A stretch of 45,600 nucleotides of DNA from a virus. Positions 1 through 45,600 of the stretch are shown here, piece by piece. Position numbers and translations under genes: made by a program. Location of the stretch: positions 1 through 45,600 of the IMG/VR virus record IMGVR_UViG_3300046691_000114; one strand, given 5' to 3'. A model generated the notes under the pieces. That model was not told the origin of the DNA. It saw only the letters and a list, made by a program, of their open reading frames with translations, and did not search any database. The first letter of the stretch is position 1. Each line of letters begins with the position of its first letter.

Positions 1-127
1 AGCCAGATCGATAATCTGACCTTCACGGATGTTCAGGCGACAGCCCATCTTGGCAACGCTGATCCAGCCGAGCAGCCGGATACGTGAACCGCCAGTGACG
101 ATGACACGGCCCTTGATCGGTGCGCCC
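1..127. repeat. 127-bp direct terminal overlap of the contig (copy 1)
   Basis: These bases are identical to 45474-45600. The repeat lies inside one uninterrupted reading frame (the SSB gene), and joining the two ends restores that gene exactly. An exact 127-bp end overlap is what a de Bruijn assembler run at k=127 leaves on a circular contig, so I read it as an assembly overlap and not as the phage's biological terminal repeat. The unique genome is therefore 45,473 bp. Confidence 0.9.
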
Positions 128-474
128 TCAGCATCAAACCATTTGATACGATAGGGAGCGCCTTCCTTGGTCTTGCCGTAAGCCTTGAGCTTGAACAGAA
201 CGTTGCCGGTTTTCTCGCCGTCAGTTTCCTCATCCTCATAAGGCAGGTACTTCGGCTTAACGCCGGAATCCTTGATAGCCTTAGTGATCAGGTCAATGAG
301 GGGCTGCGCATCCTCGCTAGGGACAGCCAGCTTGGTAACAAGCTCGCCATCAGGATTGGGCAGTGAACGCTCAGACGCATCATCCCATTTGTAGGGCTTG
401 TCGAGCTTCGGATAGACGGCAATGCCGGGGGCAGTCTTGTAGTTGATGTAGGTTTTCTTAGTGGCCTTAGCCAT
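1..474 (-). CDS. T7 gp2.5-like single-stranded DNA-binding protein, N-terminal part (continues at 45473)
   Basis: The ATG at 474 opens a frame that runs off base 1 and continues at 45473 to the TAA at 45342-45344, giving about 201 residues once the 127-bp overlap is collapsed. T7 gp2.5 has 232 residues. The body is a compact beta-rich domain, and the joined C-terminus is a strongly acidic tail ending in Asp-Glu-Phe. That terminal-Phe acidic tail is the hallmark by which gp2.5-type SSBs contact polymerase and helicase. It coats ssDNA during phage replication and recombination. The start overlaps the stop of the upstream 60-aa gene (TAATG), so translation is probably coupled. Endonuclease I follows downstream, as in T7. 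Confidence 0.8.
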   Translation of the reverse strand, partial: MAKATKKTYINYKTAPGIAVYPKLDKPYKWDDASERSLPNPDGELVTKLAVPSEDAQPLIDLITKAIKDSGVKPKYLPYEDEETDGEKTGNVLFKLKAYGKTKEGAPYRIKWFDAEGAPIKGRVIVTGGSRIRLLGWISVAKMGCRLNIREGQIIDLA

Positions 475-656
475 TAGTCGCTTTCGTTGTGCATGATAAC
501 CGCACCGCGAATGCAAAGGTCAGCAGCGTTGGCATTGCGCCAACCGAATTGCCAGCCTTGCTTACCGTGTTCAATGAACGCGTATTCCAGCTCAACTACA
601 AAGCCGCACGGGGTTTCCCGGTATCGGGTTTCGCCGGTCAGGTTGTCGTCAAACAT
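474..656 (-). CDS. hypothetical protein, 60 aa
   Basis: The product is not recognised. I chose the ATG at 656 over a TTG at 683 because a purine-rich GAAAG lies just upstream and the ATG gives a short overlap with the preceding gene (stop at 649). The protein is acidic and has a Trp/Phe-rich centre (GKQGWQFGWRNAN). Its stop shares bases with the SSB start (TAATG). Its place between RNA polymerase and SSB matches the small class II genes of T7-like phages, but no function can be named. Confidence 0.6.
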   Translation of the reverse strand: MFDDNLTGETRYRETPCGFVVELEYAFIEHGKQGWQFGWRNANAADLCIRGAVIMHNESD

Positions 657-822
657 TGGCTTGCTTTCGCGGGGCGTGTTCAATCGCGGCTACGTGTGCA
701 GTCCGCGCTGTTTTGAGGATTTTGAAATCGTGGAAGCCAACGACAGGTTCAGCGCAGAGCTTGGCGATGTCGTTGTCAGTCTCCACAATGAAGCGGAGAC
801 GGTCATTCAGGCCCGGCTTCAC
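649..822 (-). CDS. hypothetical protein, 57 aa
   Basis: The product is not recognised. A GTG at 822 overlaps the stop of the preceding gene in a GTGA arrangement, which suggests translational coupling; the frame also contains an earlier TTG at 834. The sequence is a plausible soluble mixed alpha/beta protein with no membrane segment. It belongs to a chain of three overlapping small genes between RNA polymerase and SSB. Confidence 0.5.
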   Translation of the reverse strand: MKPGLNDRLRFIVETDNDIAKLCAEPVVGFHDFKILKTARTAHVAAIEHAPRKQANV

Positions 823-1013
823 AGCCGGTCCCAAATTCGTTGAATGTAGCCCTCCCGTTCAAAGCCGGGCATAATGGCCAACTCAGCTTCAAATTCGCTG
901 ATGGTCAGATCGGGCAGGACACCAAACGCAATGGCCTCACGGATGTCATCTTCGATGCTATCGGAGAAGCCGCAGGGGTAGCGTTCGGTCATAGTGCGTT
1001 CGGTATGGATCAT
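819..1013 (-). CDS. hypothetical protein, 64 aa
   Basis: The product is not recognised. The ATG at 1013 opens the frame; a second in-frame ATG at 992 is an alternative, and neither has a strong Shine-Dalgarno sequence. The protein is acidic and probably mostly helical. It is the first gene after the RNA polymerase and after the promoter-like motif at 1050-1066, so it is probably the first gene of the replication transcript. Confidence 0.55.
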   Translation of the reverse strand: MIHTERTMTERYPCGFSDSIEDDIREAIAFGVLPDLTISEFEAELAIMPGFEREGYIQRIWDRL

Positions 1014-1049
1014 AGGGATGAAGTTCCATTTGGCGTTTTGTTACGCAGT

Positions 1050-1066
1050 ATGGGTGTACGTGCCCC
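1050..1066 (-). promoter_or_regulatory. candidate phage RNA polymerase promoter, copy 1
   Basis: The minus strand reads GGGGCACGTACACCCAT followed by AC. The same core occurs at 3668-3684 and, with one change, at 21903-21919, always on the minus strand. This copy lies in the gap between RNA polymerase and the replication genes, where a T7-like phage needs a promoter. It does not match the T7, SP6 or K11 consensus, so the assignment rests on recurrence, shared orientation and location only. Confidence 0.45.
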
Positions 1067-1072
1067 CACCTC

Positions 1073-1102
1073 CGTAACTGTAACATTACTGCAACAGTTA
1101 CG
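1073..1102. promoter_or_regulatory. perfect inverted repeat, possible operator
   Basis: CGTAACTGT (1073-1081) and ACAGTTACG (1094-1102) form a perfect 9-bp inverted repeat with a 12-bp spacer, just downstream of the RNA polymerase stop and upstream of the promoter-like motif. Related ACTGTTACG elements lie upstream of RNA polymerase (about 3597-3609) and in the lysogeny region (6222-6236). It may be a regulator binding site or an RNA hairpin. It has no T-run, so it is not an intrinsic terminator. Confidence 0.4.
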
Positions 1103-1115
1103 AATATGCGGGGAT

Positions 1116-3578
1116 TTAAGAAAAGAAGAACTCAGAATCCAGAACGCCGGTCAGATCGAGCGTTCCACGGCTGGGCAGCGGGTCCAGCTCTAGGCCGGGC
1201 ATCAGAAGCATACGGTCCCTGAAATCCTCCAGAACGTCATGCTTCTCGTACATCTCCACAAAGGCAGGCCTGACGCACTCTTTCAGGAACTCCCCCATCC
1301 GAGCGGCGTGAACCCCGAAACTGTCGTGGATCATGCAGAACGATGTAATGGGCCGTGGCCGGGCTAGCGCCTTCATAACCGCCATCCTGAGCAGGCAGGC
1401 GTCCATAGAGTGGATGAAGTTAGGCGCTACCGCCGTGGCTGTGTCCTGAGCTGAGAGCCGCTGTGTCGGTTCGTAGAATGTCAGGTTGACCCGGCCATCT
1501 AGGAACGTGTCCACCCGTTGCTTTTTCAGCTCAGTGGCAAAGTGCCGAACAAGGAAGCCATCCGGGGTTACCCACGTCATGGCCTTCGCACGGGCTGGCC
1601 CCGGCTGTGCGTTGGCCAGAGCGACGTATGAACGGGCTGACTTGGTTAGCCACTTCATCGCCTCCTTGGCCTTGACCACCACTTCATCAATGGCTTGCCA
1701 GATCGATTGGCTCAGCAACGTGACGTGCTGCTGATCCTCTTCCCGTGCGTCCCGATCCCATGGCGGCATTATGCCGGTGCCGAACCGTTCGTTCAGAGCC
1801 TCCCGCGTATAAGAGAGACAGCTTTGGAACGTCCCGGCGTAGGGCACGACCATAACCTGACGCTTGGTTATCTTGCGGTCGATCCCGACGCTCAGCAGGT
1901 TGCCAGCGATAGGCCTGACCTTGGCCGGTGCGTTCATGAGCTTATCAACGGCTACGTCTGCAACGTCCCGGTACAGGTCTTGACGGTCGAGGCCAGGTAC
2001 AAGGTTGACAGATCTTCCGCCGATTTCATCACGCAACATCCCGGCATAATGCTGGAGGCCTGAGCATGTCGCATCAGCCGGGCAGACGATCCGGCTTTCA
2101 AAGCCGAACCCGGTGTTGGTGAAGTCCCGCCATTCAAGGCAGGCCCGCAGAAACTGGAACGGTTCGCCAGCCTCTAGCCATCGGACATCCTTGGTAGGAT
2201 CGTTCGCGATGCTGAGCAGCATTTCCTCGTTGTCTACGGCCCAATCAGCCCGTTCCTGTAGAGACACCTTGTCATTGCCCCAAGCGTTGGCAGCAATGAT
2301 CCCGAGCCAGCAAGCGCCCTCATCGTCAACGATGGTTTCGGTACGGCTGAAATCGAGAAGGCATTTCACATAGTCAGGCCCCTGAGGATTCAGGAACGCT
2401 GCGACAGGGTAAGCCCGGCCCCGGCTGTCGAGCTGGTGACCGTAATATACGGTGTCGAAGTTCTTGAACTTCTCAGCCAGCCCCATGGTCATGAGGACAG
2501 CCTGCCGCTTGGCGATCATTTCCCGGTTAGCCGTATGGATGCGAAAGCAGACAAGGTTGTGAGCCTTGGTGACTTCCTCATCGGTACGGTAGCCCTCAGG
2601 TTCAGGGGGCAGGGGTGTAGGGTTCGCTTGTGGCAAGCCTGCGATACCGCCGCCACGTTCACGCATCGCCCATGTCAGCACCGCTAGCATGGTCTTATTG
2701 ATCCTGAACGGGGATTCCTGCAACGCGTTCACTGCCGGGACTATCTGTGACCAATCGCGGGTCAGCATCTCCTCAGCATCCTTGCGCCCGGTTCGCTTTA
2801 CGAGCGGGTATTTCTTCACGGCCTCGCTGAGGTAACCACCACGGAAAAGGTTCTCCAGCGACCACGGCTTAGGTGTCACCACCATCGGCTTGTAGAGGGT
2901 GTAATCCAGCACCCTCCGTTCCATCATGGATTGAATGTGAGCTGTGAAGTCCTCAGTAGGGTCAACGAAGTGGCTTTCCTTGTCCGCCAAGATCAGGCCG
3001 GTACTGTCCCGAAACCAGACCATGAGGGCGTAGCCGATGACCAGCTTTTCACGGGTTGACCACGTTTCCCATGACAGTTGCTCAGCGTGGAAATAGTTCT
3101 TGATGGTTCGCTTACGCCAAGCGCGGGGATAGGAACGCTTGTCAAACTGCATCATGAGTTTCTTGAGCAGGTTCCGACGTTCCTTGACGCTGGCAAAGTG
3201 TCGGATGCGCAGCTCATCATGGATGATGTCACCAATCCGAATGGACACGGTAACGCGCTTGGCCCGGTTACCCTTGCGGGTCATGACGGTGTTGAGCAGG
3301 CTCTTAAGGGTCAGATGGGCAATAACCTCAGGCTCTAGCCCGGTCTCCACCAAGGCCCGCAGTGCCCGCGTATGCGAGCCGGGCTTGCCGGGTTCATAGG
3401 AGGTCAGCTTATCGACCACCACGCGGACAAACCCATGGGTAAGGGTATGGTGGTAAATCTTGCCGGTCTTGGATTCAGTCCATTCCTCGCGCTTGATGGT
3501 CTTACGCGTATCGGCTTCCTGACGCTGCTTAGCCTCAGCCAGCATTGCGCTTTCGATACCTTCTTGAATTGCCAGCAT
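1116..3578 (-). CDS. T7-type single-subunit DNA-directed RNA polymerase
   Basis: This 820-residue protein (T7 gp1 has 883) transcribes the phage middle and late genes. Hallmarks of the family are visible: motif A with catalytic Asp about 502 in PADATCSGLQHYAGML, motif B with Lys about 572 in ITKRQVMVVPY, and motif C with Asp about 752 in CMIHDSFGV. The C-terminus ends LDSEFFFS, the equivalent of the T7 'foot' FAFA. The N-terminal promoter-contacting region is shorter and divergent, so a promoter unlike T7's is expected. I chose the ATG at 3578; the frame upstream is open but contains the terminator at 3611-3658. An ACTGTTACG element sits just before the start, which suggests repression of this gene as part of the lysis-lysogeny decision. 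Confidence 0.97.
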   Translation of the reverse strand: MLAIQEGIESAMLAEAKQRQEADTRKTIKREEWTESKTGKIYHHTLTHGFVRVVVDKLTSYEPGKPGSHTRALRALVETGLEPEVIAHLTLKSLLNTVMTRKGNRAKRVTVSIRIGDIIHDELRIRHFASVKERRNLLKKLMMQFDKRSYPRAWRKRTIKNYFHAEQLSWETWSTREKLVIGYALMVWFRDSTGLILADKESHFVDPTEDFTAHIQSMMERRVLDYTLYKPMVVTPKPWSLENLFRGGYLSEAVKKYPLVKRTGRKDAEEMLTRDWSQIVPAVNALQESPFRINKTMLAVLTWAMRERGGGIAGLPQANPTPLPPEPEGYRTDEEVTKAHNLVCFRIHTANREMIAKRQAVLMTMGLAEKFKNFDTVYYGHQLDSRGRAYPVAAFLNPQGPDYVKCLLDFSRTETIVDDEGACWLGIIAANAWGNDKVSLQERADWAVDNEEMLLSIANDPTKDVRWLEAGEPFQFLRACLEWRDFTNTGFGFESRIVCPADATCSGLQHYAGMLRDEIGGRSVNLVPGLDRQDLYRDVADVAVDKLMNAPAKVRPIAGNLLSVGIDRKITKRQVMVVPYAGTFQSCLSYTREALNERFGTGIMPPWDRDAREEDQQHVTLLSQSIWQAIDEVVVKAKEAMKWLTKSARSYVALANAQPGPARAKAMTWVTPDGFLVRHFATELKKQRVDTFLDGRVNLTFYEPTQRLSAQDTATAVAPNFIHSMDACLLRMAVMKALARPRPITSFCMIHDSFGVHAARMGEFLKECVRPAFVEMYEKHDVLEDFRDRMLLMPGLELDPLPSRGTLDLTGVLDSEFFFS

Positions 3579-3610
3579 GTCCGTAAACCCCGCATAAGCG
3601 TAACAGTTGG

Positions 3611-3658
3611 AAAAAAGAAAGCCCCTTGCTTCACCAAGGCTAGGTAATGCAAAGGGCT
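3611..3658 (-). terminator. intrinsic terminator upstream of RNA polymerase
   Basis: On the minus strand the 10-bp stem AGCCCTTTGC / GCAAGGGGCT (one G-U pair) is followed by TTTCTTTTTT. It lies between the 89-aa gene and RNA polymerase and directly downstream of the promoter-like motif at 3668-3684. RNA polymerase expression must therefore read through it or start in the 30 bp after it. It could act as an attenuator. Confidence 0.8.
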
Positions 3659-3667
3659 GATATGTAG

Positions 3668-3684
3668 ATGGGTGTACGTGCCCC
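3668..3684 (-). promoter_or_regulatory. candidate phage RNA polymerase promoter, copy 2
   Basis: The 17-bp core is identical to the copy at 1050-1066 and directly abuts the stop codon of the 89-aa gene. The distal flank CCTGAG is shared with copy 3 at 21903-21919. If it is a phage promoter, it would place RNA polymerase under its own control through the terminator at 3611-3658. Confidence 0.45.
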
Positions 3685-3954
3685 TCAGGCCGCGATTGCC
3701 ATGGGGATCAGGTCCGGCGTGTTCCACAATTCGTCAAGGAAATCCTGAACACCAGCAAACTTGGTGTTGTCGTTGAACACCCGGAACCCGACTTTGGGAT
3801 GGGGGACATCGGCATGCCGCAGAATGAAATAGATGACGTGGTGAGAGTGGAAAGTGGCCCGCCGCACAATCTCCAATGCGCCGGGTAGGGGGTACTCATC
3901 GAGGTAATCAAGCATTGAACCAACCCCGATTTCGGTATGAACGGCGTCCAACAT
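3685..3954 (-). CDS. hypothetical protein, 89 aa
   Basis: The product is not recognised. The ATG at 3954 gives a soluble, slightly acidic protein with mixed helix and strand (segments VIYFILRH and KVGFRVFND). It is a single gene isolated between two intrinsic terminators (4161-4205 upstream and 3611-3658 downstream), so it must have its own promoter in 3955-4160. The position immediately before RNA polymerase is where T7-like phages keep host-takeover or regulatory proteins, but no function can be assigned. Confidence 0.65.
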   Translation of the reverse strand: MLDAVHTEIGVGSMLDYLDEYPLPGALEIVRRATFHSHHVIYFILRHADVPHPKVGFRVFNDNTKFAGVQDFLDELWNTPDLIPMAIAA

Positions 3955-4160
3955 TGCGAAATTCCATTGTGCGCAGCAGCGTAACGTTTACACTTCTGTT
4001 GCCCCAACAATGCCGCAAAGGACTCGCATTTGTGAATACTTATTTAAGACACTCTGAGAACATTAGGGGAACTGTTGCTGATTCGTCACGAATCGAGGTT
4101 AACGCTGCACAACCCATAGGTTGTAAAAACGTCTGTGCCGTCGCGAGCCTCGTAGGCCCA
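3955..4160. other. non-coding region with two short inverted repeats, between integration site and RNA polymerase block
   Basis: I see no convincing gene in this stretch. It contains the inverted repeats GATTCGTCACGAATC (4080-4094) and ACAACCCATAGGTTGT (4109-4124), neither followed by a T-run. It flanks the half-tRNA sequence, so the repeats could be integrase arm or accessory-protein sites. It must also hold the promoter of the 89-aa gene; I find no clear sigma-70 match. Confidence 0.45.
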
Positions 4161-4205
4161 AAGAAAAACGCCGCAAACCGCTATTTTCATAGGGTCTACG
4201 GCGTT
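4161..4205 (-). terminator. strong intrinsic terminator after integrase and attP
   Basis: The minus strand folds into a stem of about 17 bp, AACGCCGTAGACC with GGTTTGCGGCGTT plus CTAT/ATAG closed by a GAAA tetraloop. It has one bulged C and several G-U pairs and is followed by TTTTTCTTT. It insulates the integrase transcript from the RNA polymerase region. After integration it would lie immediately downstream of the truncated tRNA half at one prophage junction. Confidence 0.85.
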
Positions 4206-4227
4206 CTAAGTGATTGAAAATGCTAGC

Positions 4228-4265
4228 TTTTGCAGACCGGCGCGTAACCATTCCGCCACATGGCC
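4228..4265 (-). other. attP candidate: 5' half of a tRNA-Cys gene
   Basis: Read on the minus strand this is a tRNA-Cys from its first base to the anticodon loop: acceptor GGCCATG, D-arm TGGCGGAATGGTTACGC, anticodon 5' stem CCGGT and loop CTGCAAA. The tRNA match stops there; the 3' stem, T-arm and acceptor are missing. It lies 35 bp downstream of the integrase stop, the usual place for attP. The sequence differs from the phage's own complete tRNA-Cys (13184-13257) in acceptor and anticodon stems, so it probably copies the host gene. Integration site and crossover are inferred. Confidence 0.7.
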
Positions 4266-4299
4266 CCTTCCGAAAGGCCAAGGAATTGCAGAGGGTTAG

Positions 4300-5520
4300 C
4301 TACTTTTTCGTTACGCTTCTGTTTATGAACGCGCTGGCACTGGTGCCAACTGTTCTAGTCTTGTTCGCCTTGATGTTCACAACCTTGGGGTTGTCTGGCG
4401 GCACTGTCCCACGCTGGCGGTTACGCGTGATCGTTGCGAACCCTTCGCGCTTGTCGTCAGCGTTCAAGTGGATGTAGCGAGCCGACGTTCCGGGGTTTGT
4501 ATGGCCCAAGGTATCCATGAGCTGGATGGTTCCATACTTGGCTTTCTTCACCAGCCGGGTAGCTGTCGTATGGCGAGCGGTATAGGCGACAACGCCATCC
4601 CTCTTGCCGACACCATCCTTGCCGCCGACAGGCAGGCCCGCCGCCTCACGCGCCTTATCAAAGGCATGCCGCCAAGTGTGGTAATTGGCCAGCCCTGACC
4701 ACGGGGCCTCCCATCCGAGCGACGCGTTCTCTCTGAGGATCATTTCAACCTCATGAGACATGGGCAGGGATCGAGGGCGGTTGGTCTTGGTTTTCCGAAA
4801 CGTGACCGTCTTTTCCTCAAAGTCGCAGTCCTGCCAAGTCATATGCATGCACTCGGAGTAGCCACGGCTTGCCGTCTCGCTGAGGAAAATCCAGAACGAT
4901 TGGAACTTGCGAACCCCGGCCCCATACTTCCGAGCCGCGCGGACAACGATTCCCTCCTTGCCCTGAATGCCGGTCTGTAGCCACGTCGTCTCGGTGCGCT
5001 CAGTGGTCTCCTCAGGGAGGGCGTTGAGGATGGCGTCCTCTTGAGCCTCAGTGAGGATGTAGGAGCGCTGAGCGTAGGTGTCGCGCTTGCGCTCTATCTC
5101 AGGGACCGCAGGAATGATCCCGTTTTTCTTCGCCCGCTTCATCAGCTTGGACAAGGCGTCCAACTTGTTGGCGATGGTGTTTAGGCTGTTGCCTTTCTTC
5201 TTCCAGTGCGCGGTCAGCTTATCGACCGTGTTAACCCCCACGTCATGGATGCTAGTCGGTGCCCCAATCAGCTCAATCAATTCGTTGACGCGGTACTGAA
5301 CAGAGCTGTCCCGGCTAACATCCTCTGGCCAGCAGAGCGGGGCCAGCTTGTGGAACACCCGGCCAACGGTCTGGTGTTCGCCGTGAACTAGAACCTTCTG
5401 CTCAAAGAGCTTCGCTTGCTCCTCAGTGCGAAATTGGAAGCGTCGCCGCTTGCCGTTGTCGTCAAGGCCATCGGCTTGGAACCGCACCTTTCCTGTAGTG
5501 AGAACTCGCTTTCTGACCAT
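4300..5520 (-). CDS. int: tyrosine recombinase / phage integrase
   Basis: This 406-residue site-specific recombinase catalyses integration at the tRNA-Cys-like site just downstream. The catalytic residues visible are Arg about 219 (SRGYSE), Arg about 316 followed by His (YTARHTTATRL), His about 340 (LGHTNP) and the nucleophile Tyr about 349 (SARYIHL). Box II reads YxxR where most members have HxxR. The N-terminal 150 residues look like arm-binding and core-binding domains. The start at 5520 overlaps the stop of the small membrane gene upstream (TAATG), so I rejected the longer frame to 5598. It is the last gene of a five-gene minus-strand lysogeny transcript. No separate excisionase is recognised. 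Confidence 0.95.
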   Translation of the reverse strand: MVRKRVLTTGKVRFQADGLDDNGKRRRFQFRTEEQAKLFEQKVLVHGEHQTVGRVFHKLAPLCWPEDVSRDSSVQYRVNELIELIGAPTSIHDVGVNTVDKLTAHWKKKGNSLNTIANKLDALSKLMKRAKKNGIIPAVPEIERKRDTYAQRSYILTEAQEDAILNALPEETTERTETTWLQTGIQGKEGIVVRAARKYGAGVRKFQSFWIFLSETASRGYSECMHMTWQDCDFEEKTVTFRKTKTNRPRSLPMSHEVEMILRENASLGWEAPWSGLANYHTWRHAFDKAREAAGLPVGGKDGVGKRDGVVAYTARHTTATRLVKKAKYGTIQLMDTLGHTNPGTSARYIHLNADDKREGFATITRNRQRGTVPPDNPKVVNIKANKTRTVGTSASAFINRSVTKK

Positions 5521-5627
5521 TAGCCGGGAACTCCTGATTGGATAGAGAAATACCAGAACATTGAAGCGGCGATGGCTCCTGCAATGAAGAAGGCCCATCG
5601 GGTCGATTGCTCGTCTTTGCTAGCCAT
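5520..5627 (-). CDS. small membrane protein, 35 aa
   Basis: The ATG at 5627 is preceded by AGGGAG (AGGGAGAACA-ATG). A charged N-terminus is followed by one hydrophobic segment, WAFFIAGAIAASMFWYF, and a short tail. The stop overlaps the integrase start (TAATG). The function is unknown; it is one of several single-span microproteins in this genome. Confidence 0.65.
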   Translation of the reverse strand: MASKDEQSTRWAFFIAGAIAASMFWYFSIQSGVPG

Positions 5628-5641
5628 TGTTCTCCCTGTTG

Positions 5642-5728
5642 TTAGCGCTTGTGAAAGAAACCGATCACCGTGCCAGCGCATGCAGCGGCGAGGAAGTGAA
5701 AGAGGATGAGGCCGAACAGCGCTATCAT
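5642..5728 (-). CDS. small membrane protein, 28 aa
   Basis: An ATG at 5728 overlaps the stop of the winged-helix regulator (ATGA), and the frame ends in TAA at 5642. Almost the whole peptide is one hydrophobic span (MIALFGLILFHFLAAACAG) ending in a basic FFHKR. Start-stop coupling and the membrane pattern support a real gene despite its size. The function is unknown. Confidence 0.55.
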   Translation of the reverse strand: MIALFGLILFHFLAAACAGTVIGFFHKR

Positions 5729-6078
5729 TCGGCAGCCCCCTTGGCTTTTGCGCTGGCTTTGCTTGCCTCACGTAAGCTTTCGTAGAAGGCCTGCCCCTTA
5801 GGAGTGAGGGTCAACTCCTTGTAGCGGCGGTCATCGTAGTTTTCGACACGTTGGATGAAACCGAACCCGGCTTCACGATCATAACGACGGTCGCACCAGT
5901 AGCTCACGTTGCGGCTACAAGAAGCGTTTGAAAGTCCTAGCTCCTCCTCAATCTCTTTCTGATTGCAGCGTCCACGAGAAGCCACTGCGAGGAAAACGGC
6001 GAGGGTTGTGATGTTGATTTCTGAGGGTATTTCCGAGCGGAGAAAGTCAATAGATCGGGCCAGCGAATGCACTGACAT
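5725..6078 (-). CDS. winged-helix (MarR-like) transcriptional regulator
   Basis: This 117-residue protein has the layout of a MarR-like winged helix: an N-terminal helix, then a helix-turn-helix (about 30-65, QKEIEEELGLSNASCSRNVSYW), then a wing rich in Arg and Tyr (YDDRRYKELTLTPKGQAFY). The phrase LTxxG near the end of the wing is typical of MarR-type domains. I chose the ATG at 6078 because AAAGGA lies 9 nt upstream; a GTG at 6105 is weaker. As the gene directly ahead of the two membrane peptides and integrase, it is a good candidate for controlling integration or its own promoter. Whether it activates or represses is unknown. Confidence 0.75.
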   Translation of the reverse strand: MSVHSLARSIDFLRSEIPSEINITTLAVFLAVASRGRCNQKEIEEELGLSNASCSRNVSYWCDRRYDREAGFGFIQRVENYDDRRYKELTLTPKGQAFYESLREASKASAKAKGAAE

Positions 6079-6151
6079 ATGAGCGAGTCCTTTGCACGGT
6101 TGCACGGTTGGTCTTGGGGAGCATTTGAAGGGTCCGGTACAGGACGCATTA

Positions 6152-6182
6152 AGTATACGTGAGGAGGCGTCGAAGGTTACAA
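6152..6182 (-). promoter_or_regulatory. candidate host-type promoter for the regulator-integrase operon
   Basis: On the minus strand a TATACT -10 box (6152-6157) lies 19 bp after TTGTAA, in a 183-bp gap just before the winged-helix regulator. The -35 is weak and the spacing long. The TTGTAACC overlaps a sequence related to the CTGTTACG element at 6222-6236, consistent with regulation at this site. Confidence 0.35.
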
Positions 6183-6221
6183 CTTAGGTACTGCAATACT
6201 CAACCTAAAGCCGTTCTCTAG

Positions 6222-6236
6222 CTGTAACTGTTACGG
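6222..6236. promoter_or_regulatory. palindromic operator candidate GTAACTGTTAC
   Basis: The sequence TGTAACTGTTACGG contains the perfect palindrome GTAAC-T-GTTAC. The same half-site occurs next to the RNA polymerase gene on both sides (1073-1102 and about 3597-3609). A shared element at the polymerase and at the lysogeny promoter region suggests binding by one of the phage regulators; this is inference. Confidence 0.4.
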
Positions 6237-6261
6237 AAGTGCGTTTCAAGGCTTCTCTCAA

Positions 6262-6438
6262 TTATGCCTCAAATTGATACGGTCGTTCAGGTCCGGGGCT
6301 GTTCAAGTTGGTCACTTCCCAATTAGAGGCAACGTCCTCATTCTCGTTGGCCTTGGCGTACTCCTCAGCCTCCTTTCGGGTCTTGAATGGCCCGACAAAT
6401 TCCATTTGGGAGAGTTTCCCTGACGCTATGATCCACAC
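6262..6438 (-). CDS. hypothetical protein, 58 aa
   Basis: A GTG at 6438 with AAAGG 9 nt upstream opens a 58-codon frame. The sequence has the pattern of small proteins that read 'MEFVGPFKTRKEAEEYAK': a beta strand, then a helix with a run of Lys/Glu. Many phages carry such short beta-alpha proteins of unknown role. It is the first minus-strand gene facing the divergent plus-strand regulator cluster. Confidence 0.6.
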   Translation of the reverse strand: MWIIASGKLSQMEFVGPFKTRKEAEEYAKANENEDVASNWEVTNLNSPGPERPYQFEA

Positions 6439-6612
6439 GCAACGCAGCCTTTCAATTTGTTAACTCTTGGAGTGAAAACGGGTTTTTGCACGAGATTCGT
6501 ACATTGGTGCAATTGACACAACATGGTGAGCTTGCGTACCCGTGTAAGGGTTGCGCGATTGACACCCTCACTACTTCATTAACTCTAACACCGCTGCAAC
6601 AGGAGCATAACC
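6439..6612. promoter_or_regulatory. divergent intergenic region with two plus-strand TTGACA boxes
   Basis: This 174-bp gap separates the minus-strand integrase operon from the plus-strand regulator cluster. Two perfect TTGACA hexamers in the context ATTGACAC occur on the plus strand (6513-6518 and 6559-6564). The -10 regions are poor matches to TATAAT, so either the promoters are activator dependent or the host sigma factor tolerates weak -10 boxes. This is the likely genetic switch region. Confidence 0.45.
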
Positions 6613-7260
6613 GTGGCAAAAGAGCCGTTAATCATCGATCGATTTAGGATCGTTGCTGAGTGTGGCGCTGAGCAATTAGGACACGTTCTAGCTACCCTCG
6701 CCCGGCTGGGTATCACTGACGTTGGGTATGAATTGACAACAGATGTCCACACCTTTGGAAGCAATCAGCCCGCCAAGCGCTTTGAAGTTTCGGGCAATGA
6801 ATTTGCAGCGGCATGGGTGCAGGAACAGAATCAAGCGTTCCGCGCCAAGGACTTAGTAGACCACTTCAACGCCAACGGTCGTAATGGCGCTTCCGCATAT
6901 CCCACGCTGCGAGAAATGTTAGAGCGCAAGACCGTCAGCAAACGTGACGACGGTTTGTATGAGCGAATCGTTCTCCAGATCGCAGCGCCGACAAGCAAGC
7001 CAACGGCTAGCCCTGAGTTGCCGCTAGGCGAGGCGGTACAGGAAGAAAAGAAGCACGACACCACGAATCGCTTTGAGGCTGAGAAGTTCATAGCCAAGCG
7101 TAAGACAGTCACAGCTAAGCAGCTTCGTGAACTGTTCAAGGAGCAGGGGCGCAACGGCCACAGCGCCAGCCCGCTACTCGTCAAGCTGAAAGACGCCGGA
7201 TTGCTCAAGCCAGTTGATGGCGTTCCCGGCAGCTACGAAGTGGTCAAGCAACACGCCTAA
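6613..7260 (+). CDS. putative DNA-binding regulator with two repeated C-terminal domains
   Basis: A GTG at 6613 follows a good Shine-Dalgarno (AGGAG, 7-nt gap). The 215-residue protein contains an internal duplication: residues 76-117 and 166-209 share the pattern AKxLxxxFxxxGRNGxSAxPxLxxL followed by a short beta hairpin ending in Y-E. The helical part plus hairpin looks like a winged-helix unit, so the protein may bind DNA as a tandem reader. The N-terminal 70 residues are a separate alpha/beta domain. As first gene of the plus-strand cluster it is the best candidate for a maintenance repressor, shared with the next gene. I do not recognise the family; function is inferred from context. Confidence 0.65.
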   Translation: MAKEPLIIDRFRIVAECGAEQLGHVLATLARLGITDVGYELTTDVHTFGSNQPAKRFEVSGNEFAAAWVQEQNQAFRAKDLVDHFNANGRNGASAYPTLREMLERKTVSKRDDGLYERIVLQIAAPTSKPTASPELPLGEAVQEEKKHDTTNRFEAEKFIAKRKTVTAKQLRELFKEQGRNGHSASPLLVKLKDAGLLKPVDGVPGSYEVVKQHA

Positions 7261-7294
7261 TCCTTCCCTCTAAAGCCCTGCGGAGAACCCCAAG

Positions 7295-7639
7295 ATGGCA
7301 AAGACGACAACCAAGACATCCGGTCGCATGCGTTTGTATCGATCTTATAACTTTGTCGATAAAGATCCCGGCATCGATAAGATGAGAACAATCGTCCAGG
7401 ACGAATTGGGACGCGGCAAAGGCGTAGCTCAGAAACTCTCTACGCTGTCCAACGTCGGCGCTAGCACCATTGACAACTGGTTCAACGGCAAAACCCGCAG
7501 GCCGCAGCATACCACGATGGCCGCTGCGATGGCTGCGCTAGGCTACCAGTGGACGTTGGTTCAAGAGAAGCCAATCACGGACTATGAGGCCGAGCTTAAG
7601 AAGGCGGCGCGGTGGCATGAGGCGCAGGCTAAGAAATGA
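7295..7639 (+). CDS. helix-turn-helix regulator, repressor candidate
   Basis: The ATG at 7295 has GGAG upstream. This 114-residue protein carries a central helix-turn-helix of lambda-repressor/XRE character: LSTLSNVGASTIDNWFNG, residues about 47-64, followed by KTRRPQHTTMAAAMAALG, the usual third and fourth helix. The N-terminus is basic, and the C-terminus is a charged helix that could dimerise. It lacks an S24 autopeptidase domain, so induction by RecA-type cleavage is unlikely. Together with the tandem-domain gene upstream it probably sets lysogeny. The stop overlaps the next start (AAATGA). Confidence 0.75.
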   Translation: MAKTTTKTSGRMRLYRSYNFVDKDPGIDKMRTIVQDELGRGKGVAQKLSTLSNVGASTIDNWFNGKTRRPQHTTMAAAMAALGYQWTLVQEKPITDYEAELKKAARWHEAQAKK

Positions 7640-7953
7640 AATTCGCTTGGCTGACCAACCCGAGGGTATGGGTCTGGCTAATGGCCGTTCACGCTGCCGT
7701 GGTCGGATCATGCCTTGTGTCCTTATACCTCACTGAGACGTGGGATAATTGGTCGATAGCAAACGCGGCTATTGCCGGGTTCAGCGCAGCCAGCGCCTAC
7801 AATGCCCACTTACACCAGCGGCTCAGCGGTGCATTTCAGTTGATGCATATGGCTTATGAACAGCTCAATAGGGCGTTCGCCAAGCTGCTAGCCGCTAGAG
7901 CTGAGGAGCTAGAGGAGCAGGAACATGGGTGTTCGATTGCGCCTAAATCCTGA
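7636..7953 (+). CDS. membrane protein with C-terminal coiled coil, 105 aa
   Basis: The ATG at 7636 overlaps the stop of the repressor candidate (ATGA). Two hydrophobic stretches, about residues 11-31 (VWVWLMAVHAAVVGSCLVSLY) and 41-56, suggest one or two membrane spans, followed by a helical, Glu-rich tail (LLAARAEELEEQE). A membrane protein made with lysogeny regulators could act in superinfection exclusion; this is speculation from context. Confidence 0.65.
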   Translation: MKFAWLTNPRVWVWLMAVHAAVVGSCLVSLYLTETWDNWSIANAAIAGFSAASAYNAHLHQRLSGAFQLMHMAYEQLNRAFAKLLAARAEELEEQEHGCSIAPKS

Positions 7954-8185
7954 TGACATCAGCGCACTCAACCTCCTAAGGGAGTGGCGCTGTAAGAACG
8001 AGCTGTGTGGCGAGAGGCATAGCGGGCCATCATCGCACGGCGCACCATGGAAGTGGTGTCCGAAATGCGGGGCATCGTCCCGGCGCATCAACGTCGTTGT
8101 GCAGTCTCAGGAAGAAGCCGCCTTCGTAGAGAAGAAGCTACGCGCAAGCGCAGCAGAGATAACCGCCAAGTATCGGGCGGTATAG
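7925..8185 (+). CDS. zinc-ribbon protein, 86 aa
   Basis: The ATG at 7925 lies inside the end of the preceding gene and has GGAGCAGGA upstream. Two Cys pairs, CKNELC (about 23-28) and CPKC (about 45-48), can form a zinc ribbon. The C-terminal half is a charged helix. It is the last gene of the plus-strand cluster and is followed by a terminator. The function is unknown; it could bind nucleic acid. Confidence 0.65.
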   Translation: MGVRLRLNPDDISALNLLREWRCKNELCGERHSGPSSHGAPWKWCPKCGASSRRINVVVQSQEEAAFVEKKLRASAAEITAKYRAV

Positions 8186-8198
8186 GACTCGGTTTCCC

Positions 8199-8244
8199 GG
8201 CTAGGTCGCCTCTAGTCGGGAGCAGAGGCGGGGCGGTGCCTAGC
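8199..8244 (+). other. stable two-part hairpin after the plus-strand cluster
   Basis: GCTAGG (8199-8204) pairs with CCTAGC (8239-8244), and inside it CGCCTCT (8206-8212) pairs with AGAGGCG (8224-8230). No T-run follows. It precedes the terminator at 8265-8312 and may stabilise the 3' end of the transcript. Confidence 0.45.
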
Positions 8245-8264
8245 ACGGTCGCCGCAACGCGGGC

Positions 8265-8312
8265 GGGGCGGATTATGGTTCTGTGAGGGTTCCAGACATC
8301 CGCCCCGTCTTT
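8265..8312 (+). terminator. intrinsic terminator of the plus-strand cluster
   Basis: GGGGCGGAT (8265-8273) pairs perfectly with ATCCGCCCC (8298-8306), followed by GTCTTT on the plus strand. The T-run is short. It lies at the convergence point of the plus-strand regulators and the minus-strand accessory genes. Confidence 0.65.
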
Positions 8313-8314
8313 AA

Positions 8315-8623
8315 TCAGCGGCGTTTACCATAGACCGGCGTTGTCGGTCCAGCGAATGGGCTAGGCAGTTGAGCCATTCTCATTGTGTGTTTGATTGAGG
8401 CCTCCTTTGCCTCCTTAGGGGCCATGTTTCCCATACGCCTGACAAGTTCAGCCAGCTCAGCCCATTCATCCACGTTGTTGTTAAAGCCGTTAGCGGCTAG
8501 CTCCGATGCACGTTCATAGTCCCGTCGCTTGTCGTCGCGCTTTGTGAGGGGTTCGCGAACAACCTTGGGTTCCTTGTGTCCGAGCTGGCGAGCGATTGCC
8601 TTGGCGGTCAGCTTCTTAGCCAT
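8315..8623 (-). CDS. hypothetical protein, 102 aa
   Basis: The product is not recognised. I chose the ATG at 8623 because AAGGA lies 6 nt upstream; the longer frame to 8644 lacks this. The protein is basic and helical, with a Lys/Arg-rich N-terminus (MAKKLTAKAIARQLGHKEPK) that could be a short DNA-binding helix-turn-helix, and a C-terminal proline-rich tail ending GKRR. It is the last gene of the minus-strand accessory block, convergent with the regulator cluster. Confidence 0.6.
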   Translation of the reverse strand: MAKKLTAKAIARQLGHKEPKVVREPLTKRDDKRRDYERASELAANGFNNNVDEWAELAELVRRMGNMAPKEAKEASIKHTMRMAQLPSPFAGPTTPVYGKRR

Positions 8624-8725
8624 TCCAAATCCTTGTAGATGCACGGTTGCAGATGATTGCCCATCATCAGGCAGCGCGTAACGCTGCGACCGTCGCGCGG
8701 TACAGGAACCGCGCTAGGTTTCGGG

Positions 8726-8998
8726 CTAGATAACTTGAAGGCCGCTTAGTTGGCTCAGGCGTTCAGCCACGCAATCAACGTCAGCGCGGGTAGGGCAATC
8801 GGTAATGGCCTCAGTGCCGCCGCCCTTGAGCATGCCGTACACAGTCCAAAACTCCGCCTCATCGTCAGCGATCCCGCCAATGATATGGCCGGGATTTTCC
8901 TTGTCCTCGATGCACCCGCCGATAACGAGCCAACGATAGGCGGACCAGTTAGGAGCAACGCCGCCAGCGCAGCAGTTGAACAAATCATCATTGGTCAT
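8726..8998 (-). CDS. hypothetical protein, 90 aa
   Basis: The product is not recognised. The ATG at 8998 overlaps the stop of the upstream gene (ATGA), which favours it over the ATG at 9007. The protein is acidic with four Cys spread along it (NCCAGG, GGCIED, ITDCPT, DVDC) and looks like a small compact alpha/beta fold. Confidence 0.6.
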   Translation of the reverse strand: MTNDDLFNCCAGGVAPNWSAYRWLVIGGCIEDKENPGHIIGGIADDEAEFWTVYGMLKGGGTEAITDCPTRADVDCVAERLSQLSGLQVI

Positions 8999-9447
8999 GC
9001 TGCCCATCTCTCCAGCTCATCCTCTGAATAGACCGGCTCATCAGCCTGCCAATTCCAGTTAGGAATATCGATGGTTAGGAGCGTGGTGGTTTTCCAACCG
9101 CCTTTAGTTCTGTCCTGACGACACCAGATGACAGAGCTAACCCGCGCCTCAAGTTTGCCAGTGGTCAACACCACATCTTCCCAAACACAAACAGCAGTGC
9201 AGTCCGTAGGGATGGCCAACCCGTCACGCGTGGCCAGCCACGTTGCGTATTCCTTGGCCTTCTCGGTGGTGACTTCCTTCTTAGTGCCAGTGCTAGCCGT
9301 ACTAACAAGACGCTGACCACGATAAGAGCGGCGGTAGCGAGGGCCAGCGGTGTTGATCCAAACCTTGCGAGGTAGCGGGCCATAGACCGCAGGCATTTTG
9401 CCGTAAGCATCATAGCCGTGCATGAACCCTGTAACTTTCCAAGCCAT
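8995..9447 (-). CDS. hypothetical protein, 150 aa
   Basis: The product is not recognised. The ATG at 9447 gives a 150-residue protein rich in Trp and Tyr, with a basic N-terminal third (RYRRSYRGQR about 37-46) and an acidic C-terminus. It lies directly downstream of ardC with a 41-bp gap. Its stop is coupled to the next start. It may act with ArdC as a host-defence counter, but only the position suggests this. Confidence 0.6.
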   Translation of the reverse strand: MAWKVTGFMHGYDAYGKMPAVYGPLPRKVWINTAGPRYRRSYRGQRLVSTASTGTKKEVTTEKAKEYATWLATRDGLAIPTDCTAVCVWEDVVLTTGKLEARVSSVIWCRQDRTKGGWKTTTLLTIDIPNWNWQADEPVYSEDELERWAA

Positions 9448-9488
9448 CTAACAGTCTCCGATATGTGAGGATTACGAAGGTGTAAGAG

Positions 9489-10403
9489 TTAAGCCGCAAG
9501 AGCGGCTTGTTCTTCGTCGTCGGCGGTTACCGCAGTGTGGTCAGCCATCAAGTAGTCAACAGCCTGCTGAGCCTTGCTAGCAGCGGTGAAGATGGCCCGG
9601 CTATCGCTCTTAAGGAGCTTGATCCATGAGGCAATGTAACCGGCATGCCTCAAGTCACCCTCAATCCCAAAGTGTGCGCAAGTGAAAGCCGCGCCTAGCT
9701 CAGCTACCAATTCCTCAGCGGCGTAAGCCTGATCACCAAAGCGCTTACCGAATACCCGGTCACAACGCTTCTTAGCACCAGTCCAATGCACCAGCTCATG
9801 AGCTAGCGTCGCGCTGTAACCGGCTGCATTCTTGAACGCGGCTAGCACTGGCATTTGCACCAGATCATAGCCCGGCGAATAGAATGCCTTGTTGCCACCA
9901 TGCTGAACACGGGCACCACTGCGAGCAACCCATGCGCTGAACTCAGGCGAGGGCGCATCAACAGGCGAGGGCGGTACAGGTTCCAAGTCGTCACGCTTGC
10001 CATAGTATTCAGTAGGCAAGCCGTCACACTGCGATACGTTGAACACAGTGTATTCCTTGAGCATGGGAATTTTCTTGTCCTCGCCATTGGTCTTATCTTT
10101 GACCGTGAGAGGCATATAGAAATAAATCTTGTGGCCGTGTTCGCCTTTGCGAACAGTGCCGCCAGCCATCTTTGCTTGCTGGAACGTTACATAGGCTGGC
10201 ACTTCAAAGCCGGGCAGCATGCCAAGCAACAGGATGTTGATACCCCGATACGGCTTGCGAGTTGAGGCGTTGTAAGGAAGGGCGATAGAGACACCGCCTT
10301 TGATTGAGCGTGACCACGGCTTAACCCATGGTGCGAAACCGTTCTCAAGTTCAGCGACAATCCGGTTAGTGACAGTGGCATAAAGATCGCGGCCAATGGC
10401 CAT
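9489..10403 (-). CDS. ardC: ArdC-like anti-restriction protein with zincin metallopeptidase domain
   Basis: This 304-residue protein has the two-part ArdC layout: an N-terminal ssDNA-binding domain (about 1-135, beginning DLYATVTNRIVAELENG and including PWVKPW and PYRGINILLL), and a C-terminal zincin-like domain with HELVHW (His202, Glu203, His206) and a downstream AAEELVAELG helix (Glu about 231/235) supplying the third ligand. Known ArdC proteins from plasmids protect incoming DNA from type I and II restriction. The ATG at 10403 has GGAGG 7 nt upstream. Placed in the accessory/early block, it would act soon after DNA entry. A structured non-coding segment lies directly upstream. Confidence 0.9.
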   Translation of the reverse strand: MAIGRDLYATVTNRIVAELENGFAPWVKPWSRSIKGGVSIALPYNASTRKPYRGINILLLGMLPGFEVPAYVTFQQAKMAGGTVRKGEHGHKIYFYMPLTVKDKTNGEDKKIPMLKEYTVFNVSQCDGLPTEYYGKRDDLEPVPPSPVDAPSPEFSAWVARSGARVQHGGNKAFYSPGYDLVQMPVLAAFKNAAGYSATLAHELVHWTGAKKRCDRVFGKRFGDQAYAAEELVAELGAAFTCAHFGIEGDLRHAGYIASWIKLLKSDSRAIFTAASKAQQAVDYLMADHTAVTADDEEQAALAA

Positions 10404-10446
10404 GGCAAAGCCTCCAATATTGACAGATCAGGGTCAGGGAATTAGT

Positions 10447-10948
10447 TTGGGAGGTGAGAGGCAGCACGGCTAATGCTGCCCCTCGTCTCTAAGTTGCTAG
10501 ATCAGGTAGAGGGCGAGACTTATTGTTAGGTCTCGCCCTTTCCATTTCCAGCTTAGAGACAGCACGATGCAAGGCATCGATGCCCCTCCCAAGTTGCCAT
10601 CATCCTCGCTTGATGGTTCAGCGTTCCTGCCGTGTTGGCAGGTAGGAAGCCACGCGATGCAATGGCCTCTTATCTGCCAACTCAGCGCAAGCTAGGCGAG
10701 CAATGCGTTAGGGCTTGTTAGCCTCTATGAACCATTGCCAAGCGTTGCTTGCATGAGTTGGTACTAACGATGTCAAACAGCGTGAGAGGCTATGGCGTGT
10801 TGGCAGTGTGTGCCGTGTGAACCCGTAGCAATCTCGTTTCGTGGGTTCATTTATAGTAAGGCTGGCAATCGTTACGCAAGTGCGGGTATTGCATACCAGC
10901 GATTCGCTTATGCATAGCTGTTACGCTCATGCAAGCCTTACGCACTTG
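10447..10948 (-). ncRNA. candidate large structured non-coding RNA (about 500 nt)
   Basis: The 582-bp gap between ardC and the next gene has no open frame of note but is packed with nested complementary segments. TTGGGAGG (10447-10454) pairs with CCTCCCAA (10585-10592) and encloses three arms: GGCAGCA/TGCTGCC (10460-10466/10474-10480), GTCTCTAAG/CTTAGAGAC (10485-10493/10552-10560) capped by GGGCGAGAC/GTCTCGCCC (10511-10519/10530-10538), and GATGC/GCATC (10566-10578). Next come CCATCA/TGATGG (10597-10616) and CCTGCC/GGCAGG (10626-10642). A rod at 10677-10761 has four stacked helices, and TGAACCC/GGGTTCA spans 10818-10849. CAAGTGCG/CGCACTTG (10877-10884/10941-10948) encloses three more hairpins. 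Strand is inferred from the minus-strand neighbours. It resembles in kind the large ornate phage RNAs (GOLLD, ROOL); homology is untested. Confidence 0.6.
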
Positions 10949-10985
10949 AATGTAATTCTCAGATTGGGAAAATTTGACCCGGCGA

Positions 10986-11177
10986 TTAGTTCGCCTTGGT
11001 GAAACCCTTTGGACCGATGACCACGCGCTTATTAGGCCCGCTCAGCTTGGCAATGATGCCAGCTAGTTCGCGCCTTGCGTCCTGCATCGCCTCATCACCG
11101 TTATCGATGCTGACAAGATCACGCATCAGCAGCGTGACGACTAGGAATCGTTCGTCGTCGGTTAGCCGTTCAAGCAT
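10986..11177 (-). CDS. hypothetical protein, 63 aa
   Basis: The product is not recognised. The ATG at 11177 has GAGG upstream. The protein is helical: an acidic N-terminal two-thirds (LERLTDDERFLVVTLLMRDL) and a basic C-terminal tail (KRVVIGPKGFTKAN). It lies just upstream of the structured non-coding region. Confidence 0.6.
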   Translation of the reverse strand: MLERLTDDERFLVVTLLMRDLVSIDNGDEAMQDARRELAGIIAKLSGPNKRVVIGPKGFTKAN

Positions 11178-11512
11178 GGGTTAGCCTCAAAGAAAAAATA
11201 CCCCACAAGACAGACACGGACACTCAGAGCGCCCCGGCTGGCCATCGCTGGCCGCGTTGCGCCCGGCTGGCGTCGTGTTGTGGTGTCGTGGTTGCTACGC
11301 GGTTCTCCACACCTCATCAACTCATTGATATCATTGATGAATGCGGTGATTAGTGCCAACCTTGGCCGATCCGCTGGCCGATGTGCCATCCCAAGGCCCG
11401 CGCCGAGGGCACCGGGGGGATTCTGCGGGGGCCAGTTGGACGCTACCCTCTCAGATTTTTGCTGAAAATCTATCGATGCCTCTAGGAAGGCCTCAGGACT
11501 CTTGTGAGCCAT
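11162..11512 (-). CDS. hypothetical protein, 116 aa
   Basis: The product is not recognised. I chose the ATG at 11512 (GGTGG upstream) over a longer start at 11539; it overlaps the end of the preceding gene by 20 bp. Residues 1-70 look like a genuine helical protein, including LALITAFINDINELM. The last 45 residues are low-complexity and Arg/Pro-rich and may be weakly constrained. The final 16 bp overlap the next gene. Confidence 0.5.
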   Translation of the reverse strand: MAHKSPEAFLEASIDFQQKSERVASNWPPQNPPGALGAGLGMAHRPADRPRLALITAFINDINELMRCGEPRSNHDTTTRRQPGATRPAMASRGALSVRVCLVGYFFFEANPCLNG

Positions 11513-11912
11513 CGTCCACCTTCGCCGGTCCTTGCACACCCGGCTGGCCTTTTATCGAATCAGTGAGCTGCTGTGTGGCTCGTTGTGCCCGTGCAACCAC
11601 TTCCTTAGCGTGTGCTAGCCCTTCGGCATGCATCTGCTCAGCTTGTTCCCATGTTGAGCAACGGGTTTGGTATCCATCGACACCATCACCAAAGATCATG
11701 GTTTCAAACAGGATCGGCGGACCCTTGCCATAGAAATTGTGATCGAGGCCGAGGAACACGGTGGACACCTGTAAGAGGCCTTCAACGTCGGTTCTGGCAA
11801 CGATCCTGTCCTTGGATTCCATCCACGTTCCCCATACCTCCAGCGTGTGGCAAGGAACGATCCTCTTGCCGACGAGGCGATAGTAGCGGGGCGCTGGAAT
11901 CGGGTTCTTCAT
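11493..11912 (-). CDS. hypothetical protein, 139 aa
   Basis: The product is not recognised. The ATG at 11912 starts 2 bp after the preceding stop. The first 90 residues are beta-rich (YYRLVGKRIVPCHTLEVWG, IVARTDVEGLLQVSTVFLGLD). A helical segment with EQAEQMHAEGLAHAKEVV follows. The N-terminal pattern is reminiscent of phage proteins that carry a small OB-like or beta-barrel domain; this is only an impression. Confidence 0.6.
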   Translation of the reverse strand: MKNPIPAPRYYRLVGKRIVPCHTLEVWGTWMESKDRIVARTDVEGLLQVSTVFLGLDHNFYGKGPPILFETMIFGDGVDGYQTRCSTWEQAEQMHAEGLAHAKEVVARAQRATQQLTDSIKGQPGVQGPAKVDDGSQES

Positions 11913-11913
11913 C

Positions 11914-12174
11914 TTAGTGAACCCGCCTAGTCGCTGCCCGCGCTGCTAGGACACGTTGAATCGATGGCGAGGCTAAGGCTTCCTCTCGCTCAGCCGTGGT
12001 CAGCTCACGCCTACCGCCATCCTCATCAAAGGCCATCAAGTGCGAACACTGTAGACAAAGGGTGATGTCCCCCGGCTGAGGGGGCGGTGCCTTGACCCCA
12101 AGGGTGCTGAGCATGTCCAGCTTGGCGGAACACACGGGGCACTGAGTAGCCTTGATCCGGTAGTTCGTCCTCAT
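11914..12174 (-). CDS. zinc-ribbon protein, 86 aa
   Basis: The ATG at 12174 overlaps the upstream stop (ATGA). A CPVC pair (about 12-15) and a CLQC pair (about 40-43) form a zinc-ribbon signature, followed by an Arg/Glu-rich helical C-terminus. The role is unknown; small zinc ribbons in early phage genes often target host transcription or nucleic acids, but nothing here identifies a partner. Confidence 0.65.
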   Translation of the reverse strand: MRTNYRIKATQCPVCSAKLDMLSTLGVKAPPPQPGDITLCLQCSHLMAFDEDGGRRELTTAEREEALASPSIQRVLAARAATRRVH

Positions 12175-12476
12175 GGCGCAACATATTCCTGGCCCAGCTC
12201 ATCACGCCTGCGGCCTGAGCCGGGGTGGCGATGCCAGCCCTGAGGCTCGCCCGTGCCATCCCATGCCAGCAAGGCCACCAAGGCTAACTCATACGAATGA
12301 TAACACCAGCGGTCCTGATAGCCCCAGCGGGCACCCATCAGACCGACAATAACGGCATTGGTGTATAGCAGAGGATAGATGGCTTTCCAGCGCCCATCAC
12401 CGAGGGGCGTAATATCCCGGTAGCCGCATTCTTGCTTAAGCCAAGTCAGGTAAGCTGCATCTTCAATGTGGCTCAT
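12171..12476 (-). CDS. hypothetical protein, 101 aa
   Basis: The product is not recognised. The ATG at 12476 has GAGG upstream; a TTG at 12488 is possible. A conserved-looking Trp/Tyr-rich block (WGYQDRWCYHSYELALVALLAW, about 50-72) suggests a helical core. The C-terminus is Gly/Arg-rich. This is the first gene after the terminator at 12492-12546 and hence the first gene of the accessory/early block. Confidence 0.6.
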   Translation of the reverse strand: MSHIEDAAYLTWLKQECGYRDITPLGDGRWKAIYPLLYTNAVIVGLMGARWGYQDRWCYHSYELALVALLAWDGTGEPQGWHRHPGSGRRRDELGQEYVAP

Positions 12477-12491
12477 GAAATGCCTCAAATG

Positions 12492-12546
12492 AAAAAGCCC
12501 GCTGTTCGCCGGGGTATTCTGGGGGGAAGGCCAGACGAACAGCGGG
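12492..12546 (-). terminator. intrinsic terminator between late and accessory/early genes
   Basis: The 11-bp perfect stem CCCGCTGTTCG/CGAACAGCGGG is followed by CTTTTT on the minus strand. It lies 16 bp before the start of the 101-aa gene and after the last genes of the late block, so it probably ends late transcription. If the TTGACA at 12658-12663 is an early promoter, the same hairpin would have to be read through. Confidence 0.85.
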
Positions 12547-12694
12547 TCTCCAATCCTCCATCACGGGTTTGGGACGCGTGGAGGTGGAACTAGTGCCCAC
12601 GGACAACTCTCTATAATCCGAGGGGGTGCAGAAGCGTTAACAACCACAACCCCGCGATGTCAACAGAGTTGTATGGGTATCGTTCCTGCATCCC
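12547..12694 (-). promoter_or_regulatory. intergenic region with a TTGACA box, possible early promoter
   Basis: No gene is visible in these 148 bp. The minus strand carries a perfect TTGACA at 12658-12663 with a weak GTTAAC-like -10 at 16 bp and ATTATAG further down. The end of the late block and start of the early block is also where T7-like genomes keep their terminal repeats, so the physical genome ends may be nearby. Confidence 0.3.
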
Positions 12695-12868
12695 TCACGG
12701 TGGGTGTTCTTCCACAAGCTTATCCCAACACTCCGAATGGAACACGTCGTCACAGATTAGAACGTTGTGGGGTTCGGTTAAGAATCCCTTGCCGGTCGCC
12801 CATCGGTAGCTGACCGAGTTAGTGCAGTAAGGGCAACGGGCGGACAGCTCCTCAATGGGTATCGCCAA
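12695..12868 (-). CDS. small CxxC/zinc-finger protein, 57 aa
   Basis: A TTG at 12868 with AAGAGG 9 nt upstream opens a 57-codon frame that overlaps the end of the preceding gene. It contains RCPYC near residue 11 and, about 30 residues on, LICDDVFHSECW, together a CxxC...C...H..C zinc-binding arrangement. The protein looks like a short treble-clef or ribbon. The frame is too small for routine callers but has a good RBS and motif. Confidence 0.55.
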   Translation of the reverse strand: MAIPIEELSARCPYCTNSVSYRWATGKGFLTEPHNVLICDDVFHSECWDKLVEEHPP

Positions 12869-13127
12869 TGGTCATAACCTCTTCACGGTTTGTTAGCTTT
12901 ACCAGCTTGAGGGTTTTGGTCCGGTCCATCTTTGCGAGGGTGCGAGCCATGGGAATGATCGAGGCTAACCGCGCCTCATCGGCTGCGATCAGCGGGGCCA
13001 TCATGCCATTAATGCTGGCAGCGCAAACCCCTTCGTTACCGTCAGCATCAACGGATATGACCGCCCAAATGCTATCGATTCGGAGCAGGGTATTCGGGGT
13101 GTCAATGAGAACGAAGTCGTCGGCCAT
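12852..13127 (-). CDS. hypothetical protein, 91 aa
   Basis: The product is not recognised. The ATG at 13127 has AAGGAG 6 nt upstream, so the longer frame running into the tRNA gene is rejected. The protein is a compact alpha/beta fold beginning DDFVLIDTPNTLLRIDSIWAV, the kind of small beta-barrel-like phage protein seen near terminase ends. It is the first gene after tRNA-Cys. Confidence 0.65.
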   Translation of the reverse strand: MADDFVLIDTPNTLLRIDSIWAVISVDADGNEGVCAASINGMMAPLIAADEARLASIIPMARTLAKMDRTKTLKLVKLTNREEVMTIGDTH

Positions 13128-13183
13128 GGCTAGCTCCTTGTGCAAGAGCGCAAACCATACAGGAACGTTACGGTTCCCGAAAG

Positions 13184-13257
13184 TGGAGGCCGCGCCCGGA
13201 ATCGAACCGGGATGCAAGGATTTGCAGTCCTCTGCGTAACCATTCCGCCACGCGGCC
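13184..13257 (-). tRNA. tRNA-Cys (anticodon GCA)
   Basis: The 74-nt minus-strand sequence folds as a full cloverleaf: acceptor GGCCGCG/CGCGGCC with discriminator T and an encoded CCA, D-arm GCG/CGC, anticodon stem GAGGA/TCCTT with loop CTGCAAA (anticodon GCA), and T-arm CCCGG-TTCGATT-CCGGG. It sits between terL and the 91-aa gene. It shares 18 nt with the half-tRNA at the integration site but differs in acceptor and anticodon stems, so it is not a copy of the attP tRNA. It may supply Cys-tRNA if integration disrupts the host gene. Confidence 0.97.
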
Positions 13258-13271
13258 TTTTGGGAACCGGC

Positions 13272-14972
13272 TCATAGCATCCTCGCCCCGGTAAGGCCAG
13301 AGCCTAAGCGCCATGATCCCTGATCTTTTCCCCGGCGTCCTGCGGTCGCATGATCTAGGAACTTTTCCAGCTCTTTCTCCAGCCGGGCTTGCTTCTCACT
13401 GCTTATGTTACGGTCAGCATCCTGAGCCATGTTCTCGGAATGGTAAGCCACCGCGATAGCGAGGGCGTCCAATCGGTCATCATGTTTCAGCGATCCCTTT
13501 TCAAAGGAGATACGCGTCATCTGATGGATCAGGGTCTTGGTGTAACGGTTGTCAGCGTCGTAAGCCTGAGCAGTGCGGTAGTCATCGAGGATGATTGACT
13601 TGTCCATAATCAACCGATGTCGGCTGATGACAGGTTCAAGCGTATCGATGATGCGGCGTTCCTTCTGGATGGAATGCTTTACCTCCTCAACAGCGCACGG
13701 ATGGATCTTGCGGATGACCGGCTCAAAGAGCTTCGTATACATGCCGTCACCAAAGTTCGCTTCAATGATGATGTGGTTGACACCTTCATCGCGGGCGATC
13801 ATGGCGAGCCTCTGTAAGGTCTGCTGATCATATCCACCGGGCAAGCCGCCTGCCTTTGTGACGAACAAGAAGCCATTGAGCATCTTCACCACGGCATAGC
13901 CGGTTTCGTCCTTACCCCTGCCTGAGGGATCGATAGACATCACGGTACTGGTGAAGGGTGCGAACGTCTCGTCATGGCTGGCCACGCTGTAGAAGCGATC
14001 ACCGGCCATAGCCAGGTTGGGGAGGTCTTTCAGCTCACGCTTGGTGTCGGGAAGCCAATTCACCTTCATCGGTGCCTTGTCCTTATCGACATCCATGATG
14101 ATGAGGTCTTTGACCTTGAGCGGGAAACGGTCCTCATCGCTGAGCTGGGTGTTCAGCATGAATTGGAGCATGAAGCCTGCACGGCCATACTCGGATTCAC
14201 GGGCTAGCAAGTCCTCATCGGAGAACCGCTGCGGATCGGTCGTTAGCCCGGCTAATCCTGTTTGCATTAGCTTCGCGACGTAACGGGCGAGCTTGCTGCC
14301 ATAGACAACAGCTTCCTCATCGGTCGGAATGCGGGCTGGCCAAATCTGCGTCTGGAAAGTCTCAGGCAGCTTGTTGTAAATCGAATCCTCAGTCTGAGGG
14401 GTTCCGAGATAGATGATGCGTGAAGACTTCAACGGCTTGATAACAGCCGAGAACTCTTTCAGGCGTTCAAGCAGCTTCTCGCGCATGTCTGACGTTGCAG
14501 AGTTGTTCAGAACTTCGCAGTCATCCGCGATGATGATGTCAGCGCGTGTACCAGTAATCTGGCCACCGATACCAACGGACTTAACCGATGGCGATTGGTC
14601 CGCAACGGCGGGCGCTACGTCAAACTCAATACGTGAGTTACGCTGATCATCTCCCGGCCTGAGATGTGCCAGGATATCCATTTCCATAATGAGACGCATA
14701 CAGAAAGTGGAGAAGGCGTCGGCTCGTGTCTTGGATGCAGAGACAACGAGTATTTTTAGTTGCGGGTTGTTCCGTAAGAGAAACAGGACAAACGCGGCGG
14801 CGATAAAGCTTTTGCCAACACCGCGGAATGCCTCAATGCAAATCTTGCTAGGCCCGATGTGCATATATCGGGCGATGTCATATTGCAGGGGAGTGGGGTC
14901 AGGCAGACCAATATGCTGCCAGACCAACCACAAGAACTTACGGAAGTCCCTCGCTAGAGGGTCATCAATCAT
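13272..14972 (-). CDS. terL: terminase large subunit (T7 gp19-like)
   Basis: This is the 566-residue ATPase-nuclease that packages DNA into proheads. The Walker A AFRGVGKS (about 48-55), the Walker B hydrophobic strand IIIADD (about 146-151), a coupling region IYLGTPQTEDSIY and the RNase H-like nuclease start SIDPSGRGKDETGYA match T7 gp19 closely in order and wording. The ATG at 14972 overlaps the small-subunit stop. It is the last large gene of the late block, followed by tRNA-Cys. Confidence 0.97.
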   Translation of the reverse strand: MIDDPLARDFRKFLWLVWQHIGLPDPTPLQYDIARYMHIGPSKICIEAFRGVGKSFIAAAFVLFLLRNNPQLKILVVSASKTRADAFSTFCMRLIMEMDILAHLRPGDDQRNSRIEFDVAPAVADQSPSVKSVGIGGQITGTRADIIIADDCEVLNNSATSDMREKLLERLKEFSAVIKPLKSSRIIYLGTPQTEDSIYNKLPETFQTQIWPARIPTDEEAVVYGSKLARYVAKLMQTGLAGLTTDPQRFSDEDLLARESEYGRAGFMLQFMLNTQLSDEDRFPLKVKDLIIMDVDKDKAPMKVNWLPDTKRELKDLPNLAMAGDRFYSVASHDETFAPFTSTVMSIDPSGRGKDETGYAVVKMLNGFLFVTKAGGLPGGYDQQTLQRLAMIARDEGVNHIIIEANFGDGMYTKLFEPVIRKIHPCAVEEVKHSIQKERRIIDTLEPVISRHRLIMDKSIILDDYRTAQAYDADNRYTKTLIHQMTRISFEKGSLKHDDRLDALAIAVAYHSENMAQDADRNISSEKQARLEKELEKFLDHATAGRRGKDQGSWRLGSGLTGARML

Positions 14973-15196
14973 TGATACGTGTGGTCGCCTTCGTCATCAA
15001 ACTCGGGCAGGACGGCCTTAGCGAGCTGGGCCATGTTGCCATTCTGCTTACCGTTCTCAATGCCGTTGTCCTTGAGGAACTTGATAGCGGCGTTGATTTC
15101 GGCGGGCGTGGCTGTGCCGCCTTTGACCTTGGCGAGCAAGTCGTGAGCAATGGCTAGGTGCAGCTCACTCAGGAACTCATCGGTTGCCTTAGCCAC
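14969..15196 (-). CDS. terS: terminase small subunit (T7 gp18-like)
   Basis: A 75-residue acidic helical protein directly before and overlapping terL, as T7 gene 18 precedes 19. A GTG at 15196 has GGAGG 7 nt upstream. The N-terminal helices (DEFLSELHLAIAHDLLAKV) and AAIKFLKDNGI resemble the packaging-recognition subunits of T7-like phages. The assignment rests on position and size more than on motifs. Confidence 0.8.
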   Translation of the reverse strand: MAKATDEFLSELHLAIAHDLLAKVKGGTATPAEINAAIKFLKDNGIENGKQNGNMAQLAKAVLPEFDDEGDHTYQ

Positions 15197-15425
15197 GGGT
15201 CGGCCTCCATTTGCATAGAGCCTTGCCAGTGGCGTTGTGTCCGATCACCTGACGCTGTGTTGGCGTGGTGTCCGCCTTTGACCAGCGGATAGGCTTAAAG
15301 CTGTCACACGCTACATGCGTGTTGTTAGTCGCGGCGGAATCCATCGTCGCGCATCCCGCCATCAAAGCGGCGGACAGCAGCGTTGCGAGCGTCAGTAGCT
15401 TTCGCAACGGCCTTGTTAGATTCAC
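15189..15425 (-). CDS. outer-membrane spanin lipoprotein (Rz1-like)
   Basis: A GTG at 15425 starts a 78-residue protein with a signal peptide (LRKLLTLATLLSAALMAGC), whose lipobox LMAGC marks a lipoprotein cleaved at Cys about 22. The gene overlaps the inner spanin in a different frame, the classic Rz/Rz1 arrangement, and extends past it to overlap terS. With Rz it would fuse inner and outer membranes in the last step of lysis. The length after cleavage is in the normal o-spanin range. Confidence 0.8.
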   Translation of the reverse strand: MNLTRPLRKLLTLATLLSAALMAGCATMDSAATNNTHVACDSFKPIRWSKADTTPTQRQVIGHNATGKALCKWRPTRG

Positions 15426-15564
15426 GTTGGATTGTCTCCTTATAAGACTTGCGCCCATCGAACTGGCCTTTGCCATAGATGAAGCCAAACACGGCTAGCA
15501 CCACGACGGCAGCGGACATGAACTTGCCGATGGGGGATAAAATGAAACTGAGAAATGCGGTCAT
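15325..15564 (-). CDS. inner-membrane spanin (Rz-like)
   Basis: The ATG at 15564 overlaps the endolysin stop (TAATG). This 79-residue protein has an N-terminal membrane span (MSAAVVVLAVFGFIYGKG, about 18-35) followed by a charged helical periplasmic part (YKETIQRESNKAVAKATDARN). The size is small for Rz but the type II membrane layout and the embedded Rz1 reading frame support the assignment. Confidence 0.75.
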   Translation of the reverse strand: MTAFLSFILSPIGKFMSAAVVVLAVFGFIYGKGQFDGRKSYKETIQRESNKAVAKATDARNAAVRRFDGGMRDDGFRRD

Positions 15565-16058
15565 TAGTCGGTCCTTAGACACATAGCCCGCTCAGCCTTG
15601 CGCCGGTTCTCCAGCCCCTTGAGTCGTTTGCCATTGGCATAGACGTAGAGCATGAGGGCATCGCAGGCTTGCGCGGTGCGACCGGCATTCATGTGTCGGG
15701 CGACGCTTGACTTGGCGAGCGCACCACCACCCACGTTGTACGTGAATGAGATCATTGCGGCGTGACGGTGCGGGGGCATATCAACGTGGATGGCTTTCTT
15801 TACCATCGCGTCATAGCGGGGGATGTCGGTTGCGAGGAGTGCTTTGCATTCCTCTTTGGTCTTACGGTCGCCAACCTTCACCTTGTCTATGTAACCATAG
15901 CAGATGGTGTTGACGCCGGGCGGGTCGATAGGATCGTGAACGCCTACAGACCGAAAGCCTTCAAACGCTGTGATAGCGGAGATCGCTAGAGCAAGCGTCA
16001 ACCCCGCTAGCCCTGCCGGTTTACCGACAGAGCGTAGCGAGGTGAGCAGTTTAAGCAG
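15564..16058 (-). CDS. endolysin, phage lysozyme (GH24) with SAR-like N-terminus
   Basis: The protein cleaves peptidoglycan at lysis. The GH24 signature is present: catalytic Glu in TAFEGFRSVG, then GVNTICYGY, with TKEECKALL and FTYNVGGGALAKSS typical of the P21/T4-like lysozyme group. A hydrophobic, Ala/Gly/Leu-rich N-terminal segment (PAGLAGLTLALAISAITAF) looks like a signal-arrest-release domain, as in phage 21 lysozyme. No ATG fits. I place the start at CTG 16058 (AAAGGA upstream); CTG 16049 or TTG 16001 are alternatives, and an ATG at 16181 would run through the holin gene. The family is certain, the start is not. Confidence 0.85.
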   Translation of the reverse strand: MLKLLTSLRSVGKPAGLAGLTLALAISAITAFEGFRSVGVHDPIDPPGVNTICYGYIDKVKVGDRKTKEECKALLATDIPRYDAMVKKAIHVDMPPHRHAAMISFTYNVGGGALAKSSVARHMNAGRTAQACDALMLYVYANGKRLKGLENRRKAERAMCLRTD

Positions 16059-16062
16059 GGGG

Positions 16063-16272
16063 TTAGTCGTCCTTTGTTTCGGGGTTGTACCAACGGTCGT
16101 AAATCTTGAGGCCGAATTGAAAGAGCAACCAAAGAAAGCCCGCAATGGGGAGCAAGTCTGCACACCATTGCGAGATGTCATTTATAGATGGCAACCACCA
16201 AGGGCTTGCCACTGCGCCGACGGCTCCATAGTTAGCGACTTTCTCGGAAACCCGGTCAGCGATCAAACCCAT
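16063..16272 (-). CDS. holin-like small membrane protein (T7 gp17.5-type)
   Basis: A 69-residue protein directly before the endolysin, beginning at ATG 16272. The hydrophobic segment LLPIAGFLWLLFQFGL (about 40-55) is followed by a charged tail (KIYDRWYNPETKDD), with a weaker apolar stretch (YGAVGAVASPWWL) before it. Size, order and topology suit a class II or III holin that times lysis. With a SAR endolysin it could be a pinholin; the sequence alone does not decide. Confidence 0.75.
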   Translation of the reverse strand: MGLIADRVSEKVANYGAVGAVASPWWLPSINDISQWCADLLPIAGFLWLLFQFGLKIYDRWYNPETKDD

Positions 16273-16850
16273 TAGGCCAGCGCTTTAGCGCGAACGAAAA
16301 TGCTATCGGCCTGAGCTGAGGTAAGAGAGAGGAGGGCAATCATGCCCTGAATCAGCGGGTCGGTGCGGGACAGCGATACTGCCAAATCCCAATCATCCTG
16401 CCGATCTTCATCAGCAGCAAGCCACGCTTTCACGGTCAGCCATTGGCTGGTTTCCGTCAAAGCCCGCTTAAGGCCGAGCTTGCTAGCCGTGGTCGGAACG
16501 ATGACCGGGGGCGGTGCCACGGCGAGCGTATTAGCAACCTCGTCATAAACCATCTGACCATACGTGGCCTGAGGGTCATTGAGATCGCCGTCATACACTT
16601 CAATAAGAAGCTTGTTCTCGGGGAACAGCCGGGACGCGTCAACGGTCGCAATGACGACACGCCACTGATTGGCGGTGTCTTTCATGCACACCATCTTGAC
16701 GCTTTCCTGAGATACGCCGCTGGTCTGGAACTGATACCAGTCCGTGCCATCAGTATCGCTCTGACAGAACGCGATGTTATTAGGGAGGCCGAGGGGCCAA
16801 GGGTCTGGAACGTAGGTAGCCCAAGTCCCGTGCGAAACAATAGTTGTCAT
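16272..16850 (-). CDS. tail-fibre-associated protein, 192 aa
   Basis: The ATG at 16850 is 6 bp from the tail-fibre stop, so the longer frame is rejected. The N-terminal part (GTWATYVPDPWPLGLPNN, GTDWYQFQT) resembles accessory fibre proteins. The C-terminal 70 residues (LGLKRALTETSQWLTVKAWL, ending QADSIFVRAKALA) form a helical segment often found at the end of fibre-associated phage proteins. It may help fibre assembly or be part of the adsorption complex. Confidence 0.6.
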   Translation of the reverse strand: MTTIVSHGTWATYVPDPWPLGLPNNIAFCQSDTDGTDWYQFQTSGVSQESVKMVCMKDTANQWRVVIATVDASRLFPENKLLIEVYDGDLNDPQATYGQMVYDEVANTLAVAPPPVIVPTTASKLGLKRALTETSQWLTVKAWLAADEDRQDDWDLAVSLSRTDPLIQGMIALLSLTSAQADSIFVRAKALA

Positions 16851-16855
16851 GTGTA

Positions 16856-18613
16856 TTAAGAAACCCATCCTGCGGTGTACCAACCGCCGTTGATTGCATA
16901 TTGAACGTAGCGATAGCGATAGACGCTGTAGCCCTCGACAGGCGACGTAATGCCGGTGATCCATGCGTTACCGATTTCACACAACACGTTGTATGGATCG
17001 GTGTAGTCACCAGCGTAGGCACCGCGAACACCACCAAAGTTGCTGATAGCTGCCAACTCATTGTAAGCCGCGTAGCGGTTACCGTTTGGAGAGATCAGCC
17101 AATTGGTCGAGGTGAAGTTAGTTCCGTCAAAGCCGATATAGTTTCCGCCCGTGCCAAAGTAGAAATAGCCGGTCGTCGCCGTGCGGTTTGCGCGGACATC
17201 GTAGCCGGTCAGGTTACCTGTCGTGATGAGCGCACCCGTCATGCTGTCGCCAGCCTTGTTGACGGGAGTGTAGCCGAGGGTCACCTGATAACTGCCAGCA
17301 GGCTGAGCGCCGATGTTAGATAGGGCTTGCGTTTTCTGACCAGCGGTCAGCGACTGCACACCATCATACTTGACGTTACCCGTTAGCGCGGTGCCGAGAT
17401 CGGTGATGTCAGCAGCGAGGTGGGTATGAACAAGCTTCGCCTTCTCAGCATCCACTTCGGCAATAGCGGCCTGAACAGTGGCCGATGCGATGTTGCCGGT
17501 AGGCGCAAACGGAATGCCAGCGGCAGTGCCATTATAACCAAGCGTGGCAACAGTCCATCGAGCGTTGTTCAGCGTCGGGAGGGTCGGCGGGGCTTCACCC
17601 TGAGAGGATGAGATATTGACCCACATACAGCCCTGATCATAGACAGCATCGCGGGGCGTGTAGGCAGCGCCAACATCGTAGCCGCCACGGAACGTAAGGC
17701 CTACGGGACCGGCCACGCCTTGAACACCTTGGATGCCCTGCGGACCTTCAACACCCTGCTGACCACGCGGACCTTGCGGACCAACGGGGCCGGTAGGACC
17801 ACGGCCAAACGGAATCCAGTCAGACCAATCGGCTAGGGTGGCACTGTTCTTAAATGAGATAGCGCCGAGATCGATAGCAAGGAAGGAGAAACCGGGGGTT
17901 TCATCGTCGTAGTTCACGCGGAGTGCGTTGTTGCCAACGACATCAGGAACGAACGAATTTCCCTGCGGACCAAGCGGACCAACCGGACCCTCTAGGCCTT
18001 GGATACCCTGCGAACCCTGAACACCCTGCGGGCCTTGAATGCCCGTGTCACCCTTGAGGCCTTGCGGACCCGTGGGGCCGAGATTGCCCTGAATACCTTG
18101 GATGCCCTGATCGCCTTTCGGACCCTCAGGACCGATAGGACCAACGGGGCCAGGAACCTTCACAGCTTCATCAACGTAGGCTTTGTTAGTGCCGTCCGTA
18201 GGGTCAACCGGGTTAGCAAGGTTGACGATACGCTTGCCCTGCATATCCCAGCCGATAGCACCAGCGGCGAGGCCGATGGTAGCAGTGGCGCGGTCAATGC
18301 TTTCCTGCAATGCGTAGAGGAGCTGAGTAACGGCGGTATTGAGCTGTTTGCCGGTTGTCGAGCTACCGTTAGAGAACACAACGCGAGCGGCGGAAATTGC
18401 CGTGCTGCGCGAGATACGAACACCGATGAGGCTAGGTGGCGCGGTCGTAATGCGAATGGTGTTAGGATTAGTATACGAGTAGGCAGTGTTGCTTTGAACA
18501 ACACCGCCAACCGTAACCACAACATCATTCACGTCAATGTAGGTGAAGGGCACCGGGAAATCCGTGGTAACCCCATCACCCACGTAGTCAACGTAGGTGT
18601 TGTAGAGAGACAT
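16856..18613 (-). CDS. tail fibre protein with collagen-like repeats (T7 gp17-like N-terminus)
   Basis: This 585-residue receptor-binding protein begins with the T7 gp17 tail-attachment domain (about 1-150: YVGDGVTTDFPVPFTYI, YALQESIDRATA, NLANPVDPTDGTNKAYVDEA). Two collagen-like Gly-X-Y blocks follow (about 152-216 and 268-305). A C-terminal part of about 280 residues carries the host-recognition region and contains Gly/Tyr/Asn-rich beta segments. The Gly-X-Y blocks would form rigid triple helices in place of part of the usual fibre shaft. A start at ATG 18613 fits the family. The C-terminal tip has no recognisable relative and is probably the variable host-range part. Confidence 0.9.
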   Translation of the reverse strand: MSLYNTYVDYVGDGVTTDFPVPFTYIDVNDVVVTVGGVVQSNTAYSYTNPNTIRITTAPPSLIGVRISRSTAISAARVVFSNGSSTTGKQLNTAVTQLLYALQESIDRATATIGLAAGAIGWDMQGKRIVNLANPVDPTDGTNKAYVDEAVKVPGPVGPIGPEGPKGDQGIQGIQGNLGPTGPQGLKGDTGIQGPQGVQGSQGIQGLEGPVGPLGPQGNSFVPDVVGNNALRVNYDDETPGFSFLAIDLGAISFKNSATLADWSDWIPFGRGPTGPVGPQGPRGQQGVEGPQGIQGVQGVAGPVGLTFRGGYDVGAAYTPRDAVYDQGCMWVNISSSQGEAPPTLPTLNNARWTVATLGYNGTAAGIPFAPTGNIASATVQAAIAEVDAEKAKLVHTHLAADITDLGTALTGNVKYDGVQSLTAGQKTQALSNIGAQPAGSYQVTLGYTPVNKAGDSMTGALITTGNLTGYDVRANRTATTGYFYFGTGGNYIGFDGTNFTSTNWLISPNGNRYAAYNELAAISNFGGVRGAYAGDYTDPYNVLCEIGNAWITGITSPVEGYSVYRYRYVQYAINGGWYTAGWVS

Positions 18614-18628
18614 TATTACTTTCTGAAA

Positions 18629-21600
18629 TTAGAAGGGGCTTGCGACTTCGCGGTTACCCGATGACACGTCAGCCTTGATTCCGGCTTGGTTCTGGAGAGC
18701 CTGCATAATCTTCGGCTCTTTCTCAGCAAGCTCCATAAGGGAGGCCCGCCAAACGCTAGTTTGCAGTTTGGAAAATGCTTCGCCCTTGGGGCTGAGGCCT
18801 GATCCACGTCGGCCCATGGGCACGTCTTTAGCGGCGTCAAAGAACTCTGACGCGGCCTCAGGCATCTGCTTATTGTAGAGCTGCATAGCCTTGTTATAGA
18901 GCGTGGTCCTGCCGTCAGTAGTGGCTTCACTCTTTAAGTCGAGATCGCCCCATTTGTGCGACGGGTTAAACGTCTTGCCAGTGGCATACGTCATCTTCGC
19001 AATCTCGTTCAGCGTCTTGGAATCGCGATCACTCAGGCCACGGGTGCGAGCTTCCCGGTCAGCAGCATCAATGCCGATGAATGGAAAGAACCCCTGTTGC
19101 TGAGTTGAACGAGGAAAGCCGAGGCTGTCGAACTGATGCGTTACCTTGTCACTCGCCGGGTTGACGATGCTTTCAAGGATTTGATCAGTGCTAGATGGCT
19201 CGTTGGAAACGTTCTGACCCTCGCCAAAAAACTTGACGCTTCGGCGGATCGAGTTAGGAACCGCGAGCTGAGCCTTGGACTGAAAGAGCTGCTTAAAGGC
19301 ATTCTCTTTGCGGTCAGGATCGCCGAGGGCTTGGCCGAGCTTCACCCAATCATCGATACCGGATGCAAGGTTAGCATCCTTTACGGCGTTGATGACTGAG
19401 GCAGTGCCGATGCCAACGTATCCCATGATTTGCTCAAGGGACGATTTGCTTTCCATTTCACCTTGCGCGGTCTTGAACTGCAAGTGCTGCAAGCGTTCCA
19501 TGGCGTTGACGATCACCTTGATAGGTGTCGATACGGGATCGTAGTTGCGATAATTGAACCACGTCCCGTCACCCATCTTAATGGAGTAAGGACGCCATCC
19601 GCTATCCTCCAGCTTGCGCCGTTCCATCGGGGTAAGGTCTGCACCTGAACCCGTGATGTTGCCAGTGGCAAAGCCGGTCATGACTGAGGTAGTGAAGCCG
19701 TAGCCAAGCATCAGCTCGCCACGGGCACGGATCTGTTTGGTAAGGCCGTTGCGACCGTTCAGGTCGTCAAAGAAGTGAGGATGAATGAGCTGAACGCCGG
19801 GCAGCATACGCATGCCAGCTTCAAACACACGGATCGGGGTACGAAAGAACAACTGCCCCATGATACGCATGACCGGATAGTTCTGAATGAAACGTTCCAT
19901 GCCAGCAGCAGCGCCAGAGAGGGCGTTGTCACCGGAGAACTCTTTCTTGAACAGCAGGTCATTGGTGTAGCTCAGGCCTTCCTCATCGGTCGCCTTGCGC
20001 AAAGCTGACTTATTGGTGTCGAGCTGGTTCTGAATCCAGAGTTTCAGGTTCTCGCCTGAATATCCTTTCTTCATACCGGCGTCGCGAAGCATGCCGATCG
20101 TACTGCTGTCAGGGTCACCAAAGGCGTTGTCTAGCTTGCGCTGAACGGCGTCTTTGACCATGGCCTTGGTCGCAGCCTTGTCTAGGCCTTGCTCCTTTGC
20201 GGCTAGCATCGCCTTAGCGGCGGCGTCACCTTCAATGAAGCCGTGATAGGCCACCACCTGAAAGAACTCGTCGGTTGCGTTCAGTGCCCTTGTCCAAATG
20301 CGGATAGCATTACGGCCAAGGAAGCGAGCGGCAGGATTGCCGGTCTTGGTCTGAACATCCTTGAGCTGGTTTTCAATCCACTTGCTTTCGGTGCCCGACA
20401 TAAGCGAATGCTCCAGGTCGAAAGCGAGGCGGGCTTGATTCAATGCAGCACCGGACACCCGGAACATTGCGCCATACGAGGCGGTCATGTGTCGGAACTG
20501 CGCTGCATCGCTCTTGGCAAGAAAGCCGAGGGCAGGACGTGAGAACGTCATCAGCGCATTAGAGACGGTGTTAACGACAAGCGAGCTAGGCGTCAGGACC
20601 GTATGCACCATAAAGTTGGCAATGGCGCCGGTCACCTTGTTGGCGTTGGCAGCGAACTTACCAAAGCCGCCCATGGCCTCAATCTCTTGCTTGCGGATGT
20701 CCTCCCGCAATTGAGCGAGCTGATCCCAAAGCTTGTAGGTGTCAGCGGTAGGCGGTGATTCAGCAATCGTGCGCCTCAGGTCGAGAACGCGTTTATCGCT
20801 CTTGGACTTCTCATAGTTGTCAACGACACCCCCAAACCACTTCTCAAAGGCGTCAGCCTTCTGTGCGTTGGTAGCAAGCGCAGGATCAAGGCCCATGTCC
20901 CTAAGAACGTGGTCAATATCGATAGAGCGCTGAACGTCTCCAGAGAAACGGTTGTAGTTGTGAGAGGCCAGCGTTTCGCCGGATGTGCTGCCAGCTTCTT
21001 TAGCCATCAGCTTCAACGGGCTGAACACTTGCTCAGCCGCCGCAATCTTGCGCTCAATCATTTCCTTGGCTGCGCCGGTCGCGAACTTGCGATCACGGAT
21101 CATGCTGTCAATGTATGAGGCTACCGAGTTTTGGGCGTTGATAGCCGCTGCGGTGAATGCCTTGAACTCTTTCTGCGACATCGAGGATGCAGCAAATTCA
21201 TTGATGAGCTGCTTAGCATCGTCGGGGGCCATGTGAACGAGGGCACGGGTCAGCGGTGAAGCGAGATTCGTGATGCCCTGCCAGCCGCGAACGGCGAGCT
21301 TGTCGTCGGCAGAACCGATGTCGAGCATCAGCTTTTTCAGGTCAGCAAGCGTAGGGCCTGCGGAACCGCCAATCTTCTCCTCAGGCCGTGGCTTGGGGAT
21401 AGCGTCGAGCGCGGTAGCTTTGGTCTGGCCATTGAGGCTGGGGCCGGTTTCGGAGGCCTTGGCTACGGCGGTGTCAATGGTCTGGCGTGTGGAATCGGGG
21501 AGGTTGTCAAACAGGTTCCCTTGCGCCGTAGAACTCTCCAGCCTGATAGGCTCGTCCTTGGCAGTAGGCTCAAGGCGGCGATCCGGGGGATGGTTCGGGA

Positions 21601-22714
21601 ACATTTCGTTCTGATGACTGATGCCCCAATCCTTCATCAGGCGGTCGGCGGCGTCGTCAATCGGTTCCCCGATGGCGTCGGGACGGTAACGTTCAGGCAG
21701 TCCAACCGGGGCAGGGTCAACCGGCAGCTCATTGAAGGCTTTCGGGACACTGACATCGTTGTTCGCAAAGCCGGGTAGGGTCTGCTGCGTGGCTTCCTCA
21801 GGAATGCCACCTGCAACGCGATCTAAACGGGTCTGAGCGGCCTGAGCCGGGTCAACCATATCACCTAGAGGTAATGTAAGCTGAGATTCAGGGGACTGCT
21901 GTATGGGTGTAGGTGCCCCCTCAGGTTCAACGCCTTTGGGCTTGGCTTTGAAGTGGCCAGCAATGCCGTTGATGAGAGGCGACAGGACAGCGCCCATGCC
22001 AGCGCCAGCGGCGGTGTTGAGGGCAACGCTGCCCCAATTAACGCCTTCCTGGCCCTCAGCATTGACGCGGGCTTCCTGTTCGATCCGGCTATGAGCCGCA
22101 CCGATAAAGCCACCTTCGATTGCGCCGGTTAAGGCGTGGCTGAGCGCAGCGCGTACACCGGCTGCGGTCGTGATCTTGGCACCCTCAGCACCCACGGCAC
22201 CGAGGCCGAAAGTGGACAAGCCGACGTAGGACGTAGGGTCCATGGCCATCCACTTTGCGGAACGGCCAATGCCGCTCATCGTCCACTGCGTCTTGTCGTA
22301 AGTGTCGAGAAGATAGAGGAACGCCTTTTTCTGTTCGGTCGGGGCGTTCTTAATAGAGAGGGCGTCAACACCCATAAGCGGGAGGTTGTTGTTGAATCGG
22401 GCCATACGATCCAAGCCCCATTCGGCTAGCTTGGCGTCGTCGCCTTCCCAATCTTTACCTTGGGTGGCGTTGTAGAGAACCTTGCTAGCGCTGAGCCAGC
22501 TCTTGTTCCCCTTAAGCAATTCGGGGTCGATACCTTCCGGTTCACGGGTGGCGTCGAACTGTGATGTGTCAACCGTGGGAGCGGCATCTTCGCTCTGACC
22601 AAACGGGTTGGTAGGCGCGGGCGCGGTAGTGCCCAAAGCCTTGTATGCCTCATCCGGGCTATCAAGATTGGGGAACGTCAGGGGAGAACCCTGATACAGA
22701 ATCGTGACGGGCAA
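18629..22714 (-). CDS. internal virion protein (T7 gp16-like position), 1361 aa
   Basis: A very large protein between the gp15-like protein and tail fibre, where T7 encodes gp16, the ejected channel protein. No transglycosylase motif is visible in it; that domain sits in the upstream protein instead. An Ala/Gly-rich apolar part (about 165-260, including SYVGLSTFGLGAVGAEG and LNTAAGAGMGAVLSPLING) could insert in membranes, and the C-terminal 600 residues are helical. I chose TTG at 22714 because AAGGGA lies 6 nt upstream. The ATG at 22753 lies inside a terminator stem and has no RBS. The third copy of the promoter-like motif lies within the gene at 21903-21919. Confidence 0.8.
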   Translation of the reverse strand: MPVTILYQGSPLTFPNLDSPDEAYKALGTTAPAPTNPFGQSEDAAPTVDTSQFDATREPEGIDPELLKGNKSWLSASKVLYNATQGKDWEGDDAKLAEWGLDRMARFNNNLPLMGVDALSIKNAPTEQKKAFLYLLDTYDKTQWTMSGIGRSAKWMAMDPTSYVGLSTFGLGAVGAEGAKITTAAGVRAALSHALTGAIEGGFIGAAHSRIEQEARVNAEGQEGVNWGSVALNTAAGAGMGAVLSPLINGIAGHFKAKPKGVEPEGAPTPIQQSPESQLTLPLGDMVDPAQAAQTRLDRVAGGIPEEATQQTLPGFANNDVSVPKAFNELPVDPAPVGLPERYRPDAIGEPIDDAADRLMKDWGISHQNEMFPNHPPDRRLEPTAKDEPIRLESSTAQGNLFDNLPDSTRQTIDTAVAKASETGPSLNGQTKATALDAIPKPRPEEKIGGSAGPTLADLKKLMLDIGSADDKLAVRGWQGITNLASPLTRALVHMAPDDAKQLINEFAASSMSQKEFKAFTAAAINAQNSVASYIDSMIRDRKFATGAAKEMIERKIAAAEQVFSPLKLMAKEAGSTSGETLASHNYNRFSGDVQRSIDIDHVLRDMGLDPALATNAQKADAFEKWFGGVVDNYEKSKSDKRVLDLRRTIAESPPTADTYKLWDQLAQLREDIRKQEIEAMGGFGKFAANANKVTGAIANFMVHTVLTPSSLVVNTVSNALMTFSRPALGFLAKSDAAQFRHMTASYGAMFRVSGAALNQARLAFDLEHSLMSGTESKWIENQLKDVQTKTGNPAARFLGRNAIRIWTRALNATDEFFQVVAYHGFIEGDAAAKAMLAAKEQGLDKAATKAMVKDAVQRKLDNAFGDPDSSTIGMLRDAGMKKGYSGENLKLWIQNQLDTNKSALRKATDEEGLSYTNDLLFKKEFSGDNALSGAAAGMERFIQNYPVMRIMGQLFFRTPIRVFEAGMRMLPGVQLIHPHFFDDLNGRNGLTKQIRARGELMLGYGFTTSVMTGFATGNITGSGADLTPMERRKLEDSGWRPYSIKMGDGTWFNYRNYDPVSTPIKVIVNAMERLQHLQFKTAQGEMESKSSLEQIMGYVGIGTASVINAVKDANLASGIDDWVKLGQALGDPDRKENAFKQLFQSKAQLAVPNSIRRSVKFFGEGQNVSNEPSSTDQILESIVNPASDKVTHQFDSLGFPRSTQQQGFFPFIGIDAADREARTRGLSDRDSKTLNEIAKMTYATGKTFNPSHKWGDLDLKSEATTDGRTTLYNKAMQLYNKQMPEAASEFFDAAKDVPMGRRGSGLSPKGEAFSKLQTSVWRASLMELAEKEPKIMQALQNQAGIKADVSSGNREVASPF
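21903..21919 (-). promoter_or_regulatory. candidate phage RNA polymerase promoter, copy 3 (inside the gp16-like gene)
   Basis: The minus strand reads GGGGCACCTACACCCAT followed by AC, one change from the copies at 1050 and 3668, with the same CCTGAG flank as copy 2. It is in the sense direction, upstream of the rest of the gp16-like gene, tail fibre, lysis and terminase genes. It codes the unremarkable peptide EGAPTPI, so coding constraint does not explain the match. Confidence 0.4.
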
Positions 22715-22736
22715 AATTGATCCCTTAGAGTGAATG

Positions 22737-22766
22737 AAAAAGGCCCCCGCCATTGCTGGCGAGGGC
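22737..22766 (-). terminator. intrinsic terminator between gp15-like and gp16-like genes
   Basis: A 10-bp stem GCCCTCGCCA/TGGCGGGGGC (one G-U pair) with a GCAA tetraloop is followed by CTTTTT on the minus strand. It sits inside the late operon, and the next gene begins 22 bp downstream at a TTG. Partial termination would lower tail-fibre and lysis transcription relative to head genes. Confidence 0.85.
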
Positions 22767-22792
22767 GAGTTGCTGTCGTGAGACAGGGGTGG

Positions 22793-25700
22793 TTATTGCG
22801 GGCTGAGTGAAGGTGCGCCGTTAGTCGGCGGGTTTGCCTTCGATTGTTCCTCCAGCCACTTGAGGAATTTAGGAACAGCGCCCTCAATCTGGAGGCCCTT
22901 AAAGAGCTGTCCATACTGATTGAGCTGATCGCGGGTCTGCTGTAGTCGCGGATCGAGGGGCTTCTGAGCCGCAGGGGCCTGAGCTGGTGCAGCCGGAGCT
23001 TGCAATTCAGCGGGGGCTTGCGTCGGCTGCGGAGCGCCCTGAGTAAGGACGTTGTATTCCGGTTTCAGGAACATCTCCTGACCGTTGGCACTGATCATGC
23101 GAATAGCGCCGTCTACAACAACGGGCTTACCATCCTTCATCACCACTTGAGCGCCCTGAGGCATGGCGACATTCGGGATACGGACATTCGCCAATTCCAG
23201 ACCTTGCGCCGCGAGCTGCTTTCTAACAGGTTCAACGAGAATGCCCTGAGCCTGAGGCTGCGGGTTTGTCAATGTTGCGACGGGCTGCGCTGCCTTCTGG
23301 AAGCTGCCTTTCTGTGCAACAACCTGCTCACTCATATTGCTAACGTACATCTGCGTCATTTGCAGAGCGCTATCAGCGAGCTGCTGGCGTTCAACACCGC
23401 TAAGGGGCTGACCGTTGTTACCGGGTGCATGCCGGGCGGCTTCCATCTGCGCAGCGTAGTTGTTTACAAAGAACTGCTTAGCAGCGGCCTTGTAATGCGC
23501 CATCTCCTGCGAAGTCGAAAGCTGATCCACATTGTTGCCGTAGCGGATCGAGTTTGCCTTGGCGACAGCAACACCCATCGGGGCAGACTGAACCATGCTT
23601 GTGATAGCGACATCATAGATCTGATCTGCCGCATTCTTGGCGTAGCCTTGAGATTCAGGGAGACTTGTCCGCTTCTTCTCATACAGCTCAGTGAACTTGT
23701 TGATGTCGTCGGGCGTATATTTGCCGGTCGGAACCATCTTACGTTTCAGCTCCTCAGGCGTTACCTGCGTCCAAGGCTTATCGATGCCAAGGTCTTTAAC
23801 GAGCTTCTGAGGATCACCGCTAAGGTCTGACGTGGCCTGAACAAGGTTACCGTTGCTGACAGAGGCGGGCGGGCTGATGATGTTCAGGCCCATTTCCTGT
23901 GCGGACTTGTAACGAGCTTCGCCCTGTTGCGTCATGGGGAACTCCTCACGACGCGGGGGAGGAGCGGGCTTGTCAGGTTCGGCTTTGGCTTGCTCATGGA
24001 TGCGCTTGATATAGCCATCCAAGGCATTGTCAGCGTCCATCGCCTTGCGCTGCTGATCGCGGTTGTACTGAGCCGTACCCATGTTGTGGATCGATTCAGT
24101 AGCCTGATTCAGCTTCACCGCTTCCTCATTGCTGAGGGCGGCGAACGTGGCGCGGAAGTTCTGTAACTCACGATGAGCGCCGCCAACGTCGCCGTTGTAA
24201 GCCTTGTCGAGAGCGCCGTTAAGCGTCGTCTGCACAACGATTTCCCGCGCCTTGGTGGCGGGGATACCGTACTCAGTGCCAAGCCGTCTAATCATCAACT
24301 CGGAAGGATCGGCGGGCTTACCCTGGAATCCGGCTACGCGTTGATAGTTGCCGGTTCCCATATTGGCGCGGCCTTCCTCAACAGCCTGTTTGGCTTGATT
24401 GAGTAGGTCACCCGATACGGGGTTATCGCGGCTGGTGAACACGCGCACGGGTTCGGTCTGATTTGGACGCGCCGTAGCGAAGTCGAAATGAACGTGACCC
24501 TTGGTCAACTCAATGCCACGAGCGCCTATCGATGACAGGAACTTCGCCGCCTTGAGCTGTTCGGTCGGGTCAGTGATGTTGATGTCGAGAGCATCGCCAG
24601 ACGGATGGTTGCCCGTGTTGGTGCCCGTGACCTTGTAGTTATACGCCTCACTGCGATGGGCAGAGTTAATACCGATCTTACGGCCCATGAACTGCGAGAG
24701 CTGATCAATCGCGCTGATGGAGCGGATGTCTACTTGTCCCTCGCCACCATAGACACCGCTATTGCGGAAGTCGGACCACTTGTAGCCCATCTGCGATAGG
24801 TTATCTCGCCACGTCTCAGACGTGATGAGCTGGCGTTCCTGATGCGTGACCGGGGCATAAGAGCGATGCGTTTCACTGTCGCGGTTCATGATCCCGTTCA
24901 CGTTGCCGGTCATCTGAGCGACAGTGGCGTTAGGATCGGGATAGACCTTCGGATTCTGCGCGATGGCATTGGCCGGGACAACATCGCGAACGCGGGCGTC
25001 AGGATTGCTCAGGATGCGACGTGCAAGGTTGTCGTCACCGAATTGCCAGAACATATAGATTTCGCCAGTGGTGGCGGGACGGCCAACGACGGCTGACGCC
25101 TCTTTCTCCATTCGCTTGTATTCCCAAGCAAAGGCGCGGGCGTTCTGGTACGGGTCGCGGCGATCATTCAGGCTAGCAGCAAGCTGACCTTGGCCAGCGG
25201 CCTGCATACGGTCTTTGATATGCTGCCAACGGGCATCATTGATTTGCGTGATGCCGACAGAGCCGTTGCTAGAGACTGCATCGTTTTTCCATCCGGGGTT
25301 CTCAATCGCTACGAACTGAAAGCCCTTGGCGGGGTCAACGCCTTCATCCTGCAATGCGCGAACCATGGCCTGCTGAGTAGGACCACGGCCCTCCGACTGC
25401 CATTCTTTGACGCGCTGGCGTCCTTCACGCTCGTTAAGTTCTTTGCCCTGCTGAATAGCGGAGGAGAATGCATCCGAGCTTTGCGCACTGGCAAAGTTCT
25501 TAGCCGCCGTATGGGCACCGCCAAGGTAACCACGCATGTTTGCGCTATCTTGGCCGTTACCGCCCAAGCTGGCGAGCTGCTTGTTGACGATTTCACTTAC
25601 ACGCCGGTTGTACTCAGCCGGATTTGTCTTAAGCGCATCCATCTTGTTCAGCTCGATAATCTCAGGATTCTCTGAGATCGCCTTGCGGAAATCTTCGCTA

Positions 25701-26101
25701 CCACGTCGCGAGTTGATAGTGAGCTGCGCATCTGCGCTAGGACCAACTGCGAAAGGATTCCAGCCAGCGCCATCGGGCGAGCCAGCGCCGGGGTAGGCCC
25801 GGCTCATCGTTCCGCCGGGACCGCCGTTAGCAGCCATCGCATTGCCGCCTGAAACTAGATCGGCGTTGATGATTGCTTCTTTGTCTACTTGGTGTTGCTG
25901 TTTCTCAGCCTGCTGTTTGAAGGTCGAGGAGAGGCTAGCCAGAGCGCCAGTGATTTGTTCAGCATTCCGCATGGCGTCGGCATACTTCGCGCCAGCACCG
26001 CCAGCCGGGTTGCTGTAAGTCTCGCGAACCGGCAGCGTAGAGCGGCCAAGGTCGATAGTCTCTTGCCCGCCGCCATACGGGTCTTTCATATCAATGGGCA
26101 T
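22793..26101 (-). CDS. internal virion protein (T7 gp15-like position) with transglycosylase and M15 peptidase domains
   Basis: This 1102-residue virion protein carries two cell-wall-degrading domains. Residues about 255-375 form a lytic transglycosylase-like domain: catalytic Glu267 in FQFVAIENPGW, followed by NGSVGITQIND and a distal YMFWQFGDDNLA. Residues about 465-545 form an M15 D-Ala-D-Ala carboxypeptidase-like domain: SAHRSEAYN, then NHPSGDALDI with His499 and Asp506, and HVHFD with His536 and His538. Together they could open glycan and peptide bonds during DNA ejection. In T7 the transglycosylase is in gp16, so the domains are arranged differently here. The rest is helical and Gln/Ala-rich, with a Pro-rich C-terminus. 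Confidence 0.85.
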   Translation of the reverse strand: MPIDMKDPYGGGQETIDLGRSTLPVRETYSNPAGGAGAKYADAMRNAEQITGALASLSSTFKQQAEKQQHQVDKEAIINADLVSGGNAMAANGGPGGTMSRAYPGAGSPDGAGWNPFAVGPSADAQLTINSRRGSEDFRKAISENPEIIELNKMDALKTNPAEYNRRVSEIVNKQLASLGGNGQDSANMRGYLGGAHTAAKNFASAQSSDAFSSAIQQGKELNEREGRQRVKEWQSEGRGPTQQAMVRALQDEGVDPAKGFQFVAIENPGWKNDAVSSNGSVGITQINDARWQHIKDRMQAAGQGQLAASLNDRRDPYQNARAFAWEYKRMEKEASAVVGRPATTGEIYMFWQFGDDNLARRILSNPDARVRDVVPANAIAQNPKVYPDPNATVAQMTGNVNGIMNRDSETHRSYAPVTHQERQLITSETWRDNLSQMGYKWSDFRNSGVYGGEGQVDIRSISAIDQLSQFMGRKIGINSAHRSEAYNYKVTGTNTGNHPSGDALDINITDPTEQLKAAKFLSSIGARGIELTKGHVHFDFATARPNQTEPVRVFTSRDNPVSGDLLNQAKQAVEEGRANMGTGNYQRVAGFQGKPADPSELMIRRLGTEYGIPATKAREIVVQTTLNGALDKAYNGDVGGAHRELQNFRATFAALSNEEAVKLNQATESIHNMGTAQYNRDQQRKAMDADNALDGYIKRIHEQAKAEPDKPAPPPRREEFPMTQQGEARYKSAQEMGLNIISPPASVSNGNLVQATSDLSGDPQKLVKDLGIDKPWTQVTPEELKRKMVPTGKYTPDDINKFTELYEKKRTSLPESQGYAKNAADQIYDVAITSMVQSAPMGVAVAKANSIRYGNNVDQLSTSQEMAHYKAAAKQFFVNNYAAQMEAARHAPGNNGQPLSGVERQQLADSALQMTQMYVSNMSEQVVAQKGSFQKAAQPVATLTNPQPQAQGILVEPVRKQLAAQGLELANVRIPNVAMPQGAQVVMKDGKPVVVDGAIRMISANGQEMFLKPEYNVLTQGAPQPTQAPAELQAPAAPAQAPAAQKPLDPRLQQTRDQLNQYGQLFKGLQIEGAVPKFLKWLEEQSKANPPTNGAPSLSPQ

Positions 26102-26104
26102 TAA

Positions 26105-26677
26105 TTATCCAAAGCTAGGCATCGCAATGCCGGAGTTAGTAGAAGCGCCAAAGAAACCGGACATTCCGCCGCCGCCCCCCATGCCGCCAGCAACAGCGTT
26201 ACCGATGCCCAGCAACATGCCGAGCGGAGAGGGCTGAGCCTTGAACGGCGTCGCGGTGATACGGGACTGAGCCTCAGCCTGAACCGATGCACCTTGATTG
26301 CGGTAGCTGCCTTGGTTTTCGTCGCGCTTGGCCTGTAGGTTGGATTCGTTCTGTGCAGCAATCTGCCGCGACTGATCCATGAGGTTGTCAAGCGTGTTAG
26401 AGCCGTAGGCGATGCCCATGGCACCCGACGATGAAACACCCTTGGCCATTTCTTCGCGGGCGTTCAGAGCGGCCTTGTAGCCCTGCTGATTAAGTGACTT
26501 GGCGTTGTAAATGTACTGACTGCCAAGGTCGTTGTATTTGTTGTTGGCCGCAACGCTTGCGTCACGGTGCGCCTCAGCGGCCTGCCGATTGTAATCATCG
26601 GTCGCTTTCTTCTGTGCGGCGAACTGGCCAATGGCACCAACAATGCCGAGAGCCATACCCGCCATCATCATACACAT
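26105..26677 (-). CDS. internal virion protein (T7 gp14-like)
   Basis: The 190-residue protein starts MCMMMAGMALGIVGAIG, an apolar N-terminus like that of T7 gp14, the first protein ejected to form the outer-membrane channel. A long helical Ala/Gln-rich middle and a Gly-rich C-terminal tail (GGMGGGGGMSGFFG) follow. The ATG at 26677 has AAAGGA 10 nt upstream. Order and size (T7 gp14 has 196 residues) support the assignment. Confidence 0.8.
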   Translation of the reverse strand: MCMMMAGMALGIVGAIGQFAAQKKATDDYNRQAAEAHRDASVAANNKYNDLGSQYIYNAKSLNQQGYKAALNAREEMAKGVSSSGAMGIAYGSNTLDNLMDQSRQIAAQNESNLQAKRDENQGSYRNQGASVQAEAQSRITATPFKAQPSPLGMLLGIGNAVAGGMGGGGGMSGFFGASTNSGIAMPSFG

Positions 26678-26684
26678 TGGGGGA

Positions 26685-27149
26685 TTATCCTTTTAATTTC
26701 ACGAACTCGTAAAACTCGTTTCCGTTGTGGAATGGCACCTTGCGAAGGAACGTGAACCCGAGCCAGCGTAGCCAGCTATGGTGAACGGTGTTCTCAACGA
26801 AAGTGTAGTTATAGAAAACCTCTTTCCCCGATTCCTCATACAGCTCAGCAAGAGCTTGTCGGGATCGGCGGAGAAAGGGAACGCGGTGTTGCTTGATGCT
26901 ATCCGTACCGAGTAGCCAGATGGCCCCCCAAGAAGGGCTAAAGCCGGGACAGACGCCAAGGATCGCGCCGGGTTCGCGGGTGTCGGGAGTGATAAGCGTT
27001 TTGCAGATGATTGACGTATTGATGCTGTGAAGCAGAGCCGCAAAGGAGGTGAAGCCGCCAGCCTCACACTCCTTCACGTCAGCATCGCGCATGTTGTTCG
27101 CGATGTAATCAACATCGTCCATCGTGGTTAGACGGACTAAATCGTTCAT
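26685..27149 (-). CDS. internal virion protein gp13-like (GNAT-like fold), 154 aa
   Basis: The ATG at 27149 overlaps the tail-tube B stop (ATGA). The 154-residue protein resembles T7 gp13 in order (after gp12), size and pattern: an N-terminal LTTMDDVDYIANNMRDAD, a central WLLGTD strand and a C-terminal HHSWLRWLGFTFLRKVPF, the layout of GNAT acetyltransferase-like proteins. In T7, gp13 is needed for assembly of the internal core. Enzymatic activity cannot be inferred. Confidence 0.75.
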   Translation of the reverse strand: MNDLVRLTTMDDVDYIANNMRDADVKECEAGGFTSFAALLHSINTSIICKTLITPDTREPGAILGVCPGFSPSWGAIWLLGTDSIKQHRVPFLRRSRQALAELYEESGKEVFYNYTFVENTVHHSWLRWLGFTFLRKVPFHNGNEFYEFVKLKG

Positions 27150-29548
27150 TGAACTCTTGTTGCAGATTTCGGGGAATACACGGCCTGCCATTCCGCTGCA
27201 CCAAAGGCAGAGGGGAATGGCGTGTCATTCGTCAGGATCAGACGGCACTTATAGTTTTCCGACATAAGCGGAATACGAAGCTTGCCGGTTGCGACAGGTT
27301 GACGGCCTAGAACAGTTTCACCGCCTAGCATGTTGCCAGAGAACCGAGTCACGAACGGGTCACGTCCCGGCATGATAACCGTGGCGTCAAATGCCGTCGT
27401 GTCGTGATACTCTAGCGTGAGATAGCGGAGCTGTAGCCTGCCATCCTGAATAACCTGATAGCCGCCCGATCCGGCCACGCGCTGGCGCATATAGATCGTG
27501 CTGAACTCAAAGGTCATCACATAGGGAATGCCAACGGTGATTTGACCGGGCCAGTCTGTGATATCGCCTTCAACGCGGACAACGCCAGCATTGAGGGTAA
27601 CCGCAGGACGCTGGCCCGTGATGCCGCTAGCGATATCCCTAAGGATAACGTCAGGGGCCGTGCTGACAGTGTAAGGCAGGTTGATACGGGTTGTATCAGT
27701 CGCTTGGTCATACGTCCAAGAGCCGCCGTTCACGATATCGACGCGGCGATCTAGCAGAACCTCAAAGTCCTCATCCGTGTTCCACACTTGCTCATCGGTC
27801 CTGATCTTCTCAAGGAAGGTCGAGCCGTTGCGTTCCATCAGGAGGTAAAGGAAATTGCCGCTGAAATCTGCCCATACGATGTTTGAGGCATCGTTGAACG
27901 TCCATAGGCCCCACGCGTTCTGCGCCTTCTGCTGATTAGTCCAGAAGAACTTGTAAGTGTAGAGCGTGGTGGGCTGCTGTCGCGAATGCAGAACCATTGT
28001 CTGGCATCGGTTAGATGCAGCCATGAAGTCAACGTCATTCGGGATGATGTCCGGGATAGGAGCGGTCACCTCGTCAGCGTCATCAGTCGTCGCGTTATCA
28101 ACCGGGTGAAACTCAAACACCTTGGCAAACTGGTAATCCGCCCGGTCGTCAACGAAGTAAACCGAGTTGCCTACGTTGCGCGGGGGAACCCGCGTCGAGA
28201 CATTGAATGAGGCTGAGTATTCTACACGCGTCGTTTTCTGGCCAACGTAGTTTGCGTAGGTAAGCCGGAACTGATCCTTTTCAGACATCAGCAGGTAATC
28301 ACGGTTGTACGGGACAGCGTGATACAGAACGTCAACGTTGTTATGCAGCGCCGCGATGTCGATAGGGTCGCTATCTAGGAGCTGCGCACAAGTCGTGCGA
28401 TAGAAGTTCTCATAGTTGCCAGCCTCAGACAGGATCACGTTTTCATCAGCCAGGAATCCGAGGCGGTTTGTGAACGTAAAGATGTCGTTGATGGGAAAGC
28501 CGATAAACGAAGGCGTCTTGCTGCTCTTAGCGTTGCCTGCCTGCCGCCCGCCCCAAGTGTGTTGCTTGAACGTCCAAGTCCCGTTGCCGTTGTTGACCAG
28601 CGCATAGGGCATGGTCGCCGGGTTCGGAACCTCTCCAGCCCCGTATGAGAGCGTTTCAATCCAGACGCCTTGCTTATAGACCACATAGTAGTCATCGCTT
28701 TGGGTCGTCAGGTCTGCCGCCACGTCAAAGATACGGCCATCAAACATGACCGGCATCAGATCGGAGAAGCTAGGGACCACGCTGATGTAACCGCGTAGCA
28801 TCTTGTCACCATTACCGCCCTGCGTGGCAATGGTGCCGCCAGCGGGGAAATTGGTCAGGGTGAAGCTAGATCCATCCTGTAGAACCGAGTAGCCGTTAGC
28901 GCGGCATTGGTTCGCTAGTGTGGTGGCAATCGCGCCAGTGTCAGGACATGCCGGGATAACGCCGCCTACAGCCGTGACACCATCGGGCGTCAGGTATGAG
29001 GCGATGAGGCCCCCGTTTACATAGCAGCTATAGTAGCTGTTGAACGCGGCCTGAGTGACGTAATAGGTCGCCATATTGGCGGGGCCATAGCGAATTTGCC
29101 CCGGTACGGGACCAGCGCCAGCTTCGCTAACGGCCAAGGCCGTGGTGACTACGTTACGATTCACAACAAAGGTGTAATCACCGAGGGTCACAAACCGGAA
29201 CGTATCGACAGGCGCAAGGCCTCCAGTGTTCAGGTAGCCGGTGCCATTCGGGAACGTGACAGGTTCAACCGCGCCAGTGTTCAGGTTGACCACTTTGAGC
29301 GAGTTGTTCTGCACGGCCACGAGATAGCGGTAGCTGTCGTCACGGTCGATAATGTGGCCAGCGGTGCCAGACTGAAACGTGGTGTTCAGGTTGGCGACAT
29401 GCCGGGTTGGGGGACGCTTTTGTAAGCCGCTGACGACAGAGGGCCAGCCGTTGACCATGCCTTCACACATATTCGGAAGGCGCATCGAGGCGGGCTGTTG
29501 AGACATCCCCCCGATGAGATTGGAAATCGGGGAGGAAACGAGAGGCAT
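27146..29548 (-). CDS. tail tubular protein B (T7 gp12-like)
   Basis: An 800-residue tail nozzle protein (T7 gp12 has 794). The N-terminus (PLVSSPISNLIGGMSQQPASMRLPNMC) is the diagnostic gp12 start, in which the tail tube peptide precedes a beta-propeller. Repeated Asp/Tyr/Trp blades with DRDDSYRYLV and QKRPPTRHV follow. I chose the ATG at 29548 because it overlaps the gp11 stop (TAATG). It lies between gp11-like and gp13-like genes as in T7. Confidence 0.95.
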   Translation of the reverse strand: MPLVSSPISNLIGGMSQQPASMRLPNMCEGMVNGWPSVVSGLQKRPPTRHVANLNTTFQSGTAGHIIDRDDSYRYLVAVQNNSLKVVNLNTGAVEPVTFPNGTGYLNTGGLAPVDTFRFVTLGDYTFVVNRNVVTTALAVSEAGAGPVPGQIRYGPANMATYYVTQAAFNSYYSCYVNGGLIASYLTPDGVTAVGGVIPACPDTGAIATTLANQCRANGYSVLQDGSSFTLTNFPAGGTIATQGGNGDKMLRGYISVVPSFSDLMPVMFDGRIFDVAADLTTQSDDYYVVYKQGVWIETLSYGAGEVPNPATMPYALVNNGNGTWTFKQHTWGGRQAGNAKSSKTPSFIGFPINDIFTFTNRLGFLADENVILSEAGNYENFYRTTCAQLLDSDPIDIAALHNNVDVLYHAVPYNRDYLLMSEKDQFRLTYANYVGQKTTRVEYSASFNVSTRVPPRNVGNSVYFVDDRADYQFAKVFEFHPVDNATTDDADEVTAPIPDIIPNDVDFMAASNRCQTMVLHSRQQPTTLYTYKFFWTNQQKAQNAWGLWTFNDASNIVWADFSGNFLYLLMERNGSTFLEKIRTDEQVWNTDEDFEVLLDRRVDIVNGGSWTYDQATDTTRINLPYTVSTAPDVILRDIASGITGQRPAVTLNAGVVRVEGDITDWPGQITVGIPYVMTFEFSTIYMRQRVAGSGGYQVIQDGRLQLRYLTLEYHDTTAFDATVIMPGRDPFVTRFSGNMLGGETVLGRQPVATGKLRIPLMSENYKCRLILTNDTPFPSAFGAAEWQAVYSPKSATRVQ

Positions 29549-30144
29549 TAGTATGCCCCTCGCGAGAACCATCCCCGGTTTATGATTGAGGCGGTTGACC
29601 AGTTGCCACGCAATACGTTGGCGTCGCGGGTCTCTGCCTCCTCTTGCATAAGGACGGCGTAGGCTCGCTGCTCATCAGCAGCGTCATATTTGTAGAGGGT
29701 GTCAGAGCCAAGCAAGCGCTGCTGAAAGATGCGAGCCGCGCGGATCGCGATGAACTGCTTAGCAGTCAACGGCAGATCGTCGTACTCAAGGATTACAGAG
29801 AGCGTTAGCTTTATCGGCTTGGTGAATTGAAAAGATGCTGTATCAGCGTTGAACAGCTTGCCGCCGCGCTGGAGGATGTTACCAAGTGACAGGTCGTTTG
29901 GATCAACACGGATCGTATTTTTCGGCAGGACCAAATAGCCGTTGCTATCTGGCGTGAGCGTGTGCGTCTCAGTGTTCCAATACCAACCGATGGTCTGAAC
30001 ACTTTCGCTAGTCTCATCGACAATATCCGAGGCCATCTGCGCGTCGATAGCGGCGTCATCAAGGGAGTTGATGACAGGCTCGCCCATCGCAGATAGGCAG
30101 ATGTTGACCGCCTTAAGTTTGGTGGTCGGTGCAATGGTGGTCAA
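29548..30144 (-). CDS. tail tubular protein A (T7 gp11-like)
   Basis: A 198-residue adaptor between portal and tail nozzle (T7 gp11 has 196). The opening LKAVNICLSAMGEPVINSL matches the family's AVN-x-L-x-x-IGE pattern, and LTAKQFIAIRAARIFQQRLLG is its C-terminal helix region. The start is TTG at 30144 with AAGGGA 5 nt upstream. The frame extends to 30264, but that part overlaps the terminator and the capsid end. It begins 23 bp after the terminator at 30167-30200. Confidence 0.9.
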   Translation of the reverse strand: MTTIAPTTKLKAVNICLSAMGEPVINSLDDAAIDAQMASDIVDETSESVQTIGWYWNTETHTLTPDSNGYLVLPKNTIRVDPNDLSLGNILQRGGKLFNADTASFQFTKPIKLTLSVILEYDDLPLTAKQFIAIRAARIFQQRLLGSDTLYKYDAADEQRAYAVLMQEEAETRDANVLRGNWSTASIINRGWFSRGAY

Positions 30145-30166
30145 AGAAAATCCCTTGATTGAAAAC

Positions 30167-30200
30167 GAAAAAAGAGGAGCTGGATTTCTCCAGCCCCTCT
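30167..30200 (-). terminator. intrinsic terminator after the major capsid gene (T-phi equivalent)
   Basis: The 12-bp stem AGAGGGGCTGGA / TCCAGCTCCTCT (one mismatch) with a GAAA loop is followed by TTTTTT on the minus strand, 33 bp after the capsid stop. T7 has its phage RNA polymerase terminator in exactly this position, after gene 10. It would limit expression of tail genes relative to capsid. Confidence 0.92.
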
Positions 30201-30233
30201 GTTCACATTCGTATAGAGTGTGAGTTGTTCTAC

Positions 30234-31202
30234 TTAGACCGCAGCGCGGATTTCGTAGATGCATTCCGGTCGCAGAATGCCATGGCCAACGGCCATCTTG
30301 GACACCATGAGGGTGCCCTGACGCCGGATGTCGTATTCCATCTCCGATGCCAGATCGAGGAGCTTAACGGTGCCCATCGCCTGCGGATGATAGAACAGAC
30401 CCGCAGTGTCAGACGCGTTCACAGCGTACTTGGCATTGTAATCGGGATACGGCGAACCAGCGGCAGTGTGATCAACAACGAGGTTGTTGGTCTTCACAAT
30501 CTGGAAGCCTGCAACGTTCTTGACGTTGGCGTTGGCGAACGAGCCGTTGTTGCCGGGGTTGTACCACAGGTTCAGCAGCTTATCGCTGTTGACCAGTGCG
30601 TAGTACGTCGCCGGGGAAACGAACAGGTAGCGGCCATCCTCAGGGATATTGAGGTTGTCAAACTTCACGGCAGCGTTGAACGCGGCTGCGATGATATCCG
30701 ACACAGCCGGGGTTACGCCGATCTTCACCGAGGAAGCATCGCCCTGACCGATAGCACCCTTGCCGAGGCCACCCGCGCCAGTATCACGCGCGGCCTTAAC
30801 GGCGAGCGAGAACAGGTTGCGGTCATAGGTCTGTGCAAGAGCATCGCCCATCTGGCGCGAATACTCCGAGCGAACCTCAAACTGGCTCATTGCTTCGTCA
30901 ATGCGAGCAATGAACGTGTCCGAGATCAGCAAGTCATCGATGGTGATGACCTTCTCATCCTGCTGGATGATGTCGCCGGTGATTTCAGCACCCGGCGTGT
31001 GGTAGGTGGCCTTGGTCTTGCCGATGGCAGGAAACTGAGCCGACTTACCCGAGGAAAGGCTGCGAACGCGAACCTTATCCTTCATGATGGTCTTGGTATT
31101 AAAGGTGGTCAGGACTTCGCCCGAGAACACCTTGAGGAATAGTGCCCGTGCGTCGCCAGTGCCAAGGGCCTGACCGACGCGGGAGGGAGTGGCATTCGCC
31201 AT
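30234..31202 (-). CDS. major capsid protein (T7 gp10A-like)
   Basis: A 322-residue capsid protein of the T7 gp10 HK97-fold family. Typical segments are ALFLKVFSGEVLTTF at the start, AQFPAIGKTKATYHTPG in the E-loop region, ITIDDLLISDTFIARIDEAM in the spine helix, RYLFVSPATYYALV in the A-domain and a C-terminal ILRPECIYEIRA. No frameshifted 10B extension is evident because a strong terminator follows. ATG at 31202; the Shine-Dalgarno is weak (AAGG, 13 nt). Expected to be the most highly expressed gene. Confidence 0.96.
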   Translation of the reverse strand: MANATPSRVGQALGTGDARALFLKVFSGEVLTTFNTKTIMKDKVRVRSLSSGKSAQFPAIGKTKATYHTPGAEITGDIIQQDEKVITIDDLLISDTFIARIDEAMSQFEVRSEYSRQMGDALAQTYDRNLFSLAVKAARDTGAGGLGKGAIGQGDASSVKIGVTPAVSDIIAAAFNAAVKFDNLNIPEDGRYLFVSPATYYALVNSDKLLNLWYNPGNNGSFANANVKNVAGFQIVKTNNLVVDHTAAGSPYPDYNAKYAVNASDTAGLFYHPQAMGTVKLLDLASEMEYDIRRQGTLMVSKMAVGHGILRPECIYEIRAAV

Positions 31203-31340
31203 AGTGTGTGTAGTACCTTATTGAGTTGCTGTTATTGTTTTTGTTGCGCACTCTCAGGCCGTCTAAAGTTGTCCAACTACACATTCCCCGCAGGGTGCGT
31301 GGTCGGGCTTCTTCGGTCGTCAATTGCTTTGGTAGTTCTG
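31203..31340. other. intergenic region before the capsid gene
   Basis: These 138 bp separate the HNH gene from the capsid gene. No gene or intrinsic terminator is convincing. In T7 a strong phi-10 promoter is placed here, so a phage promoter is expected, but the GGGGCAC(S)TACACCCAT motif is absent. Confidence 0.35.
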
Positions 31341-31586
31341 CTAGTCCCGCTTGGGCTGCTTTATTCTGTTTGCATGCCGGGATAGGATTTGCAGGTTAGA
31401 GGTACGGTTGGCGTTCTTTGCGCCAGCGGTTGCCAGTGGTTTGACGTGGTCAACCTCTTTGCCCTTGAGGGCTTTGTTTCCGTACTTCTTAATCATCAAC
31501 CGCCGCGCTCGCTTTCTCATGATGTTAGCGAGGCGACGCTTGGGTGTTCGCGAAGCCGAGTATTCAGCTTCGTAGTCGCGGGCCAT
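31341..31586 (-). CDS. HNH endonuclease, 81 aa
   Basis: A small free-standing HNH nuclease. The signature EVDHVKPLATAG (Asp-His then the loop) and the following NRTSNLQILSRHAN (Asn and His of the motif) are clear; the N-terminal 35 residues are very basic and probably bind DNA. It lies between scaffold and capsid, a place where T7-like phages do not need a gene. It is therefore probably a mobile (homing-type) insertion or a DNA-processing nuclease. Confidence 0.85.
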   Translation of the reverse strand: MARDYEAEYSASRTPKRRLANIMRKRARRLMIKKYGNKALKGKEVDHVKPLATAGAKNANRTSNLQILSRHANRIKQPKRD

Positions 31587-31595
31587 TCGTGATCC

Positions 31596-32402
31596 TTAGA
31601 AAATGTCGGATCGGCCTAGCTTTGTTTCCACTTCCTTACGGAATGCGGGATCGTTCTGATAACGGGGATCGCCCATATCCTTCTCAAGCTGCGCAATCGA
31701 GGAGTAGCTAGCCTGAGAGGTCTTTGGGACAGTCTGCCCGCGTACCGTTGCGGATGGCTCAAAGCCAACGGAACCGTCATACTGAGCCTTAAGGCCGCGA
31801 ATGGCGAACATGATAGAACCCATGTCCGTGCCGTTTACGGTCTTGTTGAACGCGGTGACTTCGGCGGGGCTGAGAGATTCACCAGCCCATGCGATCATCG
31901 CGCTATACGCTTCCTCGCCGCCTACGCTGTCATAGACAGCCGTGGTGCGCTGAGCGAGGATTGCCTCCTGACCCTGTTCAAACTGTTTTACCAGCTCCTT
32001 AGGGTAACCGGCTTTCTCCAGAGCGCTGTAGTCAGCGTCATCGAGGGCGCCATTCTGCAAATACTTGGTCGAGAGGGAGTTGAGATCGAGGCCAGCTTTC
32101 TTTGTGGCTTCGTCGGCTACCTTGCGAGCTTCGGTCTGATCGCCGGGCTGCGGCTCATCATCCGTCTCATCATCGCCGTCTTTTGGATCGGTCTCATCTT
32201 TCTTACTGCCGAGCTTCTTTTCAAGCTCCTCATAAGCCTTAGCCAGGTCTTCGCCCTGCTTAAACTTTTCGGGTAACCACGCTGGGCGGTCACCATCCTG
32301 AGGGACTACGGGAGCTGCATCCAGCTTCGCGGCTTCTTCCTCAAGAGTCGGTCGGACATCACCCTTTGCGGCGTCAATCGACACCGATAGCGTTTCAGAC
32401 AA
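31596..32402 (-). CDS. capsid assembly scaffolding protein (T7 gp9-like)
   Basis: A 268-residue acidic scaffold directly before HNH and capsid. The middle (about 60-110) is extremely rich in Asp/Glu/Lys, and the C-terminal LEKDMGDPRYQNDPAFRKEVETKL is the conserved capsid-contacting helix of T7-type scaffolds. The start is a TTG at 32402 with AAGGA 6 nt upstream. It guides prohead assembly and then leaves the head. Confidence 0.92.
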   Translation of the reverse strand: MSETLSVSIDAAKGDVRPTLEEEAAKLDAAPVVPQDGDRPAWLPEKFKQGEDLAKAYEELEKKLGSKKDETDPKDGDDETDDEPQPGDQTEARKVADEATKKAGLDLNSLSTKYLQNGALDDADYSALEKAGYPKELVKQFEQGQEAILAQRTTAVYDSVGGEEAYSAMIAWAGESLSPAEVTAFNKTVNGTDMGSIMFAIRGLKAQYDGSVGFEPSATVRGQTVPKTSQASYSSIAQLEKDMGDPRYQNDPAFRKEVETKLGRSDIF

Positions 32403-32411
32403 TTGTATTCC

Positions 32412-34034
32412 TTATTGGCCAGCCGGTGCGGCTTGGTCCTGCTGTTGCATAGCCTGATCACCCATCGACTTAACGAGATTGGGTGCGGCCTTTCCAGCTA
32501 GCTGCGCAAGCATACCTTCTTGCTGCTGCTGCTGTGCTTGTTGCTGTTCAGCCTGAATCTGTTCAGGCGTCTTAACGATGTCGGCGGGGTCAATACCGAG
32601 CGCCGATGCGACGTGACTAATGAATCCCTCAGGTTTAAGGAATTGAGCCATGACTTGCGGGCCTAGTGGCTGTAGCACCTGTAGGAAGGTGGTGTACTTC
32701 TGCAAATCATGCCCGCGCCCAAGTGCCTCCAGACCCGTAATGATTACGGGGTTGATGACACCCTTAGGAAGGGCGGGGATCTTCTTAGCCTTGGTCATCC
32801 GGTCCATGACGCGGACAACGAATGGATACTGGAACTCTTGCGCCAGAATCGAATAGACACCACCAAGGGCGTCCTCCAGCTCGCTAGCCATAAAGCGAAC
32901 TTCCTCAGCGGTCACTCGTTCGGCTTGACGCTGAACCGAGCTGTTCATGAGGAAGGCCATTGCTAGCCGGGTCTGGATTTCCTTTGCAGCGTTTGACGCG
33001 ATGCTAAGGTCTGCCTGCTTTTCCGATTGAACGGCTTTGACATCATCGGGCTTACCAATGATCACGTCGCCGTTTTCGGCTTTCTCAAAGGCGTCTAGCT
33101 TTGTGAGGCCGTTTGGATTGAGCAGATAGATAACGCGGGCGGCTACTGCGCTGCCTTCAACGATGGCTTTGCTGAGGCCTTCAAGGCTGATCAGATCGCC
33201 AAGGTATTCTTCAACGTAAGAACGGCCATAATCTTCGCCGTCAACCGTGTTCCAACGCAACGCCATGAAAGGCGGTTTATCGATAGGCCATGCGCCATCC
33301 GAGCCGGGAACGCGAATACCGTTCAGCTCTTGATAGCCACGCCAACGCGGCTCGCCATCGGCTGGATCGGTGCGATACCAGCGCGTATAAAGTTTGATCG
33401 TCCTGTCAGGACTTTCGGGATTGGTCCCGCCATCCCTTTTCGCCTTCTCCTCCAGCGTTTCGGTCTGGAGCAGCAAGTCACGTTCTTTCTTAGACAACGC
33501 CATGGGCGACAACTCATCTTCTGCGATGGTGTCAATGACGTTGCCGTGTACGTCCCGTTTGGTAACGTAGCTGTCGAGACGATGGACGCGAACGCCGCCG
33601 TCCTTAGGCATTGATAGCAGGACGTTACCGCCAACGATCAGATGCTTAAGTGCCAGGAACACGGGGGACCGTGAACCGCTTGATTCGATTTCGGACATCA
33701 CGGCTCGCTCAATCTTGGCGAGGCCTTCGTCCACAACCTGCTTACCGTTATCTTTTGCGAGAACGTCAGCGGTGAAGTCGTCTACTTCAAGTCGAAAGAA
33801 TGGTGCATTGGGGGGGAAAAGGGCAAGCAATAGCTTGCTGGCGAGGTTGTTGACACCTCTAGCTCCGACACCTTGCCACGGCGTATAATACACAGTGGAC
33901 TTGCTATGTCCCGCAGGGGGGATCAGCGTAGGGATTGTGATTTCTGCACAGCGGCGAGCGCGGTCCAGAAATGTAAGGCGGTCGGCTTCGAGCATGCCAT
34001 AACGCTTTTCCAGCGTCATGCTCAGCTCAGTCAT
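32412..34034 (-). CDS. portal / head-tail connector protein (T7 gp8-like)
   Basis: A 540-residue portal protein (T7 gp8 has 536). The N-terminal RARRCAEITIPTLIPP and YYTPWQGVGARGVNNLASKLLLALFPP block, the central ARVIYLLNPNG and the later ERVTAEEVRFMASELEDALGGVYS helix are family landmarks. The C-terminus is Gln-rich (QQQAQQQQQEG), as in many portals. The ATG at 34034 has AAGGA 6 nt upstream. It forms the dodecameric ring through which DNA passes. Confidence 0.97.
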   Translation of the reverse strand: MTELSMTLEKRYGMLEADRLTFLDRARRCAEITIPTLIPPAGHSKSTVYYTPWQGVGARGVNNLASKLLLALFPPNAPFFRLEVDDFTADVLAKDNGKQVVDEGLAKIERAVMSEIESSGSRSPVFLALKHLIVGGNVLLSMPKDGGVRVHRLDSYVTKRDVHGNVIDTIAEDELSPMALSKKERDLLLQTETLEEKAKRDGGTNPESPDRTIKLYTRWYRTDPADGEPRWRGYQELNGIRVPGSDGAWPIDKPPFMALRWNTVDGEDYGRSYVEEYLGDLISLEGLSKAIVEGSAVAARVIYLLNPNGLTKLDAFEKAENGDVIIGKPDDVKAVQSEKQADLSIASNAAKEIQTRLAMAFLMNSSVQRQAERVTAEEVRFMASELEDALGGVYSILAQEFQYPFVVRVMDRMTKAKKIPALPKGVINPVIITGLEALGRGHDLQKYTTFLQVLQPLGPQVMAQFLKPEGFISHVASALGIDPADIVKTPEQIQAEQQQAQQQQQEGMLAQLAGKAAPNLVKSMGDQAMQQQDQAAPAGQ

Positions 34035-34042
34035 TTAGTTCC

Positions 34043-34267
34043 TTAGGTCGGAATGGTCAGGCCAGTGCTAGACCCTGAGCCGGTCGTGTCCGAGCCAATG
34101 CCGAGGCCAGAAGTGCGATACTTCTTTGTGCCAGCAGCCTGATTAGCGAGGTCATCGGATTGTTTCGGTGCCGTGGTCTGCGGTGCGGCTTGTTCAAGGA
34201 CAGGCGGCGGGGCAGGCGGCGGCGCGGGTGCTGGTGCAACCGGCGCGGAGTCTCCTCCAAAACACAT
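34043..34267 (-). CDS. small Pro-rich tail/virion assembly protein (T7 gp7.3-like position)
   Basis: The 74-residue protein starts MCFGGDSAP and is dominated by a Pro/Ala stretch (APAPAPPPAPPPV). A Gly/Ser/Thr-rich tail (SGLGIGSDTTGSGS) follows. Proteins of this look and location directly before the portal occur in T7-like phages (gp7.3 is a tail protein). Assignment is from position and composition only. Confidence 0.6.
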   Translation of the reverse strand: MCFGGDSAPVAPAPAPPPAPPPVLEQAAPQTTAPKQSDDLANQAAGTKKYRTSGLGIGSDTTGSGSSTGLTIPT

Positions 34268-34275
34268 TTGTTGTA

Positions 34276-34479
34276 TTACTTCCTGAGTATGTTTTCGTTT
34301 TGAATGTCGTGTAGGCGTTGAAGGTGTCTAACGACATCAGCGCTGCCACGGTGAAACCAAATCTCGCGATCACTATCGCTTAGTTCTGGTAGGCGGTCAG
34401 GGAACAGCCGGTGAAGGTACGTCAGCAAGTCCGCTGAGACGTGAGGGGTCCGGTCATCCCGTTGTAGGCTTGAGGCCAC
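34276..34479 (-). CDS. hypothetical protein, 67 aa
   Basis: The product is not recognised. A GTG at 34479 gives 67 residues; part of the frame overlaps the upstream metallopeptidase gene. Two amphipathic helices (ADLLTYLHRLFPDRLP and ADVVRHLQRLHDIQNEN) around a WFHRG centre suggest a small helical protein. Confidence 0.5.
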   Translation of the reverse strand: MASSLQRDDRTPHVSADLLTYLHRLFPDRLPELSDSDREIWFHRGSADVVRHLQRLHDIQNENILRK

Positions 34480-34810
34480 GTTTGATCCAAGTAAGCAGTT
34501 TGAGGTTGTCACGAAATAGCGCGATGAGGCCGCGTTCATAGCCAACAACGATTGTTTCCTCTACGTCACCAACAATGCCGGCGAGCGCTTCATTGTCATA
34601 GATGACGTGAAGCAACTCGTGTAGGACAATGCCAACGCAGAAGGGGGCATCTGGCATTTGGTCAGGCCAGATTGTTATCTGGTACTTGTCAAATTCCGTG
34701 ATGCCCCAATCATCGTTTTCGCCTGATGCTACCACCACACGCCAATCGTAAGCGCCAACCTTCACCTTGCGGGGCAAGGTGGTTAGGAGCGCTTCAATTG
34801 ATGTGTGCAT
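34454..34810 (-). CDS. small zincin-like metallopeptidase-fold protein, 118 aa
   Basis: A 118-residue protein with HELLHVIYD (HExxH, about 64-68) within a helix, preceded by beta strands YQITIWP. An EE in VGDVEETIVVGYERG may serve as third ligand. The gene starts at ATG 34810, sharing a base with the RNR stop. The fold resembles the minimal zincins (SprT/ImmA-like) seen in many phages. The substrate is unknown; a role in host takeover or structural processing is possible. Confidence 0.7.
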   Translation of the reverse strand: MHTSIEALLTTLPRKVKVGAYDWRVVVASGENDDWGITEFDKYQITIWPDQMPDAPFCVGIVLHELLHVIYDNEALAGIVGDVEETIVVGYERGLIALFRDNLKLLTWIKRGLKPTTG

Positions 34811-36462
34811 TAGACGCCGCAGCTACCGCCACGGTTGGTAATCGAGCAGATATCGTGCATCGCTACGCTTTCCTCAAACTCTTGTCCGAGAGTGGCCTGA
34901 GCCTCAGCGTATGAAACAGGGGTGAGAGGCTGACCACCACGAGCGCCATCAGCATAGCAAGTGAAACCGCGCAGCCGATGGGCGTAACGAGCCAGACACT
35001 CAGCAAAGGGGCGAACGGTATCAGGGTTGTTATGCTTACTGCCCCAAGCCGGGAGATTGATGGTCGAGGAAATCGACTGATCCACATAGTCTTGAATGTC
35101 CGCTTGGAACTTGATGCGCCTTTCGTATTGCGTGGCAAGATCGAGCGCAGATTCAATGCCATCTGGCTGAGCATCGTAAACATTGATTAGTTCCTGCGCC
35201 GCGCTGTCCACCACATACTGGTAATGCCAGCGTGTGCCTTTCAGGTAGCGGCGTTTATAGGCTACGGCAAAGAGGGGTTCGATTCCGGTAGTGGTGCCAG
35301 CAAGGATACCAATCGTGCCAGTGGGTGCGATGGCCCGCTTTGCGACGGGACGCGACACCGAAAGGTAATCAGCCCATGAGGCTGAGGTGTCATCACTGAT
35401 CCCACGATATACGCTGAGCCATCTATGCAGCTCCGGTGTAACTTCATATTCTGATCCACGCTTGATAAGCCATTCATGAATGCCCATCAGGCCGAGGCCG
35501 AGACGACGGTTCTTTTCCCGCGTTTCGTAGACCTTGGCGTAGGGAAGCTGCGCCTTGAGGGTGCCGCAGATGAGAAACATCGTTGCTAGTTCGGTGATGT
35601 CCCGCAGCTCCGCGATGTCCTCTATTCGCCCCAAGTTGAGACTGCCGAGGTTGCACACGTCGGAATCGTCCGCCGATGTTACTTCCGTGCAGGCGTTCCT
35701 CAGCGTCTCCTTCTCCTTGTCGAAAAAGTTGAACGAGAAGCCGGGTTCGGCGGTCTCCAGAGCTTGGGCGATGTTCTGCATGAACACGTCCCCCAATTCG
35801 CCGGTCTTCCAATAGTTCTCCAGCCATGCGGTATCGTAGTTGACGGAAATGTTGGTCATGTCGAGCGGGGCAGGGAAATTGAAATCGTCCTGCTTAACAT
35901 CCCAAAGGGATTGCCCGGTCTTACCAACCGCCATGTTTTTCCAGTCCTTAGCGGCCAGAAATGCGTTGATGTCGCCATGCTGCCAGTTGAGCGACGCATA
36001 GATAGCCGAGCGGCGTGAACCACCCTGCATAACCCTGCGGCCAATCTCATTGAGCATCATCATTTTCGGGATGGGGCCTGAGGCCTGCCCGCCAGTGCGG
36101 CCAAGCGGTGCGCCTTCGGCGCGGTACACCGAGTAATCAGCACCAATGCCACCACCTGTCATAAGGCAGCTTTCCGCCTTCCAAGAGAGGTTAGCCCAAT
36201 CTTCGCGGGTATCTTCCTCTGCCTTAAGCAGGTAGCAGTTGTTGTAGAACTTGGCGTCGCGGCCTGCATAGTAGAGATAGCGGCCACCCGGAATGAACTT
36301 CATTTGCTGCATATAGACAGCAAGCTGTTCAACATCAGTCTTGGACATATAGTCCGCGCACACGTCATGTGCCAGGACACGGCAAAGGTCGTCCCAAGTC
36401 TCGCAACCATCATGGCGATATTTTTGATTGAATATCGTCTCTGAGAATTGCGAGCGGAACAT
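34810..36462 (-). CDS. nrdJ: adenosylcobalamin-dependent (class II) ribonucleotide reductase
   Basis: A 550-residue RNR that makes dNTPs from ribonucleotides. The thiyl-site motif NACTE gives Asn256, Cys258 and Glu260; the redox pair is Cys76 (NNCYLLK) and Cys270 (DVCNLGSLNL); APTGTIGILAGTTTGIEP is the conserved substrate loop; a C-terminal CSITNRGGSCGV provides the reducing cysteines. There is no NrdB partner or activase nearby, which fits the B12-dependent class. Related enzymes occur in marine and rhizobial podoviruses. The ATG at 36462 follows the MazG gene by 23 bp. The phage depends on host cobalamin. Confidence 0.92.
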   Translation of the reverse strand: MFRSQFSETIFNQKYRHDGCETWDDLCRVLAHDVCADYMSKTDVEQLAVYMQQMKFIPGGRYLYYAGRDAKFYNNCYLLKAEEDTREDWANLSWKAESCLMTGGGIGADYSVYRAEGAPLGRTGGQASGPIPKMMMLNEIGRRVMQGGSRRSAIYASLNWQHGDINAFLAAKDWKNMAVGKTGQSLWDVKQDDFNFPAPLDMTNISVNYDTAWLENYWKTGELGDVFMQNIAQALETAEPGFSFNFFDKEKETLRNACTEVTSADDSDVCNLGSLNLGRIEDIAELRDITELATMFLICGTLKAQLPYAKVYETREKNRRLGLGLMGIHEWLIKRGSEYEVTPELHRWLSVYRGISDDTSASWADYLSVSRPVAKRAIAPTGTIGILAGTTTGIEPLFAVAYKRRYLKGTRWHYQYVVDSAAQELINVYDAQPDGIESALDLATQYERRIKFQADIQDYVDQSISSTINLPAWGSKHNNPDTVRPFAECLARYAHRLRGFTCYADGARGGQPLTPVSYAEAQATLGQEFEESVAMHDICSITNRGGSCGV

Positions 36463-36485
36463 AGGGTTTACGTTGGAACGATAGG

Positions 36486-36869
36486 TCAGCGGTTGTCTCC
36501 AGAACCAGAAATCACGCCACGGGTCTTGCGATCCATGAGCTTACGAATGTTGATGTCTGCGATTTCGGAGAGGGTCAGGCCAAGGTCATCAGCCAGAACG
36601 GCGAGATACCAAAGGACATCGCCCAATTCCTTAGCCAGCTCAGCGCGGTCTAAGGTGCGTCCATCGCGGATGTGTTTCTTGACCTTCTCCGCAACCTCGC
36701 CAGCCTCTCCACAGAGGCCCAAGGTCGGATAGGAAATCGCTGCATCTTTCGGATAGATAGCGAATGAGATAGCCGCAGCCTGATAGGCGTCGATATCGGG
36801 GATGTTTTCAAGGAACACGCGGGCGTCATAATGCTCCACGCCGAGGAGGTCGGATGGTGTAGGGGTCAT
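36486..36869 (-). CDS. MazG-like nucleotide pyrophosphohydrolase
   Basis: A 127-residue all-helical NTP pyrophosphohydrolase. The MazG metal-binding helices are visible: GEAGEVAEKVKKHI (ExxE) and KELGDVLWYLAVLADDLG (ExxxD), followed by LSEIADINIRKL. I chose the ATG at 36869 because it overlaps the stop of the microprotein gene upstream (ATGA). It probably hydrolyses non-canonical or regulatory nucleotides and lies next to RNR in the nucleotide-metabolism block. Confidence 0.9.
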   Translation of the reverse strand: MTPTPSDLLGVEHYDARVFLENIPDIDAYQAAAISFAIYPKDAAISYPTLGLCGEAGEVAEKVKKHIRDGRTLDRAELAKELGDVLWYLAVLADDLGLTLSEIADINIRKLMDRKTRGVISGSGDNR

Positions 36870-36958
36870 TTCAGAACTTTGTGAGCTAACCACCCGCCGA
36901 GACAGACTATGGCCGTCCCGGCGGTGCAGTAGGTGATAACTAAGAGGAAGGTGGTCAG
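36866..36958 (-). CDS. possible single-span membrane peptide, 30 aa
   Basis: The frame has one long hydrophobic segment (TTFLLVITYCTAGTAIVCLGG) and a basic end (AHKVLK). It begins with CTG overlapping the previous stop and its own stop overlaps the MazG start (ATGA). No ATG, GTG or TTG is available, so initiation at CTG must be assumed. The architecture matches the 24-aa peptide at 37200-37274. Confidence 0.35.
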   Translation of the reverse strand: MTTFLLVITYCTAGTAIVCLGGWLAHKVLK

Positions 36959-37203
36959 TTGACCGTCTCATCCTCGTCGGTCAGCATGTGGTCGAGAACC
37001 TGCCGCAGGTATTCAGCCTGCAACACGGTGATAACGATCACGTCGCCGCCGTTGGTGTCGGGGTGGTGCTGACGAAGGGTGACCGTAGGGCCACGCTCTT
37101 TGAAATGGATTTCTACGTCAGCGTCGCGGCCTGCATCATCGAGGATCGTGACGACAGTATCCGCGCCATGGTGTTCCATGGTGACCATGTGTTGGTCGGT
37201 CAT
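36955..37203 (-). CDS. hypothetical protein, 82 aa
   Basis: The product is not recognised. I chose the ATG at 37203 because it overlaps the stop of the membrane microgene (ATGA) and has GAAGAAG upstream. It is an acidic alpha/beta protein with beta segments (TVVTILDD, ADVEIHFKERGPTVTL), then IVITVLQAEYLRQVLDHML and an acidic end. Confidence 0.6.
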   Translation of the reverse strand: MTDQHMVTMEHHGADTVVTILDDAGRDADVEIHFKERGPTVTLRQHHPDTNGGDVIVITVLQAEYLRQVLDHMLTDEDETVN

Positions 37204-37274
37204 GTGCGCTTCTTCTTGTGTGCGATGAGACAGCCGATAGCGATCAGCAAGGCGAGGGAGATAATGACGTTCAC
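37200..37274 (-). CDS. single-span membrane peptide, 24 aa
   Basis: A GTG at 37274 overlaps the stop of the upstream gene (TAGTG) with GAGG at 6-9 nt, and the stop overlaps the next start (ATGA). The peptide is one hydrophobic span (NVIISLALLIAIGCLIA) with a basic tail (HKKKRT). Coupling on both sides supports expression. The function is unknown. Confidence 0.5.
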   Translation of the reverse strand: MNVIISLALLIAIGCLIAHKKKRT

Positions 37275-37528
37275 TATTCAACCTCAGCCGGGGTGGTCAG
37301 CGTGTATTTGCTGTTGCGGGTTTCAATCTCGCCGGTCACCTTGTCGTGAGTCATCACATAGGAGGTATGGCCAGCGAACCCCTGAAACTCAGGATGGTCC
37401 TCAAAGAAACCCCAAATGACGTAGCCGAGGCCGGGTGCGCCGGGGACGTGTTCCTTGTACCAATCGCGGATATTGCCCTTGTGGTCCTTTGCATCGGACT
37501 TCACGCGGGGCGGGACTTTGGTTTTCAT
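37274..37528 (-). CDS. hypothetical protein, 84 aa
   Basis: The product is not recognised. The ATG at 37528 overlaps the DUF3310 gene stop (ATGA). It is basic at the N-terminus (KTKVPPRVKSDAKDHKGN) and aromatic in the middle (YVIWGFFEDHPEFQGFAG), then a beta-rich end. Confidence 0.6.
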   Translation of the reverse strand: MKTKVPPRVKSDAKDHKGNIRDWYKEHVPGAPGLGYVIWGFFEDHPEFQGFAGHTSYVMTHDKVTGEIETRNSKYTLTTPAEVE

Positions 37529-37770
37529 AGTTCGGTTTCGCCGTTCAATTCGTTGATACGCATCTGGCACATACGGACAGCCTTGTTCAGATCGGTGATT
37601 TCCGATTGAACCGCGTCCATGCCGTCATAGATTTTGAAGCCCGCGCGAGCGATGTACTTGATGGGATTACCCCGCCAAAATTCCATCTTGTTGCGCATGA
37701 TGAAGGTGATGGGTTCGATAGCCCATCGCGTGTAGTGCGCGGGCTTAACGATTACGTCGCTGGCTTCCAT
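37525..37770 (-). CDS. DUF3310 protein (related to the C-terminal part of T7 gp1.7)
   Basis: An 81-residue protein with the DUF3310 pattern: VKPAHYTRW, then EPITFI, then FWRGNPIKYIARAG, ending with a helix (AVQSEITDLNKAVRM). In T7 this domain forms the C-terminal part of gp1.7, a nucleotide kinase. The separate kinase domain is absent here, so the activity is uncertain. It lies directly after the exonuclease, which it overlaps. Confidence 0.8.
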   Translation of the reverse strand: MEASDVIVKPAHYTRWAIEPITFIMRNKMEFWRGNPIKYIARAGFKIYDGMDAVQSEITDLNKAVRMCQMRINELNGETEL

Positions 37771-38513
37771 AGCCGTATCTTTCCGGTGTCGTTGTTGTAG
37801 TTGTCATGGCGCAAGAGGTAGGCCATGCGAGCCTGTAGCAACGCGTCAGCCTCAGTGAGGCCCTTCGCGGCGTAGGCGTTGAGGATGGCCTGCCACACGT
37901 CAGCCCAATAGGAGGCCGGGTTAGCGTTCAGCGTGACCTTTGCGAGGATCTTTTCAGCCCCTACAGGACCGACGCCGGGACAGCCGGGATAGTTATCCAC
38001 GGTGTCTCCGGTGAGAACCTGAGAGAGGAATGTCAGCTCAGCCAAATCGGCATCCTGATCAACCTCAACCCCATCGATAAGATGGGGGCCAGGAATCTGC
38101 ATCATGTCTTTATCGATAGACCAGATGACGTGCTTTCCGATATCACGGGTGGCAAGGATGCCCATCACGTCGTCAGCCTCTAGCCGGGGTCGATACCGGC
38201 AGCGCTTCTTTTCAGTCTCGTGGATACCGCGAACGAATGGCCAGTAGCCGACAGGCTTACGGGCGGTGCGGTTGGCCTTGTATTCAGGATTGAGTTGCTT
38301 GCGGAAGTTACCCTTCTCAGGATCAGACCAGCAAAGGAGGTAATCCGTTTGCGTTGTCGCTTCCATCAGCTCATCAATTTTTTCCTTGAATTTCGGGCGA
38401 ACATCATTCAGGTCGCAGTAGAGCTGCCATTCGTCAGTCTCAAACTCTACTTCGCGTTGACATGCCGCAACGGCATGCATCGCGATAATGTCAGCGTCGA
38501 TCAGTAGCGCCAT
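37752..38513 (-). CDS. 5'-3' exonuclease (T7 gp6-like, FEN/PIN family)
   Basis: A 253-residue exonuclease that removes primers and degrades host DNA. N-terminal LLIDADIIAMHAV holds the first acidic residue. RLEADDVMGILAT and WSIDKDMMQIPG supply the metal-binding acidic cluster. The helix-3-turn-helix DNA clamp is TGDTVDNYPGCPGVGPVGAE. T7 gp6 has 300 residues. ATG at 38513. It lies next to DNA polymerase, as in T7. Confidence 0.92.
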   Translation of the reverse strand: MALLIDADIIAMHAVAACQREVEFETDEWQLYCDLNDVRPKFKEKIDELMEATTQTDYLLCWSDPEKGNFRKQLNPEYKANRTARKPVGYWPFVRGIHETEKKRCRYRPRLEADDVMGILATRDIGKHVIWSIDKDMMQIPGPHLIDGVEVDQDADLAELTFLSQVLTGDTVDNYPGCPGVGPVGAEKILAKVTLNANPASYWADVWQAILNAYAAKGLTEADALLQARMAYLLRHDNYNNDTGKIRLWKPAT

Positions 38514-38652
38514 GCTTTGCCTTCTTAGGCTTACGCGATGGACGCTTAACCCGGTTAGTCATGTCACGGCTCATGTTCGCCTCAGCAGTGGTGCGAGGAT
38601 CGAACAAGACGCGGGCACCGCTTACGGTGCGCCGCTGGAGGAGGATAGGCAT
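38491..38652 (-). CDS. small basic protein, 53 aa
   Basis: An ATG at 38652 with AGGA 6 nt upstream opens a 53-codon frame between DNA polymerase and exonuclease, overlapping the exonuclease start by 23 bp. The C-terminal half is extremely Lys/Arg-rich (NRVKRPSRKPKKAKHG), so it probably binds nucleic acid. The start signal is good and the gap is otherwise unexplained. Confidence 0.6.
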   Translation of the reverse strand: MPILLQRRTVSGARVLFDPRTTAEANMSRDMTNRVKRPSRKPKKAKHGATDRR

Positions 38653-38661
38653 TGATTGTCC

Positions 38662-40428
38662 TTAGTGGCACTCAGCCCAATTGCGACCGATCTTGTATTC
38701 GCCGGTCAGCGGGAGCTTGATTTTGAAAACTTCGCCAGCGCGTTTGATGCATTCAACCGCGAGCTTGCCAAACGCGTCGGCAATGTCAGGGTCACATTCA
38801 AACTGTAGTTCGTCATGAACCCACGCGAGCTGTTGAACCTTGTCGGTCCAGCCCATGGCGTCGATAGCTTCGTCTAGAAGCACCATCCAGAGTTTGCAGA
38901 CCAAGGCGCCAGCACTCTGTAGCAGAGTGTTAGGAGCGCTATGTGGACTGCGAATAGATAGCCAGCGGCCATCCAACCCAACAAGATAGCCCCTTTCGGC
39001 GGCTGACTTAATAGCTCTAAGGAGCGCGGCCAGTGCGGGGGTTCGCTGTAGGAATCGCCTCTTGAGCTTTCGCCCAAGGTCGGCGTCTCCGCCTGCGATG
39101 TTGCCGATCTTTTCGGGACCGGCACCGTAGAGGAACGCATAGATGAATGTCTTTGCTTCGGCGCGGGTCGCTAGACCGGCAGCGAGTTGGTTGACGGTGT
39201 GAACGTCGCCCTCAATGACTTCCTTTGCATAAGCACCCTTGTCATACCGGAACATGAAATGCGCGAGCATGCGCAGCTCAAGGCCTGATACGTCGATACC
39301 GACTTGAACACGGCCCTTGCTAGGACCGAATAGAGCGCGGCATTCTTTGCCGTAGGGTGTGCCAACGGAGGGCACCTGAGCGATGTTAGGTGACTTGTGC
39401 GTAGCTCGCCCGGTGACAGCACCATTGGTGATGCATTCGCCGTGAACCTTGCCGTTGCGCTCGTAGACAAGCCAAGCGCCTTTGCCTTCCGCTAACATTC
39501 CGATCCGTTTTTGGATCATGAAGTATTTGGACAGCAGCTTGGCCTCAGGGAATGAGAGGCCGTCTAGGATCGTTTCGTCAATCTTGGCGGAACCATCCGG
39601 TGTAAAGTCGCGGGGTTCCCATCCGCGTAAGGCTTTCAATCGGTTCGCGATGTGATGTCGCGAGCCGGGGTTAAACTCCATACGCTTGTAGCGCATCATG
39701 GCCACGCCTTTGACGTAGCCCCGTGCCTTGTTGTTCACCTTGGGAGTGAACATGCCTTGCGGTTCGTCCCATGGCGGGAACGTGATTGTCAGCTCTTGCT
39801 CAAGATCATGGCGCAGAGCGAACAGCTCGCCAGCCAAGGCCCGCGCTGCGGCGGAATCGAACGTGTAACCGTACCGCTCTTGCTGAGCGACGATCCACGC
39901 CACGCTATGCTCAAGGTCAACAGCCTGCTGACTGAGGGCCTTGTGTGCGAGGAGCTTCTGATAGAGCCGGATGGTTACTTCAACGTCTTGCTCATTATAA
40001 GCAAGCATTGCGGGGTTATATTCTTCAAAGCCGCCGTCATAATCTCCCTTAGGAAATCCGAGGCGCTGTCCCCATGCTTTGAGTGAGTGCGAGCCGTGCA
40101 GCTTGCCATCAATCGGCGTCTTGCTAGCGCGGTCGCGGTCTCCGAGATCGGAGTAAATCAGACGGGATAGGACGAGGGTATCAACCACCTTTTTACGGTC
40201 TACCCGAAACCACGGGTAGAGCTTACGGCACACAGCCAGGTCATACTTGATCGCGTTGTGACCAATGATGATGTCAGCTTCCATGACCATACGCAGGCCT
40301 TCCTCCACGCGGTCAGGCGTGAAGGATTGGCGTTGGCCGGATGTCAGCTCAGCGAGAGCGAGACAGTGTAGCTTGGTGATTTGTTCTAAGAACCCATTGC
40401 CTTCAACGTCAAAAACTATGACGCGCAA
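38662..40428 (-). CDS. DNA polymerase, family A (T7 gp5-like)
   Basis: A 588-residue replicative polymerase (T7 gp5 has 704) with both domains. The 3'-5' exonuclease has ExoI Asp7/Glu9 (VFDVEGNG), ExoII IGHNAIKYDLAV (Asp63) and ExoIII YNEQDVEV. The polymerase has motif A VGIDVSGLELRMLAHF, motif B RAEAKTFIYAFLYGAG and motif C AWVHDELQFE. The region between exonuclease and thumb is shorter than in T7, where the thioredoxin-binding loop lies, so processivity may rely on another mechanism. The ATG at 40428 overlaps the gene upstream. Confidence 0.96.
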   Translation of the reverse strand: MRVIVFDVEGNGFLEQITKLHCLALAELTSGQRQSFTPDRVEEGLRMVMEADIIIGHNAIKYDLAVCRKLYPWFRVDRKKVVDTLVLSRLIYSDLGDRDRASKTPIDGKLHGSHSLKAWGQRLGFPKGDYDGGFEEYNPAMLAYNEQDVEVTIRLYQKLLAHKALSQQAVDLEHSVAWIVAQQERYGYTFDSAAARALAGELFALRHDLEQELTITFPPWDEPQGMFTPKVNNKARGYVKGVAMMRYKRMEFNPGSRHHIANRLKALRGWEPRDFTPDGSAKIDETILDGLSFPEAKLLSKYFMIQKRIGMLAEGKGAWLVYERNGKVHGECITNGAVTGRATHKSPNIAQVPSVGTPYGKECRALFGPSKGRVQVGIDVSGLELRMLAHFMFRYDKGAYAKEVIEGDVHTVNQLAAGLATRAEAKTFIYAFLYGAGPEKIGNIAGGDADLGRKLKRRFLQRTPALAALLRAIKSAAERGYLVGLDGRWLSIRSPHSAPNTLLQSAGALVCKLWMVLLDEAIDAMGWTDKVQQLAWVHDELQFECDPDIADAFGKLAVECIKRAGEVFKIKLPLTGEYKIGRNWAECH

Positions 40429-40661
40429 TGGCCCTCATACATTACATGCAGATCACAGCCATCGGTCGGGCGGACCATGCTGCTACGCGGGTTCTCATGA
40501 ACACGAAGGAAGGGGGGCAACTTAACGCCGCATGCAAACCCGTGGCTTGTGACGGCCACGTAGTTACAGTTAGCGCAGGTTGCCGAGATCACCACGTCGT
40601 CAACGATGATAAGATCAGCCTTATTCCCGACGATTTCGTTTGTCGGTTTCTTCTTAGGCAA
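40416..40661 (-). CDS. hypothetical Cys-rich protein, 81 aa
   Basis: The product is not recognised. A TTG at 40661 overlaps the preceding stop region. The protein has CANC (about 29-32) and further Cys about 44, 69 and 79, which may bind zinc, with a Lys-rich N-terminus (PKKKPTNE). It overlaps the DNA polymerase start by 13 bp, a sign of coupling. Confidence 0.5.
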   Translation of the reverse strand: MPKKKPTNEIVGNKADLIIVDDVVISATCANCNYVAVTSHGFACGVKLPPFLRVHENPRSSMVRPTDGCDLHVMYEGHCAS

Positions 40662-40947
40662 CGTTCAGCGCTTCCATCACGAAACCCGGCATGACCGGAT
40701 TAAACTCGTTCAGGTTCGCAAGGCCGATAGCCTCAAAGTATTCCGGTGTCCCTCGCATATAGTAGCGGGCGTAGACTTGTCCGGTCGTGGGGTGCTTCTT
40801 TCGCAGGGTGCGAATGTCGTAGCCGTCGTCCCGCAAATCGGCAATGCGGCGGGTCAGGGAGGAGACACCATAATCAAGGTACGCCTCGCGCTGAGAAATA
40901 GAGCCGCGCATATAGATGTGGTTCAGGATTTTGTCGGTCTGTGTCAT
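40654..40947 (-). CDS. helix-turn-helix protein, 97 aa
   Basis: The ATG at 40947 fits a short overlap with the previous gene. The pattern ILNHIYMRGSISQREAYLDYGVSSLTRRIADLRDDGY, then a beta hairpin with IRTLRKK and YARYYM, is that of the phage helix-turn-helix domain found in small winged-helix proteins. In this position among replication genes it may regulate middle transcription; direct evidence is lacking. Confidence 0.75.
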   Translation of the reverse strand: MTQTDKILNHIYMRGSISQREAYLDYGVSSLTRRIADLRDDGYDIRTLRKKHPTTGQVYARYYMRGTPEYFEAIGLANLNEFNPVMPGFVMEALNVA

Positions 40948-40952
40948 GTCAT

Positions 40953-41255
40953 TTAGCCAATGATTTTGAAGTGAAGCCGAGCGATTGCAGGATGCAAGCC
41001 GGGCAAATCGTATTGAATGCTGGTGATTTCCACGTCGCATTCTCTCTGTGTGAACTTCCGCAAGAACGGGTGAAACTCATGAAAGCGAACGATGTCGCCA
41101 ACTTGATAATCACGGTCGTTCACGCGGTCGTCATATTCGCGGTCGCCGGAACTAATAGATTCGTAGTTGCCAACCCAAGACTTAACGTCGTGCGCAACAT
41201 CGATGTCATGCTGATAGGGAATTGCCTGTAACGCCGTCTGGTGTTTGAAACCCAT
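40953..41255 (-). CDS. DUF3850-like (ASCH/PUA-fold) protein, 100 aa
   Basis: Beta segments with VGDIVRFHEFHPFLRKF, CDVEITSIQYDLPG and a closing ARLHFKIIG resemble DUF3850, a domain of the ASCH/PUA RNA-binding group. The motif GDIV followed by an aromatic-rich loop is typical. The ATG at 41255 overlaps the helicase stop. The role is unknown, possibly RNA binding. Confidence 0.65.
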   Translation of the reverse strand: MGFKHQTALQAIPYQHDIDVAHDVKSWVGNYESISSGDREYDDRVNDRDYQVGDIVRFHEFHPFLRKFTQRECDVEITSIQYDLPGLHPAIARLHFKIIG

Positions 41256-42859
41256 TAGAACTCTCCGGTAATAATCGCTTCTTCTGATAGTCGCCCGGTT
41301 GCTAGGTCGTAGTGAAGCAATCCGGCCAACCCGGTTTCTCCTGAGAACCTGTTTTTCAGGACTCGCAGGATCAATTGGTTTGGACTGTCGCCTTGCTGGT
41401 TACGCTCAAGGCCGATCACGATGTCAGAGAGCTGAGCAATCGCGTGTGAGCCGCGTAACTGGCTAAGGGACGTTGAAGCGCCTTCCTCATGTCCGCGCCC
41501 TTCGGGGCGTTTGAGGTGGCTGACAACGTGTAGTGTGATGCCCGTTTCTTGGACGAGGGTTCGCAACAAGGTCATGGCGCGGTCGATCAAACGACGCTCA
41601 TCCATGTCCTCAATCATTCCTGACACCATGATTGAAAGGTGGTCGAGGATGATATGCTTGCAGCCTAGCGCCTTCGCCATGTAGCGAACGCGGCCAAGCA
41701 AGCGGTCTACTTCGGTTGAACCGAAATGGTCATAGAGATAGCAGCGGCCAGAGCCTACGGTTGCCATGTAGGCAGTGCGCAGCTCAGCCTCTAAGACGCC
41801 GTGACGGGTGATATGCAGGGGCTTGTTGATACTGATGCCCATGAGGCCGAAAGCGGTTCGCTCTACGGTCTCCTCCAGCATGATCATGCCAACGGTCTCG
41901 CCGTTGCTAATCAAGTGGTGCGCCAGTTCACGCATGACGGCAGACTTGCCGACACCAGAACCCGCCGTCCAAGTGACTAGCTCAGCCTCGCCCATGCCAT
42001 GGGTTTTTTCGTTCAGGCCAGACCACGGATAGAGAATGCGCGGGCGTTCAGGCTGATTGAACAGCCGATCCCACATTTCATCGCCAGCTAGGACACCATC
42101 AGGACGGAACGTCTTTGCGTTCCAGATGGCGCGGATAACTTCGTCACCCTTGCCCTTGAGCAAGCATTCATTCGGGTCTTTGAACGGCAGCGAAGCGATC
42201 TTCGCCTTACCCGGTGCCAGCAGCTCAGCGCATTCAAGCGCGGCCTGTTGTCCCGGTTCGTCCATATCGAACATGAAAACTACGGTGTCGTAACCGCTGA
42301 GAAATTCCAGCTCTTGCTTGACGTACTTAGCCGCTGACTGAACCCCGTTCGGCGGGGAGATCACTGGCCACTTATCGTCCTGGAGCATTGACACGGTGAG
42401 GGCGTCTATCTCGCCTTCCGTGATAACGATCATCTTGCCTTTACCGGACCACAGCCATTGGCCGTAGAACCGCATGGCTTTCGCATTGCCAATGACTTTG
42501 AATTTCTTGCCCGGCATGCGGACTTTGGCGGCGATCGGTCGTCGTCGTTCATCGAAGTGGTAAGCTAGTTGGCTTCCCCGTTCGGTCGTGCGGTAACCCC
42601 ATTTCTGACAGGTCGCCTCACGTATCTTTCGGTCTGGTAGTGCTTCAATCTCGCCCTGCAATTCTAGGGCGGATTCATCTTCGCTCTTGTCGTCGTTAGC
42701 GAAGGATTGCAGCTCGCTAATAGGCTTGCCGTCTCCTTTCTCCCGATAGGAACACCCAAAGCCAAAGCAATGGGCGTGTCCGTCGCTGTATCTAACTAAG
42801 TTGTCTTTTGATCCGCATCCGGGGCAGTGTTCGCGCCCGATGACGTGGCTTTCACTCAT
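41255..42859 (-). CDS. DNA primase-helicase (T7 gp4-like)
   Basis: A 534-residue bifunctional protein. The N-terminal zinc finger uses Cys12, Cys15, Cys31 and Cys36 (HCPGC...HCFGFGC). The TOPRIM primase core has TEGEIDAL (about 147) and FMFDMDEPG (about 196). The RecA-like hexameric helicase has Walker A AGSGVGKS (about 299-306), a Walker B-like ILDHLSIMV and VVSHLKRPEG. I chose the ATG at 42859 because it overlaps the ligase stop by 8 bp. It primes and unwinds at the replication fork. Confidence 0.95.
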   Translation of the reverse strand: MSESHVIGREHCPGCGSKDNLVRYSDGHAHCFGFGCSYREKGDGKPISELQSFANDDKSEDESALELQGEIEALPDRKIREATCQKWGYRTTERGSQLAYHFDERRRPIAAKVRMPGKKFKVIGNAKAMRFYGQWLWSGKGKMIVITEGEIDALTVSMLQDDKWPVISPPNGVQSAAKYVKQELEFLSGYDTVVFMFDMDEPGQQAALECAELLAPGKAKIASLPFKDPNECLLKGKGDEVIRAIWNAKTFRPDGVLAGDEMWDRLFNQPERPRILYPWSGLNEKTHGMGEAELVTWTAGSGVGKSAVMRELAHHLISNGETVGMIMLEETVERTAFGLMGISINKPLHITRHGVLEAELRTAYMATVGSGRCYLYDHFGSTEVDRLLGRVRYMAKALGCKHIILDHLSIMVSGMIEDMDERRLIDRAMTLLRTLVQETGITLHVVSHLKRPEGRGHEEGASTSLSQLRGSHAIAQLSDIVIGLERNQQGDSPNQLILRVLKNRFSGETGLAGLLHYDLATGRLSEEAIITGEF

Positions 42860-43538
42860 CAGCGATCTTGTCGGGGCGCATGCGAACAAAGCGCGGATGC
42901 CGCATCTGACCATCAGGGGTCAGGTGCATGTATTCGCATTCGACGGTTTGCCCGATCAGCTCATAATTGAGGTATTGCGCCCAAAGATCTTCACGTTCTT
43001 CATCAGAGAACCCAGCGCCAACGGCCCCGCGTTGCGTGATGACAGCGCCAAGGCGGCCAAGGTGTTGGCCTTGTCCTGCGATGGCTCCGGTGATGAGTAG
43101 GTCGATTGTTTCGGCAGGCTTAACTTTGATCCAAGCATCGCCGCTGCGCAGGACTAACCCTTCTTGGCCGTCCTTGATGGCATCTCGCATCTTGCGATAG
43201 ATGAGCGCCGCAGATGGATTGGTGAATACCCCGGCATAGTTGCGCGGGTCAGGGTGGCGGAGTGAGAACAGATGGTCATAGGAGATACGCGGTGTATCGT
43301 CCTTAAGGTGCTGTGTGCGCGTGGCGCGGATAGTGTCGCGGAAACTTCCAACGAACACCTCCACGTCATGTTGTTCGGGCGATAGAGGGGGTGGAATGTT
43401 GTAGAGCGGCTTATCAGCCCGGCTACGCCATTCCTTGCCATTCCAGATCGCCCGTACACCATCACGTTTGATCGTGAACAGCCATGCACCATCAAGCGCT
43501 TTGCCATGCCATGGCCGCGCCTTGATGTAAGTCATCAT
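42852..43538 (-). CDS. ATP-dependent DNA ligase, compact form
   Basis: A 228-residue ligase (T7 gp1.3 has 359). The nucleotidyl-transfer lysine is in FTIKRDGVRAIW (Lys24, motif KxDGxR), followed by DVEVFVG (motif III region), EGLVLRSGD (motif IV) and AWIKVKP (motif V). The distal RHPRFVRMRPDK fits the OB-fold motif VI. It joins nicks using ATP. The ATG at 43538 precedes the primase-helicase gene with an 8-bp overlap. Confidence 0.9.
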   Translation of the reverse strand: MMTYIKARPWHGKALDGAWLFTIKRDGVRAIWNGKEWRSRADKPLYNIPPPLSPEQHDVEVFVGSFRDTIRATRTQHLKDDTPRISYDHLFSLRHPDPRNYAGVFTNPSAALIYRKMRDAIKDGQEGLVLRSGDAWIKVKPAETIDLLITGAIAGQGQHLGRLGAVITQRGAVGAGFSDEEREDLWAQYLNYELIGQTVECEYMHLTPDGQMRHPRFVRMRPDKIADE

Positions 43539-43541
43539 CGT

Positions 43542-43637
43542 TTAGTAGGCCTGAGTGAGGACCGACGTGAGCAGCAGCACAAAGACTGCCAGTGCCCACG
43601 TTAAGCCGGGGGGTGGTTGGTCAACTTGCTGGTGAAT
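43542..43637 (-). CDS. possible membrane peptide with non-standard start, 31 aa
   Basis: A short frame between the coiled-coil gene and ligase contains a hydrophobic span (LTWALAVFVLLLTSVL) preceded by QQVDQPPPG. No ATG, GTG or TTG is present; the first in-frame candidate is ATT at 43637. The frame ends 4 bp before the ligase start. It resembles the other microproteins here but start and expression are unproven. Confidence 0.25.
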   Translation of the reverse strand: MHQQVDQPPPGLTWALAVFVLLLTSVLTQAY

Positions 43638-43918
43638 GCTTCAATGTCTTGAGCGGTCTGCTCAATCTTTACAGCGATGTCATTCACCTTACCGATGCCA
43701 GCATTGGCGCGGTCGCGGGCGGCAGTCAGACGGGTAAGGGCCTGAGTAGCAGCGTCGTCAACCTGCTTAGGAATGTCAGTCAATGCCGACACCAGCTCAT
43801 CAAGCTTTGATGGCGTAGCGGTTGGCACCAGTGCCGTATTGGCGCGGACCATTTCAACCGTGGGGAGAGGCGTAGTGTACTTGTCCGCGAGGGACTTGAT
43901 AGCTTCGTCGGTCGTCAT
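43601..43918 (-). CDS. coiled-coil protein, 105 aa
   Basis: The product is not recognised. The ATG at 43918 (TTDEAIKSLADKY) is preferred over 43948. From residue 45 on the protein is an almost continuous helix with heptad character (LVSALTDIPKQVDDAATQAL, RDRANAGIGKVNDIAVKIEQ). This suggests an oligomeric coiled coil. Confidence 0.65.
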   Translation of the reverse strand: MTTDEAIKSLADKYTTPLPTVEMVRANTALVPTATPSKLDELVSALTDIPKQVDDAATQALTRLTAARDRANAGIGKVNDIAVKIEQTAQDIEAFTSKLTNHPPA

Positions 43919-43947
43919 GTTGGCTTTCAGAAAAGGGTGGTGGTTCA

Positions 43948-44487
43948 TTAGTCACAACCGCCCGACGAGGATGAGCCGCTGTCGCTAGACGACGAATAGC
44001 TGTCTGACGATGAGTAGCTGCTGCTAGTGTCGCTGCTGCTGTAGGAATAGCTTGGGCTATCGTCGCGCGATGGTGCGCAATAGCTTTCCACCTTGGCCGG
44101 TTCAGGCGCGGGGTGGTTGTGACTGCCCATGGCGTTGCCAATGAGCATTCCGGTCAGCAGCCCTGACATGGGATCATGCGAGGGAGCGACAGGCGTATCA
44201 GCCGCGTAAGAACGCTGTACTGAGGGAGGATCGCGGCGCATGCTGCCGGGATAGGTAGTGAAGTTCTTTACCGGCGCAGGACGTTCCCGGTAGCCTTCCA
44301 TTGGAAAGGGCGTGGAACACTTCACTACGTCACGGGGAATGACGACATAATCGCCACGATAGGCGGGCTTGGCTTTGGAGGCCTCAGCAAGGGTGCGGTA
44401 CTTTTTCGCAGAGCGCTTGTAGCTGAGGAACACAAGAAGGACCGCCGCGCCAACGAGCGCAGCGCAGAGCAATTCAACGTTGTTCAT
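43948..44487 (-). CDS. membrane-anchored Ser-rich protein, 179 aa
   Basis: The ATG at 44487 has AGAGACC upstream. An N-terminal membrane anchor (VELLCAALVGAAVLLVFLSYKRS, residues 4-26) is followed by a basic linker. The C-terminal 45 residues are about two-thirds Ser with Tyr and Asp, ending SSSSGGCD. The combination of one anchor and a Ser-rich Gly-Gly-Cys-Asp tail is found in uncharacterised bacterial membrane proteins. The function is unknown. Confidence 0.65.
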   Translation of the reverse strand: MNNVELLCAALVGAAVLLVFLSYKRSAKKYRTLAEASKAKPAYRGDYVVIPRDVVKCSTPFPMEGYRERPAPVKNFTTYPGSMRRDPPSVQRSYAADTPVAPSHDPMSGLLTGMLIGNAMGSHNHPAPEPAKVESYCAPSRDDSPSYSYSSSDTSSSYSSSDSYSSSSDSGSSSSGGCD

Positions 44488-44509
44488 GATGGTCTCTATA
44501 GGGTCGGCT

Positions 44510-44569
44510 TTACGAGCGCCCGACGTTGCCGCAAGTCGTACCGCAGCGCTGCGGTGCGGGAGTAACCAT
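44510..44569 (-). CDS. possible 19-aa leader-like peptide
   Basis: An ATG at 44569 with the same TAGAGACC upstream as the next gene (44487) opens a 19-codon frame with two Cys (QRCGTTCG). The palindrome ACCGCAGCGCTGCGGT (44540-44555) lies inside it. It might be a leader peptide or chance; evidence is limited to the repeated RBS region. Confidence 0.25.
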   Translation of the reverse strand: MVTPAPQRCGTTCGNVGRS

Positions 44570-44583
44570 GGTCTCTATGAGGA

Positions 44584-44627
44584 CCGGGGCGTGACACTCG
44601 TTCGTATCTAGGTGTCAGAGGCCCCGG
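44584..44627 (-). other. strong intergenic hairpin
   Basis: CCGGGGC (44584-44590) pairs with GCCCCGG (44621-44627) and TGACAC (44592-44597) with GTGTCA (44612-44617), a stem of 13 bp with a small internal loop. No T-run follows on either strand, so this is more likely an RNA-processing or stability element, such as an RNase III site, than a terminator. Confidence 0.6.
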
Positions 44628-44633
44628 CCATGT

Positions 44634-44906
44634 TTAGTAGTTGGTTGCGGCGTAAATCTTGCCGCGTTCCGTCAACACTGCAACGTCATCAACGTAGGTG
44701 AAGCCCGCATCAATGAGGAAGTCCTTGAATGCTGCCAGCAAGGCGGGCAGGGATTCGGCATCATCACCGCTAACCAGCGAGATATTTTCCTTCACGCGGT
44801 TGCCTTCCTCGTATCGGTAGGCAAACACAACATCCGTCGAGTAATCGACAGGCGCGGCGTTCAGTTCAAAATCAGCCGGATCGAACAGTTCGATTTGTCC
44901 GTACAT
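44634..44906 (-). CDS. hypothetical protein, 90 aa
   Basis: The product is not recognised. The ATG at 44906 (MYGQIELFDPAD) is chosen over the longer frame to 44969, which overlaps endonuclease I. It is an acidic alpha/beta protein with DVVFAYRYEEGNRV and FKDFLIDAGFTYVDDV. It lies between endonuclease I and a strong hairpin. Confidence 0.6.
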   Translation of the reverse strand: MYGQIELFDPADFELNAAPVDYSTDVVFAYRYEEGNRVKENISLVSGDDAESLPALLAAFKDFLIDAGFTYVDDVAVLTERGKIYAATNY

Positions 44907-44917
44907 AGTCAGTGCTT

Positions 44918-45379
44918 TCAGGTTTGCTGAGTAATCAGCTTGCAAGGTTTGGCAGGCTCTTTGAGCCATGCAGCAGGGATCGACTTATCGGCGTAGGGGA
45001 AACCATGTTTCACGCACCAAGCGCCGTAAGTAGTTGTGGACTTCTTTCCAATCCGCTGGCGCGAATTGCTGAACACAAACCGGATATCAAGATCGGGATG
45101 CTGCTGCTTAACAAGTATCATCTTCTGTCGATCAGCCGTTAAGAAGCGGCCTTTCGATTCAACGATGATAAAATTCGGGAGCATAAAGTCGGGAGTGTAC
45201 TTCGCGACTTTCTCAGGCTTGGTGTACTTGATGACGTACTCCTCAAATTCAAAGGAGACGCCTGCATCAAACAGCTCTTGAGCTATTTTTTCTTCAAGGC
45301 CTGAACGATAACCGTTGACGATACCGTGTTGTGCGACCGACTTAGAACTCGTCGTTGTCGGTGTTTTCTTCAGTTTCAC
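44918..45379 (-). CDS. endonuclease I, Holliday-junction resolvase (T7 gp3-like)
   Basis: A 153-residue resolvase that cuts branched DNA and helps degrade host DNA. It follows T7 gp3 closely: YRSGLEEKIAQEL (catalytic Glu), FEFEEYVIKY, YTPDFMLPNFIIVESKG (the D...ExK nuclease core), QQHPDLDIRFVFSNSR and YGAWCVKHG. The start at GTG 45379 overlaps the SSB C-terminal coding region by 38 bp; no ATG is available before the conserved core, so this start is a choice among weak options. Confidence 0.92.
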   Translation of the reverse strand: MKLKKTPTTTSSKSVAQHGIVNGYRSGLEEKIAQELFDAGVSFEFEEYVIKYTKPEKVAKYTPDFMLPNFIIVESKGRFLTADRQKMILVKQQHPDLDIRFVFSNSRQRIGKKSTTTYGAWCVKHGFPYADKSIPAAWLKEPAKPCKLITQQT

Positions 45380-45600
45380 TCGTCGTCTCGTCTTCAATCT
45401 CATCGCTGAGATCGAGGTCGGCGGACTTGAACGAGCCGCCTTCAAACTTCTCAAAGCCTTCGCCGGTACGTTCAGCCAGATCGATAATCTGACCTTCACG
45501 GATGTTCAGGCGACAGCCCATCTTGGCAACGCTGATCCAGCCGAGCAGCCGGATACGTGAACCGCCAGTGACGATGACACGGCCCTTGATCGGTGCGCCC
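45342..45600 (-). CDS. T7 gp2.5-like SSB, C-terminal part (continues from base 1/474)
   Basis: This is the downstream end of the gene that starts at 474. Bases 45474-45600 repeat 1-127, so the true gene is 474 to 1 joined to 45473 to 45342. The last 45 residues contain GGSFKSADLDLSDEIEDE and end in NDEF, an acidic C-terminal tail with a terminal Phe as in T7 gp2.5. The stop TAA lies at 45342-45344. Confidence 0.8.
   Translation of the reverse strand, partial: GAPIKGRVIVTGGSRIRLLGWISVAKMGCRLNIREGQIIDLAERTGEGFEKFEGGSFKSADLDLSDEIEDETTSETEENTDNDEF
45474..45600. repeat. 127-bp direct terminal overlap of the contig (copy 2)
   Basis: Identical to 1-127. See the first copy: the sequence is coding and continuous across the join, so the overlap marks circular closure of the assembly. 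Confidence 0.9.

Follow-up and report, generated by a model that had tools for sequence, protein, structure and literature searches.

A putative attachment site copying the 5′ half of tRNA-Cys in a T7-like soil phage and the natural lysogen of a relative

The window analysed here, i.e., the whole 45.6-kb stretch of a virus record, corresponds to a T7-like phage from soil that bears a single-subunit RNA polymerase (RNAP) and structural genes of the T7 type. Pfam matches were obtained for the RNAP (RNA_pol), the head-tail connector, the nozzle, the T7 tail, and the T7 terminase, and all of these genes are encoded on the minus strand. The RNAP gene (1116–3578, minus strand) is situated downstream of a 40-nt segment (4228–4267, minus strand) considered here as the core of the attachment site (attP). 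Directly upstream of this core lies a tyrosine integrase gene (int, Phage_integrase; 4300–5598, minus strand) with motifs of the R-HxxR-H-Y type (ASRG, HTTATR, LGHTN, and RYIH), whose stop codon is found 34 nt before the core, and int adjoins the RNAP gene. The integrase gene is in turn directly preceded by a gene for a MarR-like regulator (5725–6105, minus strand; phrog_9665, with a weak MarR_2 match below the Pfam cut-off), and the same order of MarR-like gene and int was observed in L053, P-SSP7, and other integrase-bearing T7-like phages. Between the core and the RNAP gene, a terminator-like inverted repeat (AACGCCG...CGGCGTT followed by T5; 4162–4205, minus strand, arms at 4193–4205 and 4167–4179) begins 22 nt past the core; its loop is long, and it therefore escapes short-loop scans. 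Downstream of the core, nearly all of the phages compared have a hairpin and T-run resembling a terminator, at a distance of 29–42 nt in most cyanophages, about 56–59 nt in the soil clade, and 109 nt in L053. Candidate integrase arm-type sites are located on the int side (TTACGCTTCTGTT; 4311–4323, plus strand) and on the RNAP side (3974–4000, with the inverted copy CAGCAGCGTAACG and the direct copy TTACACTTCTGTT), although these repeats are short, occur in two copies, and may be due to chance. The early region also contains a gene for an ArdC-like antirestriction protein with a zincin-like metallopeptidase domain (9489–10403).

On the minus strand, positions 4265–4228 read GGCCATGTGGCGGAATGGTTACGCGCCGGTCTGCAAAA, and the tRNA-Cys gene on each of nine genome contigs begins with exactly these 38 nt. 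The contigs are titled Bradyrhizobiaceae, Tardiphaga, or Bradyrhizobium (including Bradyrhizobium sp. NFR13), with one exception, a Hyphomicrobiales MAG. The earlier note on this DNA had proposed that attP copies the 5′ half of a tRNA-Cys gene and that a gene matching 4228–4265 should be sought in alphaproteobacterial genomes; our search led to Tardiphaga-type Bradyrhizobiaceae. The match is exact over these 38 nt, but it includes two further G residues upstream, so that the identity block truly starts at 4267 and spans 40 nt. A pattern made of the first 37 nt retrieved only nine stretches among 84,980 species genomes, which excludes a chance match, and all nine represent the 5′ half of tRNA-Cys, the contig of L005 stopping inside the gene. 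The 40-nt identity is bounded on both sides, the adjacent base differing in 7/7 host loci compared, and it extends one base beyond the CTGCAAA anticodon loop, where the host continues as ...CTGCAAAACCG and the phage as ...CTGCAAAAGCT. Directly downstream of int, the window thus shares 38 nt (plus two) with the start of a host tRNA gene, the identity covering the 5′ half only, unlike the standard type of attP, which carries the 3′ part of the tRNA. Judged from the sequence, these features support 4228–4267 as the putative attP of the window phage, with the 5′ half of tRNA-Cys as its identity block.

A single tRNA-Cys match (≤3 mismatches) was obtained in the candidate host genomes (eight searched), except in the Tardiphaga MAG BWSM_99, whose two matches (L005 and L008) lie at overlapping contig ends. 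With a looser anticodon/T-arm pattern, one real tRNA-Cys was identified in each of five candidate host genomes, in line with the single gene that the earlier note regarded as frequent in bacteria; neither of the circumstances that it had named as speaking against its proposal, several tRNA-Cys genes or integration at another locus, was encountered for the likely hosts. Family-wide, 49 of the 391 genomes match at ≤2 mismatches, and only two of them show two matches, both partly at contig ends. In BWSM_99, the assembly breaks at tRNA-Cys and the two contigs overlap by about 112 nt, a pattern expected if some cells of the population had an element integrated at this gene.

Close relatives of the window integrase were not found in IMG/VR. 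When searching for further half genes, a degenerate half-tRNA-Cys pattern matched 19 viral contigs, from which the prophage L084 and the contigs L175, L178, L179, L180, L187, and L189 were set aside. In the 12 T7-like phage contigs kept (13 with the window), phage DNA continues beyond the tRNA-Cys 5′ half; int lies upstream of this half and the RNAP gene downstream wherever the contig extends far enough. L175, L178, and L189 hold whole tRNA-Cys genes and do not resemble T7-like attPs. The integrases form separate lineages, namely L053, L174, L181, L183, L185, and a group composed of L176, L177, L182, L184, L186, and L190, which are 23–73% identical to each other. The soil-clade integrase also matched ordinary prophages of the 3′ kind at tRNA-Cys (L207, L210, and L211). 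L185 (around 13268) and L177 (around 4786) encode integrases that are 72% identical and differ in their int ends and upstream flanks, while the sequence downstream of the core is the same, so int modules appear to have been exchanged at or near the att core. Two bacterial genomes, L213 (reverse complement, 2641–2729) and L052 (reverse complement, 2089–2176), bear int, a complete tRNA-Leu(TAA) in the same direction, and an extra tRNA-Leu-like 3′ fragment, and are possible further cases of 5′-side integration; among bacterial integrases, the int of one of the two is closest to that of the window.

An integrated relative, L084/L165 (IMGVR_UViG_2516653010_000002, 45,810 bp), was found by an RNAP profile search, its RNAP being 64% identical to that of the window. 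At one end, the record comprises bacterial DNA, a host-type promoter (TTGCCT...TATATG), and the tRNA-Cys 5′ half GGCCACGTGGCGGAGTGGTTACGCAACGGTCTGCAAAA, followed by phage DNA and the RNAP gene. The half gene is broken after CTGCAAAA, the same break point as in relatives of the same integrase clade. The other end carries the MarR-like gene, int (38% identical to that of the window and 59% to that of L053), and terL (81%), and the record stops precisely with the int stop codon; owing to this trimming, it does not reach the junction on the int side, where the rebuilt tRNA is expected. L084 is a natural lysogen, and its stranded promoter and 5′ half are the remnant expected of a 5′-half integration, as the earlier proposal predicts. 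A rebuilt tRNA-Cys would be placed beside the L084 int, just outside the record. The geometry of the 5′-half attP, the single host gene, and the prophage junction together imply that the DNA upstream of the rebuilt gene must come from the phage. The prophage junctions that had been anticipated were thus located in a relative but not for the window phage itself, since among the 391 Bradyrhizobiaceae-family genomes the window integrase gave a single weak match, at tRNA-Leu, and no lysogen of this phage was detected. The flank of L084 indicates the nearest genus of the prophage host through an 80% identical gene, and the prophage was absent from 16/16 genomes of that genus searched. In this prophage, a tRNA-Asn is located beyond the RNAP gene (L166, 16816–16890).

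Host tRNA-Cys genes are preceded by TTGCCT-N15/17-TAACTA, TATATT, or similar sequences that end 11–15 nt before the gene. A comparable phage block, TTGCNN-N17-TACAG[G/C], ends 12–13 nt before the gene in L174, L176, L177, L181–L184, L186, L188, and L190, and the corresponding blocks read TTGCTC-N17-TATCAC in L053 and TTGACG-N15-TAGAGA in L185. Overall, a promoter-like block ends 9–13 nt before the core in 6/7 integrase lineages that could be read, scoring p 0.000–0.022 against all positions of the same contigs (six lineages); given the shared descent of the main clade, these amount to about six observations rather than twelve. The host promoter in L084/L173, used as a positive control, scored in the same test. 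Among the Prochlorococcus phages, P-SSP7, P-SSP2/P-SSP3, and SS120-1 show an exact TATAAT 20–47 nt before their tRNA-Leu half (p 0.001–0.022), whereas Synechococcus cyanophages fail the same promoter test. The window is the exception among the lineages: no promoter-like block precedes its core (p 0.84–0.93 within the genome), and a rebuilt gene would therefore rely on read-through or on a weak upstream site. A candidate for the latter is TTGGCA-N18-TAAACA (4320–4349, minus strand), inside the 3′ end of int and 53 nt before the core, with a score of the kind that occurs about once per kb, close to chance. A perfect, operator-like palindrome (TGGCAC-CA-GTGCCA, 4335–4348), also in the 3′ end of int, overlaps the candidate −35. 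The earlier note had considered a loss of expression of the rebuilt gene; expression need not be lost, because a promoter-like block directly precedes the core in most relatives.

The separate intact tRNA-Cys with CCA described earlier was confirmed by both ARAGORN, for which it is the sole tRNA called in the window, and Rfam (62 bits); it carries a GCA anticodon, encodes the CCA end, and occupies 13184–13257 on the minus strand. It had been called divergent, which is correct for its sequence (59/74 positions identical to the host gene) but not for its direction, given that it and the core share the minus strand. Compared with the att core, it shows 7 mismatches in 38 nt, and owing to this divergence from both host gene and core it is not a copy of attB and is an unlikely integrase target. 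The gene is located in the late region, 14 nt behind terL, and is immediately bracketed by an 8-bp inverted repeat read from the sequence (CGGTTCCC/GGGAACCG; 13171–13269, minus strand), which may be a processing stem or an insertion trace. Upstream of it lies CTGGCC-N17-CTATGA, with a shuffle p of 0.015 with one matrix and 0.07 with a second. Other viral contigs did not contain this tRNA-Cys sequence. As for the relatives, no tRNA was found in four near-complete genomes (46–47 kb), tRNA-Pro in one (G406, the genome of L183), and tRNA-Asn in the prophage; an own tRNA-Cys was absent from all relatives examined. Within the set, the window thus stands alone on two counts: it lacks a promoter block close to the core, and it carries a tRNA-Cys of its own.

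Taken together, we consider it very probable that the window represents a temperate T7-like (Autographiviridae-type) phage with a 5′-half attP, whose integration would leave the rebuilt host tRNA-Cys dependent on phage DNA. In the mechanism proposed, the tyrosine integrase would recombine attP and the 5′ half of the only host tRNA-Cys gene, the crossover probably taking place in the anticodon loop. The host promoter and its own 5′ half would be stranded next to the phage RNAP gene, while the phage 5′ half and the host 3′ half would rebuild a whole tRNA-Cys behind int, to be expressed from phage-side DNA. The terminator would shield the RNAP gene from the stranded host tRNA promoter in the lysogen and separate int from the RNAP gene in the free phage. 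In most relatives, the phage flank would supply a promoter-like block spaced like the host promoter; in the window phage, the rebuilt gene would be transcribed by read-through of the MarR-int operon or from the weak site at 4349–4320, possibly with help from the phage tRNA-Cys.

The role of that phage tRNA-Cys may be more ordinary. One or two tRNAs are common in T7-like phages, and there is about an even chance that this one simply serves the lytic cycle, the rebuilt gene being adequately transcribed by MarR-int read-through. Relatives bear tRNA-Pro or tRNA-Asn instead, a candidate promoter lies 53 nt before the core, and LUZ100 transcripts cross int up to the terminator behind it, the position that the rebuilt tRNA would take in a lysogen (PMC10134795). 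However, read-through requires int to be transcribed in the lysogen, and it would be a coincidence for the phage to carry precisely the tRNA that it targets. A second question concerns the block before the core of the relatives, which could instead combine a conserved stretch coding for the integrase C terminus with a site bound by the integrase. The main soil clade has its −35 within the final int codons (VVA) and its −10 beyond the stop; TTGC belongs to the codons for the int tail VVAFKK, and the sequence GCTTTC-AA-GAAAGC forms a palindrome. Because the −35 overlaps conserved int codons, part of the main-clade conservation may indeed be coding, and the promoter calls are consensus matches rather than proof of activity. 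Nevertheless, TACAG follows the stop codon, the 17-nt spacing is kept even in L183, where the int stop is displaced, L053 and L185 have different sequences that still score as promoters, and the distance from block to gene start agrees with that of the host promoter, making a purely coding and binding role somewhat unlikely. Returning to the phage tRNA-Cys, a lysogen with a promoterless attP flank might underexpress the rebuilt gene and be compensated by the tRNA at 13184–13257 expressed from the prophage. The coincidence of both peculiarities in the window, the promoter match upstream of the phage tRNA with the first matrix, and a tRNA core too diverged to be targeted by the integrase would fit this proposal, yet n = 1, the upstream site is not significant with the second matrix, and a gene that follows terL by 14 nt, within the late region, is expected to be silent in a lysogen. 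A spare-tRNA backup thus fits the comparison, but, coming from one phage, it is suggestive and no more; as a complete account we regard it as unlikely, and a role in lytic growth explains the presence of the phage tRNA-Cys as plausibly as backup of lost expression does. Finally, the 5′ half might be what decay has left of a tRNA acquired by imprecise excision, and not a working attP; LUZ100 and pelagiphages have tRNA-Leu genes near int for which such an origin has been suggested (PMC10134795). For the window, this reading is highly improbable considering the exact 38–40 nt identity to the host, the break after CTGCAAAA common to relatives of the same integrase clade, and the related prophage junction at exactly that point.

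Integration at the 5′ half is not exceptional as had been supposed, since this geometry is known from T7-like cyanophages, whose attP is the first half of tRNA-Leu and whose integration is proven (PMC8776855), and from archaeal pTN3-like elements (PMC8371274). The order of MarR-like regulator, int, 5′-half core, terminator, and RNAP gene is shared with cyanophages P-SSP7, S-TIP37, and their relatives, and the logic is identical, their core being about 39 nt long and ending in the anticodon region. In contrast, these phages target tRNA-Leu instead of tRNA-Cys, and their int-core gap is 83–120 nt compared with 34 nt in the window. Transient integration without stable lysogeny has been reported for the cyanophages, whereas the relative of the window phage sits as a prophage. 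The archaeal elements follow the same 5′-half rule and express the rebuilt tRNA from the integrase promoter, so that it depends on element-borne transcription, and bacterial cases were called rare (PMC8371274); their integrases are, however, suicidal, the gene itself being split, while the window int would stay whole. LUZ100, Agrobacterium phage Pasto, and temperate pelagiphages also have a MarR-like regulator and int next to the RNAP gene, and a terminator immediately behind int stops transcription of the MarR-int operon in LUZ100 (PMC10134795). A 5′-half attP downstream of int was not recognised in HTVC119P, CRP-113, CRP-118, or Pasto. Standard tRNA-targeting prophages, with the 3′ part at attP, likewise use a tyrosine integrase and leave the tRNA whole after insertion, as proposed here, but in them the host promoter still drives the rebuilt gene, whereas in the window system this promoter would be lost to it. 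In the literature covered, which included few subscription papers, we found no description of a tRNA-Cys target, of a T7-like lysogen with such a junction, or of a promoter, half-tRNA, and terminator cassette. Apparently new are therefore the tRNA-Cys target, the natural T7-like lysogen, and the cassette composed of int, promoter-like block, 5′ half, terminator, and RNAP gene.

The published cyanophage geometry limits the importance of the present case in this respect. As a tentative generalization, which we put forward as a conjecture with a minority chance of being correct, 5′-half attPs of T7-like phages could be promoter-donating cassettes, made up of promoter, 5′ half, and terminator, that are idle in the free phage and take over expression of an essential single-copy host tRNA upon integration; phages that lost the promoter, among them the window phage, would need their own copy of that tRNA for lysogeny. 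If true, the only tRNA-Cys of the lysogen would be under phage transcriptional control, and how much of an essential tRNA the cell has would depend on the state of the prophage. Loss of the phage flanking DNA could then be costly to the cell, amounting to a possible built-in addiction, and a testable general rule would follow, i.e., that an element integrating at a 5′ half must supply either a promoter or a spare tRNA.

Follow-up and report, generated by a model that had tools for sequence, protein, structure and literature searches.

A boxA element and a conserved four-way junction in the putative early leader of an integrase-bearing T7-like phage

The left end of the T7 genome carries the promoters A1–A3, the RNase III site R0.3 and gene 0.3. 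Large multi-branch RNAs of phages include GOLLD and ROOL, and HK022 put and lambda nut offer an analogy for a phage leader RNA that may modify host RNA polymerase early. The rRNA operon leader combines boxB, boxA and boxC with Nus factors, and in E. coli rRNA antitermination boxA alone is necessary and sufficient (PMC10250234). Hammerhead ribozymes flanking phage early genes, ardA included, are also known (PMC3088659).

Here we analyse a helix-rich gap in a 45.6-kb virus record (the window, meaning the whole stretch of DNA). The gap occupies the same genome place as the T7 early leader, before an anti-restriction gene, and T7 also has a boxA. It differs from T7 in that its leader, predicted at ~440 nt, would contain a four-way junction (domain A), and in that ArdC stands where T7 has ocr. 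With the rRNA operon leader it shares a host-type boxA, followed by a hairpin and a GGCAATG segment, in what would be an untranslated structured RNA made by host RNA polymerase; unlike there, the boxA of the window lies in a predicted phage early mRNA leader, with no boxB directly before it. The RNA would be smaller than GOLLD and ROOL and stands in a leader context, and the covariance models of Rfam give no match, so that the kinship with these RNAs raised by the initial annotation was not borne out. We put at roughly 60% the probability that the gap is the untranslated 5' leader of an early transcript in an integrase-bearing T7-like alphaproteobacterial phage, and that it combines Nus loading with a 5'-UTR module.

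Location and folding of the gap

The two ends of the window are identical over 127 bases, and its minus strand encodes a T7-type RNA polymerase, integrase, DNA polymerase, primase-helicase, portal, capsid, tail proteins, terminase and ArdC. We identify the window as a T7-like (Autographivirales) genome that bears an integrase and is circularly permuted, the record being opened between the RNA polymerase and endonuclease genes. A AGATTTTCAGCAAAAATCTGAGAG motif is found ~1.8 kb downstream of the terminase gene; more than 30 relatives carry the motif downstream of terminase, a strict version of the terminus pattern matched one locus, and the records of RHEph21 and Lo5R7ANS start at it. We take the motif as the left genome end and the start of the terminal repeat. 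The gap is situated 480–1060 nt inward of this motif and upstream of ardC. Like the early leader of T7-like phages, it thus follows the left genome end and precedes the first early genes. It spans 10404–10985 (582 nt) between ardC and a 63-aa ORF, both on the minus strand (Table 1). The ORF is probably a real gene, and family searches with it gave nothing above cut-off.

Table 1. Features of the left genome end and the putative leader in the window
Feature	Position	Strand	Evidence or remark
ardC anti-restriction gene, first after the leader	9489..10403	-	PF08401, PF18818, phrog_7245
ardC Shine-Dalgarno GGAGG	10411..10415	-	sequence
Domain A, four-way junction, internal loop GCUGGAAA..GAAA / UCUAGC	10445..10594	-	pair probabilities, homologues, covariation
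Rod, stacked helices directly after boxA	10675..10763	-	pair probabilities near 1 at its base
Match to boxA-element model R1	10723..10803	-	E=9.1e-5, filters off
boxA GCTGTTTGACA + ATCGTT, rRNA antitermination type	10766..10781	-	sequence match, R1 model
Promoter-like pair TTGCGT-18-TATAAA	10852..10881	-	~71 nt before boxA; sequence
63-aa ORF upstream of the leader	10986..11177	-	codon score 0.275; GAGG before ATG
Putative left genome end motif, T7-type, AGATTTTCAGCAAAAATCTGAGAG + C run	11448..11471	-	same motif in relatives

Some other parts of the window were recorded alongside. At 6613–8286 a block of plus-strand genes opposes early transcription; its ORFs at 6613–7260 and 7295–7639 score as coding, and the block gave no family matches beyond one weak HTH_3. 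A 45-bp stretch between integrase and RNA polymerase (4223–4267), with 97.8% identity to L013, is judged from sequence to be probably the attachment site. In L013 and L032 the relatives of the ligase-like protein at 42852–43538 are instead encoded among the early genes; the gene has therefore moved between phages.

The minus strand from 10980 to 10420 has a folding energy of -227.6 kcal/mol, whereas shuffled sequences give -165.5 +/- 5.7 (z -10.9). Its fold excess of about -60 kcal/mol is the most extreme in a scan of the genome in 540-nt windows (mean -12, sd 12.6), which bears out the initial description of the gap as rich in helices. When the stretches from boxA to the first gene are compared, that of the window is the most structured of 18 (z -9.0), with other structured leaders in SP6 (-6.4), L035 (-6.1), RHEph01 (-5.9) and LUZ100 (-5.0). 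Two of the substructures first described, the 8-bp helix 10447–10454/10585–10592 that encloses three arms and the base of the rod at 10677–10761, have pair probabilities of ~0.8–1.0 in both modelled transcripts. A third, the helix 10877–10884/10941–10948, is complementary but has a pair probability of 0.0 in the minus-strand ensemble; the stretch 10877–10948 overlaps or precedes the promoter-like pair and would therefore lie mostly outside a transcript started there. This TTGCGT-18-TATAAA pair is present as claimed, at 10881–10852 on the minus strand, but it is a weak consensus match and absent from the list of a promoter scan. Related boxA elements have promoter-like pairs at a similar place upstream of boxA.

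Either strand folds well (z -9.6 against shuffles for the plus strand), because the helices are near-perfect. We assign the RNA to the minus strand, in agreement with the initial annotation, from the gene order, the direction of boxA and the higher sense-strand scores of homologues (39.1 bits sense and 26.0 bits antisense for domain A of L128). The good folding of both strands and the distance of 480–1060 nt from the genome end motif would also suit helices that act as DNA, in terminal-repeat, packaging or replication-origin structures. We regard this as very unlikely, since the unpaired letters of the domain A internal loop are conserved on one strand, domain A homologues score higher on the sense strand, and boxA is a directional RNA signal.

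Similarity searches returned little for the region as a whole. There was no blastn match among phages, plasmids and related loci; the upstream region differs in the ArdC relatives L002–L004; and the closest terminase relatives, L012 and L013 (~81%), are without comparable structure. No homologue was found with a model of the rod (R3), and Rfam at a lax threshold gave weak unrelated matches only. Other structures and repeats were seen in left-end regions elsewhere: in L024 (12208–12650) an ornate left end begins at the terminus itself and contains a very long near-perfect hairpin, with no match to the domain A model, so it was rejected as a homologue; L061 (3649–4169) has a perfect hairpin of ~20 bp (ATGATTGTTGAACCCGCT..AGCGGGTTCAACAATCAT); and L030 (~10890–11020) has tandem repeats of a ACAAAGCTWTCY-like unit.

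boxA in the window and in other phages

The sequence GCTGTTTGACATCGTT (10781–10766, minus strand) is an alphaproteobacterial rRNA-type boxA and matches the sequence 5' of 16S in Microvirga (GCTCTTTGACATTGTT) and Devosia. Searches for 16S in Rhizobium genomes returned nothing, perhaps because the rRNA is masked, so the match to host rRNA boxA rests on two genera. Position 4 is G in the window and C in the gammaproteobacterial consensus GYTCTTTAANA; other phage elements share this G. Those elements also have a boxB directly 5' of boxA, which is absent from the window, where the nearest hairpin, GGCACACACTGCC, stops ~17 nt short. The predicted accessibility of the window boxA is only average. By analogy with rRNA antitermination, NusB/NusE may bind it.

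Model R1, a covariance model built from 14 boxA elements of unrelated phages, matches the element in the window and also L035 (E=3.3e-8; the E-values of models R1 and R2 are rough), while the Devosia rRNA leader scored weakly. A weak R1 match at 37070–37114 on the plus strand was set aside. As the consensus pairs of R1 are invariant, the boxA element shows no covariation and is identified from sequence and position.

Counted from the terminus, boxA recurs between +520 and +710 in L027, L035, L064, L067, L132, RHEph21, Lo5R7ANS and L197. A scan of IMG/VR returned 93 stretches with GCTSTTTGACATCGTT, compared with 15 for the reversed motif. The element common to many of the 93 consists of a promoter-like pair, a GC hairpin, boxA, a second hairpin and GATGATGG, and 14 such elements went into R1. 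Among 20 named Autographivirales, a non-random sample of our own choosing, exact boxA in the early regions had 14 forward occurrences and one in reverse; the reversed motif was never found, and shuffles gave a mean of 0.58. T7, T3, SP6, gh-1, KP32, LUZ100 and Rhizobium phages carry a host-type boxA in their early leaders. This is GCTCTTTAACA in phages of gamma- and betaproteobacteria and the TTTGACA form in those of alphaproteobacteria. In T7 (V01146, L389), GCTCTTTAACAATCTGG lies at 813, between A3 (750) and gene 0.3 (925); perfect enterobacterial rRNA-type boxA sequences, GCTCTTTAACA, are found there and in T3 at 781 (L390), SP6 at 656 and 926 (L391) and LUZ100 at 648 (L387). Forward boxA is absent from HTVC019P, CRP-118, CRP-171, Pasto, phiKMV, VP4, P-SSP7 and ProddE. 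In the openly accessible literature we found no link between boxA and Autographiviridae, and older T7 papers may hold an earlier mention of the T7 boxA.

The element is also found upstream of phage tRNA clusters. Eight of 76 distinct loci (L285, L300, L303, L314, L330, L354, L356 and L359) have tRNAs on the same strand within 1.5 kb downstream, and none has them on the opposite strand.

Domain A and its relatives

A single-sequence model of 10594–10445 (minus strand), searched against 56 sources, gave L128 (E=1.6e-5), RHEph01 (0.0014) and, more weakly, L207 (0.13). The internal-loop pattern added L409, L411, L415, L418, L424 and L425, these later homologues being picked by sequence pattern, and blastn added RHph_I20. 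The remote homologues are located in the left ends of Rhizobium T7-like phages. In seven homologues, with the window excluded, 88.6% of cells pair (68.8% when shuffled) and 35 pairs have changed on both sides (17.1 when shuffled); this covariation vanishes when the partners are slid by 1–3 columns. Because it was fitted to the domain A model, the alignment used is biased in favour of that model. An unfitted alignment made with MAFFT and folded de novo nevertheless recovered this junction, with 13 two-sided pairs. Hardly any variation is seen in the internal loop GCUGGAAA..GAAA / UCUAGC.

The helices of domain A thus covary in related phages, in keeping with the structured RNA first proposed. 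This covariation across remote phages, together with a boxA that recurs in position and exceeds controls, largely refutes the idea that the fold is a by-product of chance or composition and boxA a coincidence. We hold that idea to be highly improbable, even though T7-like left ends often have structured leaders without shared sequence. The further proposal of a new RNA class of about 500 nt stands in part: a conserved, covarying structure exists and no Rfam family matches domain A, but a single free-standing RNA of 500 nt does not emerge from these data.

Domain A could instead, alone or as part of the whole leader, be a free non-coding RNA that acts in trans, made early or in the lysogen, with boxA aiding its synthesis as it does for rRNA. 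The compact, conserved and covarying fold would suit such an RNA, and the frequent position of boxA ahead of phage tRNA clusters means that it can mark non-coding RNA units. This reading is nonetheless unlikely, as there is no terminator after domain A, and domain A stays constantly close to the start of the next early gene, though the genes differ. In the window its 3' end is 42 nt upstream of ardC, and in most relatives it lies some 25–60 nt before an early gene of varying identity. That closeness to ardC would also fit a cis-acting translational switch or attenuator of the next gene, and CCUCC in the closing strand could, judging from its complementarity, pair alternatively with the ardC Shine-Dalgarno GGAGG. 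Since the genes downstream of domain A vary between phages, we think a switch of this kind quite unlikely.

The distance from boxA down to domain A is 187 nt in the window, 204 nt in RHEph01 and 197 nt in L207. In L424 and L409 boxA is more than 600 nt upstream, and in other loci none was seen; several loci have none within 700 nt, so boxA and domain A may work separately.

Relatives of domain A are also close to ribozymes. The Rfam model Hammerhead_II matches 56–58 nt upstream of domain A in L128, L411, L415 and L424 (in L424 just below cut-off), and further Rfam hammerheads lie between early genes of relatives. Searches for the hammerhead core in the early regions checked gave 24 forward and 0 reverse matches, with a background of 2 in 260 kb-strands. 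Domain A itself, unlike these phage ribozymes, is not a hammerhead. In the window leader (10404–10985) none was detected by the Rfam model or as a CUGANGA..GAAA core, and the core search of the window gave one poor core-like match only, near 8670 on the minus strand. In L067 (13283–15777) and L064 (13128–14903) we see 4–5 hammerhead-like cores per early region, all sense, one of them set directly before the first early gene.

A proposed route of early transcription

In the reading that we prefer, an untranslated early leader, host RNA polymerase would start on the minus strand, giving a leader of ~440 nt if the start is near 10845. Once the host-type rRNA boxA is transcribed, NusB/NusE would bind the boxA RNA, and the modified polymerase would resist Rho across the untranslated leader and the early region that follows. 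The early transcript would cross the minus-strand early genes and then, between about 6.6 and 8.0 kb of the window, run antisense to plus-strand genes before reaching integrase and RNA polymerase. Downstream of boxA, the four-way junction RNA would form 42 nt before ardC and mark early mRNAs at their 5' end. Domain A is probably, by analogy, a 5'-UTR module for the processing, stability or translation of early mRNA; this is suggested by its position 56–58 nt after a hammerhead in four relatives and mostly some 25–60 nt ahead of an early gene, a place at which T7 relies on RNase III sites.

A bolder, tentative reading, which we find possible though doubtful, joins two proposals. Domain A would represent a novel class of RNA in T7-like phages and play an active part, for instance as a modifier of RNA polymerase or as a self-cleaving RNA not yet described; in the self-cleaving case, domain A and the hammerheads of relatives would replace RNase III processing. 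The host-matched rRNA boxA would be an early device in general use among many Autographivirales, T7 included, and would enable host polymerase to reach the phage polymerase gene.

In short, the leader suggests an undescribed control of host RNA polymerase and early mRNA by T7-like phages. If our preferred reading is right, these phages take over each host's own rRNA antitermination machinery as infection begins. Domain A covaries strongly, matches no Rfam family and is predicted to stand at the 5' terminus of early mRNAs, close to hammerheads, which makes it a promising place to look for a new RNA function.
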